A stretch of 64,000 bases of DNA, taken from contig NZ_NIRT01000012.1 of the NCBI RefSeq assembly GCF_003207795.1, positions 1-64,000 on the forward strand. The letters run 5' to 3'. The notes under the pieces were generated by a model. That model did not search any database and had not been told where the DNA came from. It saw nothing but the letters and a program-made list of their open reading frames with translations. The position numbers and the translations under genes were made by a program. Position 1 is the stretch's first letter. The number at the start of each line of letters is the position of its first letter. Below, piece after piece: positions 1-64,000 of the stretch. Source of the DNA: Komagataeibacter nataicola. GTDB lineage: Bacteria; Pseudomonadota; Alphaproteobacteria; Acetobacterales; Acetobacteraceae.

Positions 1-132
1 CCGCAGTTCCTCCGCAAGCTGCTTGAGCTGCTCGACCGAGAGGTTGCGCATGTCGTGCGGCCACTGCACCCGGTCAAGCTGGGCGTAGCGCCCAAGGGTG
101 GGGATGGTGGAGGACGTGTTGCTCTCGCTCAT
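1..132 (-). CDS. dxs: 1-deoxy-D-xylulose-5-phosphate synthase, N-terminal fragment
   Basis: Only the first 44 codons are inside the window; the gene runs off the left edge. The enzyme is a thiamine-diphosphate transketolase-like synthase that condenses pyruvate and glyceraldehyde 3-phosphate in the first step of the MEP isoprenoid pathway. The visible N-terminus contains LDRVQWPHDMRNLS followed by EQLKQLAEELR, which is the typical opening of Dxs. The ATG lies 5 bp downstream of the ispA stop, so it is the third gene of an xseB-ispA-dxs operon, an order common in proteobacteria. The ThDP-binding region is not visible, so identity rests on the N-terminus and the context. Confidence 0.9.
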   Translation of the reverse strand, partial: MSESNTSSTIPTLGRYAQLDRVQWPHDMRNLSVEQLKQLAEELR

Positions 133-137
133 GTCGA

Positions 138-1082
138 TCAGTTCCTGCGCTCGACCACGTAATGCACCAGGTCGCGCAGGCGATCCGCCTCGGGCCCGAA
201 GATGTCGATATGGGATTCGGCCTGCTCGGCCACGCGCCGCGCCTCACGCGCGGCGCCCTCCACGCCCAGCAGGGCGACATAGGTGGACTTGCCAGCCGCT
301 TCGTCCTTGCCTGCGGTCTTGCCGAGTTCCTCGGCGCTGGCGGTGGCGTCGAGCACGTCATCGGCAATCTGGAAAGCGGCGCCAAGGTCACGGCCATAGG
401 CCGAGATGCGCCTGCGCACGTCATCGTTGGCCTGGCCAAGGATGGCCCCGGCCTCGGCGGCGTAACGGATCAGGCAGCCGGTTTTCAGCGCATGCAGGCG
501 CGCGACTTCCTCAAGCGAAAGGGCGCGGCCTTCGCCTTCCATGTCGATCATCTGGCCGCCCACCATGCCGGCCGCGCCCGAGGCGTCGGCCAGCGCGCGC
601 ACGAGGTTGATGCGCACTTCGGCTGAGGCATGCGTCAGCGGATTGGCCAGTATGTCGAACGACATGGTCTGCAGCGCATCACCGGCGAGGATGGCGGTGG
701 CCTCATCGAACTTGCGGTGGGTGGAAGGCTGGCCCCGGCGCAGGTCGTCATCATCCATGGCGGGCAGGTCGTCATGCACCAGGGAGTAGGCATGCAGCAT
801 CTCGACCGAGGCCGCGACACGGTCTGCCGCCTCGGCGCCGGTTTTGAACAGACTGGCCACTTCGGCCACCAGGTAGCCGCGCAGGCGCTTGCCGCCGCCC
901 AGGGTGGCATAGCGCATGGCATCGATCAGGCGGGCCTCGCCGCCTTCCACACGCGGGAGGAGGCGGTCGATCATCGTCTCGATGGCGCTGGCGCGCGCGG
1001 ACATGGATGCACGCAGACGGACCATGCGATCCGTTCCGTCTGTTTGGGACGAGGGTGCTGTTGTTTGGCTCATCTGGTGCAT
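138..1082 (-). CDS. ispA: Farnesyl diphosphate synthase (polyprenyl synthetase)
   Basis: A trans-prenyltransferase of about 314 residues that builds farnesyl diphosphate from IPP and DMAPP or GPP, feeding ubiquinone, undecaprenyl phosphate and hopanoid synthesis. Both Asp-rich motifs are present: the first in LVHDDLPAMDDDDLRRG and the second in QIADDVLD. Length matches the family. I chose the ATG at 1080-1082 because it overlaps the xseB stop as TGATG, which suggests translational coupling; a TTG one codon upstream and an ATG three codons downstream are alternatives. It lies between xseB and dxs in one operon. Confidence 0.95.
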   Translation of the reverse strand: MHQMSQTTAPSSQTDGTDRMVRLRASMSARASAIETMIDRLLPRVEGGEARLIDAMRYATLGGGKRLRGYLVAEVASLFKTGAEAADRVAASVEMLHAYSLVHDDLPAMDDDDLRRGQPSTHRKFDEATAILAGDALQTMSFDILANPLTHASAEVRINLVRALADASGAAGMVGGQMIDMEGEGRALSLEEVARLHALKTGCLIRYAAEAGAILGQANDDVRRRISAYGRDLGAAFQIADDVLDATASAEELGKTAGKDEAAGKSTYVALLGVEGAAREARRVAEQAESHIDIFGPEADRLRDLVHYVVERRN

Positions 1083-1312
1083 CAATCCATTGGTTTCGTT
1101 TCCAGCGCGCCATCGGCACGCTGGACAATCGCCTGAACGCGGGCCTCGGCCTCGTCCAGTTTCTTCTGACAGTACTGTCGCAGGGCGGCGCCACGCTCAT
1201 AGGCGGTGATCGCGTCTTCCAGCCGCAGCTGGCCGACCTCAAGCTGGCGCACGATGGCTTCAAGTTCGGCCAGAGCCTCCTCGAAGGAAAGGTTGGTCAG
1301 GTCATCGGTCAT
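1082..1312 (-). CDS. xseB: Exodeoxyribonuclease VII small subunit
   Basis: A 76-residue protein matching XseB, the small subunit that binds XseA to form exonuclease VII, which degrades single-stranded DNA from both ends. The N-terminal LSFEEALAELEAIVRQLEVG and the following helical stretch ending in ARVQAIVQ are diagnostic for the family, and the length is normal. It is the first gene of the xseB-ispA-dxs group, with its TGA overlapping the ispA start. The large subunit gene xseA is not in this window. Confidence 0.95.
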   Translation of the reverse strand: MTDDLTNLSFEEALAELEAIVRQLEVGQLRLEDAITAYERGAALRQYCQKKLDEAEARVQAIVQRADGALETKPMD

Positions 1313-1412
1313 GTGGGCGCGGCACTTCCTGAAATAACGGGGCTGGCGGAGGCATTACATCCTTGAAGGCCCTCCTGCCAAGGGGACAACGTGTTTTACG
1401 GTATTTTGGAGT

Positions 1413-1679
1413 CTATGCCGAGGCCGGTGGCGTGGCGGGAGCGGGTGTGGCGTCGGGCCTGCGGCGGATGACGAAGGAAAGCGTGCCGCCTTCCTCGCCA
1501 AAAGCGATGAGGGCATGGCCCGTTTCACGGCAGAAAGCCTGGAAATCCGCAACCGAGGCCCGGTCGGTCGCGATGACGCGCAGCCGCGCGCCGGGGGGCA
1601 GGCCGCGCAGCATGCGGTTGGCCTTGAGCACGGGCAGGGGGCAGGTGAGGCCGCGCGCGTCTAGCAGGATTTCACTCAT
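1413..1679 (-). CDS. TusA-family sulfurtransferase / SirA-like protein
   Basis: An 88-residue protein with the CPxP signature of the TusA/YedF/SirA family near residue 13 (LTCPLPVLKANR); the cysteine carries a persulfide in characterised members, which relay sulfur to tRNA thiolation or molybdenum cofactor synthesis. The last dozen residues are an Ala/Pro-rich tail outside the fold. It stands alone on the minus strand, about 100 bp downstream of xseB's 5' end, and diverges from the ROK kinase gene. The exact sulfur acceptor cannot be read from the sequence. Confidence 0.85.
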   Translation of the reverse strand: MSEILLDARGLTCPLPVLKANRMLRGLPPGARLRVIATDRASVADFQAFCRETGHALIAFGEEGGTLSFVIRRRPDATPAPATPPASA

Positions 1680-1802
1680 GGGTGGCCATGCCTCCTTGGT
1701 GGTTGGCAGCTATGCCCTTGCATCAGGGTTTGATGTTGCGTGCAGGTACGATCATAAAAGCAAATGCGCCACTGATAAAACATGATGAAAGAAAGACTCC
1801 GG

Positions 1803-2711
1803 ATGGCCGAGTATCGTATTGGAATTGATTTTGGTGGAACCAAGATCGAAATAACCGCCCTTGGCATGGATGGCGCCGAGCTGCTGCGCCGCCGCATTGC
1901 CAATCCTGGCAACTACCCTGCGGCCATCGAGGCCATGTGCGACCTGATCCGGGGCGTTGACCAGGAACTCGGGGGGACCGGCACGGTTGGAATCGGCATT
2001 CCCGGCTCCATCAGCCCCGATACGGGCGTAATCAAGAACGCCAATGCCACGTGGCTCAATAACCAGCCCCTGATCGTGGACATGACGGCAGCCCTCGGGC
2101 GTGACGTGCGCGTCGAGAACGATGCGAACTGCTTCGCGTTGTCGGAGGCGATTGATGGCGCGGGGGCGGGTCATCACAGCGTGTTTGGCGTAATTATTGG
2201 CACCGGCATGGGCGCTGGCATCGTGGTCGACCAGAAACTGCTGATCGGCCATAACCACATTGCGGGTGAATGGGGGCATGTGCCGCTGCCGTGGCCGCGC
2301 ATTGAGGAATTTCCCATGCCCAAATGCTTCTGCGGCAATGAAGGGTGCATGGAGCGCTTTCTCAGCGGCTCGGCGCTGGCGCAGGACTGGAAAGGTCCCG
2401 GCCACCGCAGCGCCGCCCATATCGAGCAGGAAGCCGAGGCAGGCGACCTGACCGCCATCGGCGCGCTCGACCGCTACATGGACCGCATGGCCCGCGCCTG
2501 CGCCATGGCCATCAACTTCATGGACCCCGACATCATCGTGCTTGGCGGCGGCGTGTCGAACCTTGATTCGATCTATGAGCGCGTGCCCCGCCTCATGCGC
2601 CGCTATGTCATCACCCCCAACTGCACCACGCCAATCGTGCGCAACCAGCATGGCGACAGCTCGGGCGTGCGGGGCGCCGCATGGCTGTGGGATGATCACC
2701 ACGCGGCATGA
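1803..2711 (+). CDS. ROK-family sugar kinase, probable fructokinase
   Basis: A cytoplasmic ATP-dependent hexose kinase of the ROK family. The N-terminal phosphate-binding motif is IGIDFGGTKIE, the catalytic Asp lies in the VENDANCF segment, and the ROK zinc site is seen in GHNHIAGEWGH plus CFCGNEGCME. The closest family I recognise is Mak-type fructokinase, whose E. coli member has about the same length as this 302-residue product. I chose the ATG at 1803 because a GAAAGA stretch precedes it and the product then begins like Mak; two in-frame ATGs at 1782 and 1785 lack a ribosome site. Substrate (fructose rather than glucose or ManNAc) is inferred. Confidence 0.85.
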   Translation: MAEYRIGIDFGGTKIEITALGMDGAELLRRRIANPGNYPAAIEAMCDLIRGVDQELGGTGTVGIGIPGSISPDTGVIKNANATWLNNQPLIVDMTAALGRDVRVENDANCFALSEAIDGAGAGHHSVFGVIIGTGMGAGIVVDQKLLIGHNHIAGEWGHVPLPWPRIEEFPMPKCFCGNEGCMERFLSGSALAQDWKGPGHRSAAHIEQEAEAGDLTAIGALDRYMDRMARACAMAINFMDPDIIVLGGGVSNLDSIYERVPRLMRRYVITPNCTTPIVRNQHGDSSGVRGAAWLWDDHHAA

Positions 2712-2734
2712 CGGCCCGAAGGGGGAGGGTGGTT

Positions 2735-3502
2735 TCAGTCTTCCCCTTCACCATCAGGGCCACGAAAGCCCGTGGCCACCACGTAAAGCTCGCTGGATTC
2801 CTTGCGGCTCGCCGGCGGCTTGGCGTGGCGCACCTGCGTGAACTGGCGCTTGAGTTCAGCCAGCATCTGCTTTTCCGACCCGCCCTGGAACACCTTGGCC
2901 ACGAACGCGCCGCCGGGGGCGAGAATGCGCGTTGCGAAATCCAGCGCCAGTTCGGCCAGGCCGATGATGCGCAGGTGATCGGTCGGCGCATGACCCGTGG
3001 TGTTGGGCGCCATGTCGGACATGACCACGTCGGCCCGCCCGCCCAGCAGTTCCGTCAGGCGGTCTGGCATGTCGGGGTCGTTGAAATCCCCTTCGATGAT
3101 GGTGGCGCCCGGCACGGGATCGACGGGCAGCAGGTCCACGCCCACCACCTCGGCAGCGCCCCGCTTGACCGCGACCTGCGTCCAGCCGCCCGGCGCCGCG
3201 CCAAGATCAACGATGCGCGTGCCCGGCGTGATGAGGTGAAAACGGTCATCAAGTTCGATCAGCTTGAAGGCGGCGCGCGAGCGCCAGCCCTGCTTCTGGG
3301 CGGCCTGCACGTAGGGGTCGTTGAGCTGGCGCTGGAGCCAGCGGTGCTGGGCGGTGGTGCGCCCGCGTGCCTTCTTTACGGTTACGGTCTTGGTGCGGTT
3401 GGTCTGGGCGGCCTGCCCGTCGGCCGCGCTGTTGCCCGTGCCGGGGGTGAGACTGCTGGTACGGGCCTTGCCGGGAATGCGGGTGGTGGAACGCTGCTTC
3501 AT
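2735..3502 (-). CDS. rlmE: 23S rRNA (uridine2552-2'-O)-methyltransferase
   Basis: An RrmJ/FtsJ-type 2'-O-methyltransferase acting on U2552 of 23S rRNA in the 50S subunit. The SAM motif is IVDLGAAPGGW, and the K-D-K-E tetrad is visible as RAAFKL, VMSDMAPN, VAKVFQGG and SSELYVV. The protein is 255 residues, with roughly 45 basic and Ser/Thr-rich residues ahead of the fold, an extension common in alphaproteobacteria. It follows the Ppx/GppA gene by 12 bp on the same strand; the two are often adjacent in alphaproteobacteria. Confidence 0.95.
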   Translation of the reverse strand: MKQRSTTRIPGKARTSSLTPGTGNSAADGQAAQTNRTKTVTVKKARGRTTAQHRWLQRQLNDPYVQAAQKQGWRSRAAFKLIELDDRFHLITPGTRIVDLGAAPGGWTQVAVKRGAAEVVGVDLLPVDPVPGATIIEGDFNDPDMPDRLTELLGGRADVVMSDMAPNTTGHAPTDHLRIIGLAELALDFATRILAPGGAFVAKVFQGGSEKQMLAELKRQFTQVRHAKPPASRKESSELYVVATGFRGPDGEGED

Positions 3503-3514
3503 GACGGGACGCGG

Positions 3515-4645
3515 TCAGGAACTGACCTGGTGCTCCAAACGATTGTACAGGGAAAAGGAAGGCGGCGCGGTGGCTGGGGCCGCCTGTCGCCTGCGGTCGC
3601 CAATCATGCGTAAAAGCAGGCCGTCGCGCAATCCCCGGTCGGCCACGGTAACTTCCGGCATGGGCCATGTGGTGACGATGGCCTCGAATATGGCGCAGCC
3701 CGGCAGGATGTAGCGTGCGCGCTCCGCCCCGATGACGGGGTTGCGCACCATCCCCTCGAGCCCGCCCGCGCGCAGGGTGTCGATCATGCTCAGGGCGCGG
3801 GGCACGGACAGGGCGGAGCCATCAATGCCGCTACGGTCATAACGGTCCTGGCCCAGGGCGAGGCTGGCCAGCGTGGTCACGGTGCCGCTGGTGCCCAGCA
3901 GCATGACATTCTGGCGCGCGATCTCACGTGCGATGCAGTGCACGTCGTCAAAGCCGCGCAGCACGTCGCTGATTTCGGATACGACGCCGTGGTAGCCTCG
4001 ATCGGTAAAGATATCGGCGCCATGGCGCTCGGCCAGGGTCATGATTCCCACCGGCAGGCTGACATAGCCCGACAGGTCATGCCGCCTGGCCTCGCGGTCG
4101 ATGCGCGCCCAGGCGATCTCGGTCGAGCCGCCGCCAATATCGAACAAGAGCCCCCGACTGGTGCCCGCCCGGCCGCCCTGCAGCAGGGAGGTGCAGGCCG
4201 CCAGCGCCAGTTCGGCTTCCTCCCGCGCGGAAATGACGGATATGTCGAGCCCGGTCTCATGCAGCACGCGACCTATGAATTCCATGCCATTGGCCGCTTG
4301 CCTGCATGCCTCGGTGGCGATGGCGCGGTGGCCGTGCAGGTCATACAGCCCCATGCGCGCCACGCAGGACTGAAGGGCGGCAAGCGTGCGCTCCATGGCG
4401 GCATCGGCCAGTTGGCCGGAATGGTGCAGCCCCTCGCCAAGGCGCACGGCGCGGCTGAAACTGTCGATCACGCGCAGGCCGTGCTCGCCCGCGCGGGCAA
4501 TGAGCAGGCGGCAGTTATGGGTGCCAAGGTCAATGGCGGCATAAAGCGGCGCGCGCATGAAGCGGCGGTGCATGGCGGGCGGGCGGGGCGCAATCCCGGC
4601 CGGCTGGCGTATCTTTGCACTAAGCGGCTGCTGGACCATGTTCAT
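3515..4645 (-). CDS. Ppx/GppA-family phosphatase (exopolyphosphatase-like)
   Basis: A member of the ASKHA-fold Ppx/GppA family, which hydrolyses polyphosphate or pppGpp. Phosphate-binding loops are seen in AAIDLGTHNCRLLIA and LLFDIGGGSTEIAW. At about 376 residues it has the two actin-like domains but not the C-terminal HD-like region of the longer E. coli enzymes. The N-terminus may be shorter, because internal ATGs lie nearer the conserved fold, but none has a clear ribosome site. It is upstream of rlmE in a two-gene unit. Whether polyphosphate or pppGpp is preferred cannot be told. Confidence 0.88.
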   Translation of the reverse strand: MNMVQQPLSAKIRQPAGIAPRPPAMHRRFMRAPLYAAIDLGTHNCRLLIARAGEHGLRVIDSFSRAVRLGEGLHHSGQLADAAMERTLAALQSCVARMGLYDLHGHRAIATEACRQAANGMEFIGRVLHETGLDISVISAREEAELALAACTSLLQGGRAGTSRGLLFDIGGGSTEIAWARIDREARRHDLSGYVSLPVGIMTLAERHGADIFTDRGYHGVVSEISDVLRGFDDVHCIAREIARQNVMLLGTSGTVTTLASLALGQDRYDRSGIDGSALSVPRALSMIDTLRAGGLEGMVRNPVIGAERARYILPGCAIFEAIVTTWPMPEVTVADRGLRDGLLLRMIGDRRRQAAPATAPPSFSLYNRLEHQVSS

Positions 4646-4813
4646 CCCAAACCCGTTTGACGGCCAAGGTATTACCTATTGTGTTGAGTGTTCTGCACAA
4701 AACGCAAGACAAAAGAGAAAAGTTTATAAAAATGCGCAGCAGGGGGTTGCACCCCCCGGAGCAGGCGGGTATATGCCTGATCACCGCAGCGCATCGCGCC
4801 GCTCTCTCCTTGC

Positions 4814-4887
4814 TGGGGGATAGTTTAGCGGTAGAACTACCGGCTCTGACCCGGTCAGCCCTGGTTCGAATCCAGGTCCCCCAGCCA
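4814..4887 (+). tRNA. tRNA-Gln, anticodon CUG
   Basis: A complete cloverleaf can be drawn. The acceptor stem TGGGGGA pairs with TCCCCCA, followed by discriminator G and an encoded CCA end at 4885-4887. The anticodon stem is ACCGG/CCGGT with loop CTCTGAC, giving anticodon CTG with T33 before it and A37 after it. The T arm is CCTGG-TTCGAAT-CCAGG. The predicted identity is glutamine. It stands alone between the Ppx/GppA gene and the AbrB-type gene. Confidence 0.96.
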
Positions 4888-5049
4888 TAATTTCCTTAAA
4901 AAATTGATTGTCAGTCACAGTCTGCTTCCGGCATGGCTGTGAAGCGTGATTCCGGCCGTAACGTCTGGCGTTGCCCTGCACGGACCGCGCGTGCGGAGGC
5001 ATGCGTGTCAACACGTTGGGAAGAGGCCTCGGCGTCCGTATGGATTGGG

Positions 5050-6153
5050 CTACCGTTCAACCCACCGGCTGAGCGTGCGGGCCAGAAACGGGCCGGTAAA
5101 CAGCACGAGCACAAAGCGCACGGTCTGCATGGCCATGACGAAGGGCATGTCAACGCCGGGCGTGGTGGCCGCGATGATGGCCACGGTGTCCTCGCCCCCC
5201 GGGCTGGTGGCCAGATAGGCGGTCAGCAGCGAGACGTGCTTGAAACGGGCGAGTGCGAGCGCCATTGCCCCGCAGCCTGCAATCATCAGCATGATGGCCA
5301 CGAATATATAAGGGAGCGCGCGTGCGGCGTAATGCAGCGTGGCGCGCGTAAAGCGCAGCCCGATGCCCCAGCCCAGCACGGCGTAACCGCTGGCAAGAAA
5401 CCATGGCGGCAGGTCGATCGACAGCAGGCCCGTATCCTGCAGCGCTGTTGCAAATATAAGTGGCAGCATGAGCGCGCCTGCTGAGAGTCGCAGCATATGG
5501 GCGAGACATACGCCCGCCACGATGACGGCAATCGTCTCGCCAAAGGCGTTCCATGATGCGGGCATCGTCCAGAACGCGCTCGCTGCATCAGCCGTGACCG
5601 GGGTTGTGCCGCGCGCCATGGTTGTGGCCGCTATGGCAACGGCGGCGGCACGGAAATACTGCATGAAGGCGACGAGCCGCATATCCGCGCCATAGGCCTG
5701 CGACATGAGGGTCATGATTGTGGCTGCGCCCGGCGAGGCGCCCCACAGGGCCGTGCTGCCGGGCAGAACCTTCCACCGCGCCAGGCAGAAGCCGATCAGG
5801 GTGCACAGAACGATCACGCACAGGACCCCGCCAAGGAAAAAAGGCCCCTCGCCAATCACCTTGGAGAAAATGCTGATCCGCAGGCTGCGGGCGATCATGC
5901 ACCCCACAATGCCCTGCGCCAGCAGGAAGGCGGGGCCAGGAATGGGGAGGTGGGCCTCATTGACCGCTAGCACCACGGCGGCGAACATCGGACCGATGAG
6001 GATGGCGGCGGGCAGGTGCATGGCATGCAGCGGAACGGTAAAGGCAACCGAGAGGGCAAGCAGGCAGCCCCACTTCAGGCTTATGTTGGCATTCCGGAAT
6101 GAAATACGTATGGCGGGAGCCGTGCGGGCAGGGGCGGGCGTTCTGTCTGGCAT
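5050..6153 (-). CDS. AbrB-family membrane protein (AmoA-like transporter)
   Basis: A polytopic inner-membrane protein of about 367 residues with roughly ten hydrophobic segments. The repeated signature of the family annotated as 'putative ammonia monooxygenase/AbrB duplication' is visible: WGASPGAATIMTLMSQAYGAD in the first half and YLATSPGGEDTVAIIAA followed by VDMPFVMAMQTVRF in the second. The old ammonia monooxygenase label is not supported by chemistry; a transport or regulatory membrane role is more likely. The start at 6153 removes a 13-residue polar extension; the choice is moderate. It is not obviously in an operon. Confidence 0.82.
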   Translation of the reverse strand: MPDRTPAPARTAPAIRISFRNANISLKWGCLLALSVAFTVPLHAMHLPAAILIGPMFAAVVLAVNEAHLPIPGPAFLLAQGIVGCMIARSLRISIFSKVIGEGPFFLGGVLCVIVLCTLIGFCLARWKVLPGSTALWGASPGAATIMTLMSQAYGADMRLVAFMQYFRAAAVAIAATTMARGTTPVTADAASAFWTMPASWNAFGETIAVIVAGVCLAHMLRLSAGALMLPLIFATALQDTGLLSIDLPPWFLASGYAVLGWGIGLRFTRATLHYAARALPYIFVAIMLMIAGCGAMALALARFKHVSLLTAYLATSPGGEDTVAIIAATTPGVDMPFVMAMQTVRFVLVLFTGPFLARTLSRWVER

Positions 6154-6353
6154 GGAATTTCTCGATCGGACGCAGGCGGGCATCAATGCCACGTTTTATC
6201 CTGCCCGGATACGGTTTCGCGGTGGTGCCGCCGCGAATGGCTGCTCATTCCATACGGAATGGCTTCATGGGGGATAGGGGCGGCAGGATGTCGCCGTGCG
6301 TGATCCGTGTCGGGGCCGGGCGGCGTGGTGCCGCCCGGGTCTTCAGGGGGTGT

Positions 6354-7082
6354 TCAGGCCGTAATGCCGCCATCGGTCGTCAGCGCCGAGCCGGTAATGA
6401 AGCTGGCCTGCGGGCTGGCAAGGAACGAGACCACGGTGGCGATGTCGCTCACCTGGCCGTATTCCTTGTGGCACATGAAGCTGCGCAGCAGGTCGGCAGC
6501 CGGCCCGGTGGCGGGGTTCATGTCGGTATCGATCGGGCCGGGCTGGACCACGTTGATGGTGATGCCGCGCGGGCCAAGGTCACGCGCCGCCCCGCGGGCG
6601 AACCCGTTCAGCGCCGCCTTGGAGGCCGAATAGAGCGAAATGCCGGGGAAGGGCGAGCGATCGGCAAAGGCCGAGCCGATCAGGATGATGCGGCCGCCCT
6701 TTGTCATGTGGCGCGAGGCCTCGATGGCCTCGATCATCACGGCGCGCACGTTCAGGCCCAGCACGGCATCGACCTGCGCGTCGGTCATCTCGCTCACGTC
6801 ACCATGGGGGTAGACGCCCGCATTGCACACCAGCGCGTCGATGCGGCCAAGGTCGCGCACCACGCGCTGTATGGCCGCGCGGTTGCCATTGCCTTCGCCA
6901 TCGCAGCAGATGGCCATGGCGCGGCGGCCCAGGGCGCGGATTTCGGCCACGGTTTCCTCGGCGGCCTTCTCGTTGCGGGCGTAGGAGATGGCAATGTCAT
7001 ACCCGTCCTTTGCCAGAGCCCTGGCAATGCCCGCGCCAATGCCGCGGCTGCCGCCGGTTACGTAGGCTACGCGTTGGGTCAT
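6354..7082 (-). CDS. Short-chain dehydrogenase/reductase (FabG-like)
   Basis: A classical SDR of 242 residues. It has the NAD(P)-binding TGGSRGIG motif at residues 10-17, the NAG motif in CNAGVYP, and the catalytic Ser137-Tyr151-Lys155 arrangement (YSASK). The ATG at 7080-7082 is preceded by a strong GGGAGG about 7 bases away, so the longer upstream reading frame is rejected. The C-terminus ends in the usual ITGSALTTDGG motif. The family includes 3-oxoacyl-ACP reductases and polyol or ketone reductases, which are numerous in acetic acid bacteria. The substrate cannot be assigned. Confidence 0.9.
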   Translation of the reverse strand: MTQRVAYVTGGSRGIGAGIARALAKDGYDIAISYARNEKAAEETVAEIRALGRRAMAICCDGEGNGNRAAIQRVVRDLGRIDALVCNAGVYPHGDVSEMTDAQVDAVLGLNVRAVMIEAIEASRHMTKGGRIILIGSAFADRSPFPGISLYSASKAALNGFARGAARDLGPRGITINVVQPGPIDTDMNPATGPAADLLRSFMCHKEYGQVSDIATVVSFLASPQASFITGSALTTDGGITA

Positions 7083-7170
7083 TTTGTTTTTCCTCCCGGT
7101 TATTATGGTGCTTTTTCCTCCTACAGCATGGAGCGGACAGGGGAAAGGACGGCTCAGGCCATCAAGGGGG

Positions 7171-7199
7171 TTGATCGGGCCTGCCAGGTTGTCTATAGC
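7171..7199 (+). promoter_or_regulatory. Candidate sigma-70 promoter of rpmI-rplT
   Basis: TTGATC and TATAGC are separated by exactly 17 bases about 100 bases upstream of rpmI. Both hexamers resemble the -35 and -10 consensus. It would give a leader of roughly 95 nucleotides. No infC gene lies upstream, so the ribosomal protein pair needs its own promoter here. The assignment is by eye only. Confidence 0.4.
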
Positions 7200-7301
7200 C
7201 TGCCTGTTCGCGCGTCCGGGCCTGTAGGGCATGCCCGGCCGCAATGGCGTTCCTGCCTGTAACAGGGCGGGGCGCAGCCTTTAAACCTTAAGGAGAAGCA
7301 A

Positions 7302-7505
7302 ATGCCCAAGATGAAGACCAAGTCTTCGGTCAAGAAGCGGTTCAAGATCACCGCCACCGGCAAGGTGCTGGCAGGGCCCGGCAACAAGCGCCACGGCCTG
7401 ATCAACCGCTCGCAGAAGATGAAGCGCACGAACCGTGGTTCGCAGGTGCTGACGGAAATGGATGGCCGCACTGTAAAGCAGTGGGCCCCCTACGGCCTGG
7501 CATAA
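7302..7505 (+). CDS. rpmI: 50S ribosomal protein L35
   Basis: A 67-residue basic protein beginning [17 protein letters not shown] with [14 protein letters not shown] in the middle, the pattern of bacterial L35. It is a component of the large ribosomal subunit. A strong AAGGAGAAG ribosome site precedes the ATG. rplT follows after 14 bp, the near-universal rpmI-rplT order, but infC, commonly the first gene of this operon, is not upstream. Confidence 0.98.
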
Positions 7506-7519
7506 GGAGCACCTGAGAT

Positions 7520-7876
7520 ATGGCACGTGTGAAACGCGGCGTAACGACGCTCGCCCGTCACAAGAAGGTTCTGGCAGCTTCCAAGGGCTTCCGGGGTCGT
7601 TCCTCCACCAATTACCGCATCGCGCTGGAACGTCTGGAAAAGTCGCTTCAGTATGCGTATCGCGATCGCCGCAACAAGAAGCGTGAGTTCCGCGCCCTGT
7701 GGATCCAGCGTATCAACGCTGCGGTGCGCGAGCATGGCCTGACCTACAGCCGCTTCATCAACGGCCTGGACAAGGCTGGCATCGAGATCGACCGCAAGGT
7801 TCTCGCCGCCATCGCCTATGACGACGCGGCAACCTTTGCCGAGATTGTGAAGAAGGCGCAGGCCGCTCTGGCCTGA
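7520..7876 (+). CDS. rplT: 50S ribosomal protein L20
   Basis: A 118-residue protein beginning [18 protein letters not shown] and containing [14 protein letters not shown], typical of L20, which binds 23S rRNA early in 50S assembly and in some bacteria represses its own operon. It is the second gene of the rpmI-rplT pair and is followed by a hairpin terminator at 7911-7946. Length is as expected. Confidence 0.98.
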
Positions 7877-7910
7877 TCCCTGTTTCCGCCCGCGTGGCGA
7901 CAGGTCCACG

Positions 7911-7946
7911 AAACGGGTCGTCCGCAGGGGCGGCCCGTTTTGTTTT
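7911..7946 (+). terminator. Intrinsic terminator after rplT
   Basis: AAACGGGTCGTCC (7911-7923) pairs with GGGCGGCCCGTTT (7928-7940) across a GCAG loop, allowing two G-T pairs, and TGTTTT follows. It lies 35 bp after the rplT stop and ahead of pheS, so it likely ends the ribosomal protein transcript. Confidence 0.75.
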
Positions 7947-8061
7947 ATACGATGCCCGCACCCTGCCGCCGTGGCGGTTGCGGGCGCAAACACGCGCCGG
8001 GTCTGGTGGCCAGACTGATGCCCTTGCCAGCCCGCCCGATTGAGAGCCTGTGCGAGGTGCT

Positions 8062-9132
8062 ATGAGTGACGATCTCGAAACCCTGAGGGAACAGACAGTT
8101 CAGGCACTCGCTGCCGCGACCGACCAGCGCGCGTGGGATAGCGTGCGCGTGGGCACGCTGGGCAAGTCGGGCAGGCTGACCGCGCTGCTCAAGGAACTCG
8201 GGCGCATGACGCCCGACGAGCGCCGCGCCCGTGGCGCCGCACTCAACCGCCTGCGTGATGAACTGACCCGCCTGATCGAGGCCCGTGGCCAGGAGCTCGA
8301 GGCCGCGGCACTCAACGCCCGCCTCGCCGCCGAGCGCGTGGATGTAACGCTGCCCTGCACGCCCGAGGCCGAGGGTTTGCTGCACCCCATCACCCGCACC
8401 ATCGAGGAGATGGCCGCCATCTTCGGCTCCATGGGCTTCCAGATTGCTGAAGGCCCGGATATCGAGAGCGACTGGCACAACTTCTCGGCGCTCAACACGC
8501 CCGCCCATCATCCCGCGCGGACCGATCAGGATACGTTCTATCTGCCGCCCGAGGCCGAAGGCCAGCCCGAGCGCGTGCTGCGCACCCAGACATCGGGCGT
8601 GCAGATCCGCACCATGCTGGGCCAGGAACCGCCCATCCGCATCATCGCCCCCGGCCGCACCTACCGTGCCGACCATGATGCCACGCATTCCCCCATGTTC
8701 CACCAGTGCGAGGGGCTGGTGATCGAGAAGGGAATTACGCTCGGCCACCTCAAGGGCTGCCTGTCCGACTTCCTGCGCGCGTTCTTCCAGATGCCAGAGC
8801 TGCCGGTGCGTTTCCGCGCCTCCTACTTCCCGTTCACCGAGCCGTCGATGGAAATCGACATCGGCTGGTCGCGCAGGACCGGCCAGATCGGCGCGGGCGA
8901 TGACTGGCTGGAAGTGCTGGGTGCGGGCATGGTCCATCCCCGCGTGCTGGCCAATTGCGGGCTGGATGCGCGGCAGTGGCAGGGCTTTGCCTTTGGCATG
9001 GGCATCGAGCGGCTGACCATGCTGCGCCACGGCATCCCCGATCTGCGCTCGTTCTATGAAAGCGATGTCCGCTGGTTGCGCCATTACGGCACCAGCCCCC
9101 TGTCTCCCGCCCTGCTGCACGAAGGTCTGTGA
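8062..9132 (+). CDS. pheS: Phenylalanine-tRNA ligase alpha subunit
   Basis: The catalytic class II subunit of the alpha2-beta2 enzyme that charges tRNA-Phe. Class II motif 2 lies in the RTYRADHDATHSPMFHQCEGL segment region (RADHDATHSPMFHQ) and motif 3 in GFAFGMGIERLTML. The N-terminal coiled-coil arm that contacts tRNA is residues 1-85 approximately. The ATG at 8062 with GAGGTG upstream is preferred over a GTG four codons earlier. The product of 356 residues is of normal length, and pheT follows after 3 bp. Confidence 0.97.
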   Translation: MSDDLETLREQTVQALAAATDQRAWDSVRVGTLGKSGRLTALLKELGRMTPDERRARGAALNRLRDELTRLIEARGQELEAAALNARLAAERVDVTLPCTPEAEGLLHPITRTIEEMAAIFGSMGFQIAEGPDIESDWHNFSALNTPAHHPARTDQDTFYLPPEAEGQPERVLRTQTSGVQIRTMLGQEPPIRIIAPGRTYRADHDATHSPMFHQCEGLVIEKGITLGHLKGCLSDFLRAFFQMPELPVRFRASYFPFTEPSMEIDIGWSRRTGQIGAGDDWLEVLGAGMVHPRVLANCGLDARQWQGFAFGMGIERLTMLRHGIPDLRSFYESDVRWLRHYGTSPLSPALLHEGL

Positions 9133-9135
9133 TCG

Positions 9136-11598
9136 ATGAAGTTCTCCCTGTCCTGGCTGCGCGAACACCTTGAGACCACCGCGACGCTGGAAGAGATCAC
9201 CGCCACGCTGAACACCATCGGCCTTGAGGTGGAAGGCGTGGAAGACCCCGGTGCGGCGCTGGCGTCGTTCCGCACCGCCCGCATCATCGAGGCCGTGCAG
9301 CACCCCAATGCCGACCGCCTGCGCGTATGCCAGGTCGATGCAGGCGAGGGGTTCGAGCGCGTGCAGGTCGTGTGCGGCGCGCCCAATGCGCGTGCGGGGC
9401 TGCATGTCATCTTCGCGCCGCCGGGCACGCATATTCCTGCTTCGGGCATTACCATCAAGGCCGGCAAGCTGCGCGGCGAGGCCAGTGGCGGCATGCTGTG
9501 CTCGCTGCGCGAACTCGGCCTTGGCGAGGAGAGTGACGGCATTGCCGAACTGCCCGAAGGCACGGCGCCGGGTCAGTCCTACCCGCTCTTCGCCAGGCTG
9601 GACGATCCCGTGATCGACATCGCCATCACCCCCAACCGGGGCGATGCGCTGGCCGTGCGCGGTGTTGCGCGTGACCTGGCGGCAGCCGGGCTTGGCAAGC
9701 TGAAGCCCTGGCTGGTCGAGACGGTGGAAGGACAGGGCGAGAGCGCCATCAACTGGCGCATCACCTACCCCGAGGCCTGCCCGTGGGTGCTTGGCCGCAC
9801 CATCCGTGGCGTGAAAAACGGCCCCAGCCCGGCATGGCTGCGCCGGAGGCTGGAATCGATCGGCCTGCGCCCGATCTCGGCGCTGGTCGATATCACCAAT
9901 TTCTTCACCCATGACCTTGGCCGCCCGCTGCATGTGTTCGATGCCGACAGGATCCGTGGCGGTGAACTGACCATCTGCCGGGGGGCTGGCGAGACCTTTA
10001 CCGCGCTCGATGGCAGCGAGCACGTCATGACCCCCGATGACTGCGTGATTGCCGACAGCAGCGGCGTGCTGTCGCTTGCAGGCATCATGGGCGGGGCGGA
10101 AAGTGGCGTGAGCGAGGAGACGACCTCCGTATTCGTGGAATGCGCCCTGTTCGACCCCGTGGCCATTGCACTGGCCGGGCGGCGGCACAACCTGCATTCC
10201 GATGCCCGCCAGCGCTTTGAGCGCGGGGTGGACCAGGCCCTGCCGCCCGTGGCCCTCGAGGCTGCGACGCGCATGATCATCGACCTGTGCGGTGGTGTTG
10301 CCGATAACGTGGTCTCCGCCGGGGCCGAGCCCGCGTGGCAGCGGCAGGCGCATCTGGAATTCGCCCGGCTTGAAACCCTTGGCGGCCTGGTGGAAGAGCC
10401 GGATCACGCCGTGCACCTGCTTGAGGGGCTGGGCTTTGAGGTGCGCGAATGCGATGCCCGCCATGTGGTGGTGGATGTGCCTTCGTGGCGCAACGACATT
10501 GCAATGCCCATGCTGCTCGACCAGCAGCCCGACCTGCCCGAAGCCCGCGCCAGAGCCGCAGCGGAAGGGGCCGTGGCGATCAACCCGGAAGTGGACCTGA
10601 TCGAGGAAGTGCTGCGCCTGCGCGGGCTGGATAGCGTGCCCGCCGTGTCGCTGCCGGTGCATGGCGCCGTGCCGCTACCAGCCCTGACGCCCCGGCAGGC
10701 CCGCATTGCCAGCCTGCGCCGCACGCTTGCCGCGCGCGGATTGCTCGAAACGGTCGGCTTCTCCTTCGTGGCGCAGGAACAGGCTGCACAGTTTGGCGAA
10801 ACCCCCGCCAGCCTGCACCTGCTCAACCCCATCGCTGCCGATCTTGACCAGATGCGCCCGACCCCGCTGGTCAACCTGCTGGCCGCGATCAGGGCCAACG
10901 CGGCGCGGGGCTACCCTGATATCGGCCTGTTCGAGGTTGGTCCCGGCTTCGATGCTGATGGCCAGAAGCAGGTCGCAGCCGGTATCCGCAGTGGCCATGG
11001 TGCCCGCCAGCCCGGTCAGCCAGCCCGGCCGGTTGACCTGTGGCAGGTCAAGGCCGATGCGCTGGCGGCGCTCGCGACCATGGGTGCCGCCATGGAAGGG
11101 CTGAGCCTGAGCGCCGATGCGCCCGCTTATTACCATCCGGGGCGCTCTGGCGTGATCCGGCAGGGGCCAAAGCTGGTGCTGGGCCATTTTGGGCAGTTGC
11201 ATCCCGCCCTGCTGGCCGCGCGCGGCATCGATGTGCCCGTATGTGCGTTTACGCTGTACCCCGATGCGGTGCCCGAACCCAAGCGCCGGCGCAAGGGCCC
11301 GCCCGCGCTCTCGGCCTTCCAGCCACTCAAGCGTGACTTTGCGTTTGTGGTGAGCGCGGATGTGCCAGCGGAAAAACTGCTCAAGGCCGTAAAGGGTGCG
11401 GAACGCAACCTGATCGTGGCCGTCAGCCTGTTTGATGTGTATGAGGGCGACAAGATTCCGGCGGGCCACAAGTCGCTGGGTATCGAGATAACCCTGCAGC
11501 CGATGGACGGAACCCTGACCGATGCGGAAATCGAGGCTGTGTGTGAACGGGTGGTGGCCGCCGCGCATAAAAGCTGCAATGCCGTTCTGCGGGGCTGA
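9136..11598 (+). CDS. pheT: Phenylalanine-tRNA ligase beta subunit
   Basis: The 820-residue structural subunit of PheRS. It begins MKFSLSWLREHLE, has the EMAP-like tRNA-binding domain at about residues 40-150 with PNADRLRVCQVDAG, the B3/B4 editing region with ITPNRGDALAVRGVARDL, the B5 domain, and the C-terminal ferredoxin-like anticodon-binding domain ending in DAEIEAVCERVV. It is translated directly after pheS. The last 20 bases overlap the start of the PstS-like gene. Confidence 0.97.
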   Translation: MKFSLSWLREHLETTATLEEITATLNTIGLEVEGVEDPGAALASFRTARIIEAVQHPNADRLRVCQVDAGEGFERVQVVCGAPNARAGLHVIFAPPGTHIPASGITIKAGKLRGEASGGMLCSLRELGLGEESDGIAELPEGTAPGQSYPLFARLDDPVIDIAITPNRGDALAVRGVARDLAAAGLGKLKPWLVETVEGQGESAINWRITYPEACPWVLGRTIRGVKNGPSPAWLRRRLESIGLRPISALVDITNFFTHDLGRPLHVFDADRIRGGELTICRGAGETFTALDGSEHVMTPDDCVIADSSGVLSLAGIMGGAESGVSEETTSVFVECALFDPVAIALAGRRHNLHSDARQRFERGVDQALPPVALEAATRMIIDLCGGVADNVVSAGAEPAWQRQAHLEFARLETLGGLVEEPDHAVHLLEGLGFEVRECDARHVVVDVPSWRNDIAMPMLLDQQPDLPEARARAAAEGAVAINPEVDLIEEVLRLRGLDSVPAVSLPVHGAVPLPALTPRQARIASLRRTLAARGLLETVGFSFVAQEQAAQFGETPASLHLLNPIAADLDQMRPTPLVNLLAAIRANAARGYPDIGLFEVGPGFDADGQKQVAAGIRSGHGARQPGQPARPVDLWQVKADALAALATMGAAMEGLSLSADAPAYYHPGRSGVIRQGPKLVLGHFGQLHPALLAARGIDVPVCAFTLYPDAVPEPKRRRKGPPALSAFQPLKRDFAFVVSADVPAEKLLKAVKGAERNLIVAVSLFDVYEGDKIPAGHKSLGIEITLQPMDGTLTDAEIEAVCERVVAAAHKSCNAVLRG

Positions 11599-12625
11599 GT
11601 CGCGGCGGTGGGCGCGGGGCCTGCGGCGCGCCGGGGGCGTGGCGCTGGTAGCAATGCTGGCCATGGCCAGCCCGCCCGCCTTTGCGACTGACATAACAGG
11701 TGCCGGCTCCAGCTTTGGCGCGCCGATTTATGGCGCGTGGGGGGCTGGGGCTGCAAAGGCCACCGATATCCGCCTTAATTACCAGACCATCGGCTCCGGA
11801 GCGGGACAGAACCAGGTCAAGGCCCGGACGGTGGATTTCGGGGCATCTGACGCGCCCATGACCGCAGCCCAGCTCCAGCAGAACGGGCTGGTCCAGTTCC
11901 CCACCGTGCTTGGCGCCATTGTGCCGGTGGTGAACCTGCCCGGCGTTGATGGCAGCCACCTGCGCCTGACCGGCCCCCTGCTGGCCGATATCTTTGGCGG
12001 CGGGATCAGCATGTGGAACGACCCGCGTATTGCTGCGGAAAACCCGGACCTGACCCTGCCAGCCATGCCCGTGGCCCCGGTGCGCCGGGCCGACGGGTCG
12101 GGCACCACCTTCGTGTTCACGTCCTATCTGGCCCGCGTCTCGCAGCGCTGGGCGCATGAGCAGGGTAGCGGTACCTCGATTGAATGGCCGGTAGGTGAGG
12201 GCGCGCGGGGCAATGACGGCATCGCCGCCGCCGTGCGCAACACCGAAGGCAGCATCGGTTATCTTGAATATGCCTATGCGGCAGGCAATCACATGCCCAT
12301 AGCCCAGTTGCGCAATCACCATGGTGATGTGGTGGTGGCGGGTGATGCAAGCTTCCGTCAGGCCGTGACCACTGCCCACTGGTCTACCGATGCCAGCCAT
12401 TCCGCCGATGTGCTGGATGGCGATGGCGCGGGGGCATGGCCCATCATGGCCGCGACCTATGTGCTGATTCCGACTGACCGCACCGATACGCCACAGGGGC
12501 AGGCAGTACGGGAATTCTTTACCTGGAGCATGGCGCATGGCAGCGAGGCGGCGGTAACGCTGAACTACGTGCCGCTGCCTGATGACATCCGCGCCAGCAT
12601 AAGTAGCCTGCTCAACGCGCATTAA
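11579..12625 (+). CDS. PstS-like periplasmic phosphate-binding protein
   Basis: About 348 residues with a cleavable signal (hydrophobic GGVALVAMLAMASPPAFA, predicted cut before TDITGAGSS). ITGAGSSFGAPIY, GSGAGQNQVKARTVDFGASDAPM and RADGSGTTFVFTSYL are the conserved ligand-binding segments of PstS, the periplasmic receptor of the high-affinity phosphate ABC transporter. The start at 11579 overlaps pheT by 20 bases, implying co-transcription with pheST. No pstC, pstA, pstB or phoU gene follows, which is unusual. It might serve a transporter encoded elsewhere or have another function. Confidence 0.85.
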   Translation: MPFCGAESRRWARGLRRAGGVALVAMLAMASPPAFATDITGAGSSFGAPIYGAWGAGAAKATDIRLNYQTIGSGAGQNQVKARTVDFGASDAPMTAAQLQQNGLVQFPTVLGAIVPVVNLPGVDGSHLRLTGPLLADIFGGGISMWNDPRIAAENPDLTLPAMPVAPVRRADGSGTTFVFTSYLARVSQRWAHEQGSGTSIEWPVGEGARGNDGIAAAVRNTEGSIGYLEYAYAAGNHMPIAQLRNHHGDVVVAGDASFRQAVTTAHWSTDASHSADVLDGDGAGAWPIMAATYVLIPTDRTDTPQGQAVREFFTWSMAHGSEAAVTLNYVPLPDDIRASISSLLNAH

Positions 12626-12643
12626 TGGGCCAAAAAACCATAC

Positions 12644-12680
12644 AGAAGTTTTTGGTGAAGCGTTTTTCAAAAAAGCTTCA
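12644..12680 (+). repeat. Half copy of dispersed hairpin repeat
   Basis: The segment AAGTTTTTGGTGAAGC followed by an A/T run and AAAGCTTCA forms a hairpin with arms TGAAGC/GCTTCA. It matches the first half of the element at 20181-20263. It sits 18 bp after the PstS-like gene's stop and may act as a 3' end. Confidence 0.7.
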
Positions 12681-12755
12681 GGCCTGTAAGCAGGGGCAGA
12701 TATTTTTGTCGCTGCCATTTGCGCCTTTTCTTCTGACACGATAAGCCGGTCAGGC

Positions 12756-13973
12756 ATGACCCAGCCTTCATCTTCCCCTGTGCCTGCTGGCATTTCTCCC
12801 TCCGGCCCGACCATATGGATCATGGCGGGGGAAGCCAGTGGCGACGTGCTGGGCAGCCGCCTCATGATCGCGCTGCGCCAGTTGCGGCCGGACCTGCATT
12901 TTGCAGGCATCGGGGGGGAGCGCATGCAGGCGCAGGGGCTGCAATCGCTTTTTCCGTTGCGTGATCTTGCGGTGATGGGCCTGCTTGAGGTGCTGCCACG
13001 CATCCGCCATCTCTCGCGCAGGCTCGATCAGGCCGTGGGGGATATTACCGCGCGCAGGCCCGCGCTGGTCATTACCATTGACAGCCCTGGCTTTACCCTC
13101 CGCCTGCTGCGCCGTATCGCGCCGCTCTCCATTCCGCGCCTGCATTACGTGGCCCCGCAGGTCTGGGCATGGCGCGAGCACAGGGTGCGCGAATTCCCCG
13201 GTCTGTGGGAGCGCATGTTGTGCCTGCTGCCCTTTGAGCCGGAATTTTTCGCCCGCCATGGCATCGAGGCGCGTTTTGTTGGTCATCCGGTGGTGCAGTC
13301 GGGGGCGGATGAGGGATCGGCTGAGGCATTCCGGGCGCGTTACGGGATTGCGCCTGATGCGCCCATCCTCGTGCTCATGCCCGGCAGCCGCCGCTCCGAA
13401 GCGCCGCGTCTGCTTCCGGTATTTGGCCGCATGCTGGCCCTGGTGCAGCGCAACAGGCCCGATATCGTGCCCGTGGTGCCGGTCTCGCCCGTTATTGCCG
13501 ATATCGTGCGCGCAGGCGTGGCCCGGTGGCCGGTGCGGCCCCTGATCGTGACCGATATGCACGACAAGCATGATGCCTTTGCGGCCGCCTCCGCAGCCCT
13601 GACCAAATCAGGCACCTCCACGCTGGAACTGGCCATGGCCAACGTGCCCATGGCCGTGACCTATCGTGTCAATCCGCTGACGGCAGCCATCGCGCGGCGG
13701 CTGATTCGGGTGCCGTATGTGGCCATGGTCAACCTGCTGGCGGGCCACAGGCTGGTGCCCGAACTATTGCAGGAGCGCTGCACGCCCGAACTGCTGGCCG
13801 CCACCGTCGAGCGCCTGCTGGCGGACCCCGCCAGCCGCGACCTGCAACGCATGGGGTTTGCCCATATTCGTGCGGCCCTGCATGGCCCGGGCGAGAGTCC
13901 GGCCCATGCGGCGGCCCACGAGATTATTGACCTGCTGGAGGCGGGGCAGGCGGCGCGGGCTGGCCGGGCGTAA
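12756..13973 (+). CDS. lpxB: Lipid-A-disaccharide synthase
   Basis: A GT19 glycosyltransferase of 405 residues that joins UDP-diacylglucosamine and lipid X to form the lipid A disaccharide at the inner membrane. Conserved segments include IMAGEASGDVLGSRLM, GIGGERMQAQGL, LHYVAPQVWAWRE and LLPFEPEFFARHG. About 20 residues precede the conserved core. Other lpx genes usually next to it (lpxD, fabZ, lpxA) are not here. Its last 50 bases overlap, antisense, the end of the small membrane-protein gene. Confidence 0.96.
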   Translation: MTQPSSSPVPAGISPSGPTIWIMAGEASGDVLGSRLMIALRQLRPDLHFAGIGGERMQAQGLQSLFPLRDLAVMGLLEVLPRIRHLSRRLDQAVGDITARRPALVITIDSPGFTLRLLRRIAPLSIPRLHYVAPQVWAWREHRVREFPGLWERMLCLLPFEPEFFARHGIEARFVGHPVVQSGADEGSAEAFRARYGIAPDAPILVLMPGSRRSEAPRLLPVFGRMLALVQRNRPDIVPVVPVSPVIADIVRAGVARWPVRPLIVTDMHDKHDAFAAASAALTKSGTSTLELAMANVPMAVTYRVNPLTAAIARRLIRVPYVAMVNLLAGHRLVPELLQERCTPELLAATVERLLADPASRDLQRMGFAHIRAALHGPGESPAHAAAHEIIDLLEAGQAARAGRA

Positions 13974-14145
13974 CAGGCGCAGTTGCGGGTTCGTTTTCCG
14001 AGATCAGGGCATGCATTTCATTGCGCAGCATGAAAAAGCCCATGAGAACCGTGCCCACCACGGTAATGCCGATCCAGACCAGCTTGCTGATCTGTTCGCG
14101 TCTTTCTTCGTCGTTTTCCTGCATGATCCGTTCAGCCCTTGCCAT
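13924..14145 (-). CDS. Small single-pass membrane protein, unknown function
   Basis: A 73-residue frame with a charged N-terminus (ENDEERREQISK), one transmembrane segment around residues 22-41 (LVWIGITVVGTVLMGFFML) and a Pro/Ala-rich tail ending PGQPAPPAPPPAGQ. It starts inside the last codons of hisI, in another frame, and its end runs 50 bases antisense into lpxB. Translational coupling to hisI is likely. A second ATG seven codons in is possible. I do not recognise a family. The membrane segment and tight coupling argue that it is real, but the antisense end raises some doubt. Confidence 0.55.
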   Translation of the reverse strand: MARAERIMQENDEERREQISKLVWIGITVVGTVLMGFFMLRNEMHALISENEPATAPVTPGQPAPPAPPPAGQ

Positions 14146-14548
14146 AAAGTGTTTCAGTCGCAACCTCGGGTTGCGTGATCTCAACAATCCCTTCCGGGCG
14201 CAGCGCGTTATAGAAGCAGCTGCGCCGCCCGGTGTGGCAGGCAACCCCTTTCTGGTCGACAAGCAGCAGCACCGCATCACGATCGCAGTCCAGCCGCGCA
14301 TCCACCAGGGTCTGCACCTGGCCTGATGTCTCGCCCTTGCGCCACAGGCCATTACGGCTGCGCGAGAAGTAGCACACGCGGCCCGTGCGCAGGGTTTCGT
14401 CCAGCGCCTCTGCATTCATCCATGCCAGCATCAGCACCTCGCCGTCGTCATGCTGCTGGGCGATGGCGGTTATCAGGCCATCGGCATTGAATTTGACGCG
14501 CTCGATCATGGCGGCGCGCGTGGCCGGTTCAGGCGGCGTATAGGGCAT
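14132..14548 (-). CDS. hisI: Phosphoribosyl-AMP cyclohydrolase
   Basis: A 138-residue protein matching HisI, which opens the purine ring of PR-AMP in the third step of histidine synthesis. The metal-binding signature DARLDCDRDAVLLLV and the later Cys and His in VACHTGRRSCFYN are present, with VLMLAWMNAEAL and YFSRSRNGLWRKGETSG also typical. There is no fused HisE (pyrophosphohydrolase) domain, as usual in alphaproteobacteria. The ATG at 14548 was chosen because the protein then begins like relatives. Other his biosynthesis genes are absent here. Confidence 0.95.
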   Translation of the reverse strand: MPYTPPEPATRAAMIERVKFNADGLITAIAQQHDDGEVLMLAWMNAEALDETLRTGRVCYFSRSRNGLWRKGETSGQVQTLVDARLDCDRDAVLLLVDQKGVACHTGRRSCFYNALRPEGIVEITQPEVATETLYGKG

Positions 14549-14592
14549 GGATATTGACCTTGAAACGTGAAAACAGGGGCGGGCAGGATGCC

Positions 14593-15423
14593 CTATTGCG
14601 GTTTGGCGGGCAGGCTGAACCATTGTGGCAGATGCACCCGCACCGCGTGCCCGGCCGCCACAAGGCCCGTATCATGCAGATGTTCGCTGCGGATCATGGC
14701 CAGCCCCGCGCCATCGCGTGAGGAGCGCATCTCGCCCACCGTCTTTTCCCCCGCCATGACCGGCGTGCCGGGTTCGGGCAGGTCGTGGCGGGCCAATACG
14801 GGCACGAGATGGCGGCGCACCAGCCCCCGGTAGCGCGTGCGCGCGGTCAGTTCCTGGCCCATGTAGCAGCCCTTGGTCCATGAAATGCCATTGAGCTGGT
14901 CGAAATTGGCTTCAAGCAGAAGGGTCCTGTCACTTTCGCAGTCACGCGGTCCGTCGGGCAGGCCGAGGGCGAGGCGATGGCGGTCGTAATCCACTTCATC
15001 CGCCGTAGGGTGGGGCGTGGGGTGGCCAAGCAGGACGCGCCAGCCCGCCCCGGCCACGCGCGGGTCGGGCGCTGCGGGATAGCTTTCGGGCGCGGTGAAG
15101 CCTTCGCCCCAGGCCGCGTGCACGGCATAGCCGGTCTCGCCAAGTTCAACCTGCGCGCGCAGGCGATAGCGCGACAGGCGCTGGCGCAGCATGTCGGCCT
15201 GGCTGGCATTGCAATCGAGGAGCAGGCGCTCGCCCTCGGGGTCGGCAAAGACAAAGAAATCCGCCAGCCACTTGCCCTGCGCGGACAAAAACGCGGTCCA
15301 GACCGCCTGGCCGGGGGCGACGGTGGTCATGTCGTTGGAGACAAGCCCCTGCAGGAAGGAGACGCGATCAGCTCCTGATACGCTGAGCACGCTGCGGTCG
15401 GAAAGGTGAGCAATTCTGGCCAT
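14593..15423 (-). CDS. ygfZ: Folate-binding YgfZ/GcvT-domain protein
   Basis: A tetrahydrofolate-binding protein of the GcvT fold involved in maintenance of iron-sulfur proteins (IBA57 in mitochondria). The diagnostic motif KGCYMGQELTAR is present with the conserved Cys. The N-terminal ADRVSFLQGLVSNDM is also typical. At 276 residues from the chosen ATG (15423) it is of normal length; an in-frame extension upstream is not conserved in style. It diverges from the GT9 gene. Confidence 0.92.
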   Translation of the reverse strand: MARIAHLSDRSVLSVSGADRVSFLQGLVSNDMTTVAPGQAVWTAFLSAQGKWLADFFVFADPEGERLLLDCNASQADMLRQRLSRYRLRAQVELGETGYAVHAAWGEGFTAPESYPAAPDPRVAGAGWRVLLGHPTPHPTADEVDYDRHRLALGLPDGPRDCESDRTLLLEANFDQLNGISWTKGCYMGQELTARTRYRGLVRRHLVPVLARHDLPEPGTPVMAGEKTVGEMRSSRDGAGLAMIRSEHLHDTGLVAAGHAVRVHLPQWFSLPAKPQ

Positions 15424-15506
15424 GGGTGCAATCTGGCCACGCCCGTGCCCGCAGGCAAGGGCAAAGAGAGGTTGGCACGCACGCAAAACCTGACTAGCAC
15501 CAGAAA

Positions 15507-16424
15507 ATGCACATCCTGTTCATTACATCCACCCGGCTGGGGGATGCCATTCTCTCCACCGGGCTGCTCGATACGTTGCTGCGGCGCTACCCCGAGGCCG
15601 ATTTCACCATCGCGTGCGGGCCGGTGGCGGCGGGGCTGTTCGCGCACATGCCGCGCCGCGTGCGCACGATCGAGATGGTCAAGCGCCCGCGCAACATGCA
15701 CTGGGTCGATCTGTGGCGGCAGTGCCGGGGGCAGAAATGGGATCTGTGCGTGGACCTGCGCAGTTCGATCGTGAGCTATTTCCTGCGCGTGGGCGAGCGT
15801 CACGTCATGCAGGGCGGCCGCCGCAAGGGGCCACGGATTACGCATATCGGCAACCTGCTGGACCTTGATCCCGCACCGCTGCCGGTTACATGGACAAGTG
15901 AAGCCGAGCGCGAGCAGGCCGCGCGCATGCTGCCCGATGATGGCACGCGCTGGATCGCCCTTGGCCCCACGGCCAACTGGGATGGCAAGATCTGGCCGCC
16001 CGAGCGGTTTGTGTCGGTATTCAAAGCTCTGCAGGCCGATGACCCGCACCTGCGGCCGGTTATTCTGTATGGCCCTGGCGAGGCGGAGCGCGCCCGTGCC
16101 CTGCCGGTGATCCAACGCCTGCCCGATGCGCTGGACACGGGGGGTGGTCTTACGGTGACACAGGTGGCGGCTTTGCTTGCGCGGTGCACGCTGTTCATTG
16201 GCAATGATTCGGGGCTCATGCACCTGGCCGCCGCCAGCCGGATTCCCACGCTGGGGCTGTTTGGCCGCAGCAAGGCGATGGAATACGCGCCCGCTGGCCC
16301 GTGGGGACGGGTGGCAATGGCGCCCGGTCCGGTGGGCAACGCACCGATGGAGGGGCTGAGCGTGAAGCAGGTCGTTCTGACCGCGCAGGGACTTCTGCGT
16401 GACCGGGCGCATGCGAAACGGTGA
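15507..16424 (+). CDS. GT9-family glycosyltransferase (heptosyltransferase-like)
   Basis: A 305-residue GT-B protein of the family that includes ADP-heptose:LPS heptosyltransferases. The opening MHILFITSTRLGDAILSTG and the C-terminal FIGNDSGLMHLAAASRIPTL (donor site) are the family marks. It probably adds a sugar to the LPS core or another surface glycan at the cytoplasmic face. The acceptor and sugar cannot be assigned. It is divergent from ygfZ and ends before a short A6/T6 hairpin at about 16425-16440. Confidence 0.85.
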   Translation: MHILFITSTRLGDAILSTGLLDTLLRRYPEADFTIACGPVAAGLFAHMPRRVRTIEMVKRPRNMHWVDLWRQCRGQKWDLCVDLRSSIVSYFLRVGERHVMQGGRRKGPRITHIGNLLDLDPAPLPVTWTSEAEREQAARMLPDDGTRWIALGPTANWDGKIWPPERFVSVFKALQADDPHLRPVILYGPGEAERARALPVIQRLPDALDTGGGLTVTQVAALLARCTLFIGNDSGLMHLAAASRIPTLGLFGRSKAMEYAPAGPWGRVAMAPGPVGNAPMEGLSVKQVVLTAQGLLRDRAHAKR

Positions 16425-16625
16425 AAAAACCTGATTTTTTGCATTTTCCGCCCGCTTATCGCTGGCGGTGCAAAACAGGCCGGTCTATGTGATCGAACAG
16501 GCGGAAATGGGCCACAGCGCTGGCCGGGCGGTTTGCCGTGCCGCGCCGGGCCGGGTATGCTGGGCCGGAGATCACGACGCGTAAGGTGCGATGCGCCACG
16601 CAAGCGAGCAGGGAACGACACGAAC

Positions 16626-17321
16626 GTGGCTGACGACATCTTCATGGAAGTCGATGAGGAAATCCGTGCCGAACGCATCCGGGCACTGGCGCGGCGCTAT
16701 CTTGTCGTCGCCGGTGTCGTGGTGGCGGCCGTGTGCATTGGCGCGGGCGGGTGGCAGTATTCCGTCTCGCGCGCCCACAAGGCGGATGCCGCCGTCTCGG
16801 CCGCCTATTTCACCGCCATGCAGGATGCCACCCGCGCACCCGACGCCACGGGCGCGGATACCAGCCTGACAACCCGGCAGAAAAAAGGCCTGCAGGAGCT
16901 TGAAGCGCTTGATGGGCAGGCCCGTCCGCCGCTGCGCGTGCTCGAGCGCATGGAGCGCGCGGCCCTGCTGGCCGCAGATGGCAGGCTGCCTGCCGCCCTG
17001 GCCCTGTGGGATGGCGTGAGCCAGGAACACGCGGTTGACCCCACCATTGCAGCGCTCGCCAGCCTGCTGTGGGTGCAGCACCAGATTGACGGCGGTGATC
17101 CCGCCACCCTGCGTTCGCGTCTGGCGGTGCTTGATGGCGCGGGCCAGCCCTGGCGCGGGCAGGCCATCGAGGCCGAGGCCCTGCTGGACCTGCGCACGGG
17201 CAAGCCTGCTGATGCACGCGCCAGATTCGAGCGTCTGGCGATGGACATGACCATTGCCGATGGCGTGCGCAGCCGTGCCGAGGCCATGCTCCAGACGCTG
17301 GGGGGCGACGCTGGTGGCTAG
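16626..17321 (+). CDS. YfgM-like membrane-anchored TPR protein
   Basis: A 231-residue protein with a cytoplasmic N-terminus (ADDIFMEVDEEIRAERIRAL), a membrane helix at about residues 28-48 (LVVAGVVVAAVCIGAGGW) and a helical, Ala-rich periplasmic domain with TPR-like repeats. E. coli YfgM has the same architecture and assists envelope chaperones. The start is GTG at 16626 with AGGGA upstream. The order yfgM-bamB-der is the same as in E. coli, which supports the assignment more than sequence similarity does. Confidence 0.8.
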   Translation: MADDIFMEVDEEIRAERIRALARRYLVVAGVVVAAVCIGAGGWQYSVSRAHKADAAVSAAYFTAMQDATRAPDATGADTSLTTRQKKGLQELEALDGQARPPLRVLERMERAALLAADGRLPAALALWDGVSQEHAVDPTIAALASLLWVQHQIDGGDPATLRSRLAVLDGAGQPWRGQAIEAEALLDLRTGKPADARARFERLAMDMTIADGVRSRAEAMLQTLGGDAGG

Positions 17322-17361
17322 CCCGACCCCTGCTTCCCCCACGCCGACCGACAGGAAGACC

Positions 17362-18726
17362 ATGAAATCAGCCCTGAGCCGCCGCCATGTGTTGCTGGGC
17401 ACGGGGGCGGCCCTGCTGGCCGCCTGTTCCGGCGAGCAGAAAAAAGCCCCGCTGCTGATCGGTCACCGTTCGGACGTGCTGCACACCGCCGCTGGCCTGA
17501 CGGTGGACCCCGAGGAAACGCAGGCCGTGACCATTCCCGCCCCCACGGCGCTGAACGCATGGCCGCAATCGGGCGTAACCCCTGACCACGGGGGGCGCGA
17601 TATCGCCTGGGGCCGCCAGATGCGCCATGAATGGACGCATGATATCGGCGCAGGCAATTCCGAGCCGGAATGGCTTTCCTATGTGGCGCTTGGTGATAGC
17701 GGGCGCGGTATCATTCAGGCCACGCCGGTCGTGCAGGATGGCCGCCTGTTCGTGGCGGATGCGCAGGGCGTGGTCCGTGCCTATCGCTGGCCCGGCATGC
17801 ACAGGCTGTGGGAATACAACCCCAAGCCGCGCAAGATGATGTCGAACAATCTCGGCGGCGGCATCAGTGTGGACAAGGGCACGTTGTACATCGTCGATGG
17901 CATCGGCCAGGCGCTCGCGCTTGATGCGGCGACCGGCAAGCTGAAATGGCGCGTCAACATTCAGGCGCCGGGCCGCTCAGCACCCACCATAGCCGACGGG
18001 CGACTGTTCCTGGGCACGATTGACGAGCACCTGTACTGCCTTGATGCGGAAAACGGCAACGTGCTGTGGACCTATGCCGCAACTGCCGCCGATACCGTGA
18101 TTTACGGCCAGCCCGCGCCTGCCGTGGCCGATGGGGTGGTGCTGGCGGGCTTTGGCTCGGGCGACCTTGTGGCGCTGCGTGCCGAAGGCGGCGAGGTGGT
18201 GTGGGCCGACACCCTGGGCAGCACCAACGGCCAGCAGGCGCTGATCGATTTCTCGTGCGTGCATGGCATGCCGGTCATTGCTGATGGCACGGCCTATGCC
18301 ATCAGCACCGGTGCCGTTCTTGTCGCCATCGACATGCGCTCGGGCCGCAGGCTGTGGGAGCGCGGCATTTCGGGGCAGAACACGCCGCTGGTGATCGGGG
18401 ACTGGATCTTCCTCATCTCCATGGACCAGCAGGTGGCCTGCCTTGACCGGCTTTCAGGCCATGTGCGCTGGATCACGCAGTTGCGGCAGTATGAGAATTC
18501 CGACAAGCAGAAGCGCGGCATCGTGTGGAATGGCCCGATTCTGGCAGGCGGCAAGCTGGTGTTCATCTCGAATTTCAAGCAGAACGGCGTTGTCATCATC
18601 GATCCCGCGCAGGGGCATATCGACTCCCTGCACGAGCTGCCAGCTGAAGTGACGACCGCACCGATCGTGGTCGATAATACGCTGTTGCTCATGGATAATA
18701 ACGGCTACCTTATAGCCTATACCTAA
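17362..18726 (+). CDS. bamB: Outer membrane assembly lipoprotein BamB (PQQ-like beta-propeller)
   Basis: A lipoprotein of about 454 residues with signal MKSALSRRHVLLGTGAALLAAC, Cys being the lipidated residue of the lipobox LLAAC. The body is a series of PQQ-enzyme-like propeller blades (for example GTLYIVDGIGQALALDAATG and LFLGTIDEHLYCLDAENG). BamB is an accessory subunit of the BAM complex that inserts outer-membrane proteins. AGGAAG precedes the ATG at 17362. It lies between the YfgM-like gene and der, a conserved order. Confidence 0.92.
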   Translation: MKSALSRRHVLLGTGAALLAACSGEQKKAPLLIGHRSDVLHTAAGLTVDPEETQAVTIPAPTALNAWPQSGVTPDHGGRDIAWGRQMRHEWTHDIGAGNSEPEWLSYVALGDSGRGIIQATPVVQDGRLFVADAQGVVRAYRWPGMHRLWEYNPKPRKMMSNNLGGGISVDKGTLYIVDGIGQALALDAATGKLKWRVNIQAPGRSAPTIADGRLFLGTIDEHLYCLDAENGNVLWTYAATAADTVIYGQPAPAVADGVVLAGFGSGDLVALRAEGGEVVWADTLGSTNGQQALIDFSCVHGMPVIADGTAYAISTGAVLVAIDMRSGRRLWERGISGQNTPLVIGDWIFLISMDQQVACLDRLSGHVRWITQLRQYENSDKQKRGIVWNGPILAGGKLVFISNFKQNGVVIIDPAQGHIDSLHELPAEVTTAPIVVDNTLLLMDNNGYLIAYT

Positions 18727-18742
18727 AAAGAAAGTTGCCGCA

Positions 18743-20170
18743 GTGAGTTCATCTTTTCCATCCGCGCCAGTGGATGCGCTGCCGGTTGTCGTGATCGCGG
18801 GCAGGCCGAATGTCGGCAAGTCGACCATTTTCAACCGGCTGGTTGGCCGCAGGCAGGCGCTCGTGGCCGACACCCCCGGCGTCACCCGCGACCGAAAGGA
18901 AGGTCAGGCCACCGTGCGGGGCCGGGCCATCCGCATCATTGACACGGCAGGGCTGGAGGAGGCTGCACCCGATACGCTGTACGGCCGCATGCGTGCTTCA
19001 TCCGAATCCGCCGTGGCCGAGGCCGATCTCGTGCTGTTCTGCATTGATGCGCGCAGCGGCATTACGCCCGCCGATGAGCATTTTGCCAACTGGCTGCGCC
19101 GCCAGGGCCGTCCGGTGCTGCTGATCGCCAACAAGGCGGAGGGGCGGCAGGGTGCCGCCGCTGCCATGGAAGCGTTCTCGCTGGGGCTGGGCACGCCGCT
19201 GGCCATGTCGGCCGAACATGGTGAGGGCGTGGCCGATCTCATGAGCGAGATCGTGGACCGCCTGCCGCCCACCGACCTGCCGCCAGTGAAAAAGGTCACC
19301 CGCCGCTCCCGGCGCGAGGATGCGCAGGCCGAGGGCGAGGAAGAAGATGTGCGCCCGCCCGGCCCGCTGCGCCTTGCCATCGTGGGGCGCCCCAATGCGG
19401 GCAAGTCCACGCTGCTCAACCGCCTGCTGGGCGAGGAGCGGATGATTACCGGTCCTGAGCCAGGGCTGACGCGCGATTCCATTGCCGTCATGCTGCATGA
19501 TGATGAAGGCCCGATCCAGCTTGTCGATACGGCAGGCCTGCGCCGCAAGGCCCGGATTGACGAGACGCTGGAGAAGATGTCCGTCTCCGCCTCCATCGAG
19601 GCGCTGAAGATGGCGGAGGTCGTGATCCTCGTGCTCGATGCGACGCTGGGCGTGCATGAACAGGATCTGCAGATCGCCCGCCTGATCGAGCGTGAGGGCC
19701 GGTGCTGCGTGCTGGCGCTGAACAAGTGGGATGCGGTGGAGGACAGGGCAGCGACCCGTCAGGCCATCAAGGACCGGATCGAGACCTCGCTTGCGCAGAT
19801 GCGCGGCATTCCCGTCGTATCGTTCTCGGCCATGACCGGGGCAGGCATCAACCGCCTGCTGCCTACCGTGCGCCGCGCTTATGAGGTATGGAACCGCCGC
19901 GTGCCCACCGGCGCGCTCAACCGCTGGTTCGAGATGATGGTCGAGCGCCATCCGCCGCCGCTTGTTGATGGGCGCAGGCTCAAGCTGCGCTACATCACGC
20001 AGGCCAAGGCGCGGCCGCCCACCTTCATCCTGTTCGGTACCCGCACCGACCAGTTGCCCGAGGACTATCAGCGCTATCTGGTCAACGGCATGCGCGAGAC
20101 CTTTGATCTGCCCGGCACGCCCATAAGGCTGCTGCTGCGGGCCTCAAGCAATCCGTACGCCAGAAGCTAG
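18743..20170 (+). CDS. der: Ribosome assembly GTPase Der (EngA)
   Basis: A 475-residue tandem GTPase needed for 50S assembly. Two G domains are visible with P-loops GRPNVGKST and GRPNAGKST, each followed by a DTAGL switch II motif, and base-recognition motifs NKAE and NKWD. The KH-like C-terminal domain follows, ending with the LPEDYQRYLVNGMRE type motif. A GTG start at 18743 with AAAGAAAG upstream fits. An acidic linker of about 30 residues separates the G domains. Confidence 0.97.
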   Translation: MSSSFPSAPVDALPVVVIAGRPNVGKSTIFNRLVGRRQALVADTPGVTRDRKEGQATVRGRAIRIIDTAGLEEAAPDTLYGRMRASSESAVAEADLVLFCIDARSGITPADEHFANWLRRQGRPVLLIANKAEGRQGAAAAMEAFSLGLGTPLAMSAEHGEGVADLMSEIVDRLPPTDLPPVKKVTRRSRREDAQAEGEEEDVRPPGPLRLAIVGRPNAGKSTLLNRLLGEERMITGPEPGLTRDSIAVMLHDDEGPIQLVDTAGLRRKARIDETLEKMSVSASIEALKMAEVVILVLDATLGVHEQDLQIARLIEREGRCCVLALNKWDAVEDRAATRQAIKDRIETSLAQMRGIPVVSFSAMTGAGINRLLPTVRRAYEVWNRRVPTGALNRWFEMMVERHPPPLVDGRRLKLRYITQAKARPPTFILFGTRTDQLPEDYQRYLVNGMRETFDLPGTPIRLLLRASSNPYARS

Positions 20171-20180
20171 GTTGTTGGAT

Positions 20181-20263
20181 AAAAGTTTTTGGTGAAGCTT
20201 TTTTCACAAAAAGCTTCGTCCGGTGCCGTCTTTTCGGGAAAAAACGGCACCCGAAAACTTCTA
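20181..20263 (+). repeat. Dispersed double-hairpin repeat, full copy
   Basis: Two hairpins in a row: GAAGCTTTTTTC...AAAAAGCTTC and GTGCCGTCTTTTC..GGGAAAAAACGGCAC. The outer flanks AAAAGTTTTTGG and CCCGAAAACTT can also pair, so the whole element could fold as a clover-like structure. It starts 10 bp after the der stop. Related copies are at 12644-12680, 55927-55970 and, inverted, 58407-58488. Confidence 0.8.
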
Positions 20264-20301
20264 TCATTTTATTTTAAAATCATTTCCAGGCAGGGGGCTG
20301 C

Positions 20302-21144
20302 ATGGTGGCGAACGGGCATTCCGGATTGTTCATCAAGCCCGCCGATGCGCTGCTTGTTATCGACATGCAGGTCGATTTCATGCCCGGCGGCCCCTTGGGC
20401 GTGGCAGGGGCGGATGGCATCGTGCCGCTCATCAACCGGCTGTGTGAACTGCCCTTTGGCCTGATTGCAGCAACACAGGACTGGCACCCGGCGGATCATG
20501 TGTCCTTTGACATGCGTGGCGGTCCGTGGCCGATGCATTGCGTTGCGGGCACGAAAGGGGCGGCACTCGTGCCCGATCTGGCGCAGGCCCATATTGGCGT
20601 GGTGCTGCGCAAGGGCATGCAGCCTGACCTCGACAGTTATTCCGCCTTTGAGGATAACGCGCGCGCCAGCCGTACCGGGCTTGACGGGCTGCTGCGGGGC
20701 AGGGGGATCAACCGCGTGTTCGTGGCAGGCGTGGCGCTGGATTACTGCGTGGCGGCGACCGCGCGCGATGCCGCCCGGGCCGGTTTTGCCACGGTGGTTC
20801 TGACCGATGCCTGCCGCAGTGTGGCTCAGTCTGCCGCTGTGGAGCAGGCGGCGCTCGTCAGTGAAGGTGTCGAGACAGCCCATGCGGTGGATGTACTGGC
20901 CCTGATGGACAGAGGCTGGACACCCCGGCAGATAGCCAACGTGCTGGACTCCCTTCTTGCCCGGAAATCATATGTGCAGGCCATCGCTGACAAGGCGCTG
21001 GAGATTTATAACAGCCATGATTGCCCCCGGCACAGGGAATTATCGGATGCCCTGATGGAACTGGCGGTGATGGATGCCGGGCCGGAATTTGAACTGGGCC
21101 GGGATGCCGTCCACGCCATCATCAACCGGATCAGATCTGTCTGA
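20302..21144 (+). CDS. pncA: Nicotinamidase (PncA family) with C-terminal extension
   Basis: An isochorismatase-fold amidohydrolase that converts nicotinamide to nicotinate in NAD salvage. The catalytic triad Asp21 (VIDMQVDF), Lys104 and Cys149 (GVALDYCVAATARDA) and the metal-binding set Asp60, His62 and His66 (QDWHPADH) are present. The family is usually about 210 residues; this product has 280, with roughly 75 extra residues after position 205 that I cannot match to a domain. AGGGGG precedes the ATG. It converges on the GntP gene with 6 bp between them. Confidence 0.9.
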   Translation: MVANGHSGLFIKPADALLVIDMQVDFMPGGPLGVAGADGIVPLINRLCELPFGLIAATQDWHPADHVSFDMRGGPWPMHCVAGTKGAALVPDLAQAHIGVVLRKGMQPDLDSYSAFEDNARASRTGLDGLLRGRGINRVFVAGVALDYCVAATARDAARAGFATVVLTDACRSVAQSAAVEQAALVSEGVETAHAVDVLALMDRGWTPRQIANVLDSLLARKSYVQAIADKALEIYNSHDCPRHRELSDALMELAVMDAGPEFELGRDAVHAIINRIRSV

Positions 21145-21150
21145 TACCTG

Positions 21151-22497
21151 CTACCCCACCACCAGCGACAGCAGCAGGGCGAAGACCAGTCCCAGCACGG
21201 CAATCAGCGTCTCGATGACCGACCAGGTCTTTATGGTCTGCCCCACCGACAGGCCAAGATATTCCTTGATCTGCCAGAAGCCCGCATCATTGAGCGGCCC
21301 CAGCGCCACCGAGCCCGCGCCGGTTACGATCACCATCAGCTCGGGCGATGCCCCATGCGTGTGCACAAGGATCGGCCCCACGATGCCCGCCGCCGTGCTC
21401 ATGGCCACGGTGGCCGAACCCGTGGCTACCCTGACTACGACAGCCAGCAGCCAGGCCAGCACCAGAAGCGGCACATGGGCACCCACCGCAAGGTCGGTAA
21501 TGGCGGTTGAAACGCCGCTATCGACCAGTTCCTGCCCAAAGCCGCCACCTGCGCCCACCAGCAGCATGATCAGCGCCGTGGGGGCCAGGCAGTCATTGGT
21601 GAATTTGAGGATCGTCTCGCGGCTGAAGCCGCGCGCGGTGCCAAAGACCTGAAAGGACAGCAACGTAGCCAGCGCCAGCGCAATATCCGTATTGCCAATG
21701 AAGTGCAGCGCATTGTTGAGCGGTGTATGGGGGCTGGCCACCACATCCGCCGTCGACCCCACCAGCATCAGCACGACGGGCGAGAGAATGGTCAGGACCG
21801 TAATGCCAAAGCCGGGCATGCTCTTGGGCACATCGTGGTTAACGAACTGCGCCTCCAGCGCGGAAGGCAGCACGGGGCCGATGCGCCCGGCAATGAAACG
21901 GGCATAGACCGGCCCGGCAAGGGCTGCGGCAGGTGTTCCGATCACGATGCCCCACAGGATCGTGCGCCCGATATCGGCATGATAGGCTGAAAGGGCGAGC
22001 AATGTTGCCGGATGCGGCGGAATCATGGCGTGCGTGACCGAAAGGGCCGCCCCCATGGGCAGGGCCACGCGCAGAAGTGGCGTATTGGTGCGCCGCGCCA
22101 GTGTGAACGCCAGCGGGATCAGCAGCACGAACCCCACTTCAAAGAAAACCGGCAGCCCCACCAGCAGCCCGATCACCATCATCGCCCAGCTGACGCGCTT
22201 CTCGCCCGCAAGGCGGGTGATGGTCAGGGCAATGCGGTCAGCGCCGCCCGATTCCGCCAGCATCTTGCCCAGCATGGTACCCAGCGCGATAACGGTGGCT
22301 ACATGCCCCAGCACCCGTCCTGCGCCGGCCTCGAACGAGGCGATGGCCTTTTGTGGCGGCATGCCCGCGCACAGCGCCAGCGCCAGCGAGACGGCAAACA
22401 GCACGATGAACGGATTGATCCGGAACCGGGCAATCAGCACCACGACGGATACGATGGCGCAGACGGCAAGCGAGAGGGCAAACAGGGATGACATCAT
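21151..22497 (-). CDS. Gluconate:H+ symporter, GntP family
   Basis: A polytopic permease of about 448 residues with many membrane helices. GLPVFFEVGFVLLIPL, THAMIPPHPATLLALSAY, GAGGGFGQELVDSGV and GSVALGPLNDAGFWQIKEY are strong GntP/GntT family motifs. It likely imports gluconate, which acetic acid bacteria make in the periplasm from glucose. The start is placed at the double ATG 22492-22497; an in-frame ATG nine codons upstream is possible. No gluconate kinase or dehydratase is adjacent. Confidence 0.9.
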   Translation of the reverse strand: MMSSLFALSLAVCAIVSVVVLIARFRINPFIVLFAVSLALALCAGMPPQKAIASFEAGAGRVLGHVATVIALGTMLGKMLAESGGADRIALTITRLAGEKRVSWAMMVIGLLVGLPVFFEVGFVLLIPLAFTLARRTNTPLLRVALPMGAALSVTHAMIPPHPATLLALSAYHADIGRTILWGIVIGTPAAALAGPVYARFIAGRIGPVLPSALEAQFVNHDVPKSMPGFGITVLTILSPVVLMLVGSTADVVASPHTPLNNALHFIGNTDIALALATLLSFQVFGTARGFSRETILKFTNDCLAPTALIMLLVGAGGGFGQELVDSGVSTAITDLAVGAHVPLLVLAWLLAVVVRVATGSATVAMSTAAGIVGPILVHTHGASPELMVIVTGAGSVALGPLNDAGFWQIKEYLGLSVGQTIKTWSVIETLIAVLGLVFALLLSLVVG

Positions 22498-22698
22498 GAT
22501 TTCTGTAACGGATTCATGCCCCATACAGGCCGGGGCGGGGAAGGAAAGTCAATGTTTTAAGCGATTTTCGCGCAACATATGAACAAAAAACTGTCAATTT
22601 ACGATCTGATATTACAGGCATGATCAGTCCGCCCCCTCTCGGTTGGTCGCCCGCATGCTGCTATCGTGGCCCCTTGTGCAAGCGACAGGAGCGTCATC

Positions 22699-23448
22699 AT
22701 GATTATCCATTCCGACGAGACGGCAGATATTCCAACGCCTTCAGGCATGATGCGGATGCATATTTTCCGTCCCGCCATTGCAGGACGCTTTCCCGGAATC
22801 GTGCTTTTTTCCGAAATCTATCAGGTTACGGCCCCTATCCGCAGGCTGGCCGCCATGATGGCGGGGCAGGGTTACGTCGTGGCCGTGCCCGAGGTCTATC
22901 ATGAATATGAACCGGCTGGCACCGTGCTGGCCTATGATAAACCGGGCACGGATCGCGGCAATTTCCTCAAATTCGAAAAGCCGGTCGCAGGCTACGATCA
23001 GGACGCCCGCGCTGCCCTTGACTGGCTGGCTGCCTGCCCGCACTGCACCGAAAGCCTGGCCACCATGGGCGTATGCCTCGGCGGCCATCTGGCGTTTCGC
23101 GCGGCCCTCGACCCACGGGTGCGGGCAGCGGTGTGTTTCTATGCCACCGATATCCACTCCGCCACGCTGGGGCAGGGCAGATGCGATGATACGCTGGCCC
23201 GCGTAGGCGAGATGCGTGGCGAGGCGCTGATGGTCTGGGGACGGCAGGACCCGCATGTGCCCTTTGAAGGACGGCAGATGATCCGTGCTGCGATGGAAAA
23301 GGCGGGCACATGCTACGAGTGGCATGAGTTCAACGCCCAGCATGCCTTCCTGCGCGATGAGGGGCATCGCTTTGATGCGGCCCTGTTCCTTCAGTGCATG
23401 GGCATGGCGCGTGATTTTCTGGGCCGCACGCTGCACGTCAGCGCGTAA
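22699..23448 (+). CDS. Dienelactone hydrolase family protein
   Basis: A 249-residue alpha/beta hydrolase. The Cys-type nucleophile elbow GVCLGGH (Cys126), Asp184 (GRQDPHVP) and His215 (NAQHAFLRD) form the expected triad, and Glu39 (LFSEIYQV) matches the residue that gates the cysteine in dienelactone hydrolases. AGGAGCG lies upstream of the ATG at 22699. No other aromatic-degradation gene is nearby, so a general carboxymethylenebutenolidase-like or esterase function is all that can be said. Its 3' end overlaps ubiA by 11 bp, tail to tail. Confidence 0.88.
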   Translation: MIIHSDETADIPTPSGMMRMHIFRPAIAGRFPGIVLFSEIYQVTAPIRRLAAMMAGQGYVVAVPEVYHEYEPAGTVLAYDKPGTDRGNFLKFEKPVAGYDQDARAALDWLAACPHCTESLATMGVCLGGHLAFRAALDPRVRAAVCFYATDIHSATLGQGRCDDTLARVGEMRGEALMVWGRQDPHVPFEGRQMIRAAMEKAGTCYEWHEFNAQHAFLRDEGHRFDAALFLQCMGMARDFLGRTLHVSA

Positions 23449-24355
23449 GCGTTCCCGCCAGCACGGCCAGGGCAATGGCAAGCCCGGTTTCGCGGTTGAA
23501 GCGGAACAGCCGCAGGCAGGTGGCGGGGCTGCGTTCATCCAGCCGCCACACCTGCCAGCCCAGCAGCACTGCGGGCAGCGCCAGCACCAGCCAGAAGCCC
23601 GGACCCACATGGGCCAGGTAGCCTGCTCCGGCCAGCCCTGCCAGCGTCAGCCCGTAGCACGCGCCCACGAACAGCCGCGCATGCCCCGCCATGAGGCGGG
23701 AGGTGGAGCGCACGCCGATGCGGGCATCGTCCTCCATGTCCTGAAAGCCGTAGATCGTATCGAAGCCAAGCTGCCACACGATGGTGGCGGCATAGAGCGT
23801 GCCCAGTGCGGCATCGACATGGTTGGCCGCCGCCGCGTAGCCCAGCGGCGCGCCAAAGCCGAAGGTGAAACCCATGACAAGCTGCGGCCACCACGTGACC
23901 CGCTTGGCCAGCGGGTACAGCCCCACCAGAATGAGCGAGGATGCACCCAGAACCTGCGAAAGCCCATTGAGGTTCATCAGGATATTGAAGCCGATGAGCA
24001 GCAGGGCTGCGAGGAACAGCGCCGCCTCACGCATGGACAGGGCCCCCGAGGCCAACGGCCTGCCCGCCGTGCGCGCCACCTGGCGGTCGATGTCACGGTC
24101 CCACATGTCATTGACCACGCAGCCCGCGCCGCGCATGACCACGCTGCCGATGCCAAAGAGCACGATCAGGAAAAGCCGCTGCTTTGCAGGCACATGGTCT
24201 GGCAGCAGGATGCCCCACACGCCGGGCAGGAACAGGAGCCACGTGCCAATGGGCCGGTCGAGCCGCATCAGCAGGGCGTAGGGGCGCAGGCGGGGCGGCA
24301 GGCGGCCGATCCAGCCATCCACCCTGATGTCCGTATGGGGTATGGGCTGGTCCAC
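23438..24355 (-). CDS. ubiA: 4-hydroxybenzoate polyprenyltransferase
   Basis: An inner-membrane prenyltransferase of ubiquinone synthesis, about 305 residues with eight or nine helices. The two Asp-rich motifs are NDMWDRDID and the one in IYGFQDMEDD. The start is a GTG at 24355, supported by AAGGAG eight bases upstream; a longer ATG frame lacks a ribosome site. It diverges from rsmE. ubiG lies 16 kb away in this window, and ubiquinone is the electron acceptor of the aldehyde dehydrogenase at the right edge. Confidence 0.94.
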   Translation of the reverse strand: MDQPIPHTDIRVDGWIGRLPPRLRPYALLMRLDRPIGTWLLFLPGVWGILLPDHVPAKQRLFLIVLFGIGSVVMRGAGCVVNDMWDRDIDRQVARTAGRPLASGALSMREAALFLAALLLIGFNILMNLNGLSQVLGASSLILVGLYPLAKRVTWWPQLVMGFTFGFGAPLGYAAAANHVDAALGTLYAATIVWQLGFDTIYGFQDMEDDARIGVRSTSRLMAGHARLFVGACYGLTLAGLAGAGYLAHVGPGFWLVLALPAVLLGWQVWRLDERSPATCLRLFRFNRETGLAIALAVLAGTLTR

Positions 24356-24514
24356 GCTACAACTCCTTGCCGCTTGCCTGCTGCCGGTGGGGGCGGGTTT
24401 GCCGATGACGGCGCGCCCCATGGCTGCTAATGGCCACACAGATGGGCCGGAAGGCCCCGTGGGGTCAAGACCGGCCCCGGTATCCTGTCCCGCGCTGAAA
24501 GGTTATCATCTGGC

Positions 24515-25255
24515 ATGAGGGATTGTCCGCGCCTGTTCATATCACCCGCCCATGTCGCCCCCATGGCGGTCGATGTCCTGTTCGATCTTGATCCGGGGCA
24601 GGCCCATTACCTGGGCACGGTCATGCGCCAGCAGGCCGGGGCAGTGGTCGAGGTATTCAATGCGCGTGATGGCGCCTGGCGGGGCGTGATCGAGCACCTG
24701 CGCCGCGACCGCTGCCGCATCCGCGTGGTGGAACAGACCCGTGCACCCGTCGCCACGCCGGGGCTGTGCCTCGTGTTCGCGCCCCTCAAGCGCGATGCGA
24801 CCGAAACGGTCATCCGCATGGGCACGGAACTCGGGGTCACGCGGTTTCGCCCCGTGGTGACCGAGCGCACCAATACCCACCGCATCAATGCCGATCGCCT
24901 GAACAGCATCGCCACCGAGGCCGCCGAGCAGTGCGAGCGCCTTGACGTGCCCGCTATTGACCCGCTGGCGCCACTGCCAACGGTGCTGTCGCAATGGCCT
25001 GATGATACAGCTCTTTTTGCCGCTCTCGAGCGCAGGCCGAAGGTGGCTGCCCCGCCCGCGCCCCATGTAGGCGATGGCGTGCTGATTGGTCCGGAGGGCG
25101 GGTTTTCGCCCCGTGAGCATGAGATGCTGTGCAGGCAGGCTTTCGTGCGGCCGCTCTCGCTCGGCGCGCTGGTGCTGCGGGCGGATACGGCGGCGGCGGC
25201 GGCGCTGGCTCTTGTCGGGTCGGGCCTCAAGGCCTTATGTGGTAAGACTTCGTAA
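24515..25255 (+). CDS. rsmE: 16S rRNA (uracil1498-N3)-methyltransferase
   Basis: A SPOUT-class methyltransferase of 246 residues acting on U1498 in 16S rRNA. The knot region is visible as GVLIGPEGGFSPREHEML and LGALVLRADTAAAAALAL, and the N-terminal PUA-like part includes HYLGTVMRQQAG. Length is normal. It is divergent from ubiA and 72 bp upstream of gshA on the same strand, a pairing seen in other alphaproteobacteria. Confidence 0.95.
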   Translation: MRDCPRLFISPAHVAPMAVDVLFDLDPGQAHYLGTVMRQQAGAVVEVFNARDGAWRGVIEHLRRDRCRIRVVEQTRAPVATPGLCLVFAPLKRDATETVIRMGTELGVTRFRPVVTERTNTHRINADRLNSIATEAAEQCERLDVPAIDPLAPLPTVLSQWPDDTALFAALERRPKVAAPPAPHVGDGVLIGPEGGFSPREHEMLCRQAFVRPLSLGALVLRADTAAAAALALVGSGLKALCGKTS

Positions 25256-25327
25256 CGACAATTCTTCTTTTTCCCTTCGGCCTGTCGCCAGCCTTGCCCT
25301 GACTGTCATGAGGATATTGCCCCCGCC

Positions 25328-26743
25328 ATGTCGAATCCCGGCGCGCATAATGCAAACGTCATCGAATCCCTTGACCAGATGGTCGCCCTGCTCGCAGCGG
25401 GCGCACGCCCGCGGGCGCAGTGGCGGATTGGCACGGAACATGAGAAATTCGGTTTTGTAAAACCCGATGCCGCAGGCCCGGGGCGTGCGGGATGGTCGGC
25501 GCCACCCTATGCCCCGCGCGGAATCGAGGCCCTGCTGCACGCCGTTTCAGCCGAAGGCGGCGGGACGCAGTGGCAGGACATTATTGATGAGGGCGCGCTG
25601 ATCGGCCTCAAGGGGCAGGAACAGGCGAAAGGCAGTTCCATTTCGCTCGAGCCGGGCGGGCAGTTCGAGCTTTCCGGCGCGCCGCTCGTCTCGCTGCATG
25701 ATACGGCAGCCGAGATGGCGCATCACTTCGAAGCCATCCGTCCGGCCTGCGCCGAACTCGGCCTGGGCTTCGCCCCGCTGGGCTTTCACCCCACGGCCAG
25801 GCGCTCTGACATTCCATGGATGCCCAAGAGCCGCTACGCCATCATGCGCGACTACATGCCGCGTGTGGGCACGCTGGGGCTGGATATGATGCTGCGCACC
25901 TGCACCGTGCAGGTGAACCTCGATTTCGGCTCGGAGGCCGACATGGCGCGCAAGATGCGTGTCTCGCTGGCGTTGCAGCCGGTGGCGACCGCGCTGTTCG
26001 CCAGCTCGCCGTTCTACGAAGGCCGCCCCAACGGTTTCCTGTCCAATCGCGCCCGTGTCTGGACCGATACCGACAATGCGCGCGCGGGCATGCCGCGCCA
26101 GTTCCTTGAAGATGGCTTCAGCTTCGCAGTCTATGTGCAGTGGCTGCTCGATGTGCCGATGTATTTCGTCACGCGCCACGGGCGCATGATTAATGTGGCG
26201 GGCCATTCCTTCCGCGACTGGCTTGACGGGCGCTGCCCACCGGGGCTGGAAGGCGAGCGCCCCACCATCGGCGATTTCGAGGACCACCTGACCACGGCCT
26301 TCCCCGATGTGCGCCTCAAGCAGTTCCTTGAAATGCGCGGCGCCGATGCGGGCTCGCCCGCCATGATGCTGGCCCAGTCAGCACTCTGGACCGGCCTGCT
26401 CTATGATGACGCCACCGTGCATGCCGCCGAAAAGCTGGTGCTCGAACATGGGTGGGACGATTATCTTGCCCTGCGCGCCGCCGTGCCGCGCCAGGGGCTG
26501 GATGCGCCGTGGGGGCAGGGCACGCTGCGCCCGCTCGCAGCCCGCATGATCGCCCTGGCCACCGATGGCCTGCGCGCCCGCGCCCTGCGTGATGGCAATG
26601 GGCACGACGAGACCCGTTATCTGGCGCCCCTGCATGAAATTGCAGCAGGCGGCCCCACGCAGGCCGAGGCCTTTCTTGCCGCCTATCATGGTCGCTGGCA
26701 GGGCGATGTAACCCATGTCTTTACCGAAGCGGCCGTGGTGTGA
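25328..26743 (+). CDS. gshA: Glutamate-cysteine ligase (plant-type)
   Basis: A 471-residue enzyme of the GCS2 class found in alphaproteobacteria and plants, catalysing ATP-dependent joining of glutamate and cysteine, the first step of glutathione synthesis. WRIGTEHEKFGFV carries the acidic metal-binding residues near the N-terminus, and GSSISLEPGGQFELSG, LRTCTVQVNLDFGSE and RHGRMINVAGHSF are typical. It follows rsmE. It is unrelated in sequence to the enterobacterial GshA type. Glutathione synthetase (gshB) is not in the window. Confidence 0.93.
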   Translation: MSNPGAHNANVIESLDQMVALLAAGARPRAQWRIGTEHEKFGFVKPDAAGPGRAGWSAPPYAPRGIEALLHAVSAEGGGTQWQDIIDEGALIGLKGQEQAKGSSISLEPGGQFELSGAPLVSLHDTAAEMAHHFEAIRPACAELGLGFAPLGFHPTARRSDIPWMPKSRYAIMRDYMPRVGTLGLDMMLRTCTVQVNLDFGSEADMARKMRVSLALQPVATALFASSPFYEGRPNGFLSNRARVWTDTDNARAGMPRQFLEDGFSFAVYVQWLLDVPMYFVTRHGRMINVAGHSFRDWLDGRCPPGLEGERPTIGDFEDHLTTAFPDVRLKQFLEMRGADAGSPAMMLAQSALWTGLLYDDATVHAAEKLVLEHGWDDYLALRAAVPRQGLDAPWGQGTLRPLAARMIALATDGLRARALRDGNGHDETRYLAPLHEIAAGGPTQAEAFLAAYHGRWQGDVTHVFTEAAVV

Positions 26744-26818
26744 GCCGCAGGCGGGGATATTTTACCAAGAAACGTAACCGAGAAGCATAATCATTTTCGA
26801 TCGTTTTACTTGGGTATT

Positions 26819-26853
26819 TTGATTGAGAATTATTTGTAACTTTACAATATTCT
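26819..26853 (+). promoter_or_regulatory. mbfA promoter with overlapping operator-like dyad
   Basis: TTGATT (26819-26824) and TACAAT (26843-26848) are 18 bases apart, a reasonable sigma-70 promoter. The -10 element lies inside the dyad TTGTAA-CT-TTACAA (26834-26847), flanked by AGAAT (26826-26830) and ATTCT (26849-26853). A repressor bound here would block the promoter. The dyad does not match the Irr-box consensus as I recall it, so the regulator is not assigned. Confidence 0.5.
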
Positions 26854-26862
26854 TGAGCTATT

Positions 26863-26904
26863 AAGAGAATTTATGCATAGACTGGGTAATGCGTAAATTC
26901 TCTT
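26863..26904 (+). promoter_or_regulatory. 11-bp inverted repeat enclosing the mbfA start codon
   Basis: AAGAGAATTTA (26863-26873) is perfectly complementary to TAAATTCTCTT (26894-26904). The 20-base loop between them contains the ATG at 26889-26891 and the weak ribosome site region. In mRNA this would place the start codon in the loop of a hairpin whose right arm is codons 2-6. It could be a second protein-binding dyad or an RNA control element. Confidence 0.55.
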
Positions 26905-27845
26905 CCCTGTCCGATCAGGAAATCCTCGCGCTTGCCATCTCCAACGAGGAGGAAGACGGGCGTATCTACTCCGATTTTGCCTACACCCTGCGCGAGAAAT
27001 ATCCCGACACGTCCAAGATCTTTACCGATATGTCGATGGAGGAGGATGAGCACCGCCGCGACCTGATCGACCTGTATGTCAGCCGTTTCGGGCCGCATAT
27101 TCCGCTGATCCGCAGGACTGATATTGCCGATTTCATGGTGCGCAAGCCCGCGTGGCAGGTGCAGACGCAGGGCATCGAGGCCGTGCGCGCCCATGCCCGG
27201 CAGATGGAAATGGATGCGGCGCGATTCTACCGTCAGGCCGCCCTGCGCACCACCGATGCCACGACCCGCCGGCTGCTTGGTGACCTCGCCCATGCCGAGG
27301 ACCAGCACGAGCAGGCCGCCAACGCCATTACCCTCGACCGCCTGCCCACCAGCAAGCGCGAAAGCGAGGATGAGGATGCGCGCCGCCGTTTCGTGCTCCA
27401 GATCATCCAGCCCGGCCTTGTGGGGCTGATGGATGGTTCGGTCTCGACCCTCGCGCCGGTCTTTGCCGCAGCCTTTGCCACGCATCAGCCATGGAACGCC
27501 TTTCTTGTCGGCATGGCGGCATCGGTGGGGGCGGGGATTTCCATGGGCTTTGCTGAGGCCCTGTCCGATGATGGCAAACTTTCGGGGCGGGGCGCGCCAC
27601 TGCTGCGCGGGCTGGTGTGCGGGCTCATGACCACGGCGGGCGGCATCGGGCATACCCTGCCGTTCCTGATCGATGATTTTTCGGCGGCCATGATTGCCGC
27701 CATCATCGTGGTGGTGATCGAACTGTTCGTCATCTCATGGATACGCTGGCGCTATCAGGACACGCCGTTTGGCTCGGCCATTGTGCAGATTGTCATTGGC
27801 GGGCTGCTGGTGTTCGTGGCCGGTGTGCTGATTGGCAGCTCGTAG
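26889..27845 (+). CDS. mbfA: Membrane-bound ferritin / iron exporter MbfA
   Basis: A 318-residue fusion of an erythrin/rubrerythrin-like ferritin domain and a VIT1-type transporter. The diiron-type helices carry [37 protein letters not shown] and [13 protein letters not shown]. The membrane half starts at about residue 163 with [19 protein letters not shown] and holds about five helices. In Bradyrhizobium and Agrobacterium MbfA exports iron from the cell and is controlled by the Irr regulator. It stands as a single gene with AT-rich control DNA in front. Confidence 0.92.
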
Positions 27846-27931
27846 GGGCACGCGCCGGAGGGCTGGCTTGATATTGCGGGGCTGATGGGGCACGACTGTG
27901 CACAGAGTATCTGCACGGATTGCGCCGCATC

Positions 27932-28573
27932 ATGAAATTTCTTCCTGTCATTGCCGCCTGTGGCGTTGCCTGCCTGCTTGGCGCTGCCCCCCTTGCGCCT
28001 GTTGCCCGTGCACAGGAGCAGATGGCCGTGGGCGCTTCGGACCAGGACCATGCGCTGCTCGAGCGGGTCGAGCACCACCTTGATGCGATCAGCCTGCTCA
28101 AGGCGCGTTTCCGCCAGACCGCGCCAGATGGCAAGGTCAGCACCGGCACGGCGTGGATTGACCGCACGAATCGCCGCATGCGCTTCCAGTATGACCCGCC
28201 CAGCCCGCTGCTGCTCGTGGCCAATCATGACCAGGTGGTGTTCAACGACAGCCAGCTTGACCAGACCACCACCATGCCGATGGAAAAGACCCCGCTCGGC
28301 CTGCTGCTGCGCCCGCATCTGCAACTCTCGGGTGATGTAACGGTTACTGGCCTGTCGCATGATGGCAATGCGCTCGACATTACCGTGGTGCGCACCGATA
28401 CGCCGGGCGATGGCAGCATGACCCTGCTGTTCCATGACAGCCCGCTGCTGCTGCGTGGCTGGATCATTCAGGATGCCCAGCAGGAAACCACCCGTGTTGA
28501 CCTGCTCGATGCCACCACCGGCGGCCCCATGCCAGCGGATTCGCTGTTCAATACCGATATCGGGGCGCAGTAA
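27932..28573 (+). CDS. lolA: LolA-family outer membrane lipoprotein carrier
   Basis: A periplasmic protein of about 213 residues with a signal peptide (FLPVIAACGVACLLGAAPLA, cut after VARAQ or nearby). The region HLDAISLLKARFRQTAPDGKVSTGTAWIDR and the RRMRFQYDPPSPLLLVAN segment are the LolA pattern of a half-barrel that ferries lipoproteins from LolCDE to LolB. The ATG at 27932 directly begins the signal peptide; a TTG four codons earlier is an alternative. In alphaproteobacteria LolA may act without LolB. Confidence 0.88.
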   Translation: MKFLPVIAACGVACLLGAAPLAPVARAQEQMAVGASDQDHALLERVEHHLDAISLLKARFRQTAPDGKVSTGTAWIDRTNRRMRFQYDPPSPLLLVANHDQVVFNDSQLDQTTTMPMEKTPLGLLLRPHLQLSGDVTVTGLSHDGNALDITVVRTDTPGDGSMTLLFHDSPLLLRGWIIQDAQQETTRVDLLDATTGGPMPADSLFNTDIGAQ

Positions 28574-28609
28574 CGGCCTGCCTGCCGCTACAGATGCTGC
28601 CCTGAAGGT

Positions 28610-29602
28610 CTATTTCCTGTCCCGCGCCAGTTCCAGCGCGCGGGCATAGACCGTGCGGCGGGGCAGGCTGGTAATGCCGGCCACAAGCGCTGCCGCATCC
28701 TTTACCGAGAGCGTGCGCAGGGCCTCGTGCAACTGGGTGTCGAGATCGGTTGCCGTGCTGTCTTCCTGCAGGGGTGGGCCGAGCACCACGGTAATTTCGC
28801 CTCGTGCCGGGTGCTCACTGTAATGGGCGGCAAGTTCCGCCACCGTGCCACGGCGCACTTCCTCAAACCGCTTGGTCAGTTCGCGGGCCACGGCGGCAGG
28901 CCGCGCGCCGCCCATGACATCAGCCAGGGTGGCCAGCATTTCCGCCAGGCGGTGCGGGGCTTCGTGCCAGATCAGGGTGGCGGACAGGCCCGCGCATTCG
29001 GCAGCGTGCAGTTGTGCCAGCACCTCGCGCCGTGCCGCCTCGCGCGGAGGCAGAAAACCCGAGAACATGAACGGGTGCGGTGGCAGGCCCGACAGCGTCA
29101 GCGCCATGACCGCAGCATTCGGCCCCGGCACTGCCGTAACGTGGCCGCCCGCCGCAACAACCGCGCGCACCAGCCGGTAGCCGGGGTCCGACATCAGCGG
29201 CGTGCCCGCATCCGAAATCACGGCAATGCGTTGCCCTGTGGCAAGGGCCTCGAGCAGGGCAGGGATCTGCCGGTCCTCGTTATGGTCATGCAGGGGGCGG
29301 GTTCGGGTGCGGATGCCGTATTCACGCAGTAGCCGCGCACTGGTGCGCGTGTCCTCGCACAGGATCAGGTCGCACGCCTCCAGCGTCTCGACCGCGCGGC
29401 GGCTCATGTCGCCGAGGTTGCCTATCGGGGTGGAAACAAGCACAACTTCTCCACCCTGATGCACAACCGGAACGGTTTCATCGGCGTTCCCGGCATGACG
29501 GGTAGCGGATTCTCCGCTATGAACACTGTCACGGTTTATATCCGCCGGATGTTCCGGGGCATGTTGAGATTTTGAAGGCGAGGAAGATGAGGCGTCAGAC
29601 AT
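28610..29602 (-). CDS. rsmI: 16S rRNA (cytidine1402-2'-O)-methyltransferase
   Basis: A tetrapyrrole-methylase-fold enzyme that 2'-O-methylates C1402 of 16S rRNA. LVSTPIGNLGDMSRRAVETL, ILCEDTRTSARLL and VISDAGTPLMSDPGYRLV are clear RsmI motifs. The start is uncertain: the ATG at 29602 gives a 50-residue polar extension and a 16-bp head-to-head overlap with the LppC-like gene; a GTG just before LVSTPIG has GGTGGAGAA in front. In many alphaproteobacteria rsmI and the lppC-like gene are divergent neighbours, as here. Confidence 0.93.
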   Translation of the reverse strand: MSDASSSSPSKSQHAPEHPADINRDSVHSGESATRHAGNADETVPVVHQGGEVVLVSTPIGNLGDMSRRAVETLEACDLILCEDTRTSARLLREYGIRTRTRPLHDHNEDRQIPALLEALATGQRIAVISDAGTPLMSDPGYRLVRAVVAAGGHVTAVPGPNAAVMALTLSGLPPHPFMFSGFLPPREAARREVLAQLHAAECAGLSATLIWHEAPHRLAEMLATLADVMGGARPAAVARELTKRFEEVRRGTVAELAAHYSEHPARGEITVVLGPPLQEDSTATDLDTQLHEALRTLSVKDAAALVAGITSLPRRTVYARALELARDRK

Positions 29603-30954
29603 TCGGAACCCAGCTGCAAGGACAGGATGCTGATACTGCCTCTGCGCGCCCTGCATGCAAGCGCTTATTGCTCGCGGGGCTGGCGCTGTCAGTGCTGACC
29701 GCGTGTGCCAGCGGTGGGGGCGGAGGCCATCATGCGCCCCATGCCGGGCGTAACGTGGGCGTGCTGCTGCCGCTGAGCGGGGCGAACGCCCGGCTGGGCC
29801 AGGAAATGCTGACCGCCACGCGCATGGCCATGAACACGCCCACGGCCCCGCCGCTTGATGTGCATGATACAGCCGCCCCCGGCAGTAATGCCGCGACCGC
29901 CGCGCAGGCGGCGATCAAGGCGGGCGATGGGCTGATCCTCGGCCCGCTCACCATGGATGAGACCGTGCAGGCAGCGCCTGTTACCACTGCGGCCGGGGTG
30001 CCCGTTCTGGCCTTTACCAGCGATATGTCGGTAGCCCGGCCCGGTGTCTGGACCCTTGGCATTGCGCCCGAGCAGCAGGTGCGCCGCATGGTGCTGGCCG
30101 CCCGCCAGCAGGGGCGGCAGCATTTCGCGGCTTTCCTGCCCGATAACCGGCTGGGTCATGCGCTTGGGCAGGCGTTGCAGCAGGTATGTGAGGAAAATGG
30201 CCTGCAATCGCCGCAGATCATGTTCCATGACAGCACGCAGGAGGCGATTACCACCAGCCTCAAAACCCTGTCAGCCTATGACAGTCGCGCCGCCGCCGTG
30301 CCGCAGCCCGACCCCGAGGCCCAGCCGCCGGTGGCCTCCACGCCCGGGGCCGTACCCGATTCCGCCGCTATGGACCCGGCTAACCCCGATGGCGCGCCGC
30401 AGGCCCCCACGCCAGCGCCAGAAACCGCCACGGCGCCTGCCGCAACGCCAGATTTTCCCGCCCCGCCGTTTGATGCCCTGCTTCTGGGCGATACCGGGCT
30501 GCAACTGGGCATGATTATCAATGCGCTGGCCCAGGCGCATGTGGACAATACGCATGTGCAGATCATGGGGCCGGGGCTGTGGGGGGCATTCGCCAACAAG
30601 CTCGGTGCGCTGCAGGGCGCGTGGTATGCCGCACCCGATCCGGCAACGCGGCAGACCTTCGTGCAGCAGTTCATGGCCAGCTATCACCATATGCCAACCC
30701 CTCTGGCCGACCTGACCTATGATGCGGCGGCCCTGGTGAAAGCACTGGATCAGAACCGCCCCGCCGGCAGTGCCAATGGCTACTCCGTGCAGGCGCTGAC
30801 CCGCCCCGATGGGTTTGGCGGGGTAGATGGCGCATTCGGTTTTCTGGATAATGGCAAGACACGGCGCGATCTGGCCGTGTTCCAGATCCTGCCAGCCGGT
30901 GGCGGCAAGATCGTCATTCCCCCTGCGGGCAGGCTGCGGCGCAGCGCCAACTAG
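29587..30954 (+). CDS. Penicillin-binding protein activator, LppC/LpoA-like lipoprotein
   Basis: A lipoprotein of about 455 residues (lipobox LTAC near residue 43, after LLLAGLALSV) with a type 1 periplasmic-binding fold: NVGVLLPLSGANARLGQEML, LILGPLTMDETVQA and VPVLAFTSD are typical. In E. coli LpoA activates the peptidoglycan synthase PBP1A; the alphaproteobacterial relatives are less studied. A Pro/Ala-rich stretch of about 60 residues interrupts the fold around residues 240-300. ATG 29587 has GAGGAAG immediately upstream. It diverges from rsmI. Confidence 0.82.
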   Translation: MRRQTFGTQLQGQDADTASARPACKRLLLAGLALSVLTACASGGGGGHHAPHAGRNVGVLLPLSGANARLGQEMLTATRMAMNTPTAPPLDVHDTAAPGSNAATAAQAAIKAGDGLILGPLTMDETVQAAPVTTAAGVPVLAFTSDMSVARPGVWTLGIAPEQQVRRMVLAARQQGRQHFAAFLPDNRLGHALGQALQQVCEENGLQSPQIMFHDSTQEAITTSLKTLSAYDSRAAAVPQPDPEAQPPVASTPGAVPDSAAMDPANPDGAPQAPTPAPETATAPAATPDFPAPPFDALLLGDTGLQLGMIINALAQAHVDNTHVQIMGPGLWGAFANKLGALQGAWYAAPDPATRQTFVQQFMASYHHMPTPLADLTYDAAALVKALDQNRPAGSANGYSVQALTRPDGFGGVDGAFGFLDNGKTRRDLAVFQILPAGGGKIVIPPAGRLRRSAN

Positions 30955-30995
30955 GGGGCAACGGAGTAGGGTGTTCTAACCGTCGCTGGCCTTTT

Positions 30996-31346
30996 TCAGG
31001 CGGCGACGGTGGCCCCATGCGCCAGCACCGGGCGGATGGCGTGAAGGGCGGCTTCAAAGCTGCTGTAGGTGGCAAGCTGGCGGTCGCGGATCTGGTCAAC
31101 AAGCACCCAGCCCATGCCTTCGGGGCGGACCATGTAGGCCGGCCGGGCATTTTCGCGCACCCAGACCAGCACATGTTCGATATCGGGCTCGTTTTCATCG
31201 TTGTGATCGGTGATATCCGCATCACACAGGCCCATGCACGCACCGGCTTCAAGCCAGCGCATCAGGTATTCGCGGTGGCGGGGCAGGAAGCCCTGCCGCA
31301 GGGAAACAACATTGGTGGCGGAAGCCTGCTGATTCATCATGTGCAT
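30996..31346 (-). CDS. Hypothetical protein, 116 residues
   Basis: I do not recognise this family. The likely product starts at the ATG at 31346, preceded by AGAGGG; ATGs at 31340 and 31337 are alternatives. It is soluble, with no signal or membrane segment, acidic in the middle (DADITDHNDENEPDIEH) and has two Cys in GACMGLCDAD. The C-terminal half, with VLVWVRENARPAYMVRPEG and a helical end, looks like a small alpha/beta domain. It converges on the LppC-like gene and sits upstream of the lipid A acyltransferase on the same strand. Confidence 0.65.
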   Translation of the reverse strand: MHMMNQQASATNVVSLRQGFLPRHREYLMRWLEAGACMGLCDADITDHNDENEPDIEHVLVWVRENARPAYMVRPEGMGWVLVDQIRDRQLATYSSFEAALHAIRPVLAHGATVAA

Positions 31347-31500
31347 TCCGTTGGCCCTCTGACTGTCTTGGCGTGACAAGATAGGAACAACGCTATTCCT
31401 GCATGGCAGCTTTGCCAAACTGAATTTCAGGCAGAAAGCCGCACAAACAGGCAGAAACGACACCCTGTGGCAAAAAAGCAATATTTTGTAGCATACATGA

Positions 31501-32418
31501 CTATTTTTTAGTCTCTTTAGTGGGCATATGCCTATTCCATCGGCGATGAATCCAGAGCCAACTGCCCGGTTGCTGCCGTATTGTGCCTTCAATCCAGTCA
31601 TTCACCTGCTGTGTCAGTGTCATCTGGTCCGCCGCGCGGTCGCCGCTATCGGGCAGGTCGATGGGAGGGTGAACATGCATGCGTAGCCGCGCCGGGCCCA
31701 GGCGCTCGATATAGCCGGGTATGACGGGGCAGCGCAGCTTGAGCGCCATGGCGCCCGCCGTCATGGCGGGGTGGCCGAAAAAGCGGGCGGCGACTCCATC
31801 ATTCATCTTCTGGTCCACAAGCATGCCCAGATGGCCGCCTCTCAGTATGTGGGCCAGCGCGCCGCGCGCGCCGCGCGCGCCCTTGGCAAACAGGGGCACG
31901 GGCTCCCCCATCGCGTCATCGCGCAGATCGCACAGGATGCGATCGACAAGCGGGTTGTTGGGCGCGCGGTAAAACGAGGAGAATGGCAGCCCGTACCGCG
32001 CCACGGCGGGGGGCAGCATCTCCCAGTTGCCGATATGGCCGGATACGAAAATGGTCGGCCCGCCTCTTGCCGCCTGCGCGATGAGGTGTTCCCCGCCTAC
32101 CACGTCCCAGCCGGGGCTGCCGTCAGCCGGGTTGCGGGGCAGGGTGGCAAGGTGCGGGAGTTCGCCAGCATTGCGGCCGATATTGTCCCACATGGCGCGA
32201 ATGATGGTGCTGCGCATTCCGCCATCAAGTTCAGGCATGGCCAGACGCAGGTTGGCATCAGCTATTTTCGATACGGGCAGGCGCGGCCCCACCGTGCGGC
32301 ACAGCCAACCGCCAAGGTTGGAGGCCCGCACCGGGCCAATACGGCGGAAGATGGCTACAAGCCCGCGCAAAAGGGCGGCTTCAAGGCGCATCTGCCGCGT
32401 GGGCTGTCCTGCTTTCAT
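31501..32418 (-). CDS. Lysophospholipid/lipid A acyltransferase, LpxL/HtrB family
   Basis: A late acyltransferase of about 305 residues that adds a secondary acyl chain to lipid A at the inner membrane. The HX4D/E motif is seen in SGHIGNWEML, with FSSFYRAPNNPLVDRIL, LVDQKMNDGVAARFFG and WLWIHRRWN also typical. The ATG at 32418 overlaps the lpxK stop as ATGA; one at 32439 is also possible. It is the last gene of waaA-lpxK-lpxL-like. A 9-base GC repeat lies in its middle. Confidence 0.87.
   Translation of the reverse strand: MKAGQPTRQMRLEAALLRGLVAIFRRIGPVRASNLGGWLCRTVGPRLPVSKIADANLRLAMPELDGGMRSTIIRAMWDNIGRNAGELPHLATLPRNPADGSPGWDVVGGEHLIAQAARGGPTIFVSGHIGNWEMLPPAVARYGLPFSSFYRAPNNPLVDRILCDLRDDAMGEPVPLFAKGARGARGALAHILRGGHLGMLVDQKMNDGVAARFFGHPAMTAGAMALKLRCPVIPGYIERLGPARLRMHVHPPIDLPDSGDRAADQMTLTQQVNDWIEGTIRQQPGSWLWIHRRWNRHMPTKETKK
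31859..31881. repeat. 9-base tandem repeat inside the acyltransferase gene
   Basis: GCGCCGCGC occurs 2.6 times in a row. It encodes Gly-Ala-Arg units (KGARGARGAL) in the acyltransferase. Slippage by one unit would keep the reading frame. Confidence 0.6.
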
Positions 32419-33401
32419 TGCTGTATCGTGCCCAGCCATAGATCCAGTATCCGTTCGGGCATGGCGGGGGTGGCCCATGCCAGTTGCAGGCCGACCGTGC
32501 GCACCTGCGCCCGCAGGGCGGCATCGAGGCGCACGGCATCCTTTTGCGTTGTAACAAGACAGGCCCCGGCCTGTACTGCAAGCCTGTGCAACCGGGCCTG
32601 TTCGGCAGCGGTATAGGCATGATGATCGGGGAAGGCGAGGCAGCGTGCGGGGTGGATGCCGCACTGCGCCAGTCCTTCAAAAAACTTTCCCGGCCGCCCG
32701 ATTCCCGCAAAGGCGATGATGGGCCGGTCAGGAGGGATGGCCTGTGTGTCGGGTTGCAGGGTTGCCGCAAAACAGGGCAGTCCATCAGGCAGGCTGGCCT
32801 TGATGCCCTGCCGGTCATGGCCCATGACCACCATACCACCGGCGCGGGCAAGTGCGGTGGCGACCGGCTCACGCAGCGGGCCTGCAGGCAGCACCCGGCC
32901 ATTGCCAAACCCGACCGCGCCATCCACCACCACCAGCGCCAGATCCTGATGCAGGGTGGGGTTCTGGAACCCGTCATCCATCAGCAGGCAGTCCGCTCCG
33001 TCAGCCAGGGCGCGGCGTGCCGATACAGCACGGTCGGTTCCGACATAACACGGCGCGATGCGTGCCAGCAGCAGGGGTTCGTCACCCACGTCGCGGGCGG
33101 TGTGGTGGTTCGGGTCAACCCGTGTGCCCATACGTGCCCGGCCGCCATATCCGCGCGAGAGGAAAGCAGGCCTGCGCCCCCGGCTTAGGGCGCGCTGGGC
33201 CATATCCATTACCAGTGGCGTCTTGCCCGCGCCTCCCACGCCAATATTGCCGCAGCACAGCACGGGCACCGGCGCATGCCACGATGTACGGTTCAGGCGG
33301 CGTGCCGTGGCGGCAGCATAAATGTGGGCGAGGGGGGCGAGCAGGCCTGCCATCAGTCCGGCATCGGTGGCCGGTCGCCACCAGAAGGCGGGCGGCTGCA
33401 T
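32415..33401 (-). CDS. lpxK: Tetraacyldisaccharide 4'-kinase
   Basis: A membrane-associated kinase of 328 residues that phosphorylates the 4' position of the lipid A precursor. The Walker A motif is GNIGVGGAGKTP; FLSRGYGGRA, DEPLLLAR, LMDDGFQNPTLHQDL and TTQKDAVRL are conserved LpxK segments. It overlaps the waaA stop as TGATG and the acyltransferase start as ATGA, so the three genes form a tight operon for lipid A and Kdo. Confidence 0.95.
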   Translation of the reverse strand: MQPPAFWWRPATDAGLMAGLLAPLAHIYAAATARRLNRTSWHAPVPVLCCGNIGVGGAGKTPLVMDMAQRALSRGRRPAFLSRGYGGRARMGTRVDPNHHTARDVGDEPLLLARIAPCYVGTDRAVSARRALADGADCLLMDDGFQNPTLHQDLALVVVDGAVGFGNGRVLPAGPLREPVATALARAGGMVVMGHDRQGIKASLPDGLPCFAATLQPDTQAIPPDRPIIAFAGIGRPGKFFEGLAQCGIHPARCLAFPDHHAYTAAEQARLHRLAVQAGACLVTTQKDAVRLDAALRAQVRTVGLQLAWATPAMPERILDLWLGTIQQ

Positions 33402-34711
33402 CAGCGCAGGCCCAGTGCAAGCAGGGCATGGGCTATGTTCCGGGCCAGCGTAGGATCAGGCAGGGCGTGCTGCCGGGCGCATTCGCCTGCCTTGTGGCGG
33501 GCATCAGGACTCTGGAGCAGCGGGATGAGCCATTGGGCAATATCCTGCGCGGTTTCGACAAAACGCACGCTGTCCTCCATCCGGGCATAAGCCTGACGGA
33601 AATTGCCGATCCGTGGCCCGCTGGCCACAGGGCATGCGGCGCGCGCGGGTTCCAGCGGGTTATGGCCACCGCCCGCACAGCCCGGCAGGCTGTTGCCCAT
33701 CAGAACCGGTGCGCCCAAGGCGAGGAACAGCCCCATCTCGCCCAGCGTATCGCAGATCCATAGCCCATCCTGTGCCGTAGGGGCCTGCCCCAGTGCGCGG
33801 CGCGGAGGGGCAGGGCTGGTGAGCGCGGCGATGTCCGTGCCGCGTTCGGGGTGGCGGGGTATGAGAATGGTCAGGGCATCGGGCACCACCTGCCGCACAA
33901 GGGCGCTGGCGGCGATGATGGTGGCGTCCTCCCCCGGATGGGTGGAGGCCGCGACCCATACCGGGCGACCGGCCAGGCAGGTCCGCAGTTCGGCTAGCGC
34001 TGCCGGGTCATGCGGCAGGGGGGGCGCTGCATCCTTGAGGTCGGCAATCAGGTCGATCCGGGTTGCGCCGCCGTGCTGCAGGCGGGCCGCATCTTCCGCG
34101 CTGCGGGCCATGACCCATGCAAAGGTCGAGAGCATGCGGGCCAGAAGGCAGGCTGCCCTGCGCCAGCTTGCCAGCGAGCGATCGGACATGCGCCCATTGA
34201 GCAGTGCGAGCGGTACATGCCGCGCGTGGCAGGCTGCGATCAGGTTGGGCCAGAGTTCGCTTTCCACCAGTGCGCCCACATCAGGCCGCCAGTAATCGAG
34301 AAACCGCGCCCCCCAGCATGGTACATCCAGCGGCGCGAATTGCGTCATGACCCGGTCCTGTCCCGTCATGGCTGGCAGGCGGTCATGCAGGATGGCGTTT
34401 CCCGTGACTGTGCCGGTCGTGATCAGCACGTGCAACGTGGGATCAAGATCAAGCAGGTGTTGTACTACCGGCATGAGGGCAACCGTTTCGCCCACGCTGG
34501 CGGCATGCAGCCATGCCAGCAACCCCGGAGGGCGAGGTCGGCTGGCGAGGCCGCGCCGCTGGGGCAGGCTGGCCGGGGTTTCCTTGCCATGTGCCAGCCT
34601 GCGACGCAGGTTCACGCGCAGGATGGGGGCCAGCAGGGTAGACAGACCATGCCACCCCGCCCCCAGCATGGCTCCGCACAGGCGGCCCCTTATGGTGGGG
34701 CGGTGGCTCAT
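33401..34711 (-). CDS. waaA: 3-deoxy-D-manno-octulosonic acid transferase
   Basis: A GT30 enzyme (KdtA) of about 436 residues that adds Kdo from CMP-Kdo to lipid IVA. WLHAASVGETVALMPVV, LVESELWPNLIAACHARHVP, LLNGRMSDRS, ASTHPGEDATII and GGHNPLEPA are family motifs; the first Glu in GET is the catalytic base. The N-terminus has a membrane-binding hydrophobic stretch. The ATG at 34711 was chosen because MSHRPTIRG starts close to the first conserved segment. It is the first gene of the lipid A operon. Confidence 0.95.
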   Translation of the reverse strand: MSHRPTIRGRLCGAMLGAGWHGLSTLLAPILRVNLRRRLAHGKETPASLPQRRGLASRPRPPGLLAWLHAASVGETVALMPVVQHLLDLDPTLHVLITTGTVTGNAILHDRLPAMTGQDRVMTQFAPLDVPCWGARFLDYWRPDVGALVESELWPNLIAACHARHVPLALLNGRMSDRSLASWRRAACLLARMLSTFAWVMARSAEDAARLQHGGATRIDLIADLKDAAPPLPHDPAALAELRTCLAGRPVWVAASTHPGEDATIIAASALVRQVVPDALTILIPRHPERGTDIAALTSPAPPRRALGQAPTAQDGLWICDTLGEMGLFLALGAPVLMGNSLPGCAGGGHNPLEPARAACPVASGPRIGNFRQAYARMEDSVRFVETAQDIAQWLIPLLQSPDARHKAGECARQHALPDPTLARNIAHALLALGLR

Positions 34712-35123
34712 GCCTGTACTGATCGGGAAAGGGGTGCGCGCATGCCCTTGCGGTAACATGCCTTGTGATGGGGGAAAAGACGGAGCGGCGGGCGCGCCCG
34801 TTCATCGCCTTACGCAGCGTGTGCTTTCTCTCTTTTGCAGGTGCTGAGGGCTTTGATTGAGATGGTGGATCAGAAAGCTCTTTGTTGTGGTAGTGAATGT
34901 TGTGTATTTTCAATAACAACAAGTAAACACATCTTATTTTTTATTTAAATGTTATAAAACAGATGTAAATCTGCAAAAAGAATCCCAATGTGCATTAGCG
35001 GTATGGCGCGCATGCCGACCGGCGCGGCGGCTTGGGCCATTCCACCACGATCTTGCCAGCAGCGGGCTGTTTTTTTGTTGAATACCCGCCAATGGGGTTT
35101 AATAAGGCCCGCACCGGTCCGAT
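34712..35123. other. Intergenic region, AT-rich core
   Basis: This 412-bp stretch separates divergent genes and has no gene I can support. Its core at about 34865-34990 is strikingly AT-rich for this genome and holds a TATAAA box at 34953-34958 and a small hairpin CAGAT-GTAA-ATCTG (34960-34973). It probably carries the promoters of the waaA operon and of the DUF3553-moaA pair, but no -35/-10 pair stands out. Confidence 0.5.
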
Positions 35124-35345
35124 ATGCCGGTCGTGACCCCCATGCAGGAACCGCGCAGCATCATGGCCCCTCCACCTTTCCGGTCCTTTCTTGTTCCGGG
35201 ACAACTGGTCCGCCACCCCGACCATCCCGAATGGGGCGATGGCGCGGTGCAGTCGGCCATTGGCGAGCGTGTTACGGTCATGTTTCCCCATGCAGGCAAG
35301 GTGATGGTCAATGCCATGGTCGTGCAGCTGACCGTGTTGTCCTGA
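35124..35345 (+). CDS. DUF3553 domain protein
   Basis: A 73-residue protein whose core matches DUF3553: [19 protein letters not shown] followed by [15 protein letters not shown]. Similar domains are found alone or at the C-terminus of UvrD-type helicases and are presumed to be a small beta barrel. The start is not certain: ATGs at 35142 and 35163 are in frame, and none has a clear ribosome site. moaA follows after 13 bp, so the two may be co-transcribed. Confidence 0.75.
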
Positions 35346-35358
35346 GGCTTGTGACTGC

Positions 35359-36378
35359 ATGAACCATGCCCCGCTACCCGACTCCTACGGCCGCCTGCTG
35401 ACCTACCTGCGCGTGTCGGTCACCGACCGGTGCGACATGCGCTGCATCTATTGCATGGCCGAGGACATGACCTTCCTGCCCAAGGCGGAAATCCTGTCGC
35501 TGCCCGAACTCGAGCGCCTGTGCACAGCGTTTATCCGCCACGGCGTGCGCAGGCTGCGGGTGACCGGTGGCGAGCCGCTGGTGCGGCGTGATGTCATGTC
35601 CTTCTTCCACGAAATGGGCAAATGGCTGCACCGCGACACGGGCCAGCCAGGGCTGGATGAACTCACACTCACCACCAATGCCAGCAGGCTGGCCGAATTT
35701 GCCGATGGTCTTCAGGCAGCGGGCGTGCGCCGCGTCAATGTCAGTCTTGATTCGCTTGATCCCGTCCGCTTTGCCCGTATCACCCGGCGCGGCAACCTCG
35801 CCCGCACGCTTGATGGCGTCCGCGCGGCACGGGAGGCGGGGCTTGCGGTGCGCATCAACACCGTGGCCATGGCGGGCGTGAATGAGGATGAATTTGACAC
35901 CCTGATTGCCTGGTGTGGCGAGATTGGCGCCGATCTGTGCCTGATCGAGACCATGCCCATGGGCGAGACCGGCGAGGACCGCACCGATCATTACCTGCCG
36001 CTATCAACCGTGCGCCGCAGGCTTGAGCAGAACTGGGTGCTGGAGCCGCTGGCCTACCGCACCGGCGGCCCGGCGCGTTACGCTCGCATTGGCCAGACAG
36101 GCCGGCGCATCGGCTTCATCACGCCCATGACCCATAATTTTTGTGAAAGCTGTAATCGCGTGCGCCTGTCATGCACCGGCAGGCTTTACACCTGCCTTGG
36201 CCATGAAGGCTCGACCGACCTGCGTGCGCCGCTGCGTGCGGGCGAAGATGATGCGGCGATGATGGACCATGTCCGCGCCGCCATTCTGCGCAAGCCGAAG
36301 GGGCATGATTTCCTGATCGGGCGCGATGCCGATGATCCCGCCCGCGTGCGGCGTCACATGAGCGTCACGGGCGGCTGA
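35359..36378 (+). CDS. moaA: GTP 3',8-cyclase (molybdenum cofactor biosynthesis)
   Basis: A radical SAM enzyme of 339 residues that, with MoaC, turns GTP into cyclic pyranopterin monophosphate. The N-terminal cluster binds Cys25, Cys29 and Cys32 ([11 protein letters not shown]). The second cluster is in [18 protein letters not shown]. The [11 protein letters not shown] motif binds SAM, and the C-terminus ends in the catalytically important Gly-Gly. moeA is 20 kb away in this window, and the aldehyde dehydrogenase at the right edge needs this cofactor. moaC is absent here. Confidence 0.96.
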
Positions 36379-36381
36379 ATG

Positions 36382-37245
36382 TTACCGTGGTCCGCGCAGC
36401 GCCTCCTCCAGGCTCACGCTGAACTGGCCGGGCCGGAGGGGGCGGGGTTGCGTGGGGGCAGGGGCCCAGCCGGTCATGACCGCGATGTGCAGCGACTGCG
36501 CCACGGAGCCATCGGCATCACGCGGCAGGCGGCCAAGCGCCTCGGCCAGCAGGGCAGGAGATGTGAGGCCACGCGCGCGCTGGCGCAGGGCGTTGGTCTC
36601 GCCCGCGTGGCGCAGGTCGGCGAGCAGGCCCATGGGGGTGGCGTAACTCAGTTCGATCACATCCGCATCGGCCACCGGCAGGGCGAACCCCGCGCGTTGC
36701 AGCAGGGCGGCGCAGTCGCGCAGGCCGGGAAAGGGCGAGATGCGCGGCGAGACACCACCGCGCCGCGCCATTTCGGCCTCCATCAGGGCCGTGCGCAGGC
36801 CGCCCAGCGTGGGCAGCACGGGCATGCAGGCCAGGAACAGCCCGTCGGGTGCCAGCACGCTGCGCACCTGCGCCAGCAGCCCCGGCAGGTCATTGACCCA
36901 GTGCAGCGAAAGGCACGCCACCACCAGATCGAAACTGTGCGGCGCAAAGGGCAGCCATTCACCATCCATCGCGATGGATGGCCCGCCATCAAGGGCGGCC
37001 ATGCGTGGCGAGAGATCGGCGGCAACGGTATGGATGCCGCGTGCGCGCAGGAGTGGAGCCACCACACCGCGGCCACCAATATCGAGCGCCGTGGCGAATG
37101 GGCGCGTGACATCATCAAGCCGGTCGAGCAGGCGGGTGGCGGCTTCCTCCACAACGGGGCGCACCGTCGTCACCTCACTTGCGGCGCGGTCACGGTGCAG
37201 CCTGACGGCATGACGGTCGAATATCTGCGGCACATCCGGGCTCAT
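36382..37245 (-). CDS. SAM-dependent methyltransferase-like protein (NDUFAF5/BioC-like)
   Basis: A class I methyltransferase fold of about 287 residues. The N-terminal IFDRHAVRLHRDRAA, the weakly glycine-rich loop ALDIGGRGVVAPLL and the LVVACLSLHWVNDLPGLLAQVR segment resemble BioC and the complex I assembly factor NDUFAF5. The usual alphaproteobacterial neighbour order, with comF and grxC divergent, fits the NDUFAF5-type group. Since a separate BioC domain exists at 54.5 kb, I favour an assembly-factor role rather than biotin synthesis. Confidence 0.75.
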   Translation of the reverse strand: MSPDVPQIFDRHAVRLHRDRAASEVTTVRPVVEEAATRLLDRLDDVTRPFATALDIGGRGVVAPLLRARGIHTVAADLSPRMAALDGGPSIAMDGEWLPFAPHSFDLVVACLSLHWVNDLPGLLAQVRSVLAPDGLFLACMPVLPTLGGLRTALMEAEMARRGGVSPRISPFPGLRDCAALLQRAGFALPVADADVIELSYATPMGLLADLRHAGETNALRQRARGLTSPALLAEALGRLPRDADGSVAQSLHIAVMTGWAPAPTQPRPLRPGQFSVSLEEALRGPR

Positions 37246-37301
37246 GCTCCATGGTGTGAACTCATGCCCGCGCCGTGCCAAGCCCACGATCGTGTGAGCC
37301 C

Positions 37302-38054
37302 ATGAACCGCGCCGCATGGTGGCGCAGGGCCGCAACGCCGGTGCTTGACCTGCTGTTTCCGCCCCGCTGCCTTGGCTGCGGGGCGGAGGTGATGGAGGCG
37401 GGGCATCTGTGCAGCGCGTGCGTGGGTCGTCTGCACCTGATTACGCCGCCTTTCTGCCGCTGCTGCGCCCTGCCATTCGCCTCCCGCGCCGCCGCGGGGC
37501 CGGACATGACCTGCACCACATGCCAGCACAGCCCGCCGCCGTGGCGCGAAGCCCGTGCCGCCATGGTGTATGATGAGACCGCGCGCAGCCTGATCCTGCC
37601 GCTGAAATATGCCGACCGCACGGAAAACGTATCGCTGCTGGCACGTTACATGGCCATGGCAGGTAGCGACATCATGACGGGGGAGAGCCTTTTCATGCCG
37701 GTTCCCCTGCATCGCCTGCGGCTGTTTGGCCGCCGCTACAACCAGGCCGCCCTTCTGGCCCGCGCGCTGGCAGGCCTGACGGGTGGTGTGGCCCTGTGTG
37801 ACGGGCTTGAGCGCATCCGTGCCACCCGCCCGCTTGAAGGGCTGGGCCGCAGCCAGCGCCAGCACCTCATGCACGGGGCGGTTGCGGTGCGCCCCGGGCG
37901 GATTCCCATGCTGGCGGGGCGGCACGTCATCGTGGTGGATGATGTGATGACCACCGGCGCCACGCTGGCCGCCTGCACCGTTCCCCTGCTTGCGGCTGGG
38001 GCAGGGCGGGTTGATGTGCTTGCCGCCGCGCGTGCCTGTGGCCAGCAGGCGTAG
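37302..38054 (+). CDS. ComF family protein (phosphoribosyltransferase-like)
   Basis: A protein of about 250 residues with an N-terminal zinc-ribbon-like region (PPRCLGCGAEV, LCSACVGRL, FCRCCALPF, CTTCQ) and a C-terminal PRPP-binding motif VIVVDDVMTTGATLAACT. ComF is linked to DNA uptake in competent bacteria, but most genomes carry a copy whose function is less clear. The ATG at 37302 begins MNRAAWW. It heads a run of plus-strand small genes: comF, grxC, DUF1178. Confidence 0.88.
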   Translation: MNRAAWWRRAATPVLDLLFPPRCLGCGAEVMEAGHLCSACVGRLHLITPPFCRCCALPFASRAAAGPDMTCTTCQHSPPPWREARAAMVYDETARSLILPLKYADRTENVSLLARYMAMAGSDIMTGESLFMPVPLHRLRLFGRRYNQAALLARALAGLTGGVALCDGLERIRATRPLEGLGRSQRQHLMHGAVAVRPGRIPMLAGRHVIVVDDVMTTGATLAACTVPLLAAGAGRVDVLAAARACGQQA

Positions 38055-38137
38055 CAATAGGATAGGATGGCCCAAAACACATGCATTCGCCCCAGACCAT
38101 GGGTGGCGGATCAACCCGCAAGCCAAGTGAAGGTTCA

Positions 38138-38398
38138 ATGCCCACGATCGATATCTACACCCAACCCGGCTGCCCCTACTGCATCCGCGCCGTGCGGCTG
38201 CTCGAGCAGAAGGGGGTTCCCTTCAACGAAATCAATGCCCCTTACGGCACGCCCGAGCGCGCGGAGTCCATCCGCCGCTCGGGCGGGCGCAGCACGGTGC
38301 CGCAGATCTTCATCGACGGCACGCCCATTGGCGGTTGTGATGACATGATGGCGCTCGAGCGTGCGGGCAGGCTCGATGGCCTGCTGGGCAAGGCCTGA
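38138..38398 (+). CDS. grxC: Glutaredoxin 3
   Basis: An 86-residue thioredoxin-fold glutaredoxin with the dithiol active site CPYC (QPGCPYCIRAV), the cis-Pro in STVPQIFIDG and the glutathione-binding GGCDDMMAL. It reduces disulfides and mixed disulfides with glutathione, whose first enzyme, gshA, is at 25.3 kb. GAAGG precedes the ATG at 38138; an in-frame N-terminal extension is rejected. comF lies upstream and DUF1178 10 bp downstream. Confidence 0.95.
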   Translation: MPTIDIYTQPGCPYCIRAVRLLEQKGVPFNEINAPYGTPERAESIRRSGGRSTVPQIFIDGTPIGGCDDMMALERAGRLDGLLGKA

Positions 38399-38407
38399 CA
38401 GGTCGGC

Positions 38408-38869
38408 ATGATCCGGTATCAGTTGCGCTGTGGCGCGGGGCACGAGTTTGAAGGGTGGTTCCCCGGTAGCGCCGCGTTCGAGCGGCAGGCCGCAGGCGGG
38501 CTGCTGTCCTGCCCGCATTGCGGATCGCCCGACGTGACGCGTGCCCTCATGGCGCCCGCCGTCCATACGGGCATGCCCGCGCGGCAGGTAAAGGAAACCG
38601 CAACGCCTGCCACGCCCACGCCACCCGGCCATGCGCCACAGGCCATGCCCGACACCATGGTCGCCCTGTTACAGAAAATACGCGACACGGTTGAAGCACA
38701 GTGTGACGACGTGGGCGACCGCTTTGCCGAGGAAGCCCTGGGCATGCACCGTGGCGAGCGTGAGGCCCGGGGCATTTATGGTAGCATGACGGAACAGGAG
38801 CATGCCGAACTTGATGAGGCGGGCGTGGAGGTTCACGCCATTCCATGGGTTCGGCGCGCTGACAGTTAA
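38408..38869 (+). CDS. DUF1178 family protein
   Basis: A 153-residue protein of a family that is widespread in alphaproteobacteria and unstudied. The N-terminus IRYQLRCGAGHEFEGWFPGS and the zinc-ribbon-like LSCPHCGSPDVTRALMAP are characteristic, suggesting a metal-binding site with one CxxC and an N-terminal Cys. The C-terminus GIYGSMTEQEHAELDEAG is also conserved. It sits directly behind grxC, the usual neighbour in this group. Confidence 0.85.
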   Translation: MIRYQLRCGAGHEFEGWFPGSAAFERQAAGGLLSCPHCGSPDVTRALMAPAVHTGMPARQVKETATPATPTPPGHAPQAMPDTMVALLQKIRDTVEAQCDDVGDRFAEEALGMHRGEREARGIYGSMTEQEHAELDEAGVEVHAIPWVRRADS

Positions 38870-38936
38870 AGGGTAGACGCAAGCGTGCTCCGGGGCATTC
38901 ACCGGGACGCGCGCCATGTCGGGGGAACGATTTAAG

Positions 38937-39443
38937 ATGCACGACACAAAACGGAACACGACCCTGCGCCAGGCGGGTGGCCGCATCATCGCGGCGTTTG
39001 CCCTGCCGGCCATGGCCGCGTTATGTGCCATGGCGGTCGGGCTGGCCTCCCCCGCCACCGCCCATGCCGGGGAGCCGGACATTATTGGCCGGTGGATGAC
39101 CAAGGACCATGACGGCGTGTTCGAGATCAGCCAGTGCGGGCAGGAGGTGTGCGGCAAGCTGGCGGGGCTGCGCTACACCACCGACATGCCGCGCGACAAG
39201 CGCGGCGAGCCCGAATGCAACCTGCCCATGCTCAACGGGTTTACCCCGGACCCCGAAACGAAGGGACACTGGAATGGCCATGTTACCGATCCGGACACCG
39301 GGCATGTGTACCATGCCAAGCTCTGGGTCTCGCAATCGGGGGACCTGAAGCTGCGTGGCTTCGTGGCCGTGCCTTTATTTGGTGAAACCGAAACCTGGAC
39401 CCGCTATACCGGGGATATCGGCCCTGCGTGCAAACTGCCGTAG
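38937..39443 (+). CDS. DUF2147 family exported protein
   Basis: A 168-residue protein with an N-terminal signal (IIAAFALPAMAALCAMAVGL, likely cut after ATAHA). The mature part starts EPDIIGRWMTKDHDGVFEISQCG and contains LWVSQSGDLKLRGFV, the DUF2147 pattern. It is probably a periplasmic beta-rich protein; the function is unknown. GGGGGAACG precedes the ATG at 38937. It is followed by the exported lactonase. Confidence 0.8.
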   Translation: MHDTKRNTTLRQAGGRIIAAFALPAMAALCAMAVGLASPATAHAGEPDIIGRWMTKDHDGVFEISQCGQEVCGKLAGLRYTTDMPRDKRGEPECNLPMLNGFTPDPETKGHWNGHVTDPDTGHVYHAKLWVSQSGDLKLRGFVAVPLFGETETWTRYTGDIGPACKLP

Positions 39444-39489
39444 CAAGCAAGAAAAACAGTTCCAACTGACCGGGATCGTCCTTTCTGTC

Positions 39490-40719
39490 ATGAGCACCAA
39501 TATCTCCCGACGTACCTTCGCCACCACCCTGGCGGCCGCCGTGCCTGCGCTGTCGCGGCGCGCGATGGCCCAGGCCACGCCGAGCAAGCCCCGCACCATC
39601 TGCTACATTGGCGGCTACACCCAACATGCTCCGCCAGGCGGGGCGGGCAACGGGCAGGGCATATCGGTGTTCGAGATGAACCCCGATACCAGCAGCCTTT
39701 CGCCGCTCATGACCTATGTGGATATCGCCAGCCCGTCCTTCATGGCCATGTCCAGCGATTTTAAGCATCTCTATGCCCTGAGCGAAATTGATGACTTCAA
39801 TGCCAACAAGGAAGGCTGCGTCACCGCATTCTCGGTCAACCGCTCGAGCGGGGAACTGACCAAGCTCAACGTCATGCGCTCGGGCGGCGCCGTGCCCGCG
39901 CATCTGAGCATCCATGCTTCAGGCAAATACGTGCTGGTGGCCAACTACATGGGCGGCACGGTTGGCGTGCTGCCCATCCACCCCGATGGCAGCCTCGGCG
40001 ATCCGACCGATGTGGTGCACAATACCGGCCCGCGCATGCCCGACCGTGCGGCGGACAATCCGCCGGGCAACTTTGCCATCAGCGACCATTCCATGGCGCA
40101 TGTGCACATGGTGGCCTCCGACCCCTCGGGCCGCTATGTGCTGGCCTGTGACGCCGGACTGGACCGGGTGTATGTCTGGACGCTCGACCTGCATACCGGC
40201 CGGCTCGTGCCCGCCAAAACACCCTTCATCGCCATGACGCCGGGTTCCGCCCCGCGTCACTTCTCCTTCAACGAAAAGGGGACGATGATCTACATCCTCG
40301 GCGAGCAGGATTCGAAAGTGGTCGCCGCCACCTTCAACCCGCAGACCGGCGAGATCGTGCCGCAGCAGACCGTCAGCACCGTCACCCCGCATTTCCGTGG
40401 CAGCACGCTGGCTGCTGGCATCCTGCTCTCGCCCAACGGCAAATACCTGTATGTGTCGAACCGGCTGGGCGATTCGCTGGCCAGCTTCCACGTGAACGAT
40501 GACGGCACCCTCAACCTGGTGGAAGAAATCTGGATGCATGCCGATTACGGGCGGGCCATGATGTTCGACCCCAGCGGCACCTTCCTGTTCTGCGCCAACC
40601 AGCGCAGTGATTCGGTCACGTCGTTCAAGGCCAATGCCCAGACCGGCGTGCTCGACTTTACATGGAACTTCACCCCCGTGGGCAGCCCGACCACGTTCGC
40701 GTTCATGAACACGATCTGA
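39490..40719 (+). CDS. Exported lactonase, 6-phosphogluconolactonase-like beta-propeller
   Basis: A seven-bladed propeller protein of about 409 residues of the YbhE/lactonase family: GTVGVLPIHPDGSLG, VHMVASDPSGRYVLACDAGLDRVYVW, SAPRHFSFNEKG and LLSPNGKYLYVSNR. It carries a Tat-type signal, SRRTFATTLAAAVPALSRRAMA, so it is expected in the periplasm rather than in the cytoplasm where 6-phosphogluconolactone is made. Hydrolysis of glucono-delta-lactone, the product of periplasmic glucose oxidation, is a reasonable guess. The ATG at 39490 begins the signal. Confidence 0.85.
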   Translation: MSTNISRRTFATTLAAAVPALSRRAMAQATPSKPRTICYIGGYTQHAPPGGAGNGQGISVFEMNPDTSSLSPLMTYVDIASPSFMAMSSDFKHLYALSEIDDFNANKEGCVTAFSVNRSSGELTKLNVMRSGGAVPAHLSIHASGKYVLVANYMGGTVGVLPIHPDGSLGDPTDVVHNTGPRMPDRAADNPPGNFAISDHSMAHVHMVASDPSGRYVLACDAGLDRVYVWTLDLHTGRLVPAKTPFIAMTPGSAPRHFSFNEKGTMIYILGEQDSKVVAATFNPQTGEIVPQQTVSTVTPHFRGSTLAAGILLSPNGKYLYVSNRLGDSLASFHVNDDGTLNLVEEIWMHADYGRAMMFDPSGTFLFCANQRSDSVTSFKANAQTGVLDFTWNFTPVGSPTTFAFMNTI

Positions 40720-40745
40720 GTGGCCAGACCACGGGCGCGCGGCCC

Positions 40746-41513
40746 TTAGTCGCGCACGAGGGCCGCGATGTAGTTCACCGACATGTCACGGCTTTCGCGC
40801 CAGCCGCCCAGGCCAGGCACCATGCCCGCCACGTCGGTCACGCGCAGGCCAGCGCGGGCGGCGTACTGGCCCAACTCGGCAGGGGTGATGAACTTCTTCC
40901 AGTCATGCGTGCCCACGGGCAGCAGGCGCAGCACGTATTCCGCCCCGATCTTGGCCATGGCCATGGAGCGCCACGTGCGGTTCATGGTCGAAACCACCAT
41001 CACCCCGCCCGGCTTGAGCAGGCTACCCAGCATGCACAGGAAGGCGGCGGGATCGGTTACATGTTCGATCACCTCAAGGGCGGAAATCGCATCGAAGCGG
41101 GCATGGTGGGCCACCAGTTCCTCCGCACTGCCGCAGCGATAGGCCAGAGGGCCGGCTGATGCGGGCAGGGGGTGGTGGCGCAGGTGCAGCCGCCCTGCCG
41201 TAATCGCCGCCTGCGAGGCATCAAGCCCGGTCACGTCATAGCCCGCGCGGGCAAATGCCTCGCTGGCCAGCCCCGCGCCACAGCCGATATCGAGCAGCGT
41301 GCGCCGGGCGCCATCGTCCGCCAGGGCAGCGGGCAGATGGCGCATGGCCCAGCCGGTGCGCAGGTCGTTCATGGCGTGGAGCGGGCGCATGGGGCCTGCG
41401 GGGTCCCACCACCGGGCAGCGAGATCGCTAAAATGGGCGATTTCATCCGGGGCGACGGAATCCGCCGACACAACGGTCGAATCGTGATGCTGCATGGGTG
41501 CACCGCCTTTCAT
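40746..41513 (-). CDS. ubiG: Ubiquinone biosynthesis O-methyltransferase
   Basis: A class I methyltransferase of about 255 residues that makes both O-methylations of ubiquinone. [27 protein letters not shown] is the typical UbiG opening; [28 protein letters not shown] binds SAM, and [15 protein letters not shown] is also conserved. GGGAGAAAG lies before the ATG at 41513; the one at 41495 is the alternative. It diverges from lysC, a pairing that is very common in alphaproteobacteria. Confidence 0.95.
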
Positions 41514-41631
41514 TTGGCTTTCTCCCGCTGGACGCGGAAGCTGGGGAGATGTATGTGACGCGGCTTGCGCATAACGCAATGCCCCGGATTGGCCAACAGG
41601 CCCCCACTCCGGATATGCTGAAGCCCGAGCC

Positions 41632-41647
41632 ATAATGGAGCCATTAT
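41632..41647 (+). promoter_or_regulatory. Dyad symmetry just upstream of lysC
   Basis: ATAATGG-AG-CCATTAT is a perfect 7-bp dyad with a two-base centre, ending 4 bases before the lysC ATG. It covers the place where a ribosome site would be. It could be an operator or a small RNA hairpin. Chance occurrence is possible. Confidence 0.4.
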
Positions 41648-41651
41648 TCCG

Positions 41652-42905
41652 ATGTCCCCTACCGTACCGCGGATCGTGATGAAATTCGGCGGCACTTCCG
41701 TCGCTGATCTTGACCGGATTCGGGCCGTGGCGGAAAAAGTCCGGAAACAGGTCGAGGCCGGGTGCGAGGTGGCCGTTGTGGTCTCCGCCATGTCTGGCGT
41801 GACCAACCGCCTTGTCGGTTACTGCCGCGATCTTTCCGCCACGCATGATGAACGTGAATACGATGCTGTCGTTTCCACTGGCGAGCAGGTGACCAGCGGC
41901 CTGCTGGCCATTGCGCTGCAGAAGCTGGGCATCAACGCCCGCTCCTGGCTGGGCTGGCAGATCCCGCTGCGCACCGATAACGCCCATGGCAAGGCCCGTA
42001 TCGAATCAATCGACGGCATCGCCCTGATCGAGAGCATGCGCGCAGGCCAGGTGCCGGTCGTGGCGGGCTTTCAGGGCATTGGGGAAGACGGGCGCATCAC
42101 CACGCTCGGCCGTGGCGGCTCCGATACCTCGGCCGTGGCGCTGGCCGCCGCGCTGAAGGCGGATCGCTGCGACATCTACACGGATGTGGACGGAATCTAT
42201 ACAACAGATCCCCGTATTGTTACCAAGGCACGCAAGCTGGACCGCATCACCTACGAGGAAATGCTGGAGCTGGCATCGGTCGGCGCCAAGGTACTCCAGA
42301 CCCGGAGCGTGGAACTGGCCATGAAGGAGCGCGTGCGCGTGCAGGTGCTCTCCAGTTTCAATGACGGGCCAGCACCATCGGAAGGGCATCTGCCCGGTTC
42401 ATTAGTCGTGGATGAGGACGAAATCGTGGAACAGGAACAGGTCGCCGGCATTGCCTACTCCCGGGACGAGGCAAAGGTTTCCGTCCGCCAGCTTCCCGAT
42501 CGGCCGGGTATTGCCGCCGCCGTGTTCGGCCCGCTGGCCGACGCCAACGTGAACGTGGACATGATCGTGCAGAGCACCGGCGATGACGGCATGACCAACA
42601 TGACCTTCACCGTGGGCAAGGCCGACCTCGCGCGCGCCATTGCGGTGCTGGAAAGCACGCACGCCACCACCCGGTATGCCGAACTGCAGACCGATGACAG
42701 CGTGGTCAAGATCAGCGTCGTGGGCGTGGGCATGCGCTCGCATGCCGGTGTGGCCAGCACCATGTTCCGCACCCTGGCCGAGCGCAACATCAACGTGCAG
42801 GTCATCTCGACGAGCGAGATCAAGGTCTCGGTGCTGATCGCCTCCGAATATACCGAGCTGGCCGTGCGCGCGCTCCACACCGCCTACGGGCTGGATGCAG
42901 CGTGA
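41652..42905 (+). CDS. lysC: Aspartate kinase
   Basis: A monofunctional aspartokinase of 417 residues, the first step of lysine, threonine, methionine and diaminopimelate synthesis. The kinase core begins [16 protein letters not shown] with [16 protein letters not shown] and [16 protein letters not shown]; two ACT domains follow ([17 protein letters not shown] and [16 protein letters not shown]), which normally bind lysine and/or threonine. The next gene begins within its stop codon. The dyad at 41632-41647 may regulate it. Confidence 0.96.
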
Positions 42906-43993
42906 GCACGACCATGCCCGCCACCGCTGATGCCCCGTCCGCCCTGATCGACCCCGCGCGCCGCAGGGAGGCCCGTGCCCGCCTCGACCACCTGTGGGGC
43001 CGTGGCACGCGCTTTCTGGGTAGCGAATACGCGCTGCTGGCAGGTGCGATGTCGTGGGTAAGCGAGCGCAATCTTGTCTCGGCCATTTCCAACGCGGGCG
43101 GCTTTGGGGTTCTGGCCTGCGGCGCGATGGAACCCGAGCGCCTGGCCGAGGAAATCGCGGGCACGCAAGCTCTGACCCAAAAGCCCTTTGGCGTGAACCT
43201 GATTACCATGCACCCCCGGCTTGATGAGCTGGTGCAGGTCTGCATCAGGGCGGGCATTACCCATGTGGTGCTGGCGGGCGGCATTCCGTCCGGCCCGGTC
43301 ATCCGCGCCATCAAGGACGGGGGGGCAAAGGTCATCGCCTTCGCGCCCGCCTTCGTGCTGGCCAAGCGGCTGATGCGGCTGGGTGTCGATGCGCTGGTGA
43401 TCGAGGGATCGGAAGCGGGCGGGCATGTCGGCCCCGTGTCGCTGACGGTGCTGGCGCAGGAAATCCTGCCCCATATCCATGACGTGCCGGTGTTTGTGGC
43501 GGGCGGGCTGGGGCGAGGGGATGCGATCCTGTCCTATCTCGAACAGGGCGCGTCAGGCGCGCAGCTTGGCACGCGCTTCGCTGCCTCACGCGAGAGCATC
43601 GCGCATGAAAACTTCAAGAAGGCCTTCATCCGCGCCAATGCGCGTGATGCCGTGACATCGGTACAGCTTGACGAGCGTTTTCCGGTCATTCCGGTGCGGG
43701 GGCTGAACAATGCGGGCACCCGGCGCTTCATGCAGCACCAGGCGGAAACGCTGCGCCGCTTTCAGGGTGGTGAACTGACCAGGGAAGCTGCCCAGCTCGA
43801 CATCGAGCATTTCTGGGCGGGCGCCCTGCGCCGCGCCGTGATCGATGGCGATGTGGAGAATGGATCGGTCATGGCCGGGCAGTCCGTGGGCATGATCACC
43901 GCCGAGCAGCCGGTCAGCGAAATTATCAATCAGCTGGTCGATCAGGCCATCGATGCCCTGATCCGTCAGGAAGAGAGGGCCCGCTACGGATGA
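42902..43993 (+). CDS. Nitronate monooxygenase-family FMN enzyme
   Basis: A 363-residue TIM-barrel flavoprotein of the nitronate monooxygenase/FabK-like group. SAISNAGGFGVLACGAM, GVNLITMHPRLDEL, DALVIEGSEAGGHVGPVS and FVAGGLGRGDAILSYLEQGASGAQLGTRF are the FMN-binding and family segments, including the His in GGH. It starts at a GTG overlapping the lysC stop as GTGA and ends in an ATGA overlap with the RodZ-like gene, so it is translated with both. The physiological substrate is not known. Confidence 0.87.
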   Translation: MSTTMPATADAPSALIDPARRREARARLDHLWGRGTRFLGSEYALLAGAMSWVSERNLVSAISNAGGFGVLACGAMEPERLAEEIAGTQALTQKPFGVNLITMHPRLDELVQVCIRAGITHVVLAGGIPSGPVIRAIKDGGAKVIAFAPAFVLAKRLMRLGVDALVIEGSEAGGHVGPVSLTVLAQEILPHIHDVPVFVAGGLGRGDAILSYLEQGASGAQLGTRFAASRESIAHENFKKAFIRANARDAVTSVQLDERFPVIPVRGLNNAGTRRFMQHQAETLRRFQGGELTREAAQLDIEHFWAGALRRAVIDGDVENGSVMAGQSVGMITAEQPVSEIINQLVDQAIDALIRQEERARYG

Positions 43994-45120
43994 CCGACGG
44001 CAAGCGCATTTTTCGCGGCAAGGCAACGCCGGGCACGCCCGCGCCGGCACCGGGCGCCTCTTCCATCGCCTCGGTGGGCGACATGCTGCGTGCGCGCCGC
44101 GAGGAGCTGGGCTGGAACCTGCCCGATGTCGCGGCATGGCTGCGCATCCGTCTGCCGTACCTGCAGGCCCTTGAGGAGGGACGCCCCGGCGAGCTTCCCG
44201 GATCGGCCTATGCCATTGGCTTCCTGCGCAGCTACGCCAATGCGCTGGGGCTGGAAGGCGAACAGCTTGTCGAACGTTTCAAGATAGAAAGCCGGGGCGC
44301 CTTTACCCGCAAGGCCGAACTGTCCTTTCCCGTGCCACTGCCCGATCGGGGGCTGCCAACCGGCGTGCTTCTGCTGTGTGGCCTCGTGATTCTGGTGGGC
44401 GCCTATGCGGGGTGGTACAAGCTGACCGGCTCGCAGGGCATTCATGACCTTCCGGCCAAGCTGACGCTGCCTGGCCTGTCATCGGGCACGACCGCGTCGC
44501 CGCAGGTGGCCTCGGTGCTGCCGCCCGCCGATGAACGGCCCGCGCCGCAGCCCCTGCCACCGCAGGAGCGCGAGGCGCTGACCGGCACACCCGCCATGCT
44601 GCCGCCAGCGGCAGCGCTCCCGCCCATGCCCGCGCCGGCGGCTCCCTCGCAGCCGCTCGAAAAAATGGGCGAGGATCGCAACGTGCTGGCCCAGCAGGCC
44701 CAGGCGACGGCAGCCCCCGCTGCTGCTACCGACAGCGTGACCCTGAGCGCATCGGCCGCGACCTGGGTGCAGGTGCGCAAGCATGGTGGTCCGGTCCTGT
44801 ATGACCATGTGCTCCAGCCCGGTGAGACATGGCAGACACCGCAGGGGCAGTCCGGGCTGGAACTGACCGTGGGCAATGCAGGCGGCCTGACGCTTGCCGC
44901 AGGCGGGGTTACGACCCAGCCGCTCGGTCGCAATGGAGAAGTGCGGCACAATATCCCGCTCAGCCCGGCTGCAGTGGCTGATGGCTCGGTGATGCATGCC
45001 GCACCGGTGGCAAATATCCACCCGCCAATGCCTTCACCCATGCAGCCAGGCGGCACAACCGCCACAGGGAGCGGCAATAATCTCTCTCCGCCCCTCCCGC
45101 AGCACATCAATCCAGAGTAA
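43990..45120 (+). CDS. RodZ-like cytoskeletal/HTH membrane protein
   Basis: A 376-residue protein with an N-terminal helix-turn-helix domain (VGDMLRARREELGWNLPDVAAWLRIR, LPGSAYAIGFLRSYANALGL), a membrane helix at about residues 118-138 (TGVLLLCGLVILVGAYAGWY), a Pro/Ala-rich linker, and a C-terminal DUF4115-type domain. This is the architecture of RodZ, the MreB partner for cell shape. It overlaps the preceding gene by ATGA. ispG follows after 135 bp, the same neighbourhood as rodZ in many proteobacteria. Confidence 0.85.
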   Translation: MTDGKRIFRGKATPGTPAPAPGASSIASVGDMLRARREELGWNLPDVAAWLRIRLPYLQALEEGRPGELPGSAYAIGFLRSYANALGLEGEQLVERFKIESRGAFTRKAELSFPVPLPDRGLPTGVLLLCGLVILVGAYAGWYKLTGSQGIHDLPAKLTLPGLSSGTTASPQVASVLPPADERPAPQPLPPQEREALTGTPAMLPPAAALPPMPAPAAPSQPLEKMGEDRNVLAQQAQATAAPAAATDSVTLSASAATWVQVRKHGGPVLYDHVLQPGETWQTPQGQSGLELTVGNAGGLTLAAGGVTTQPLGRNGEVRHNIPLSPAAVADGSVMHAAPVANIHPPMPSPMQPGGTTATGSGNNLSPPLPQHINPE

Positions 45121-45255
45121 AAGGGTCTCCTACGGCATGGTCCACATTGTGATCGCCATGCCGGGAACCGGCATGTAACAGACTATCGGGCCGTGCCAGG
45201 CCGCCGCTACGGCGGGCCGGAGCACACACCGCCGCCTTATGTGGAGGGCACAGAA

Positions 45256-46416
45256 ATGAGCAGCTATCGTCCCTATCAGCACATCGAACGCCGCAAGTCG
45301 CGGCAGATCCATGTCGGCAACGTGCCGGTCGGTGGTGATGCCCCGGTTTCGGTGCAGACCATGACCAACACGCTGACCACCGATGCCGAGGCCACGATCG
45401 CGCAGATCCGCCGCGCCGAGCTTGCGGGCGTGGATATCGTGCGCGTGTCCTGTCCCGATGAGGAAAGCACGAAGGCGTTAGCCGAGATCGTGCGCGAAGT
45501 GAACGTGCCGATCGTGGCTGACATCCACTTTCACTACAAGCGCGCCATCGAGGCCGCCCAGGCAGGGGCCGCGTGCCTGCGCATCAACCCCGGCAATATT
45601 GGCAGCGCCGAGCGCGTGCGCGAGGTGGTGAAGGCAGCCAAGGACCACAACTGCTCCATCCGCATCGGCGTCAATGCCGGTTCGCTTGAGAAGCACCTGC
45701 TGGAAAAATACGGCGAGCCCAACCCCGAAGCCCTGGTGGAAAGCGCGCTCGAACACGCCAAGATCCTTGAAGATCATGATTTCCATGAGTTCAAGATCAG
45801 CGTGAAGGCATCGGACGTGTTCATGGCGGTCGCGGCCTACCAGCAACTGGCCGATGTGTGCGACCATCCGCTGCATATCGGCATTACCGAGGCAGGCAGC
45901 AAGCGCGCAGGCACGGTCAAGTCCTCCATCGGGCTGGGCAACCTTTTGTGGGCGGGCGTGGGTGACACGATGCGCGTCTCGCTCTCGGCCGAGCCAGAAG
46001 AGGAAGTGCTGGTTGGCTGGGATATCCTGAAGTCACTCGGCCTGCGCCACCGTGGTGTGAAGATCATTTCCTGCCCGTCCTGCGCGCGGCAGGGCTTCAA
46101 CGTGATCGAAACCGTGCAGACGCTGGAAGATCGCCTGGCCCATATCAAGACGCCCATGACGCTGTCCATCATCGGCTGCGTGGTCAATGGCCCCGGTGAG
46201 GCGCTGATGACCGATATCGGCGTGACCGGCGGCGGTTCAGGCCGCCACATGGTCTATTCCGCTGGCAAGCAGGACCACACCATGCCTGCTGGTGACATGA
46301 TCGAACACATCGTGGACCTGGTGGAGAAGAAGGTGGCCGTGCTGGAAAAGGCGGATGCCAGCAACACCCCAGCCGAGGAAATGGCCCGCGAAGCCAGCAT
46401 GTCCACCACGGACTGA
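45256..46416 (+). CDS. ispG: 4-hydroxy-3-methylbut-2-en-1-yl diphosphate synthase
   Basis: The iron-sulfur enzyme (GcpE) of about 386 residues for the penultimate MEP-pathway step. The N-terminal barrel has [20 protein letters not shown] and [14 protein letters not shown]. The 4Fe-4S ligands are in [11 protein letters not shown] and [11 protein letters not shown]. The ATG at 45256 follows GGAGGG. dxs and ispA at the left edge belong to the same isoprenoid pathway. rodZ-like, ispG and hisS are in a conserved order. Confidence 0.96.
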
Positions 46417-46424
46417 ATCAAACG

Positions 46425-46479
46425 CCGCGCGCCCGGCAGGGCGCGCGGCCCGGCTGGTGGCCTGCGTGCGGGCCACCGG
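46425..46479 (+). other. Two tandem GC hairpins between ispG and hisS
   Basis: CCGCGCGCCC-GGCA-GGGCGCGCGG (46425-46448) is a perfect 10-bp stem. It is followed by CTGGTGGCC and GGCCACCGG (46454-46479) around an 8-base loop. No T run follows either, so they are not standard terminators. They lie 24 bp or more before the hisS start and may act in its leader. Confidence 0.5.
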
Positions 46480-46502
46480 TATGAAGACAGGAATATCGCG
46501 TA

Positions 46503-47759
46503 GTGAGCAGCTTACAGCCCGTTCGTGGCACCCATGACCTGATTGGTGAGGAACGCAGGCGGTTCAACCATGTAGTGGAAACCGCGCGCCGCATTGTTGG
46601 CCTGTACGGGTTTGATGAGTGGTCGACCCCTGTGTTCGAGGATACGCGGGTCTTTTCGCGCTCGCTGGGCGATACGTCAGATGTTGTCTCGAAAGAGATG
46701 TACACATTCGAGGACCGTGGCGGTGAATCCCTGACCCTGCGGCCCGAGGGCACGGCAGCCATCTGTCGCGCGCTGGTCACCAATGGGCTGACCCAGTCGC
46801 TGCCGCAGAAGGTGTTCTACGCCGGGCCCATGTTCCGCTACGAACGCCCGCAGAAGGGGCGCTACCGCCAGTTTCACCAGATTGGCGCCGAACTGCTGGG
46901 ATCGGCCGAGCCGCTGGCCGATGCAGAGGTCATCGCCATGGGCCGCGACGTGCTGCACGCGCTTGGCATTGGCGATGAAGTGGTGCTGGAACTCAACACA
47001 TTGGGCGACAGCGCCAGCCGCGATGCATGGCGTACGGCGCTGATCGCCTATTTCAGCGAACGGCGTGCCGAACTCTCCGCCGACAGTCAGGCCCGGCTGG
47101 AGCGCAACCCGCTGCGCATCCTTGACAGCAAGGCCCCGCAGGACCGTGCGCTGGTGGCGGATTCTCCCACCATTGCCCAGTATCTCACGCCCGAGGCGCA
47201 GGCCTTCTGGGATGGGCTGCGCAGCACGCTGGACACGATGGGCGTGCGCTTTCGGGAAAATCCGCGCATTGTTCGCGGCCTGGATTATTACGGGCACACC
47301 GCCTTCGAGTTCGTGACCGAGCGCCTTGGCGCGCAGGGTACCGTGCTGGCTGGTGGCCGGTATGACGGGCTTGTTGCCGAGATGGGTGGGCCAGCAACGC
47401 CCGCCATTGGCTGGGCTGGCGGGATCGAGCGCCTGTCCATGCTGCTTGAGGATGTTCCGGCCGAGCCGCGTCCGGTTGCCGTCGTGCCGATGGGCGCGGA
47501 TGCGCAGGCCGCGGCCCTGATCGTGCTGCAGCGCCTGCGGGCTGCGGGCATCCGGGCTGAAACCTCCTATCGCGGCAACATGAAGCGCCGCATGGAGCGT
47601 GCCAACCGCATGAAGGCATCGCATGTCGTGGTGATTGGTAGCGACGAGATTGCACGCGGCGTGGTCCAGCTCAAGAACCTCGATAGCGGGCACCAGACCG
47701 AGGTGCCCCTTGATGGCGTGGCCGCCGCCCTGCAGGCCGGAACCGCCGCAGGGGGCTGA
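46503..47759 (+). CDS. hisS: Histidine-tRNA ligase
   Basis: A class II synthetase of 418 residues. [15 protein letters not shown] is the usual start; [13 protein letters not shown] is motif 2 region, with [22 protein letters not shown], and [12 protein letters not shown] plus GGRYDGL are the histidine-specific loops. The C-terminal anticodon-binding domain ends [14 protein letters not shown]. The start is GTG at 46503 with AGGAA upstream. prfA follows after 2 bp. Confidence 0.97.
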
Positions 47760-47761
47760 GC

Positions 47762-48823
47762 GTGTCAAAATTCGACGAACGCCTGGACCGGATTGTTGGC
47801 CGGTGCGAGGAATTGCAGGCCCTGCTTGCGCAGGGCCTGTCGGGCAGCGACTTCACGCAGGCCTCGCGCGAGTATGCCGAGCTTGAGCCGATTGTCGCGC
47901 GCGTGAACGCGTTGCGCGGGGCGGAAGAGGCTGAGCGCGACGCCAGCCAGATGCTCGCTGACCCCGAAATGCGCGAACTTGCCCAGGCCGAACTCGACGA
48001 ACTGCGCACGCAGATCCCGACCCTGCGCCACGACATCCGCCTGGCCATGCTGCCGCGTGACGAGGCGGATGAGCGCAGCGCCATCCTTGAAATCCGCCCT
48101 GCCGCGGGTGGCGACGAGGCCGGGCTGTTCGCCGCCGAACTGTTTGGCGCCTACCAGCGCTATGCCGACCAGCGTGGCTGGCGCTTCGAAGTCCTGGAAT
48201 ATGACCAGTCCGAACTCGGTGGCCTGCGCGAAGGTATTGCCAGCATTACCGGGCGTGGCGTGTTTGCCCGGCTGAAATATGAATCCGGCGTGCACCGCGT
48301 GCAGCGCGTGCCCGCGACCGAGAGCCAGGGCCGCATCCATACCTCCACCGTTACCGTGGCGGTGCTGCCCGAGGCGGAAGAAGTGGATGTGGAGGTCAAT
48401 GACGGCGACCTGCGCATTGATGTCTACCGGGCATCAGGGGCGGGGGGGCAGCACGTCAACAAGACCGAAAGCGCCGTGCGCATCACCCATCTGCCCACCA
48501 ATATCGTGGTGGCGATGCAGGAAGAAAAAAGCCAGCACAAAAACCGCGCCAAGGCCATGAAGATCCTGCGCGCGCGGCTGTATGAGCGCAATCGTGCCGC
48601 GGCCCACGAAACCCGCGCCGCCGACCGCCGCGCCCAGGTGGGCACAGGCGACCGCTCCGAGCGCATCCGTACCTACAATTTTCCGCAGGGCCGCGTGACC
48701 GACCATCGTATCGGTCTTACGCTTTACAAGATCGACCGCGTGATGGCGGGTGAACTCGATGAGTTCGTCGATGCCCTGACACAGGAAGAACAGGCCGCCC
48801 TGCTTGCGGCGGATGAGGGCTGA
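47762..48823 (+). CDS. prfA: Peptide chain release factor 1
   Basis: RF1 of 353 residues, which ends translation at UAA and UAG. The GGQ catalytic motif is in [17 protein letters not shown], and the stop-codon recognition tripeptide is PAT in [14 protein letters not shown], marking RF1 rather than RF2. It starts at GTG just behind hisS. The partner methyltransferase prmC is 500 bp away, separated by a minus-strand gene. Confidence 0.97.
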
Positions 48824-48832
48824 CCCGCCGGT

Positions 48833-49294
48833 TCAGGAGGTAGGGGCGGCACACAGGCTGCTATGGCCGGGGTGGCGTTCGACGCTTTCGGGCTCATCTC
48901 TATCGACAAGGTAGAATTCGGTGAAATTGCGCGAGGCAATGGCTTCAAAATGATGTCCATCAGGATGATACAGCACGCCTTCGCCGCTTACCTGATGGAT
49001 CTCGACCTTGCCACTGGGGCGGCGGATGTAAATTTCCCCGCACAGGGCGTAGCTGTGGTTGAGGCGTCCCATCGCGGTATCGACATGGACCGTCTGGCTG
49101 GTATGGTCCGCATCAAGGCGAAAGGTGGCGACAAGCTGCTCATCGACATAGAACCGCTCGGCTTCCGAAATCTCTCCCTCGCCATAATTGTCTCTCACGT
49201 CGAACGACCCGGCAAGGGCAGGGGAAGCGCCAGTGCATAGCATGGCAGCAAGGAGCAGGCGCGCAAGATGCGATGAAAGGGCGGGCAGATACAT
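48833..49294 (-). CDS. Hypothetical exported protein between prfA and prmC
   Basis: A 153-residue protein with a clear signal peptide (LARLLLAAMLCTGASPALA, cut before GSFDVRDN). The mature part is polar, with YGEGEISEAERFYVDEQLVATF, two Cys (YALCGEIYI and SSLCAAP) and a beta-strand-like alternation (IYIRRPSGKVEIHQVSGEGVLY). I do not recognise a family. It lies on the opposite strand between two genes that are usually adjacent, and converges on prfA with 9 bp between stops. A periplasmic location is inferred. Confidence 0.65.
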   Translation of the reverse strand: MYLPALSSHLARLLLAAMLCTGASPALAGSFDVRDNYGEGEISEAERFYVDEQLVATFRLDADHTSQTVHVDTAMGRLNHSYALCGEIYIRRPSGKVEIHQVSGEGVLYHPDGHHFEAIASRNFTEFYLVDRDEPESVERHPGHSSLCAAPTS

Positions 49295-49324
49295 AATGGC
49301 CCAGTATGACGGAAAGTACCGGCG

Positions 49325-50188
49325 ATGAAAGATGCCACGACACCAGCGCCCATAAATTTACGTCATCTGTTGCATGACGCGACGCAGCAGTTGCATGCCG
49401 CAGGCATCGAGGCCCCCCAGCGCGAGGCCCGCCTGCTCGTGGCCCACGCGGCCCGCACCGACCTTGCCGGACTGCTGCGCATCGATACGCTGACCGACGC
49501 GGCCCATGCACGCTTTGCCCATATGCTGGCCCGTCGCCTGCGTTATGAGCCCATGGCCTATATTATCGGGCAGACCGGGTTCTGGTCGCTGGACCTTGTG
49601 GTGTCGCCTGCCACCCTCATCCCCCGTGCTGACACCGAAACCCTTGTCGAGGCCGTGCTCGACCACCTGCCTGATCGTAACGCCGCGTTACGCGTGCTTG
49701 ATATCGGCACCGGCACGGGCTGTCTGCTTCTGGCCATTCTGGCGGAATATCCGCACGCCCATGGCACTGGCACAGACCTCAACCCGCAGGCGGCAGCACT
49801 GGCCAGCCTCAATGCCACGCGTAACGGACTGGCCGCGCGCAGCAATATGCTGTGCTGCAACTGGGCCGATGGGGTTGAGGGACCGTTCGATCTCGTGCTG
49901 AGCAATCCGCCCTATATTCCACATGCCGACCTCGCTACCCTCATGCCCGACGTGGTGGCCCATGAACCCGCGCGCGCGCTTGATGGCGGACCGGACGGGC
50001 TTATTGCCTACCGCGCCCTGGCCCGCGCATTGCCGGGCCTTCTGGCCCCCGGTGGCCTGGGTGTGCTGGAACTGGGCATTGGCCAGGACGGGAGCGTGCC
50101 CGCCCTCATGCGCGCGGCGGGGCTGGACGTTGTGGAAATACGCCCCGATCTTGGCGGAATAGGGCGGGCGCTGGTGGTGAAAAAATAA
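49325..50188 (+). CDS. prmC: Peptide chain release factor N5-glutamine methyltransferase
   Basis: A 287-residue enzyme that methylates the Gln of the GGQ motif in RF1 and RF2. The NPPY active motif is in LVLSNPPYIPHADL, the SAM loop is RVLDIGTGTGCLLLAIL, and the N-terminal helical domain and LIPRADTETLVEAVLD linker are conserved. It is normally next to prfA; here one minus-strand gene separates them, and the two 5' ends diverge. The DUF4167 gene follows. Confidence 0.95.
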   Translation: MKDATTPAPINLRHLLHDATQQLHAAGIEAPQREARLLVAHAARTDLAGLLRIDTLTDAAHARFAHMLARRLRYEPMAYIIGQTGFWSLDLVVSPATLIPRADTETLVEAVLDHLPDRNAALRVLDIGTGTGCLLLAILAEYPHAHGTGTDLNPQAAALASLNATRNGLAARSNMLCCNWADGVEGPFDLVLSNPPYIPHADLATLMPDVVAHEPARALDGGPDGLIAYRALARALPGLLAPGGLGVLELGIGQDGSVPALMRAAGLDVVEIRPDLGGIGRALVVKK

Positions 50189-50300
50189 TTTGGCAGAAAG
50201 AAAAGCGCAGGTTATATTGCCAAAACGCAGGGAAAACGAAAAGCGGGTTGATTGCTGTTCCATTCCCCGCGGGCGATCCCGATTGCAAAACACAAATACA

Positions 50301-50365
50301 GGCGACCCGAACCTTCAACAGGTTCCGCCACGCGCAGGGATCCGTGTCCGGTGTCGTACCGGACA
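50301..50365 (+). other. Two hairpins in the leader of the DUF4167 gene
   Basis: The 268-bp gap between prmC and the DUF4167 gene holds no gene. It has two hairpins: GAACCT-TCAAC-AGGTTC (50309-50325), extended by GGCG/CGCC (50301-50304 with 50326-50329), and TGTCCGGT-GTCGT-ACCGGACA (50345-50365). They may form a structured 5' leader. Confidence 0.5.
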
Positions 50366-50456
50366 ACCAACATGGCAACAGACGGGACGGGCAGAGACCG
50401 CCCCACGGTCCAGGGCAGCGCCAGCGACCGGCAACAGGAAAGTGCTGCGACAGCTT

Positions 50457-51017
50457 ATGAACATGAAACGCATGCGGAGCCGTCACCATCGTTCGGGCGG
50501 CAGCAGTGGCGGAACCGTACGCCATAATAATGGCCAGATCCCGTTGAACCGCAACCATGTATTTGACAGTAATGGCCCGGACCTGCGCGTGCGGGGCACG
50601 GCACAGCAGCTGTTTGAAAAATATCTGCAGCTTGGCCGTGATGCCAGCAGCAGTGGTGACCGCGTCATGGCGGAAGCCTATTTCCAGCATGCCGAACATT
50701 ATTTCCGCATTCTCAACGCCATGACGCAGGCGGCACAGCAGAGCCAGCAGGAACGCCAGGAGCGCATGTCAAACCGGCAGCCGCGCCCCGTCGAGAACCG
50801 CCAGCCCAGCGATAATACTGCCGATGAACCCGCCGAGCCGACGGCCGAGCAGCCCGCCGTGATCGAGCCTGCGGAAACAGCCCCCCAGCCTACGATTGAC
50901 GCCGCCCCGGAAGCCGCACCGGCCCCCGCGCCACGTGCTCCCCGCGCGCCACGCCGCAGCAGCCGCGCCAAGCCCGCCGCAGGCAAGAAGGAAGAACTGG
51001 AATCCACCCCGTCCTGA
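50457..51017 (+). CDS. DUF4167 domain protein (basic N-terminus)
   Basis: A protein of about 186 residues. The conserved part is the first 85: NMKRMRSRHHRSGG, PLNRNHVFDSNGPDLRVRGT, QQLFEKYLQLGRDASSSGD and AYFQHAEHYFRIL, the DUF4167 pattern of alphaproteobacteria. The basic N-terminus suggests RNA or DNA binding. The rest is a low-complexity Gln/Arg then Pro/Ala/Glu tail ending in a basic stretch. The pair of ATGs at 50457/50463 was chosen as the start; AGGAAAG lies further upstream than usual. It follows prmC, a conserved neighbour. Confidence 0.82.
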   Translation: MNMKRMRSRHHRSGGSSGGTVRHNNGQIPLNRNHVFDSNGPDLRVRGTAQQLFEKYLQLGRDASSSGDRVMAEAYFQHAEHYFRILNAMTQAAQQSQQERQERMSNRQPRPVENRQPSDNTADEPAEPTAEQPAVIEPAETAPQPTIDAAPEAAPAPAPRAPRAPRRSSRAKPAAGKKEELESTPS

Positions 51018-51028
51018 TAAACGGGCCA

Positions 51029-51060
51029 ACCCCCGCCAGCCCTGCTGCGGGGGGTCTTTC
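51029..51060 (+). terminator. Bidirectional terminator between converging genes
   Basis: ACCCCCGC pairs with GCGGGGGGT (one G bulged) across a loop of about ten bases, followed by CTTTC. It lies between the DUF4167 stop and the winged-helix stop, which converge. The T run is short, so strength is uncertain. Confidence 0.5.
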
Positions 51061-51062
51061 AT

Positions 51063-51320
51063 TCAGGTGGCCGGCTTGACCAGCCGCCAGACCTTGCGCT
51101 TGCGGCCATCGCTTGCTTCCGGCGCGTCTTCTACCGTGACCAGCCCCTGATTGCGCAGTGCCTGCAGGGCCAGACGGGCATGATAGGTGCCGAGTTCAGG
51201 AAACAGGTCACCAATTTCCTTGACGGAACGCGCCTGACCATCCGACAGGATCTTCAGTACGATCTGCCGCTTGCTGTCATGATTTGTCATGCGCCAGGAT
51301 CTGTGCTGAAAAAAAGTCAT
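51063..51320 (-). CDS. Small winged-helix DNA-binding protein
   Basis: An 85-residue protein that is almost entirely one winged-helix domain: KRQIVLKILSDGQARSVKEI, then a recognition-helix region with TYHARLALQALRNQGLV and a basic wing with SDGRKRKVWRLVK. The ATG at 51320 has AAGGA six bases upstream; another ATG ten codons on is possible. It begins 31 bp after the bioA stop on the same strand, so it may be co-transcribed with bioA. I do not recognise a named family. A local regulator of the biotin genes is possible but unproven. Confidence 0.68.
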   Translation of the reverse strand: MTFFQHRSWRMTNHDSKRQIVLKILSDGQARSVKEIGDLFPELGTYHARLALQALRNQGLVTVEDAPEASDGRKRKVWRLVKPAT

Positions 51321-51351
51321 ATGCTTCCTTACCAGATCAGTCCCTGATGGC

Positions 51352-52629
51352 CTAGCGCTGATCCGGGAGCAAACCGCCCAGAACCGTGCGGATTGCGGTG
51401 GCAAGGCGGCTGAGTTCGACTGGCGTAATGGTGAAAGCAGGCGTCAGGTAAACGATATTACGGAAGGGCCGTACCCATACCCCCTGTGCGATCAGGGCGG
51501 TCTTGAGCGCATTCATGTCACGTATGCGGTCAAGTTCCACCACGCCGATGGCCCCCATGACACGCACATCAACCACATGGGGCAGGGCGCGGCAGGGTTC
51601 GAGTTCGGTCCGCATCTGCGCTTCGATACGGGCCACCTGCTGCAGGCGGGGTTCGGTTGCAAACAGGTCGAGCGAGGCATTGGCGCAGGCGCATGCCATG
51701 GCATTGGCCATGAAGGTCGGCCCATGCATGAGCGCATGCAGCGGATCATCGGACAGGAAGGCCTCGAACACATGCCTGCGCGCCACCGTGGCCGCCAGCG
51801 CCATCGTGCCTCCGGTCAATGCCTTTGAAAGGGTTATGATGTCCGGCACGATGTTCGCCTGCTCGCAGGCGAACATCGTGCCGGTGCGGCCAAAGCCGGT
51901 AAAGATCTCATCAAGGATCAGCAGCACGCCATGGCGGTCGGCCAGGGTGCGCAGGTTGCGTAGCACCTGCGGCGTATGAAACAGCATGCCGCCCGCGCCC
52001 TGCACCAGCGGTTCGGTAATGATGGCGGCAATGCTGCCTGCGTGTTGTGCCAGCAGGGCATCAAGGGCTGCGGTGCTGGCGGCATCGACCGGCAGATCGG
52101 CAATGAAATGCTCGGGCAGCGCGCCGTTATACAGGCCGTGCATCCCTTCCTCCGGGTCGCACACGGCCATGGTGGCCATCGTGTCACCATGGTAGCCACC
52201 GCGGAAGGCCAGCAGCCTGGTTCGCCCCGTCTGGCCCTGGTTGAGCCAGTACTGGATGGCCATCTTCATCGCCACCTCGACCGCGACCGAGCCGGAATCC
52301 GTAAAAAATACCCGCTCCAGGTCACCGGGGAGCAGGCTAGCAAGGCGGCTGGCCAGCGTCAGGGCGGGTTCATTGACCAGGCCGCCAAACATGACATGCG
52401 GCATGCGCTCGAGCTGACCTGCCACCGCAGCGCGGATATGGGGATGGTTGTAGCCGTGGCAGGCGGTCCACCACGAGGCGATGCCATCAAGCAGTTCCGT
52501 GCCATCGGCCAGCGTGATGGTGCAGCCCTGCGTGCGCATGGCGGGGAGCGGGGGCAGGGCGGTCTGCATCTGCGCGTAAGGTAGCCAGACATGCTGCATG
52601 CCTCGCTCCAGCCATTCAGGTCCACACAT
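51352..52629 (-). CDS. bioA: Adenosylmethionine-8-amino-7-oxononanoate aminotransferase
   Basis: A PLP enzyme of 425 residues that turns KAPA into DAPA using SAM as amino donor. HVWLPYAQMQTALPP and SWWTACHGYNHPHI are BioA-specific; VFFTDSGSVAVEVAMKMA and ILDEIFTGFGRTGTMFACEQA are conserved, and the PLP lysine is in ITLSKALTGG. GGAG lies seven bases before the ATG at 52629. It is divergent from bioF with 70 bp between starts. A large perfect palindrome lies within the conserved FACEQANIVPD part. Confidence 0.95.
   Translation of the reverse strand: MCGPEWLERGMQHVWLPYAQMQTALPPLPAMRTQGCTITLADGTELLDGIASWWTACHGYNHPHIRAAVAGQLERMPHVMFGGLVNEPALTLASRLASLLPGDLERVFFTDSGSVAVEVAMKMAIQYWLNQGQTGRTRLLAFRGGYHGDTMATMAVCDPEEGMHGLYNGALPEHFIADLPVDAASTAALDALLAQHAGSIAAIITEPLVQGAGGMLFHTPQVLRNLRTLADRHGVLLILDEIFTGFGRTGTMFACEQANIVPDIITLSKALTGGTMALAATVARRHVFEAFLSDDPLHALMHGPTFMANAMACACANASLDLFATEPRLQQVARIEAQMRTELEPCRALPHVVDVRVMGAIGVVELDRIRDMNALKTALIAQGVWVRPFRNIVYLTPAFTITPVELSRLATAIRTVLGGLLPDQR
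51843..51884. repeat. 42-base perfect palindrome inside bioA
   Basis: CCGGCACGATGTTCGCCTG (51843-51861) is followed by CTCG and then by its exact reverse complement (51866-51884). Counting the C-G pair in the centre, 20 pairs flank a two-base middle. It encodes the conserved TGTMFACEQANIVP part of BioA, so the protein is normal. Confidence 0.97.
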
Positions 52630-52699
52630 GCGCTGTCTCCGTGATATTGCATTGGCGGGATTGACCGGGGCGGCAGGCTCCGGCAGGAGAATGCGCTTC

Positions 52700-53884
52700 A
52701 TGGCCTGTTTCGACACCCTTTTCCAGACCGCGCTCGACCACATGGCGCAGCGCCATATCCGCCGCGTGCTGCGCCCCGTGCGCCACAGCGGGCCGGTAAC
52801 CGTTATCCGTGACGGACGCGAACTGGTCAATTTCTCATCCAACGATTACCTCGGCCTGTCACATCACCCGGCCCTTGCCGCCCGCGCGGCGCAGTGGCTG
52901 CATGAGGACGGGACAGGGGCTGGCGCCTCGCGGCTGGTGACCGGCACCAGTGCGAAGCATATGGCGGTGGAAGCACGTCTCGCCGCCTTCAAGGGGGCCG
53001 AGGCGGCGCTGTTGCTGGCCAGCGGGTGGCAGGCCAATGCATCAGTGCTGGCGGCCATATTGCGGCTGGCGACCGAGCAGGGCGCGCCCCCGCTTGTTTT
53101 TGCCGATCGCCTGAACCATGCCAGCCTGCACCAGGGCTGCATGGCGGCAGGCGTGCGGCAGATCCGCTTCCGGCACAACGACCTCAATCATCTGGAAAGC
53201 CTGCTGATCCGCCACGCAGATGATCCGGGCCTGCGGATCATCGTGACGGAAAGCGTGTTCAGCATGGATGGCGACCGCACCGACATCGCCCGGCTGAGCA
53301 CACTGGCGCGGCAACATGGCGCCTTCACCTACGTGGATGAAGCCCATGCCACCGGCGTGCTCGGCCCGCAGGGGCGGGGCCTGTGCGCGGGGCATGAAAT
53401 CGATCTGGTCATGGGCACGTTCAGCAAGGCGCTGGGCGGGTTTGGTGCGTTTGTAACCGGCTCGCGCGCCCTGTGTGACTGGCTGGTCAATGCCTGTTCG
53501 GGCTTCGTGTTCACCACCGCCCCGCCGCCTGCCATGCTCGGCGCGATGGACGCGGCCCTTGAATGCGTGCCCCATCTGGATGAAGAGCGCACCCGGCTGG
53601 CCCGCAACGCCGCGCATATCCGCGACGTGGTGCGGGGCTGCGGCCTGTCGCCCGAGCCATCGACCACGCAGATCGTGCCGATCATGCTGGGTGATGCCGC
53701 GCGCGCCCTGCGCTTTGCCGCAAGCCTCGAGGCGCAGGGCCTGCTTGCCGCCGCCATACGCCCGCCTACGGTGCCGCCCAATGGCAGCCGCATCCGCCTT
53801 GCGCTGAGTGCCGCTCATACCGACGGCATGATCGACCAGCTTGCCACAGCCATTCCGCTGGCCCTGCACCAGAGTGCGTCATGA
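52700..53884 (+). CDS. bioF: 8-amino-7-oxononanoate synthase
   Basis: A PLP enzyme of 394 residues that condenses pimeloyl-ACP (or -CoA) with alanine. NFSSNDYLGLSHHPAL, GTGAGASRLVTGTSAKHM, YVDEAHATGVLGPQGRG and the PLP lysine in GTFSKALGGFGAFV are all typical. The ATG at 52700 follows AGGAG; an ATG three codons upstream sits too close to the ribosome site. Its stop overlaps the next start as ATGA, beginning the bioF-bioH-like-bioCD operon. Confidence 0.95.
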   Translation: MACFDTLFQTALDHMAQRHIRRVLRPVRHSGPVTVIRDGRELVNFSSNDYLGLSHHPALAARAAQWLHEDGTGAGASRLVTGTSAKHMAVEARLAAFKGAEAALLLASGWQANASVLAAILRLATEQGAPPLVFADRLNHASLHQGCMAAGVRQIRFRHNDLNHLESLLIRHADDPGLRIIVTESVFSMDGDRTDIARLSTLARQHGAFTYVDEAHATGVLGPQGRGLCAGHEIDLVMGTFSKALGGFGAFVTGSRALCDWLVNACSGFVFTTAPPPAMLGAMDAALECVPHLDEERTRLARNAAHIRDVVRGCGLSPEPSTTQIVPIMLGDAARALRFAASLEAQGLLAAAIRPPTVPPNGSRIRLALSAAHTDGMIDQLATAIPLALHQSAS

Positions 53885-54531
53885 GCGCCACCCTGCCGCT
53901 GGCCCTCGTGCATGGCTGGGCCTTTGATCCCGCGTTCTGGAGCGCGACCCGCACGGCCCTTGGCAGGGCACGGACGCGTTGCCTCGACTTTGGATTCTTT
54001 GCGCCCCACGCCCATATGGAACTGCCGCAGGAACCCTATATCGGAGTCGGGCACTCACTTGGTACGCTATGGCTTCTGCGTCACCATGGGCCATTGTGCC
54101 GGGGCATGATCCTGATAAACGGTTTCAGCCGGTTCGGGGCCGGGCCGGACTTTACAGCCGGGATCGGCCGGCGCGTGATCGAACGCATGCGCCAGGGGCT
54201 GCTGCGTGCGCCACAGGGACTCCTGCACAGCTTCCGCCTGCGCGCGGGCATTGATGCGCCGGTTCCTGAACCGATTCAGCGCGACCGGCTGGAAACCGGG
54301 CTCGAAGCCCTGATGGATATGGATTGCCGGGCCGACCTGAACCGCACGACATGCCCGGTTCACGTCATGGCGGGTACGCAGGATGCCATTGCGCCCCCCG
54401 CACTGACCGAGGCCTGCTTTGCTGCCCGGCCAGTTGAATGGGTGGAAGGAGGGCACCTGCTGCCGCTCACGCATGCCACGGCCTGTGCCAATGCCATTAC
54501 TACCATGGCCAGACGGATGATGTCATCATGA
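53881..54531 (+). CDS. BioH-like alpha/beta hydrolase (probable pimeloyl-ACP methyl ester esterase)
   Basis: A 216-residue alpha/beta hydrolase. The nucleophile elbow is GVGHSLGTL (Ser59), the acid is in AGTQDAIAP and the His in EGGHLLPLTH. It starts and ends in ATGA overlaps between bioF and bioC/D, so it belongs to the biotin pathway. The role of removing the methyl group that BioC adds to the pimeloyl precursor is the obvious one. At 216 residues it is shorter than E. coli BioH (about 256) and has a smaller lid, so it may be one of the BioG/BioK-like replacements. Confidence 0.82.
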   Translation: MSATLPLALVHGWAFDPAFWSATRTALGRARTRCLDFGFFAPHAHMELPQEPYIGVGHSLGTLWLLRHHGPLCRGMILINGFSRFGAGPDFTAGIGRRVIERMRQGLLRAPQGLLHSFRLRAGIDAPVPEPIQRDRLETGLEALMDMDCRADLNRTTCPVHVMAGTQDAIAPPALTEACFAARPVEWVEGGHLLPLTHATACANAITTMARRMMSS

Positions 54532-55925
54532 CGCGCAAGGACAGCATTGCCGCCCGTTTCGATACGGCGCAGGACTACGAGCAGGCGGCCCGCATCCAGC
54601 GCATTGCCGCCACTGAACTGGCCCGGCGCATTGCAGTCAGCATGGCGCCCCATGCCCCGCGCCGCATTCTGGAAATTGGCTGTGGCACCGGCTTTCTGAC
54701 CCGTGAACTGCGCCGCCTGTTCCCGCAGGCCCATATCACCGCCACCGATATCGCCCCTGGCATGCTGCAACGCCTTGCCCGGCGCATGCCCGATGATGAC
54801 CAGCTTGTGCTGCACCGCATGGATGGCGAGGCGCCAGATCTGACCGGCCCGTTCGACCTGATCTGCTCCAGCCTGGCCATGCAGTGGTTTACCGACCGCA
54901 AGGCGGCACTCGCCGCACTGGCCCGGCTGCTGGTGCCGGGGGGGCACATGGCGCTGGCAACCCTGTGCGCGGACAGCTTTCGCCAATGGCGAACGGCCTA
55001 TCAGGCCGTGGGCAGGGTATGCCCCATGGCTAATTATCCGTCCTGCACGAAACTGCAGGCTGAATGGCCGGATTGTGGCGCAGGCCTGTGGCAAGACGCT
55101 GAAATCATCGATACGCCTGCTTCACCACTGGCCTTCGTGCGCGAGCTCCGCGCTATTGGCGCAACCCATACGGACGTTCCCCAGACGGATGGCCTGCGGC
55201 GCGTACTGGCTGCGGCAGGCGCGGCGGATGCGCCTTTTGCCATATCGTATCACGTGGCGTACGGGCTGTTCCATCGCAGGCCATGGCCCGGCGTGTTTGT
55301 GACCGGTACGGATACGGATGTTGGCAAGACCGTAGCTTCGGCCGCCCTGGTGCGGGCCTGGAACGCCGCTTACTGGAAGCCCCTGCAGAGCGGCACGGAT
55401 GATGCGCCATCCGATAGCATGAGCCTGCGCCACCTGGCCGGCCCTGATGCCACGCGGCTTTATCCGTCCGCGGCGAGTTTTGGGGCTTCCCTCTCGCCCG
55501 AGGACGCGGCCCGGCAGGCCAATGCCCGCATTGACCCCGCTGCCATCGCCCTGCCACGTCACGATCCCTCAGCAGGTCCGGTGGTGGTGGAAGGAGCGGG
55601 GGGCGTGTTTGTTCCGATTGCGCCCGATTACCTGATGATCGACCTGATGGTGCGGCTCGCGCTGCCTGTGGTGCTGGTTGCGCGCAGCACGCTGGGCACG
55701 ATCAACCACACGCTGCTCAGCCTTGCCGCCCTGCGCGCGCGCGGGCTGCATGTGGCAGGCGTGATCCTGAACGGTCCGCTCGAACCCGTGGGGCGTGATG
55801 CCATCATACGCCACGGGCAGGTCCGTATTCTGGCGCAGTTCCCGCCCATAACCCCCATGGGGCCGGAAGCGGTGGCGCAACTCGCGGCCCTGCTGCCACC
55901 GTGGCGTGACATCGTGCAGTCATGA
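54528..55925 (+). CDS. Fused malonyl-ACP O-methyltransferase / dethiobiotin synthetase (BioC-BioD)
   Basis: One 465-residue reading frame carries two enzymes. Residues 1-250 match BioC: ARFDTAQDYEQAARIQR, SAM loop ILEIGCGTGFLTREL at about 47-61 and SSLAMQWFTDRKAAL; BioC methylates malonyl-ACP to start pimelate synthesis. From about 254 it matches BioD: P-loop GTDTDVGKT (260-268), YWKPLQSGTDD and VVEGAGGVFVPI; BioD closes the ureido ring of dethiobiotin from DAPA. No stop or frameshift lies between them, and the linker is only a few residues. It overlaps the BioH-like gene by ATGA. bioB is not in the window. Confidence 0.92.
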   Translation: MTRKDSIAARFDTAQDYEQAARIQRIAATELARRIAVSMAPHAPRRILEIGCGTGFLTRELRRLFPQAHITATDIAPGMLQRLARRMPDDDQLVLHRMDGEAPDLTGPFDLICSSLAMQWFTDRKAALAALARLLVPGGHMALATLCADSFRQWRTAYQAVGRVCPMANYPSCTKLQAEWPDCGAGLWQDAEIIDTPASPLAFVRELRAIGATHTDVPQTDGLRRVLAAAGAADAPFAISYHVAYGLFHRRPWPGVFVTGTDTDVGKTVASAALVRAWNAAYWKPLQSGTDDAPSDSMSLRHLAGPDATRLYPSAASFGASLSPEDAARQANARIDPAAIALPRHDPSAGPVVVEGAGGVFVPIAPDYLMIDLMVRLALPVVLVARSTLGTINHTLLSLAALRARGLHVAGVILNGPLEPVGRDAIIRHGQVRILAQFPPITPMGPEAVAQLAALLPPWRDIVQS

Positions 55926-55926
55926 G

Positions 55927-55970
55927 AACGCCGCCTTTTTGAAAAAAGGCGGCTCCCCAAAACACTTACT
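55927..55970 (+). repeat. Half copy of dispersed hairpin repeat
   Basis: GCCGCCTTTTT (55930-55940) and AAAAAGGCGGC (55943-55953) form a perfect arm pair, followed by CCCCAAAACACTT. This is the second-hairpin half of the element at 20181-20263. It lies between converging bioC/D and lexA and may serve as a transcription end. Confidence 0.65.
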
Positions 55971-56003
55971 GATTTTTTACAGGCTGGCAGCGGGCCGTAA
56001 CCT

Positions 56004-56675
56004 TTAATAGCGGCGGATCAGGCCTGCCAGCGTGCCCTGTATGTACACACGCCCCGCCGGAAAAACCCGGGTATCATAGGCACTATTGGCCGGGATCAGC
56101 GCAATTTCGTTCCCCTGATGGCGGATGCGCTTGAGGGTCACCTCATCGCCATCAATCAGCGCCACTACGATCTCTCCATCGTTTGCATGGTTCTGCTCAC
56201 GGATGATGACCATGTCACCATCAAGAATACCGGCTTCCTCCATCGAGTTGCCCGTTACTTCCAGCGCGTAATGGCTGGCCTTGCCCAGCATGTCGGCGGG
56301 CACGGTGATGCGGGTGGTCTCGGGGGTTATGGCCTCGATGGGATTGCCTGCGGCGATACGCCCCACGAAAGGCACGTCCATTACCGCGCCGGGCATCTCG
56401 GGGGCGGGCAGATCCGGCGCGGGCTGGGGCGAATCGGCAGGGCGGGGCGGGGGCGCATCAATATCGGGCAGGCGCAGGATCTCGAGCGCACGGGCCCGAT
56501 GATGCCTGCGGTGCAGGAACCCACGCTCCTCCAGCGCCGAAATGAGGCGATGAATGCCAGACTTCGAGCGCAGGCCGAGCGCATCCTTCATTTCATCGAA
56601 GGAGGGGGAAAAGCCCGTGCGGCGCAGATGACCATCGATAAACAGCAAAAGCTCATGTTGTTTCTTGGTGAGCAT
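56004..56675 (-). CDS. lexA: SOS repressor LexA
   Basis: A 223-residue repressor and self-cleaving protease. The N-terminal winged helix begins [21 protein letters not shown]. The cleavage site is Ala109-Gly110 (RIAAGNP), and the catalytic dyad is Ser144 ([10 protein letters not shown]) and Lys182 (VTLKRI). A Pro-rich linker of about 30 residues joins the two domains. RecA-stimulated cleavage induces the SOS genes. A GTTC-N7-GTTC box 75 bp upstream suggests self-regulation. Confidence 0.97.
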
Positions 56676-56749
56676 GCCGCATGTCCTTTTGCCGTGAGCA
56701 GCGCCGCCGATGCGGAAACGCTATGGAACAAATCAAAAACCTGTTCCGT

Positions 56750-56764
56750 GTTCTATATTGGTTC
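56750..56764. promoter_or_regulatory. Alphaproteobacterial SOS box upstream of lexA
   Basis: GTTC-TATATTG-GTTC is an exact match to the direct-repeat GTTC-N7-GTTC operator of alphaproteobacterial LexA. It lies 75 bp upstream of the lexA start, in the gap behind moeA. A second dyad, GGAACA-N11-TGTTCC at 56726-56748, is adjacent. Confidence 0.75.
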
Positions 56765-56792
56765 CCCCTTTCGCGTCAACCGGCATTCCGGC

Positions 56793-58001
56793 CTATGCAA
56801 AGACGTGATCGATACGGATCACGGCGCATGCATCGCCCGCGCGGGCTGCTGGCGCATGCGGCGCGCGCAGCACGAGCGCCTGACTTTGCGCCAGCACGTG
56901 CAGCATGGCCGAATCCTGCACGGGGAAGGGCGTTGCCACCAGGCGGCCCTGCGCATCATGTGCAAGGGTTGCGCGCAGGTGGTCCATACGCTGGTCGTTT
57001 TCCGGCACGTCGCAGCCAAGGATGGCCTGGACCGGCGGTTCGATGGCCTGTGCCAGCCCGGCCATGCGCCGCAGGGCGGGCAGCACGAACACGATGGAAC
57101 ACACGAATGCCGCAACCGGGTTGCCTGGCAGGCCGATAAAGGGCAGGCGGCCCAGATGGCCCGACATCAGCGGGCGGCCCGGCCGCATGGCAATCTTCCA
57201 GAAATCGGTTTCAAGCCCCACCTGTTCCAGCCCGCGCCGCACCAGGTCGTGGCTGCCCACGCTGGCCCCGCCCGCGGTCAGCAGCATGTCCACGCCATCA
57301 ATCATGCGCTCCAGCGTTGCCACATCGGCCATGTCATCGCGCAGTACCGGCAGCATGACCGGCTCGGCGCCCACGGCGCGCAGCAGGGCGGCAAGCATGG
57401 GGGTATTGGCGTTGGCGATCTGGCCCGCACCAATGGCGCTGCCGGGCAGGAGCAGTTCATCGCCCGTGGCGGCAATGGCCACGCGCGGGCGGCGGGCAAC
57501 CTGCACCCACGCATTGTTGGCCGCTGCCGCCAGCCCCACATCGCGTGCCGACAGTCTCTGGCCTGCGGGCGCAAGCATCTGCCCCGCTGCAAAATCCTGC
57601 CCCTTGCGGCGCACATAGGTGCCAGGCGCCAGCGTGTGCGTGGTGTGCACGCTGCTGCCCTCGCGTTGCGCATTCTCCTGTATCAGCACGGCATCCGTGC
57701 CTGCGGGCATGACGCTGCCGGTAAAAATCCGCACGCACTGCCCGGGGCCAGCCGTGCCGGTAAAGGGGTGGCCCGCAGGGGCCTCGGCAATGCAGGCAAG
57801 CGTTACTCCGCCCGCCGAAAGATCCGCCGCACGCACGGCGTAGCCATCCATGGACGAAACATCGGCTGGCGGGTTGAACAGCCCCGCCATGATGGGGGCC
57901 GCGCTTACGCGCCCACAGGCATCGGTCAGGGCCACGACCTCGGCTGGCAGGGGGAAAACCCCTTCCAGAATCCGCTCACGGGCTTGCGCTACACTCAACA
58001 T
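56793..58001 (-). CDS. moeA: Molybdopterin molybdenumtransferase
   Basis: A 402-residue enzyme that inserts molybdate into adenylated molybdopterin. FNPPADVSSMDGYAVRAADL, RIFTGSVMPAGTDAVLIQEN, LLTAGGASVGSHDLVRRGL and MRPGRPLMSGHLGRLPFIGLPGNPVA are strongly conserved. The ATG at 58001 is chosen; a GTG four codons upstream is possible. lexA follows downstream on the same strand. Together with moaA it supplies the cofactor for the aldehyde dehydrogenase at the right edge. Confidence 0.95.
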   Translation of the reverse strand: MLSVAQARERILEGVFPLPAEVVALTDACGRVSAAPIMAGLFNPPADVSSMDGYAVRAADLSAGGVTLACIAEAPAGHPFTGTAGPGQCVRIFTGSVMPAGTDAVLIQENAQREGSSVHTTHTLAPGTYVRRKGQDFAAGQMLAPAGQRLSARDVGLAAAANNAWVQVARRPRVAIAATGDELLLPGSAIGAGQIANANTPMLAALLRAVGAEPVMLPVLRDDMADVATLERMIDGVDMLLTAGGASVGSHDLVRRGLEQVGLETDFWKIAMRPGRPLMSGHLGRLPFIGLPGNPVAAFVCSIVFVLPALRRMAGLAQAIEPPVQAILGCDVPENDQRMDHLRATLAHDAQGRLVATPFPVQDSAMLHVLAQSQALVLRAPHAPAARAGDACAVIRIDHVFA

Positions 58002-58056
58002 CGGGCACGGCACTCCATTTTTTTTGCCATTCTGGGGCGATTCCAGCAGAAATATT

Positions 58057-58073
58057 GGTCAAGGCGCTTGACC
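58057..58073. promoter_or_regulatory. Dyad between moeA and rpmG
   Basis: GGTCAAG-GCG-CTTGACC is a perfect 7-bp dyad with a three-base centre. The right arm contains TTGACC, a plausible -35 for rpmG about 90 bp downstream, although no good -10 follows at the usual spacing. It may be an operator for either divergent gene. Confidence 0.4.
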
Positions 58074-58161
58074 TGAGCCTTGTGTATGCGCATTTTCCGC
58101 CAACTTGAACCACTGCTGCACCTGAGTGTTCCAGCAGCGGCGGAGCAGTGCTGAGGATATC

Positions 58162-58329
58162 ATGGCCAAGAGCAACACCATTCAGATCAAACTCGTCTCC
58201 ACGGCGGACACGGGCTACTTCTATGTGACCAAGAAGAATGCCCGCGCCCAGACTGGCAAGATGGAACTGCGGAAATATGACCCCGTCGCGCGCAAGCACG
58301 TGGCCTTCCGCGAAGCGAAGATCAAATAA
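58162..58329 (+). CDS. rpmG: 50S ribosomal protein L33
   Basis: A 55-residue basic protein beginning [23 protein letters not shown] and ending [21 protein letters not shown], typical of L33. The CxxC pairs of zinc-binding L33 forms are absent, so it is the zinc-independent (C-minus) type. GAGGAT lies just ahead of the ATG. A strong terminator follows at 58351-58385. Confidence 0.97.
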
Positions 58330-58350
58330 TCTCCCGACTTGTGGAGATGA

Positions 58351-58385
58351 AAAAACCCCGGCAGGTTTTCCGCCGGGGTTTTTTT
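58351..58385 (+). terminator. Intrinsic terminator of rpmG
   Basis: AAAAACCCCGGC (58351-58362) pairs perfectly with GCCGGGGTTTTT (58372-58383) across a nine-base loop, followed by more T. It begins 21 bp after the rpmG stop. Confidence 0.9.
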
Positions 58386-58406
58386 GTATCTGTGGCCCAT
58401 CGGGGC

Positions 58407-58488
58407 AAAAGTTTTTCCAGGTACCACCACTTTTTTTCGGACCGGCAGCATCTGGTGAAGCATCTTGAAAAAAGCTTCACCATTTTAA
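58407..58488 (-). repeat. Dispersed double-hairpin repeat, inverted diverged copy
   Basis: Read on the minus strand it starts ATGGTGAAGCTTTTTTC, has GATGCTTCACC as the first hairpin partner, a second GC-containing part with CCGGTCCGAAAAAAAG, and ends TGGAAAAACTTTTG. The order matches the copy at 20181-20263 with several changes. It lies between the rpmG terminator and the end of the FtsB-like gene. Confidence 0.65.
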
Positions 58489-58510
58489 GAGAATTGAGCC
58501 GCCAGCCGTT

Positions 58511-58840
58511 TCAGTACAGATGGTCATGTTCCGCGTAAGGCACGACAATCTCGTCCTGGCGCGCAAGGTTCTGCATGGAGCGGGCGCGTTCATCGAGCAG
58601 ATCGGTGTCGAGCGCGCCTTCCTTGAGGCCGCGCACGCGGCGCAGCCACACTTCCTGCTCGGCCGTGGCGTCCTTCTGGGCGGCGTGGGCCTCATCAAGC
58701 AGGTGCAACTGCGTGGCGTAGCTGTGCAGCCCATGCTCGCCGCGCATGACGTTCCAGCCAAAATAGGCCGTCAGCCCGATGAACAGGGCAGGGGGAATGG
58801 TCGCCCGCATCACACGTTTCGCGATCTTGACTACCTGCAC
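58511..58840 (-). CDS. FtsB/DivIC-like septum formation initiator
   Basis: A 109-residue single-pass membrane protein: a membrane helix at about residues 13-30 (IPPALFIGLTAYFGWNVMRG), then a coiled coil (HLLDEAHAAQKDATAEQEVWLRRVRGLKE) and the conserved ending DLLDERARSMQNLARQDEIVV. This matches the FtsB/DivIC group that binds FtsL and FtsQ in the divisome. The GTG at 58840 has AGGGGAAA upstream. It follows eno by 59 bp, the order eno-ftsB that is conserved in proteobacteria. Confidence 0.9.
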   Translation of the reverse strand: MQVVKIAKRVMRATIPPALFIGLTAYFGWNVMRGEHGLHSYATQLHLLDEAHAAQKDATAEQEVWLRRVRGLKEGALDTDLLDERARSMQNLARQDEIVVPYAEHDHLY

Positions 58841-58899
58841 TCCATTTCCCCTTTCCGTATTCTCAATCCGGACGGGCTTAACCCGCCCGGAGCAGCATG

Positions 58900-60267
<1,368 letters not shown>

Positions 60268-60318
60268 TCATGCCAGAGTAGGCTATGCACACAGCACAAG
60301 ATATTAGGAGAACCTGCC

Positions 60319-60804
60319 GTGAAACGCCTGCCGCTGCTTGCCATAGTTACCGCACTGGCCAGCCTGCTGCCACTGTTTGGCTGCACCTGCGCGATCCTGT
60401 TCCTTTCACCCGACCACACCCCGCGCCTGCTGACCGCTGCCGTGGGCTATGGCGCGGTGATGCTGTCTTTCCTCGGCGCGGTGCACTGGGGTATGGCGCT
60501 GGAGCAGCCTGACATCATACCCGCTGGCGGCACGCAGCGCCTGACCAACCTGCGGCTCGTACTTGGCGGCCTGCCGGCTTTTATTGGCTGGATCGGGCTA
60601 TGCGCCGCCACCGTGCAGGAACTCGCCGGTCTCATGACGTTGATCGCGGGGTTTGCAGCCACAATCGTGGTGGAGCGTGTGGCCTGGCGGCAGGGCGCCA
60701 TGCCACGGGGCTACATGACGGTGCAGTGGTTTGTCATCTGCCTGGCGGAGCTGTGCTTCGTGGCGATTCTGGCTGCCTGCATGGGCATGCGTCCCGGCGG
60801 CTGA
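60319..60804 (+). CDS. DUF3429 family membrane protein
   Basis: A 161-residue inner-membrane protein with about four to five helices. The family mark is the segment AVMLSFLGAVHWGMALE after the first two helices; DUF3429 includes the mitochondrial TMEM69 proteins. The start is a GTG at 60319 with AGGAG eight bases upstream, giving VKRLPLLAIVTALASL. The function is unknown. It ends before a bidirectional terminator. Confidence 0.82.
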   Translation: MKRLPLLAIVTALASLLPLFGCTCAILFLSPDHTPRLLTAAVGYGAVMLSFLGAVHWGMALEQPDIIPAGGTQRLTNLRLVLGGLPAFIGWIGLCAATVQELAGLMTLIAGFAATIVVERVAWRQGAMPRGYMTVQWFVICLAELCFVAILAACMGMRPGG

Positions 60805-60834
60805 GGGGCGCGCCGCATATCGCGCAGGCCATTA

Positions 60835-60870
60835 AAAAAGCCCGGCATGCAGGCGCATGCCGGGCTTTTT
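60835..60870. terminator. Bidirectional intrinsic terminator
   Basis: AAAAAGCCCGGCATGC (60835-60850) pairs perfectly with GCATGCCGGGCTTTTT (60855-60870) across AGGC. T runs on both strands serve both the DUF3429 gene and the aldehyde dehydrogenase operon, which converge here. Confidence 0.93.
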
Positions 60871-60892
60871 CATTGCATCCGGGTGCTAGAGA

Positions 60893-63214
60893 TCAGCTTC
60901 CCTGCAATCCGCGCAGCACATCGGCCGGGCGCACCGGCATATGGCGCAGGCGCACGCCCACGGCGTTGAAGATGGCGTTGCCAATGGCAGGCCCCACCAC
61001 CGTCGTGCCCGGCTCACCAAGACCCATGGGTTTTTCGGTGCTGGGCAGGAACTCGATGTCCATCTCCGGCGTATCGGCAATACGCAGCGGGGTATAGGTG
61101 TTCAGGTTCCGGTCCACGGGCATGCCGTTCACGATTTCCGTGTTCTCAAACAGGACCATGCTCAGGCCCCACAGCGCCGCGCCCTCGGTCTGGGCTTTGG
61201 CGCCATCGGGGTCAACCACGGTGCCCGCATCGACCACGATGGTCAGCTTCTGGCAGGTGACCACGCCGGTGCTGCGGTCAACATGCACCTGCGCCACGCA
61301 ACCGATCCAGGTCGGCATGCCGCGTTCCTGCCCCGCCGTGGTGGCCAGACCGAATGCGGTATCCTTGGGCAGGGTGGTCTTGCCCCAGTTCACCTTTTCC
61401 ATCAGGCGGCGGACAACGGCGGCCTGGCGCAGCGCGCCGCCCACGGAATCCGGCGCTTCGCCCTTGTTGCGGCCCTGTGCGGTCAGCAGGTCAAGGCGGA
61501 ACTGGGCGGGGTCTTTTTTCTGGCGGTGCGCGACCTCGTCGAGGAAGCACTCGATCCCCCAGCTGGTCCAGCCGGGGCTGACCGAACGCAGCCAGCCGGG
61601 GCGGAAGGTCTTTTCCGCCAGGTCATTGCGCAGCGCGCGCACCCGGAAGGCCCCAACCTCATACCAGTGGTCACCACCGGCAATGGCGAACTGGTCATAA
61701 GGCTTGCCGTCCACGCCCTTTTCCATGAAGGCCTGCGCCATCACGCCCGTGGGCCAGCCCGCGGCGGCCTGGTAGTCCATGCCCGTGATCCTGTCGCTGC
61801 CATCAAACGCCATGCGCACGCGCTGGACGGAAGGCGAGCGGAAGGAGTCGAACTGCATGTCGTCCGAGCGGGTCAGGATCAGCTTGACCGGCTTGCCACC
61901 AAGCGCCTTGGAGGCGAGGGCGGCGGGGATCATGTAGTCACCGTTGAGGCGGCGGCCAAAGCCCCCGCCAAGCAGGTAGCTGCGCAGGATCACCTTGCTC
62001 TCGGGCACCTGCAGCGCCTTGGCCAGCGTGGGCAGGATCAGGCTCTGCCACTGGTTGCCGGCATGGATTTCGTACACGCCGTCCTTCTCGAAGGCGACGG
62101 CATTGGTCGGCTCAAGCTGGTAGTGCAGCACGGATGCGCAGGTATATTCCTGCTCCATGACCGTATGCGCGCTGCTGAAGGCCTGGTCCACGCCGTCATC
62201 ATTGAAGATGTAGACGCCGCCATCCCTGTTCTTGATCAGCTCGCGGCCACGGTCCTGAATGTCCGCCTCGGATGTGTGGATGGTCTCGCCCGGCGTCCAC
62301 TCAACCTTCAGCGCATCCGCCGCGCGGATGGCGGCGCTGTAGGTCCTGGCCAGCACTACGACCCAGCCCTGTACCACCTCGGACGGATCCTCGATGATCA
62401 GGTAGCGCTCATAGCCCTTGATCTTCTTGGCGTCCGTATCATCAACGGAGCGCACCTTCGAGCCATAACGGGTGGGCGGCATCTTGGGGCGGGCATAGAC
62501 CATGCCCTCCACCTTGACGTCGATGCCATAGATGGCGGTGCCGTTGGTCTTGGCCGGAATGTCCAGCGCCTTGATCTCGGCATTGCCGATCAGGCGGCGT
62601 TCGCTCGCGGGCTTGAGCGGCAGCTTGGCCATTTCCTCAGGCGTGAAGGAGTGCGACGGATGGCCCTTGGCCACGATATCGCCAAAGCTGATCTGCTTGG
62701 TGCCAGCCGACACGATGCCATTGGCCACCGTGCACCTGTCAGGTGTCGTGCCAAGCAGGCGGGCGGCTTCCTCGACCAGCGCGGTGCGGGTTGCGGCGCC
62801 AGCCTGGCGAAACACGTCCCATGTCATCCACACCGACCAGCTGCCGCCGGTCACCATCAGGCCCCATTTGGGGTCGGTGTCCACGTAGTTGATGCGGACC
62901 TTGCTCCAGTCGGCTTCCATCTCGTCCGCAATGATGCGGGCGAGGGCGGTGCCGATATGCTGGCCCATCTCCGCGCGGATGATGTTGACCGTGATCTCGC
63001 CATCGGGCGCAATCGAGCACCAGATGGTCGGTTCGAACGCGCCATCACCCGGCAGCGCCCTGTCGAGCGGGAAAATCTGGTTGGCCGCAGCCGGACGCGC
63101 GAAGCCGAACATGACCCCGGCGCCAAGCGAGGTGACAAGAAAGCCACGACGCGACAGGCTGGTCTGCTCACGGCGCCCATCCTTGCCCAGGCGGAAGCGG
63201 TTTAATCTACCCAT
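60893..63214 (-). CDS. aldH: Membrane-bound aldehyde dehydrogenase, molybdopterin large subunit
   Basis: A xanthine-dehydrogenase-family subunit of 773 residues. A Tat signal, SLSRRGFLVTSLGAGVMFGF, sends the folded protein to the periplasm. Cofactor segments include RAEMGQHIGTALARIIADEM, GGSWSVWMTWDVFRQAGAATR, LLGGGFGRRLNGDYMIPAA and GLGEPGTTVVGPAIGNAIFNAV with the expected catalytic Glu in GLGE. In acetic acid bacteria this complex oxidises acetaldehyde to acetic acid and passes electrons to ubiquinone. The ATG at 63214 has GGAG upstream and overlaps the small subunit by 8 bases. Isoquinoline oxidoreductase relatives are similar, so substrate rests partly on context. Confidence 0.9.
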   Translation of the reverse strand: MGRLNRFRLGKDGRREQTSLSRRGFLVTSLGAGVMFGFARPAAANQIFPLDRALPGDGAFEPTIWCSIAPDGEITVNIIRAEMGQHIGTALARIIADEMEADWSKVRINYVDTDPKWGLMVTGGSWSVWMTWDVFRQAGAATRTALVEEAARLLGTTPDRCTVANGIVSAGTKQISFGDIVAKGHPSHSFTPEEMAKLPLKPASERRLIGNAEIKALDIPAKTNGTAIYGIDVKVEGMVYARPKMPPTRYGSKVRSVDDTDAKKIKGYERYLIIEDPSEVVQGWVVVLARTYSAAIRAADALKVEWTPGETIHTSEADIQDRGRELIKNRDGGVYIFNDDGVDQAFSSAHTVMEQEYTCASVLHYQLEPTNAVAFEKDGVYEIHAGNQWQSLILPTLAKALQVPESKVILRSYLLGGGFGRRLNGDYMIPAALASKALGGKPVKLILTRSDDMQFDSFRSPSVQRVRMAFDGSDRITGMDYQAAAGWPTGVMAQAFMEKGVDGKPYDQFAIAGGDHWYEVGAFRVRALRNDLAEKTFRPGWLRSVSPGWTSWGIECFLDEVAHRQKKDPAQFRLDLLTAQGRNKGEAPDSVGGALRQAAVVRRLMEKVNWGKTTLPKDTAFGLATTAGQERGMPTWIGCVAQVHVDRSTGVVTCQKLTIVVDAGTVVDPDGAKAQTEGAALWGLSMVLFENTEIVNGMPVDRNLNTYTPLRIADTPEMDIEFLPSTEKPMGLGEPGTTVVGPAIGNAIFNAVGVRLRHMPVRPADVLRGLQGS

Positions 63215-63680
63215 TTGATGCATCTCCGCGTGCGTTGGCCGCGGCCTTCTTGATGGCCTCACGAATGCGAATATAGGTCATGCACCGGCACAGGCTGCCT
63301 GCCATGACGGCATCGATTTCCTCATCCGTGGGAGAGGGGTAATCCTTCAGCAGGCTCACGGCCTGCATGATCTGCCCGGACTGGCAGTAGCCGCATTGCG
63401 GCACCTGGATCTCGCGCCAGGCCTGCTGCACGGGGTGGTTACCCTCGGGGTCGATGCCTTCGATCGTGGTGATGTCGGCACCTTCTGCCGCGCTGACTGG
63501 CGTCACGCACGAGCGGGTGGCCCGGCCACCGATATGGATGGTGCACGCACCACACATGCCGATGCCACAACCGAATTTTGTTCCGGTCAGGCCAACTTCA
63601 TCACGGATGACCCACAGCAGGGGTGTATCATCCGGCACGTCAACGGTTACGTCTCGTCCATTGAGGCGAAAGGTCGTCAT
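63207..63680 (-). CDS. Aldehyde dehydrogenase (2Fe-2S) small subunit
   Basis: A 157-residue protein with two 2Fe-2S centres. The plant-ferredoxin-type ligands are Cys38, Cys43, Cys46 and Cys58 (FGCGIGMCGACTIHI); the second cluster uses Cys96, Cys99, Cys131 and Cys133 (QCGYCQSG and LCRCM). It moves electrons from the molybdopterin subunit to the cytochrome subunit. No signal peptide is present, so it probably rides out with the Tat signal of the large subunit. It lies between the cytochrome and large-subunit genes. Confidence 0.93.
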   Translation of the reverse strand: MTTFRLNGRDVTVDVPDDTPLLWVIRDEVGLTGTKFGCGIGMCGACTIHIGGRATRSCVTPVSAAEGADITTIEGIDPEGNHPVQQAWREIQVPQCGYCQSGQIMQAVSLLKDYPSPTDEEIDAVMAGSLCRCMTYIRIREAIKKAAANARGDASNG

Positions 63681-63701
63681 GTTCTAGCTCCGTCTTTCAG
63701 C

Positions 63702-64000
63702 TCAATGGGACGACGCGACAGGCGGCGTGGGCAGGGTCTTGCGCACTTCGGCGGCCTTCTTTTCCAGATCGCTCCACGGCGGCAGGGTCGTGCGCGTGGC
63801 GCGCAGGTAGGTTGCCAGCCGGGCAAGGTCCGCATCCGAGAAGGAATGGTAGAAACTGGGCATCGACACCGTGGAAATGCCTTCCGTCGTGCCAATGCCG
63901 CGCAGGATCACCTGGAACAGGTTGGTCGGCTCATCGAGCCACAGCGCGTTGTTCAGCGCGAGGTCGGGGCGGCCTTCAACCGGCTGCGGGCCGGCATTGG
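63702..64000 (-). CDS. Cytochrome c subunit of the aldehyde dehydrogenase, C-terminal part
   Basis: The frame is open to the right edge, giving the last 98 or so residues. NNALWLDEPTNLFQVILRG and the methionine-ligand segment VSMPSFYHSFSDADLARLATYLRAT are typical of the final heme domain of the multiheme cytochrome subunits of acetic acid bacterial dehydrogenases. The CxxCH sites would lie beyond the window. It is upstream of the 2Fe-2S subunit by 21 bp, so the operon reads cytochrome, 2Fe-2S, molybdopterin subunit. Confidence 0.88.
   Translation of the reverse strand, partial: NAGPQPVEGRPDLALNNALWLDEPTNLFQVILRGIGTTEGISTVSMPSFYHSFSDADLARLATYLRATRTTLPPWSDLEKKAAEVRKTLPTPPVASSH

Follow-up and report, generated by a model that had tools for sequence, protein, structure and literature searches.

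The mbfA locus

The window (the whole stretch of Komagataeibacter nataicola DNA that was analysed, 64,000 nucleotides long) contains two neighbouring genes on the same strand:

25328..26743, + strand: gshA, glutamate-cysteine ligase (PF04107, 272 bits), directly 5' of mbfA
26889..27845, + strand: mbfA, iron exporter with a rubrerythrin (PF02915) and a VIT1 (PF01988) domain

A preliminary description, made from the sequence alone, had already named the second gene mbfA, and both its domains and its match to the MbfA model NF045676 (521.7 bits, cut-off 450) confirm this. All 19 genomes of the genus have mbfA, in each case with gshA upstream on the same strand, and no intrinsic terminator was predicted in the gshA-mbfA interval of the window. 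In several other genera (L031, L032, L037, L043, L044 and L059), a gshA-like frame ends 0-2 nucleotides before mbfA and there is no Fur box. Gene arrangements of this kind suggest that an old gshA-mbfA operon later gained a separate mbfA promoter, or the reverse. A search of plasmid proteins returned distant homologues only, and searches of the literature turned up no work on how mbfA is controlled in Acetobacteraceae.

Two inverted repeats at the start of mbfA

Two inverted repeats precede or overlap the start of mbfA. Both are real, yet, judged by their conservation, the two do not duplicate a single control site:

26834..26847, + strand: dyad 1 core, TTGTAA-CT-TTACAA, not conserved (pairing count across the genus)
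26863..26878, + strand: left arm of the dyad 2 hairpin, reaching from the promoter spacer into the first bases of the -10 (16 pairs; covariation)
26889..26904, + strand: right arm of the dyad 2 hairpin, the first mbfA codons (changes are synonymous third positions that keep or create pairs)

Dyad 1 had been described with AGAAT/ATTCT flanks and as covering the -10 box. The core is indeed present, but the flanks (AGAAT at 26826-26830, ATTCT at 26849-26853) are one base out of register, and while TACAAT within the dyad does score as a -10, the -10 favoured by comparison of genomes is a different hexamer. All six core pairs are formed in the seven closest species, but only one to five of them in the other 12 species of the genus; a Fur-type 15-bp box (26824-26838) that partly overlaps the dyad mostly persists where the dyad decays. 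The AGAAT/ATTCT arms common to both dyads, which had led to the proposal that one regulator binds to two stacked sites, hold together only in the window species and its six closest relatives. Neither this proposal nor dyad 1 as a regulator site was retained, as the core pairing is not conserved.

Dyad 2 has, exactly as described, two perfect 11-bp arms, AAGAGAATTTA (26863-26873) and TAAATTCTCTT (26894-26904), separated by a 20-nt loop. The repeat extends further inward, to 16 pairs (15 Watson-Crick and one G-U) around a loop of 10 nt, and the start codon (ATG 26889), previously placed in the loop, falls within this extended stem. Dinucleotide shuffles of the surrounding 200 bp have a best perfect arm of 6.05 on average, and an arm of 11 is reached in about one of 500 shuffles (p = 0.002). 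The entire 64-kb window has 13 inverted repeats of at least 10 bp with loops of up to 25 nt; at 51843-51884, two perfectly matched 20-bp arms (CCGGCACGATGTTCGCCTGC/GCAGGCGAACATCGTGCCGG) flank a loop of 2 nt.

An Rfam search of positions 26500-27300 returned no match at E values up to 1, and a known RNA element at the mbfA start was therefore rejected. A small open reading frame (ATG CAT AGA CTG GGT AAT GCG TAA, 26873-26896) overlaps the mbfA start in 18 of the 19 genus loci; the frame (MHRLGNA) is probably incidental. The variation of its codons 5-6 shows no coding constraint, and L014 has lost the stop codon.

A Fur-type box at a fixed distance from the promoter

The mbfA upstream regions of the genus share three near-invariant blocks: GAGAAGCATAATCA near 26780, TGAKAATNATTTKTA at 26824-26838 and TTGAG-17-CATAGA right before the ATG. 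In the window, these correspond to the following features:

26780..26798, + strand: box A, second Fur-like site, GAGAAGCATAATCATTTTC (conserved in the genus, resembles the family box consensus; putative function)
26824..26838, + strand: box B, candidate Fur-type 7-1-7 operator, TGAGAATTATTTGTA (same box at a fixed distance to the -35 across many genera)
26853..26858, + strand: predicted -35, TTGAGC (TTGAG in 19/19 genus loci; TTG(A) 29-31 bp after the box family-wide)
26876..26881, + strand: predicted -10, CATAGA, 17-bp spacer (CATAGA in 18/19 genus loci, CATAAA in L018)
26888..26889, + strand: predicted transcription start, on the A of the ATG or the base preceding it (from the distance between -35 and ATG)

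The centre of box B lies 58 bp before the start codon. The genus form of this box is weak in two loci (L018 and L019), which have no good box B but retain box A. The core of box A is kept in 18 of the 19 genus loci, with a single change in L006; its centre is about 100 bp before the start codon, it is present as a single copy in the genome and the block is absent from the sister genus g73. Box A is a possible second operator or an older promoter (CATAAT).

Of 40 loci from other genera, many have the box in a G+C-rich form, TGCGAAGCATTCGCA, centred 58-60 bp ahead of the ATG. Part of this set was used to build a matrix, which was then applied to 60 further, held-out loci of the family: a box scoring 9 bits or more is present in 29 of these, where shuffled sequences predict 0.68. 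About half of the family loci have no box by matrix scoring. The sequence TTGA starts 29-31 bp after the start of the box in 26 of 30 box-bearing held-out loci, irrespective of whether the leader is short or long, and CATA-type hexamers occupy the same -10 position in other genera.

The distance between -35 and ATG is bimodal. Of the 48 box-bearing promoters, 33 fall into a short class (34-37 bp) and 15 into a long class (52-71 bp); the value of L019 was left out of the two classes, as its box is mis-assigned. Several leaders of the long class have purine-rich, Shine-Dalgarno-like stretches, for example GGGAGG. As the spacing between box and promoter is equal in both classes, it is operator and promoter that are phased, and not operator and start codon. 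Some of the genera with longer leaders (L049, L085, L101, L125 and L126) have a further conserved stretch, TCATTATTNCGANANCGTC, in the interval from the box to TTGATC, which might extend the operator.

The window belongs to the short class, with 36 bp between TTGAGC and ATG. A distance of 34-37 bp leaves no room for a leader, so the transcript would begin at or next to the ATG, and TTGAGC-17-CATAGA probably yields a leaderless mRNA. In Gluconobacter oxydans, a member of the same family, leaderless mRNAs with ATG starts and lax ttGnnn/nAtnnn promoters have been mapped (PMC5756330); the leaderless start of mbfA differs in that it is predicted from distances and is combined with a start-codon hairpin. 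A second hexamer, TAYAAT (26843-26848), is nearly conserved in the genus and may serve as the -10 for transcription that begins further upstream.

Fur is the best candidate regulator

The genome encodes four proteins with a FUR domain, two Fur-like and two Zur-like. The two Fur-like proteins are closest to the solved structure of Magnetospirillum Fur, 4ray. The genus has a pair of Fur-like paralogues (L060, G000:C20:31825, and L061, G000:C27:21565), in contrast to the single match listed for most family genomes; L060 is preceded by a Fur box of its own, and none is obvious for L061. A pattern search, the only means by which genome-wide Fur sites were located, found the canonical Fur pattern at 11 sites and the reversed control pattern at none; among them are sites next to exbB, a fur gene, an ECF sigma factor gene and a gene for P19-type iron transport. 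The 7-1-7 box of mbfA resembles these sites, well in its 5' half and weakly in its 3' half.

In Rhodobacter and Bradyrhizobium, mbfA is a direct target of repression by Irr (PMC3413700, PMC4902296), and the same could be proposed here. The preliminary description had remarked that the repeats do not look like an Irr box, and this agrees with the absence of Irr: by curated cut-offs the genome has none (NF045677/NF045678 reach 42.9-47.5 bits, cut-offs 170 and 150), and none of 200 family genomes has a protein over the cut-off of the IrrA model, with control genomes that contained no known Irr carrier. The position of the box also differs from that of an Irr repressor site, which covers the promoter or the transcript start: the box lies upstream of the promoter, 29 bp before the -35 and with its centre 58 bp before the ATG, next to which the start is predicted. 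We give control of mbfA by Irr next to no chance in this organism. With Irr missing, a Fur homologue in 192 of the 200 family genomes and Fur sites in the genome, Fur is the best candidate for the regulator.

A position at -58 and a fixed spacing to a well-placed -35 are what an activator requires and are not needed for repression; from this, we infer that iron-loaded Fur activates mbfA from -58, and the fixed spacing supports activation without proving it. Direct activation by Fe-Fur is known (reviewed in PMC7762939) and includes the sdh and nuo operons of Caulobacter (PMC6120978). These share with mbfA an alphaproteobacterial Fur box upstream of the promoter and a gene that is wanted at high iron; here, in contrast, the target is an iron exporter, the spacing of 29-31 bp is strict across genera and the activation is predicted from sequence. 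The Irr-repressed mbfA genes of Rhodobacter sphaeroides and Bradyrhizobium japonicum (PMC3413700, PMC4902296) resemble this one in the exporter gene itself, in a regulator of the Fur superfamily and in the expectation of more exporter at high iron, but the 5' end of R. sphaeroides mbfA lies inside the Irr box, whereas here there is no Irr and a constant interval separates the box from the -35 downstream of it.

Dyad 2 covaries like a paired RNA

Dyad 2 is kept in all 19 members of the genus: in the 19-row alignment, its 16 pairs are formed in 95.4% of pair cells, compared to 30-58% for slid controls. Three pairs (6-45, 9-42 and 15-36) change on both sides and yet still pair, and A/G changes opposite U remain wobble-paired. 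When the changes are placed on a FastTree tree of mbfA, the right arm has five, each of them at a synonymous third position and each preserving or creating a pair; for four of these, the left arm changed in compensation along the same branch. Wobble changes are not expected to be tolerated by a DNA operator, which favours pairing at the RNA level, and dyad 2 looks like an RNA structure rather than an operator. In folds of positions -60 to +30, the AUG is predicted to be unpaired with a probability of 0.03 in the window and of 0.00-0.08 across all 19 genus loci; in such longer RNAs, the hairpin would thus sequester the start.

Among 175 loci, helices of at least 11 pairs that sit flush with the ATG are confined to the 19 genus members and L033; the other 155 loci have at most 8 pairs. 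L033 belongs to another genus and its hairpin, 17 pairs of unrelated sequence, lies downstream of the apparent end of purH. The sister genera g43 and g73 have kept the gshA-mbfA order and have no hairpin.

A model for mbfA expression and its alternatives

The reading that we favour, while giving it somewhat less than an even chance, combines a Fur-activated leaderless promoter with a hairpin that insulates mbfA translation from gshA read-through. At high iron, a Fur dimer on the 7-1-7 box 26824-26838 (centre -58) would contact RNA polymerase from a fixed distance and activate transcription from TTGAGC-17-CATAGA, probably assisted by box A near -100, and the mRNA would start at or adjoining the ATG. 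The output would equal that of Irr, export when iron is plentiful, with the opposite sign, as Irr on the promoter represses at low iron. The left arm of dyad 2 (26863-26878) overlaps the predicted -10 (26876-26881); with the start at its predicted position, leaderless mRNA cannot form the hairpin and only RNA started further upstream can. In RNA arriving from upstream, chiefly by read-through from gshA, a hairpin of 13-16 bp would close the AUG, while in the leaderless mRNA without a left arm the AUG would stay open. Read-through from gshA is assumed here from the gene order and from the lack of a predicted terminator.

The likeliest role of dyad 2 is therefore, in our view, that of a translational insulator, separating mbfA translation from gshA transcription, although the two sister genera with gshA-mbfA and no hairpin indicate that such insulation is not generally needed. 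The preliminary description had also considered that dyad 2 acts in RNA to hide the start codon, and had named a transcript start downstream of the left arm as a finding that would speak against its proposal. The covariation supports the former, though in the different setting of read-through RNA; the latter is predicted to hold for the main promoter and does not abolish the hairpin but confines it to the longer RNA.

Several other explanations of dyad 2 were weighed. Promoter and Fur operator could be as proposed and the dyad without function, a product of templated (quasipalindrome) mutation, with one arm serving as the template for the other when the DNA is replicated. This is a serious rival, above all for L033, whose right arm has unusual codons (MRAFN), as if copied, and for the clade of the window: the seven species nearest to it lost all mismatches in one step (the changes in left columns 5, 6 and 7 and in right column 45 share a single branch). 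The absence of the hairpin from sister genera would fit too. Wobble pairs and an A-C mismatch, however, persist across many species, and correction of one arm by the other would hence have to be inefficient; moreover, pairs 6-45, 9-42 and 15-36 switch identity while paired and every A/G change opposite U keeps a wobble pair. On balance, we think a functionless dyad unlikely, with a chance that is still to be reckoned with. A site for some repressor that covers -10 and start codon at the DNA level has a much smaller chance and was rejected: two helical turns (21 bp) separate the centres of the arms over the -10, but wobble-type changes and identity-switching pairs fit RNA better, and the core pattern of dyad 2 occurs just once in the genome.

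Alternatively, the main start could lie upstream, at about 26855, served by TACAAT (26843-26848); dyad 2 would then be a leader hairpin that regulates mbfA translation directly, with Fur as a repressor. The promoter-like TTGATT-18-TACAAT (9 of 12 matches), the near-conservation of TAYAAT in the genus, the predicted stability of the leader hairpin (-24.1 kcal/mol, z -3.75) and the covarying pairs are all compatible with this. The TTGATT of this promoter, however, is not conserved in relatives, TTGAG-17-CATAGA and the distance of 34-37 bp are shared with genera that have neither TAYAAT nor hairpin, and repression of an iron exporter by Fe-Fur has the wrong sign. We consider an upstream main start improbable.

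The favoured arrangement, Fur activation with an insulating hairpin, has precedents in its second part. In the IS10 transposase gene and in the e and soc genes of phage T4, the start is buried in a stem of the long read-through RNA, and the gene's promoter lies inside this stem and gives rise to an open RNA. mbfA differs from these in being a chromosomal metal-export gene, in its predicted leaderless start and in the pairing of the AUG itself, and not of the Shine-Dalgarno sequence alone. With a promoter in the hairpin arm, only the gene's own iron-activated leaderless transcript would be translatable and every outside transcript would be silenced; this reading as a whole, with an independent origin of the design in at least two lineages of Acetobacteraceae, is possible, if rather doubtful. 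If the model is true, a lineage without Irr would have kept iron export at high iron by swapping regulator, site and sign, from Irr on the promoter to Fur at -58, and mbfA would be a clean natural case of a start-codon hairpin with an internal promoter that separates a gene from its neighbour's transcription.
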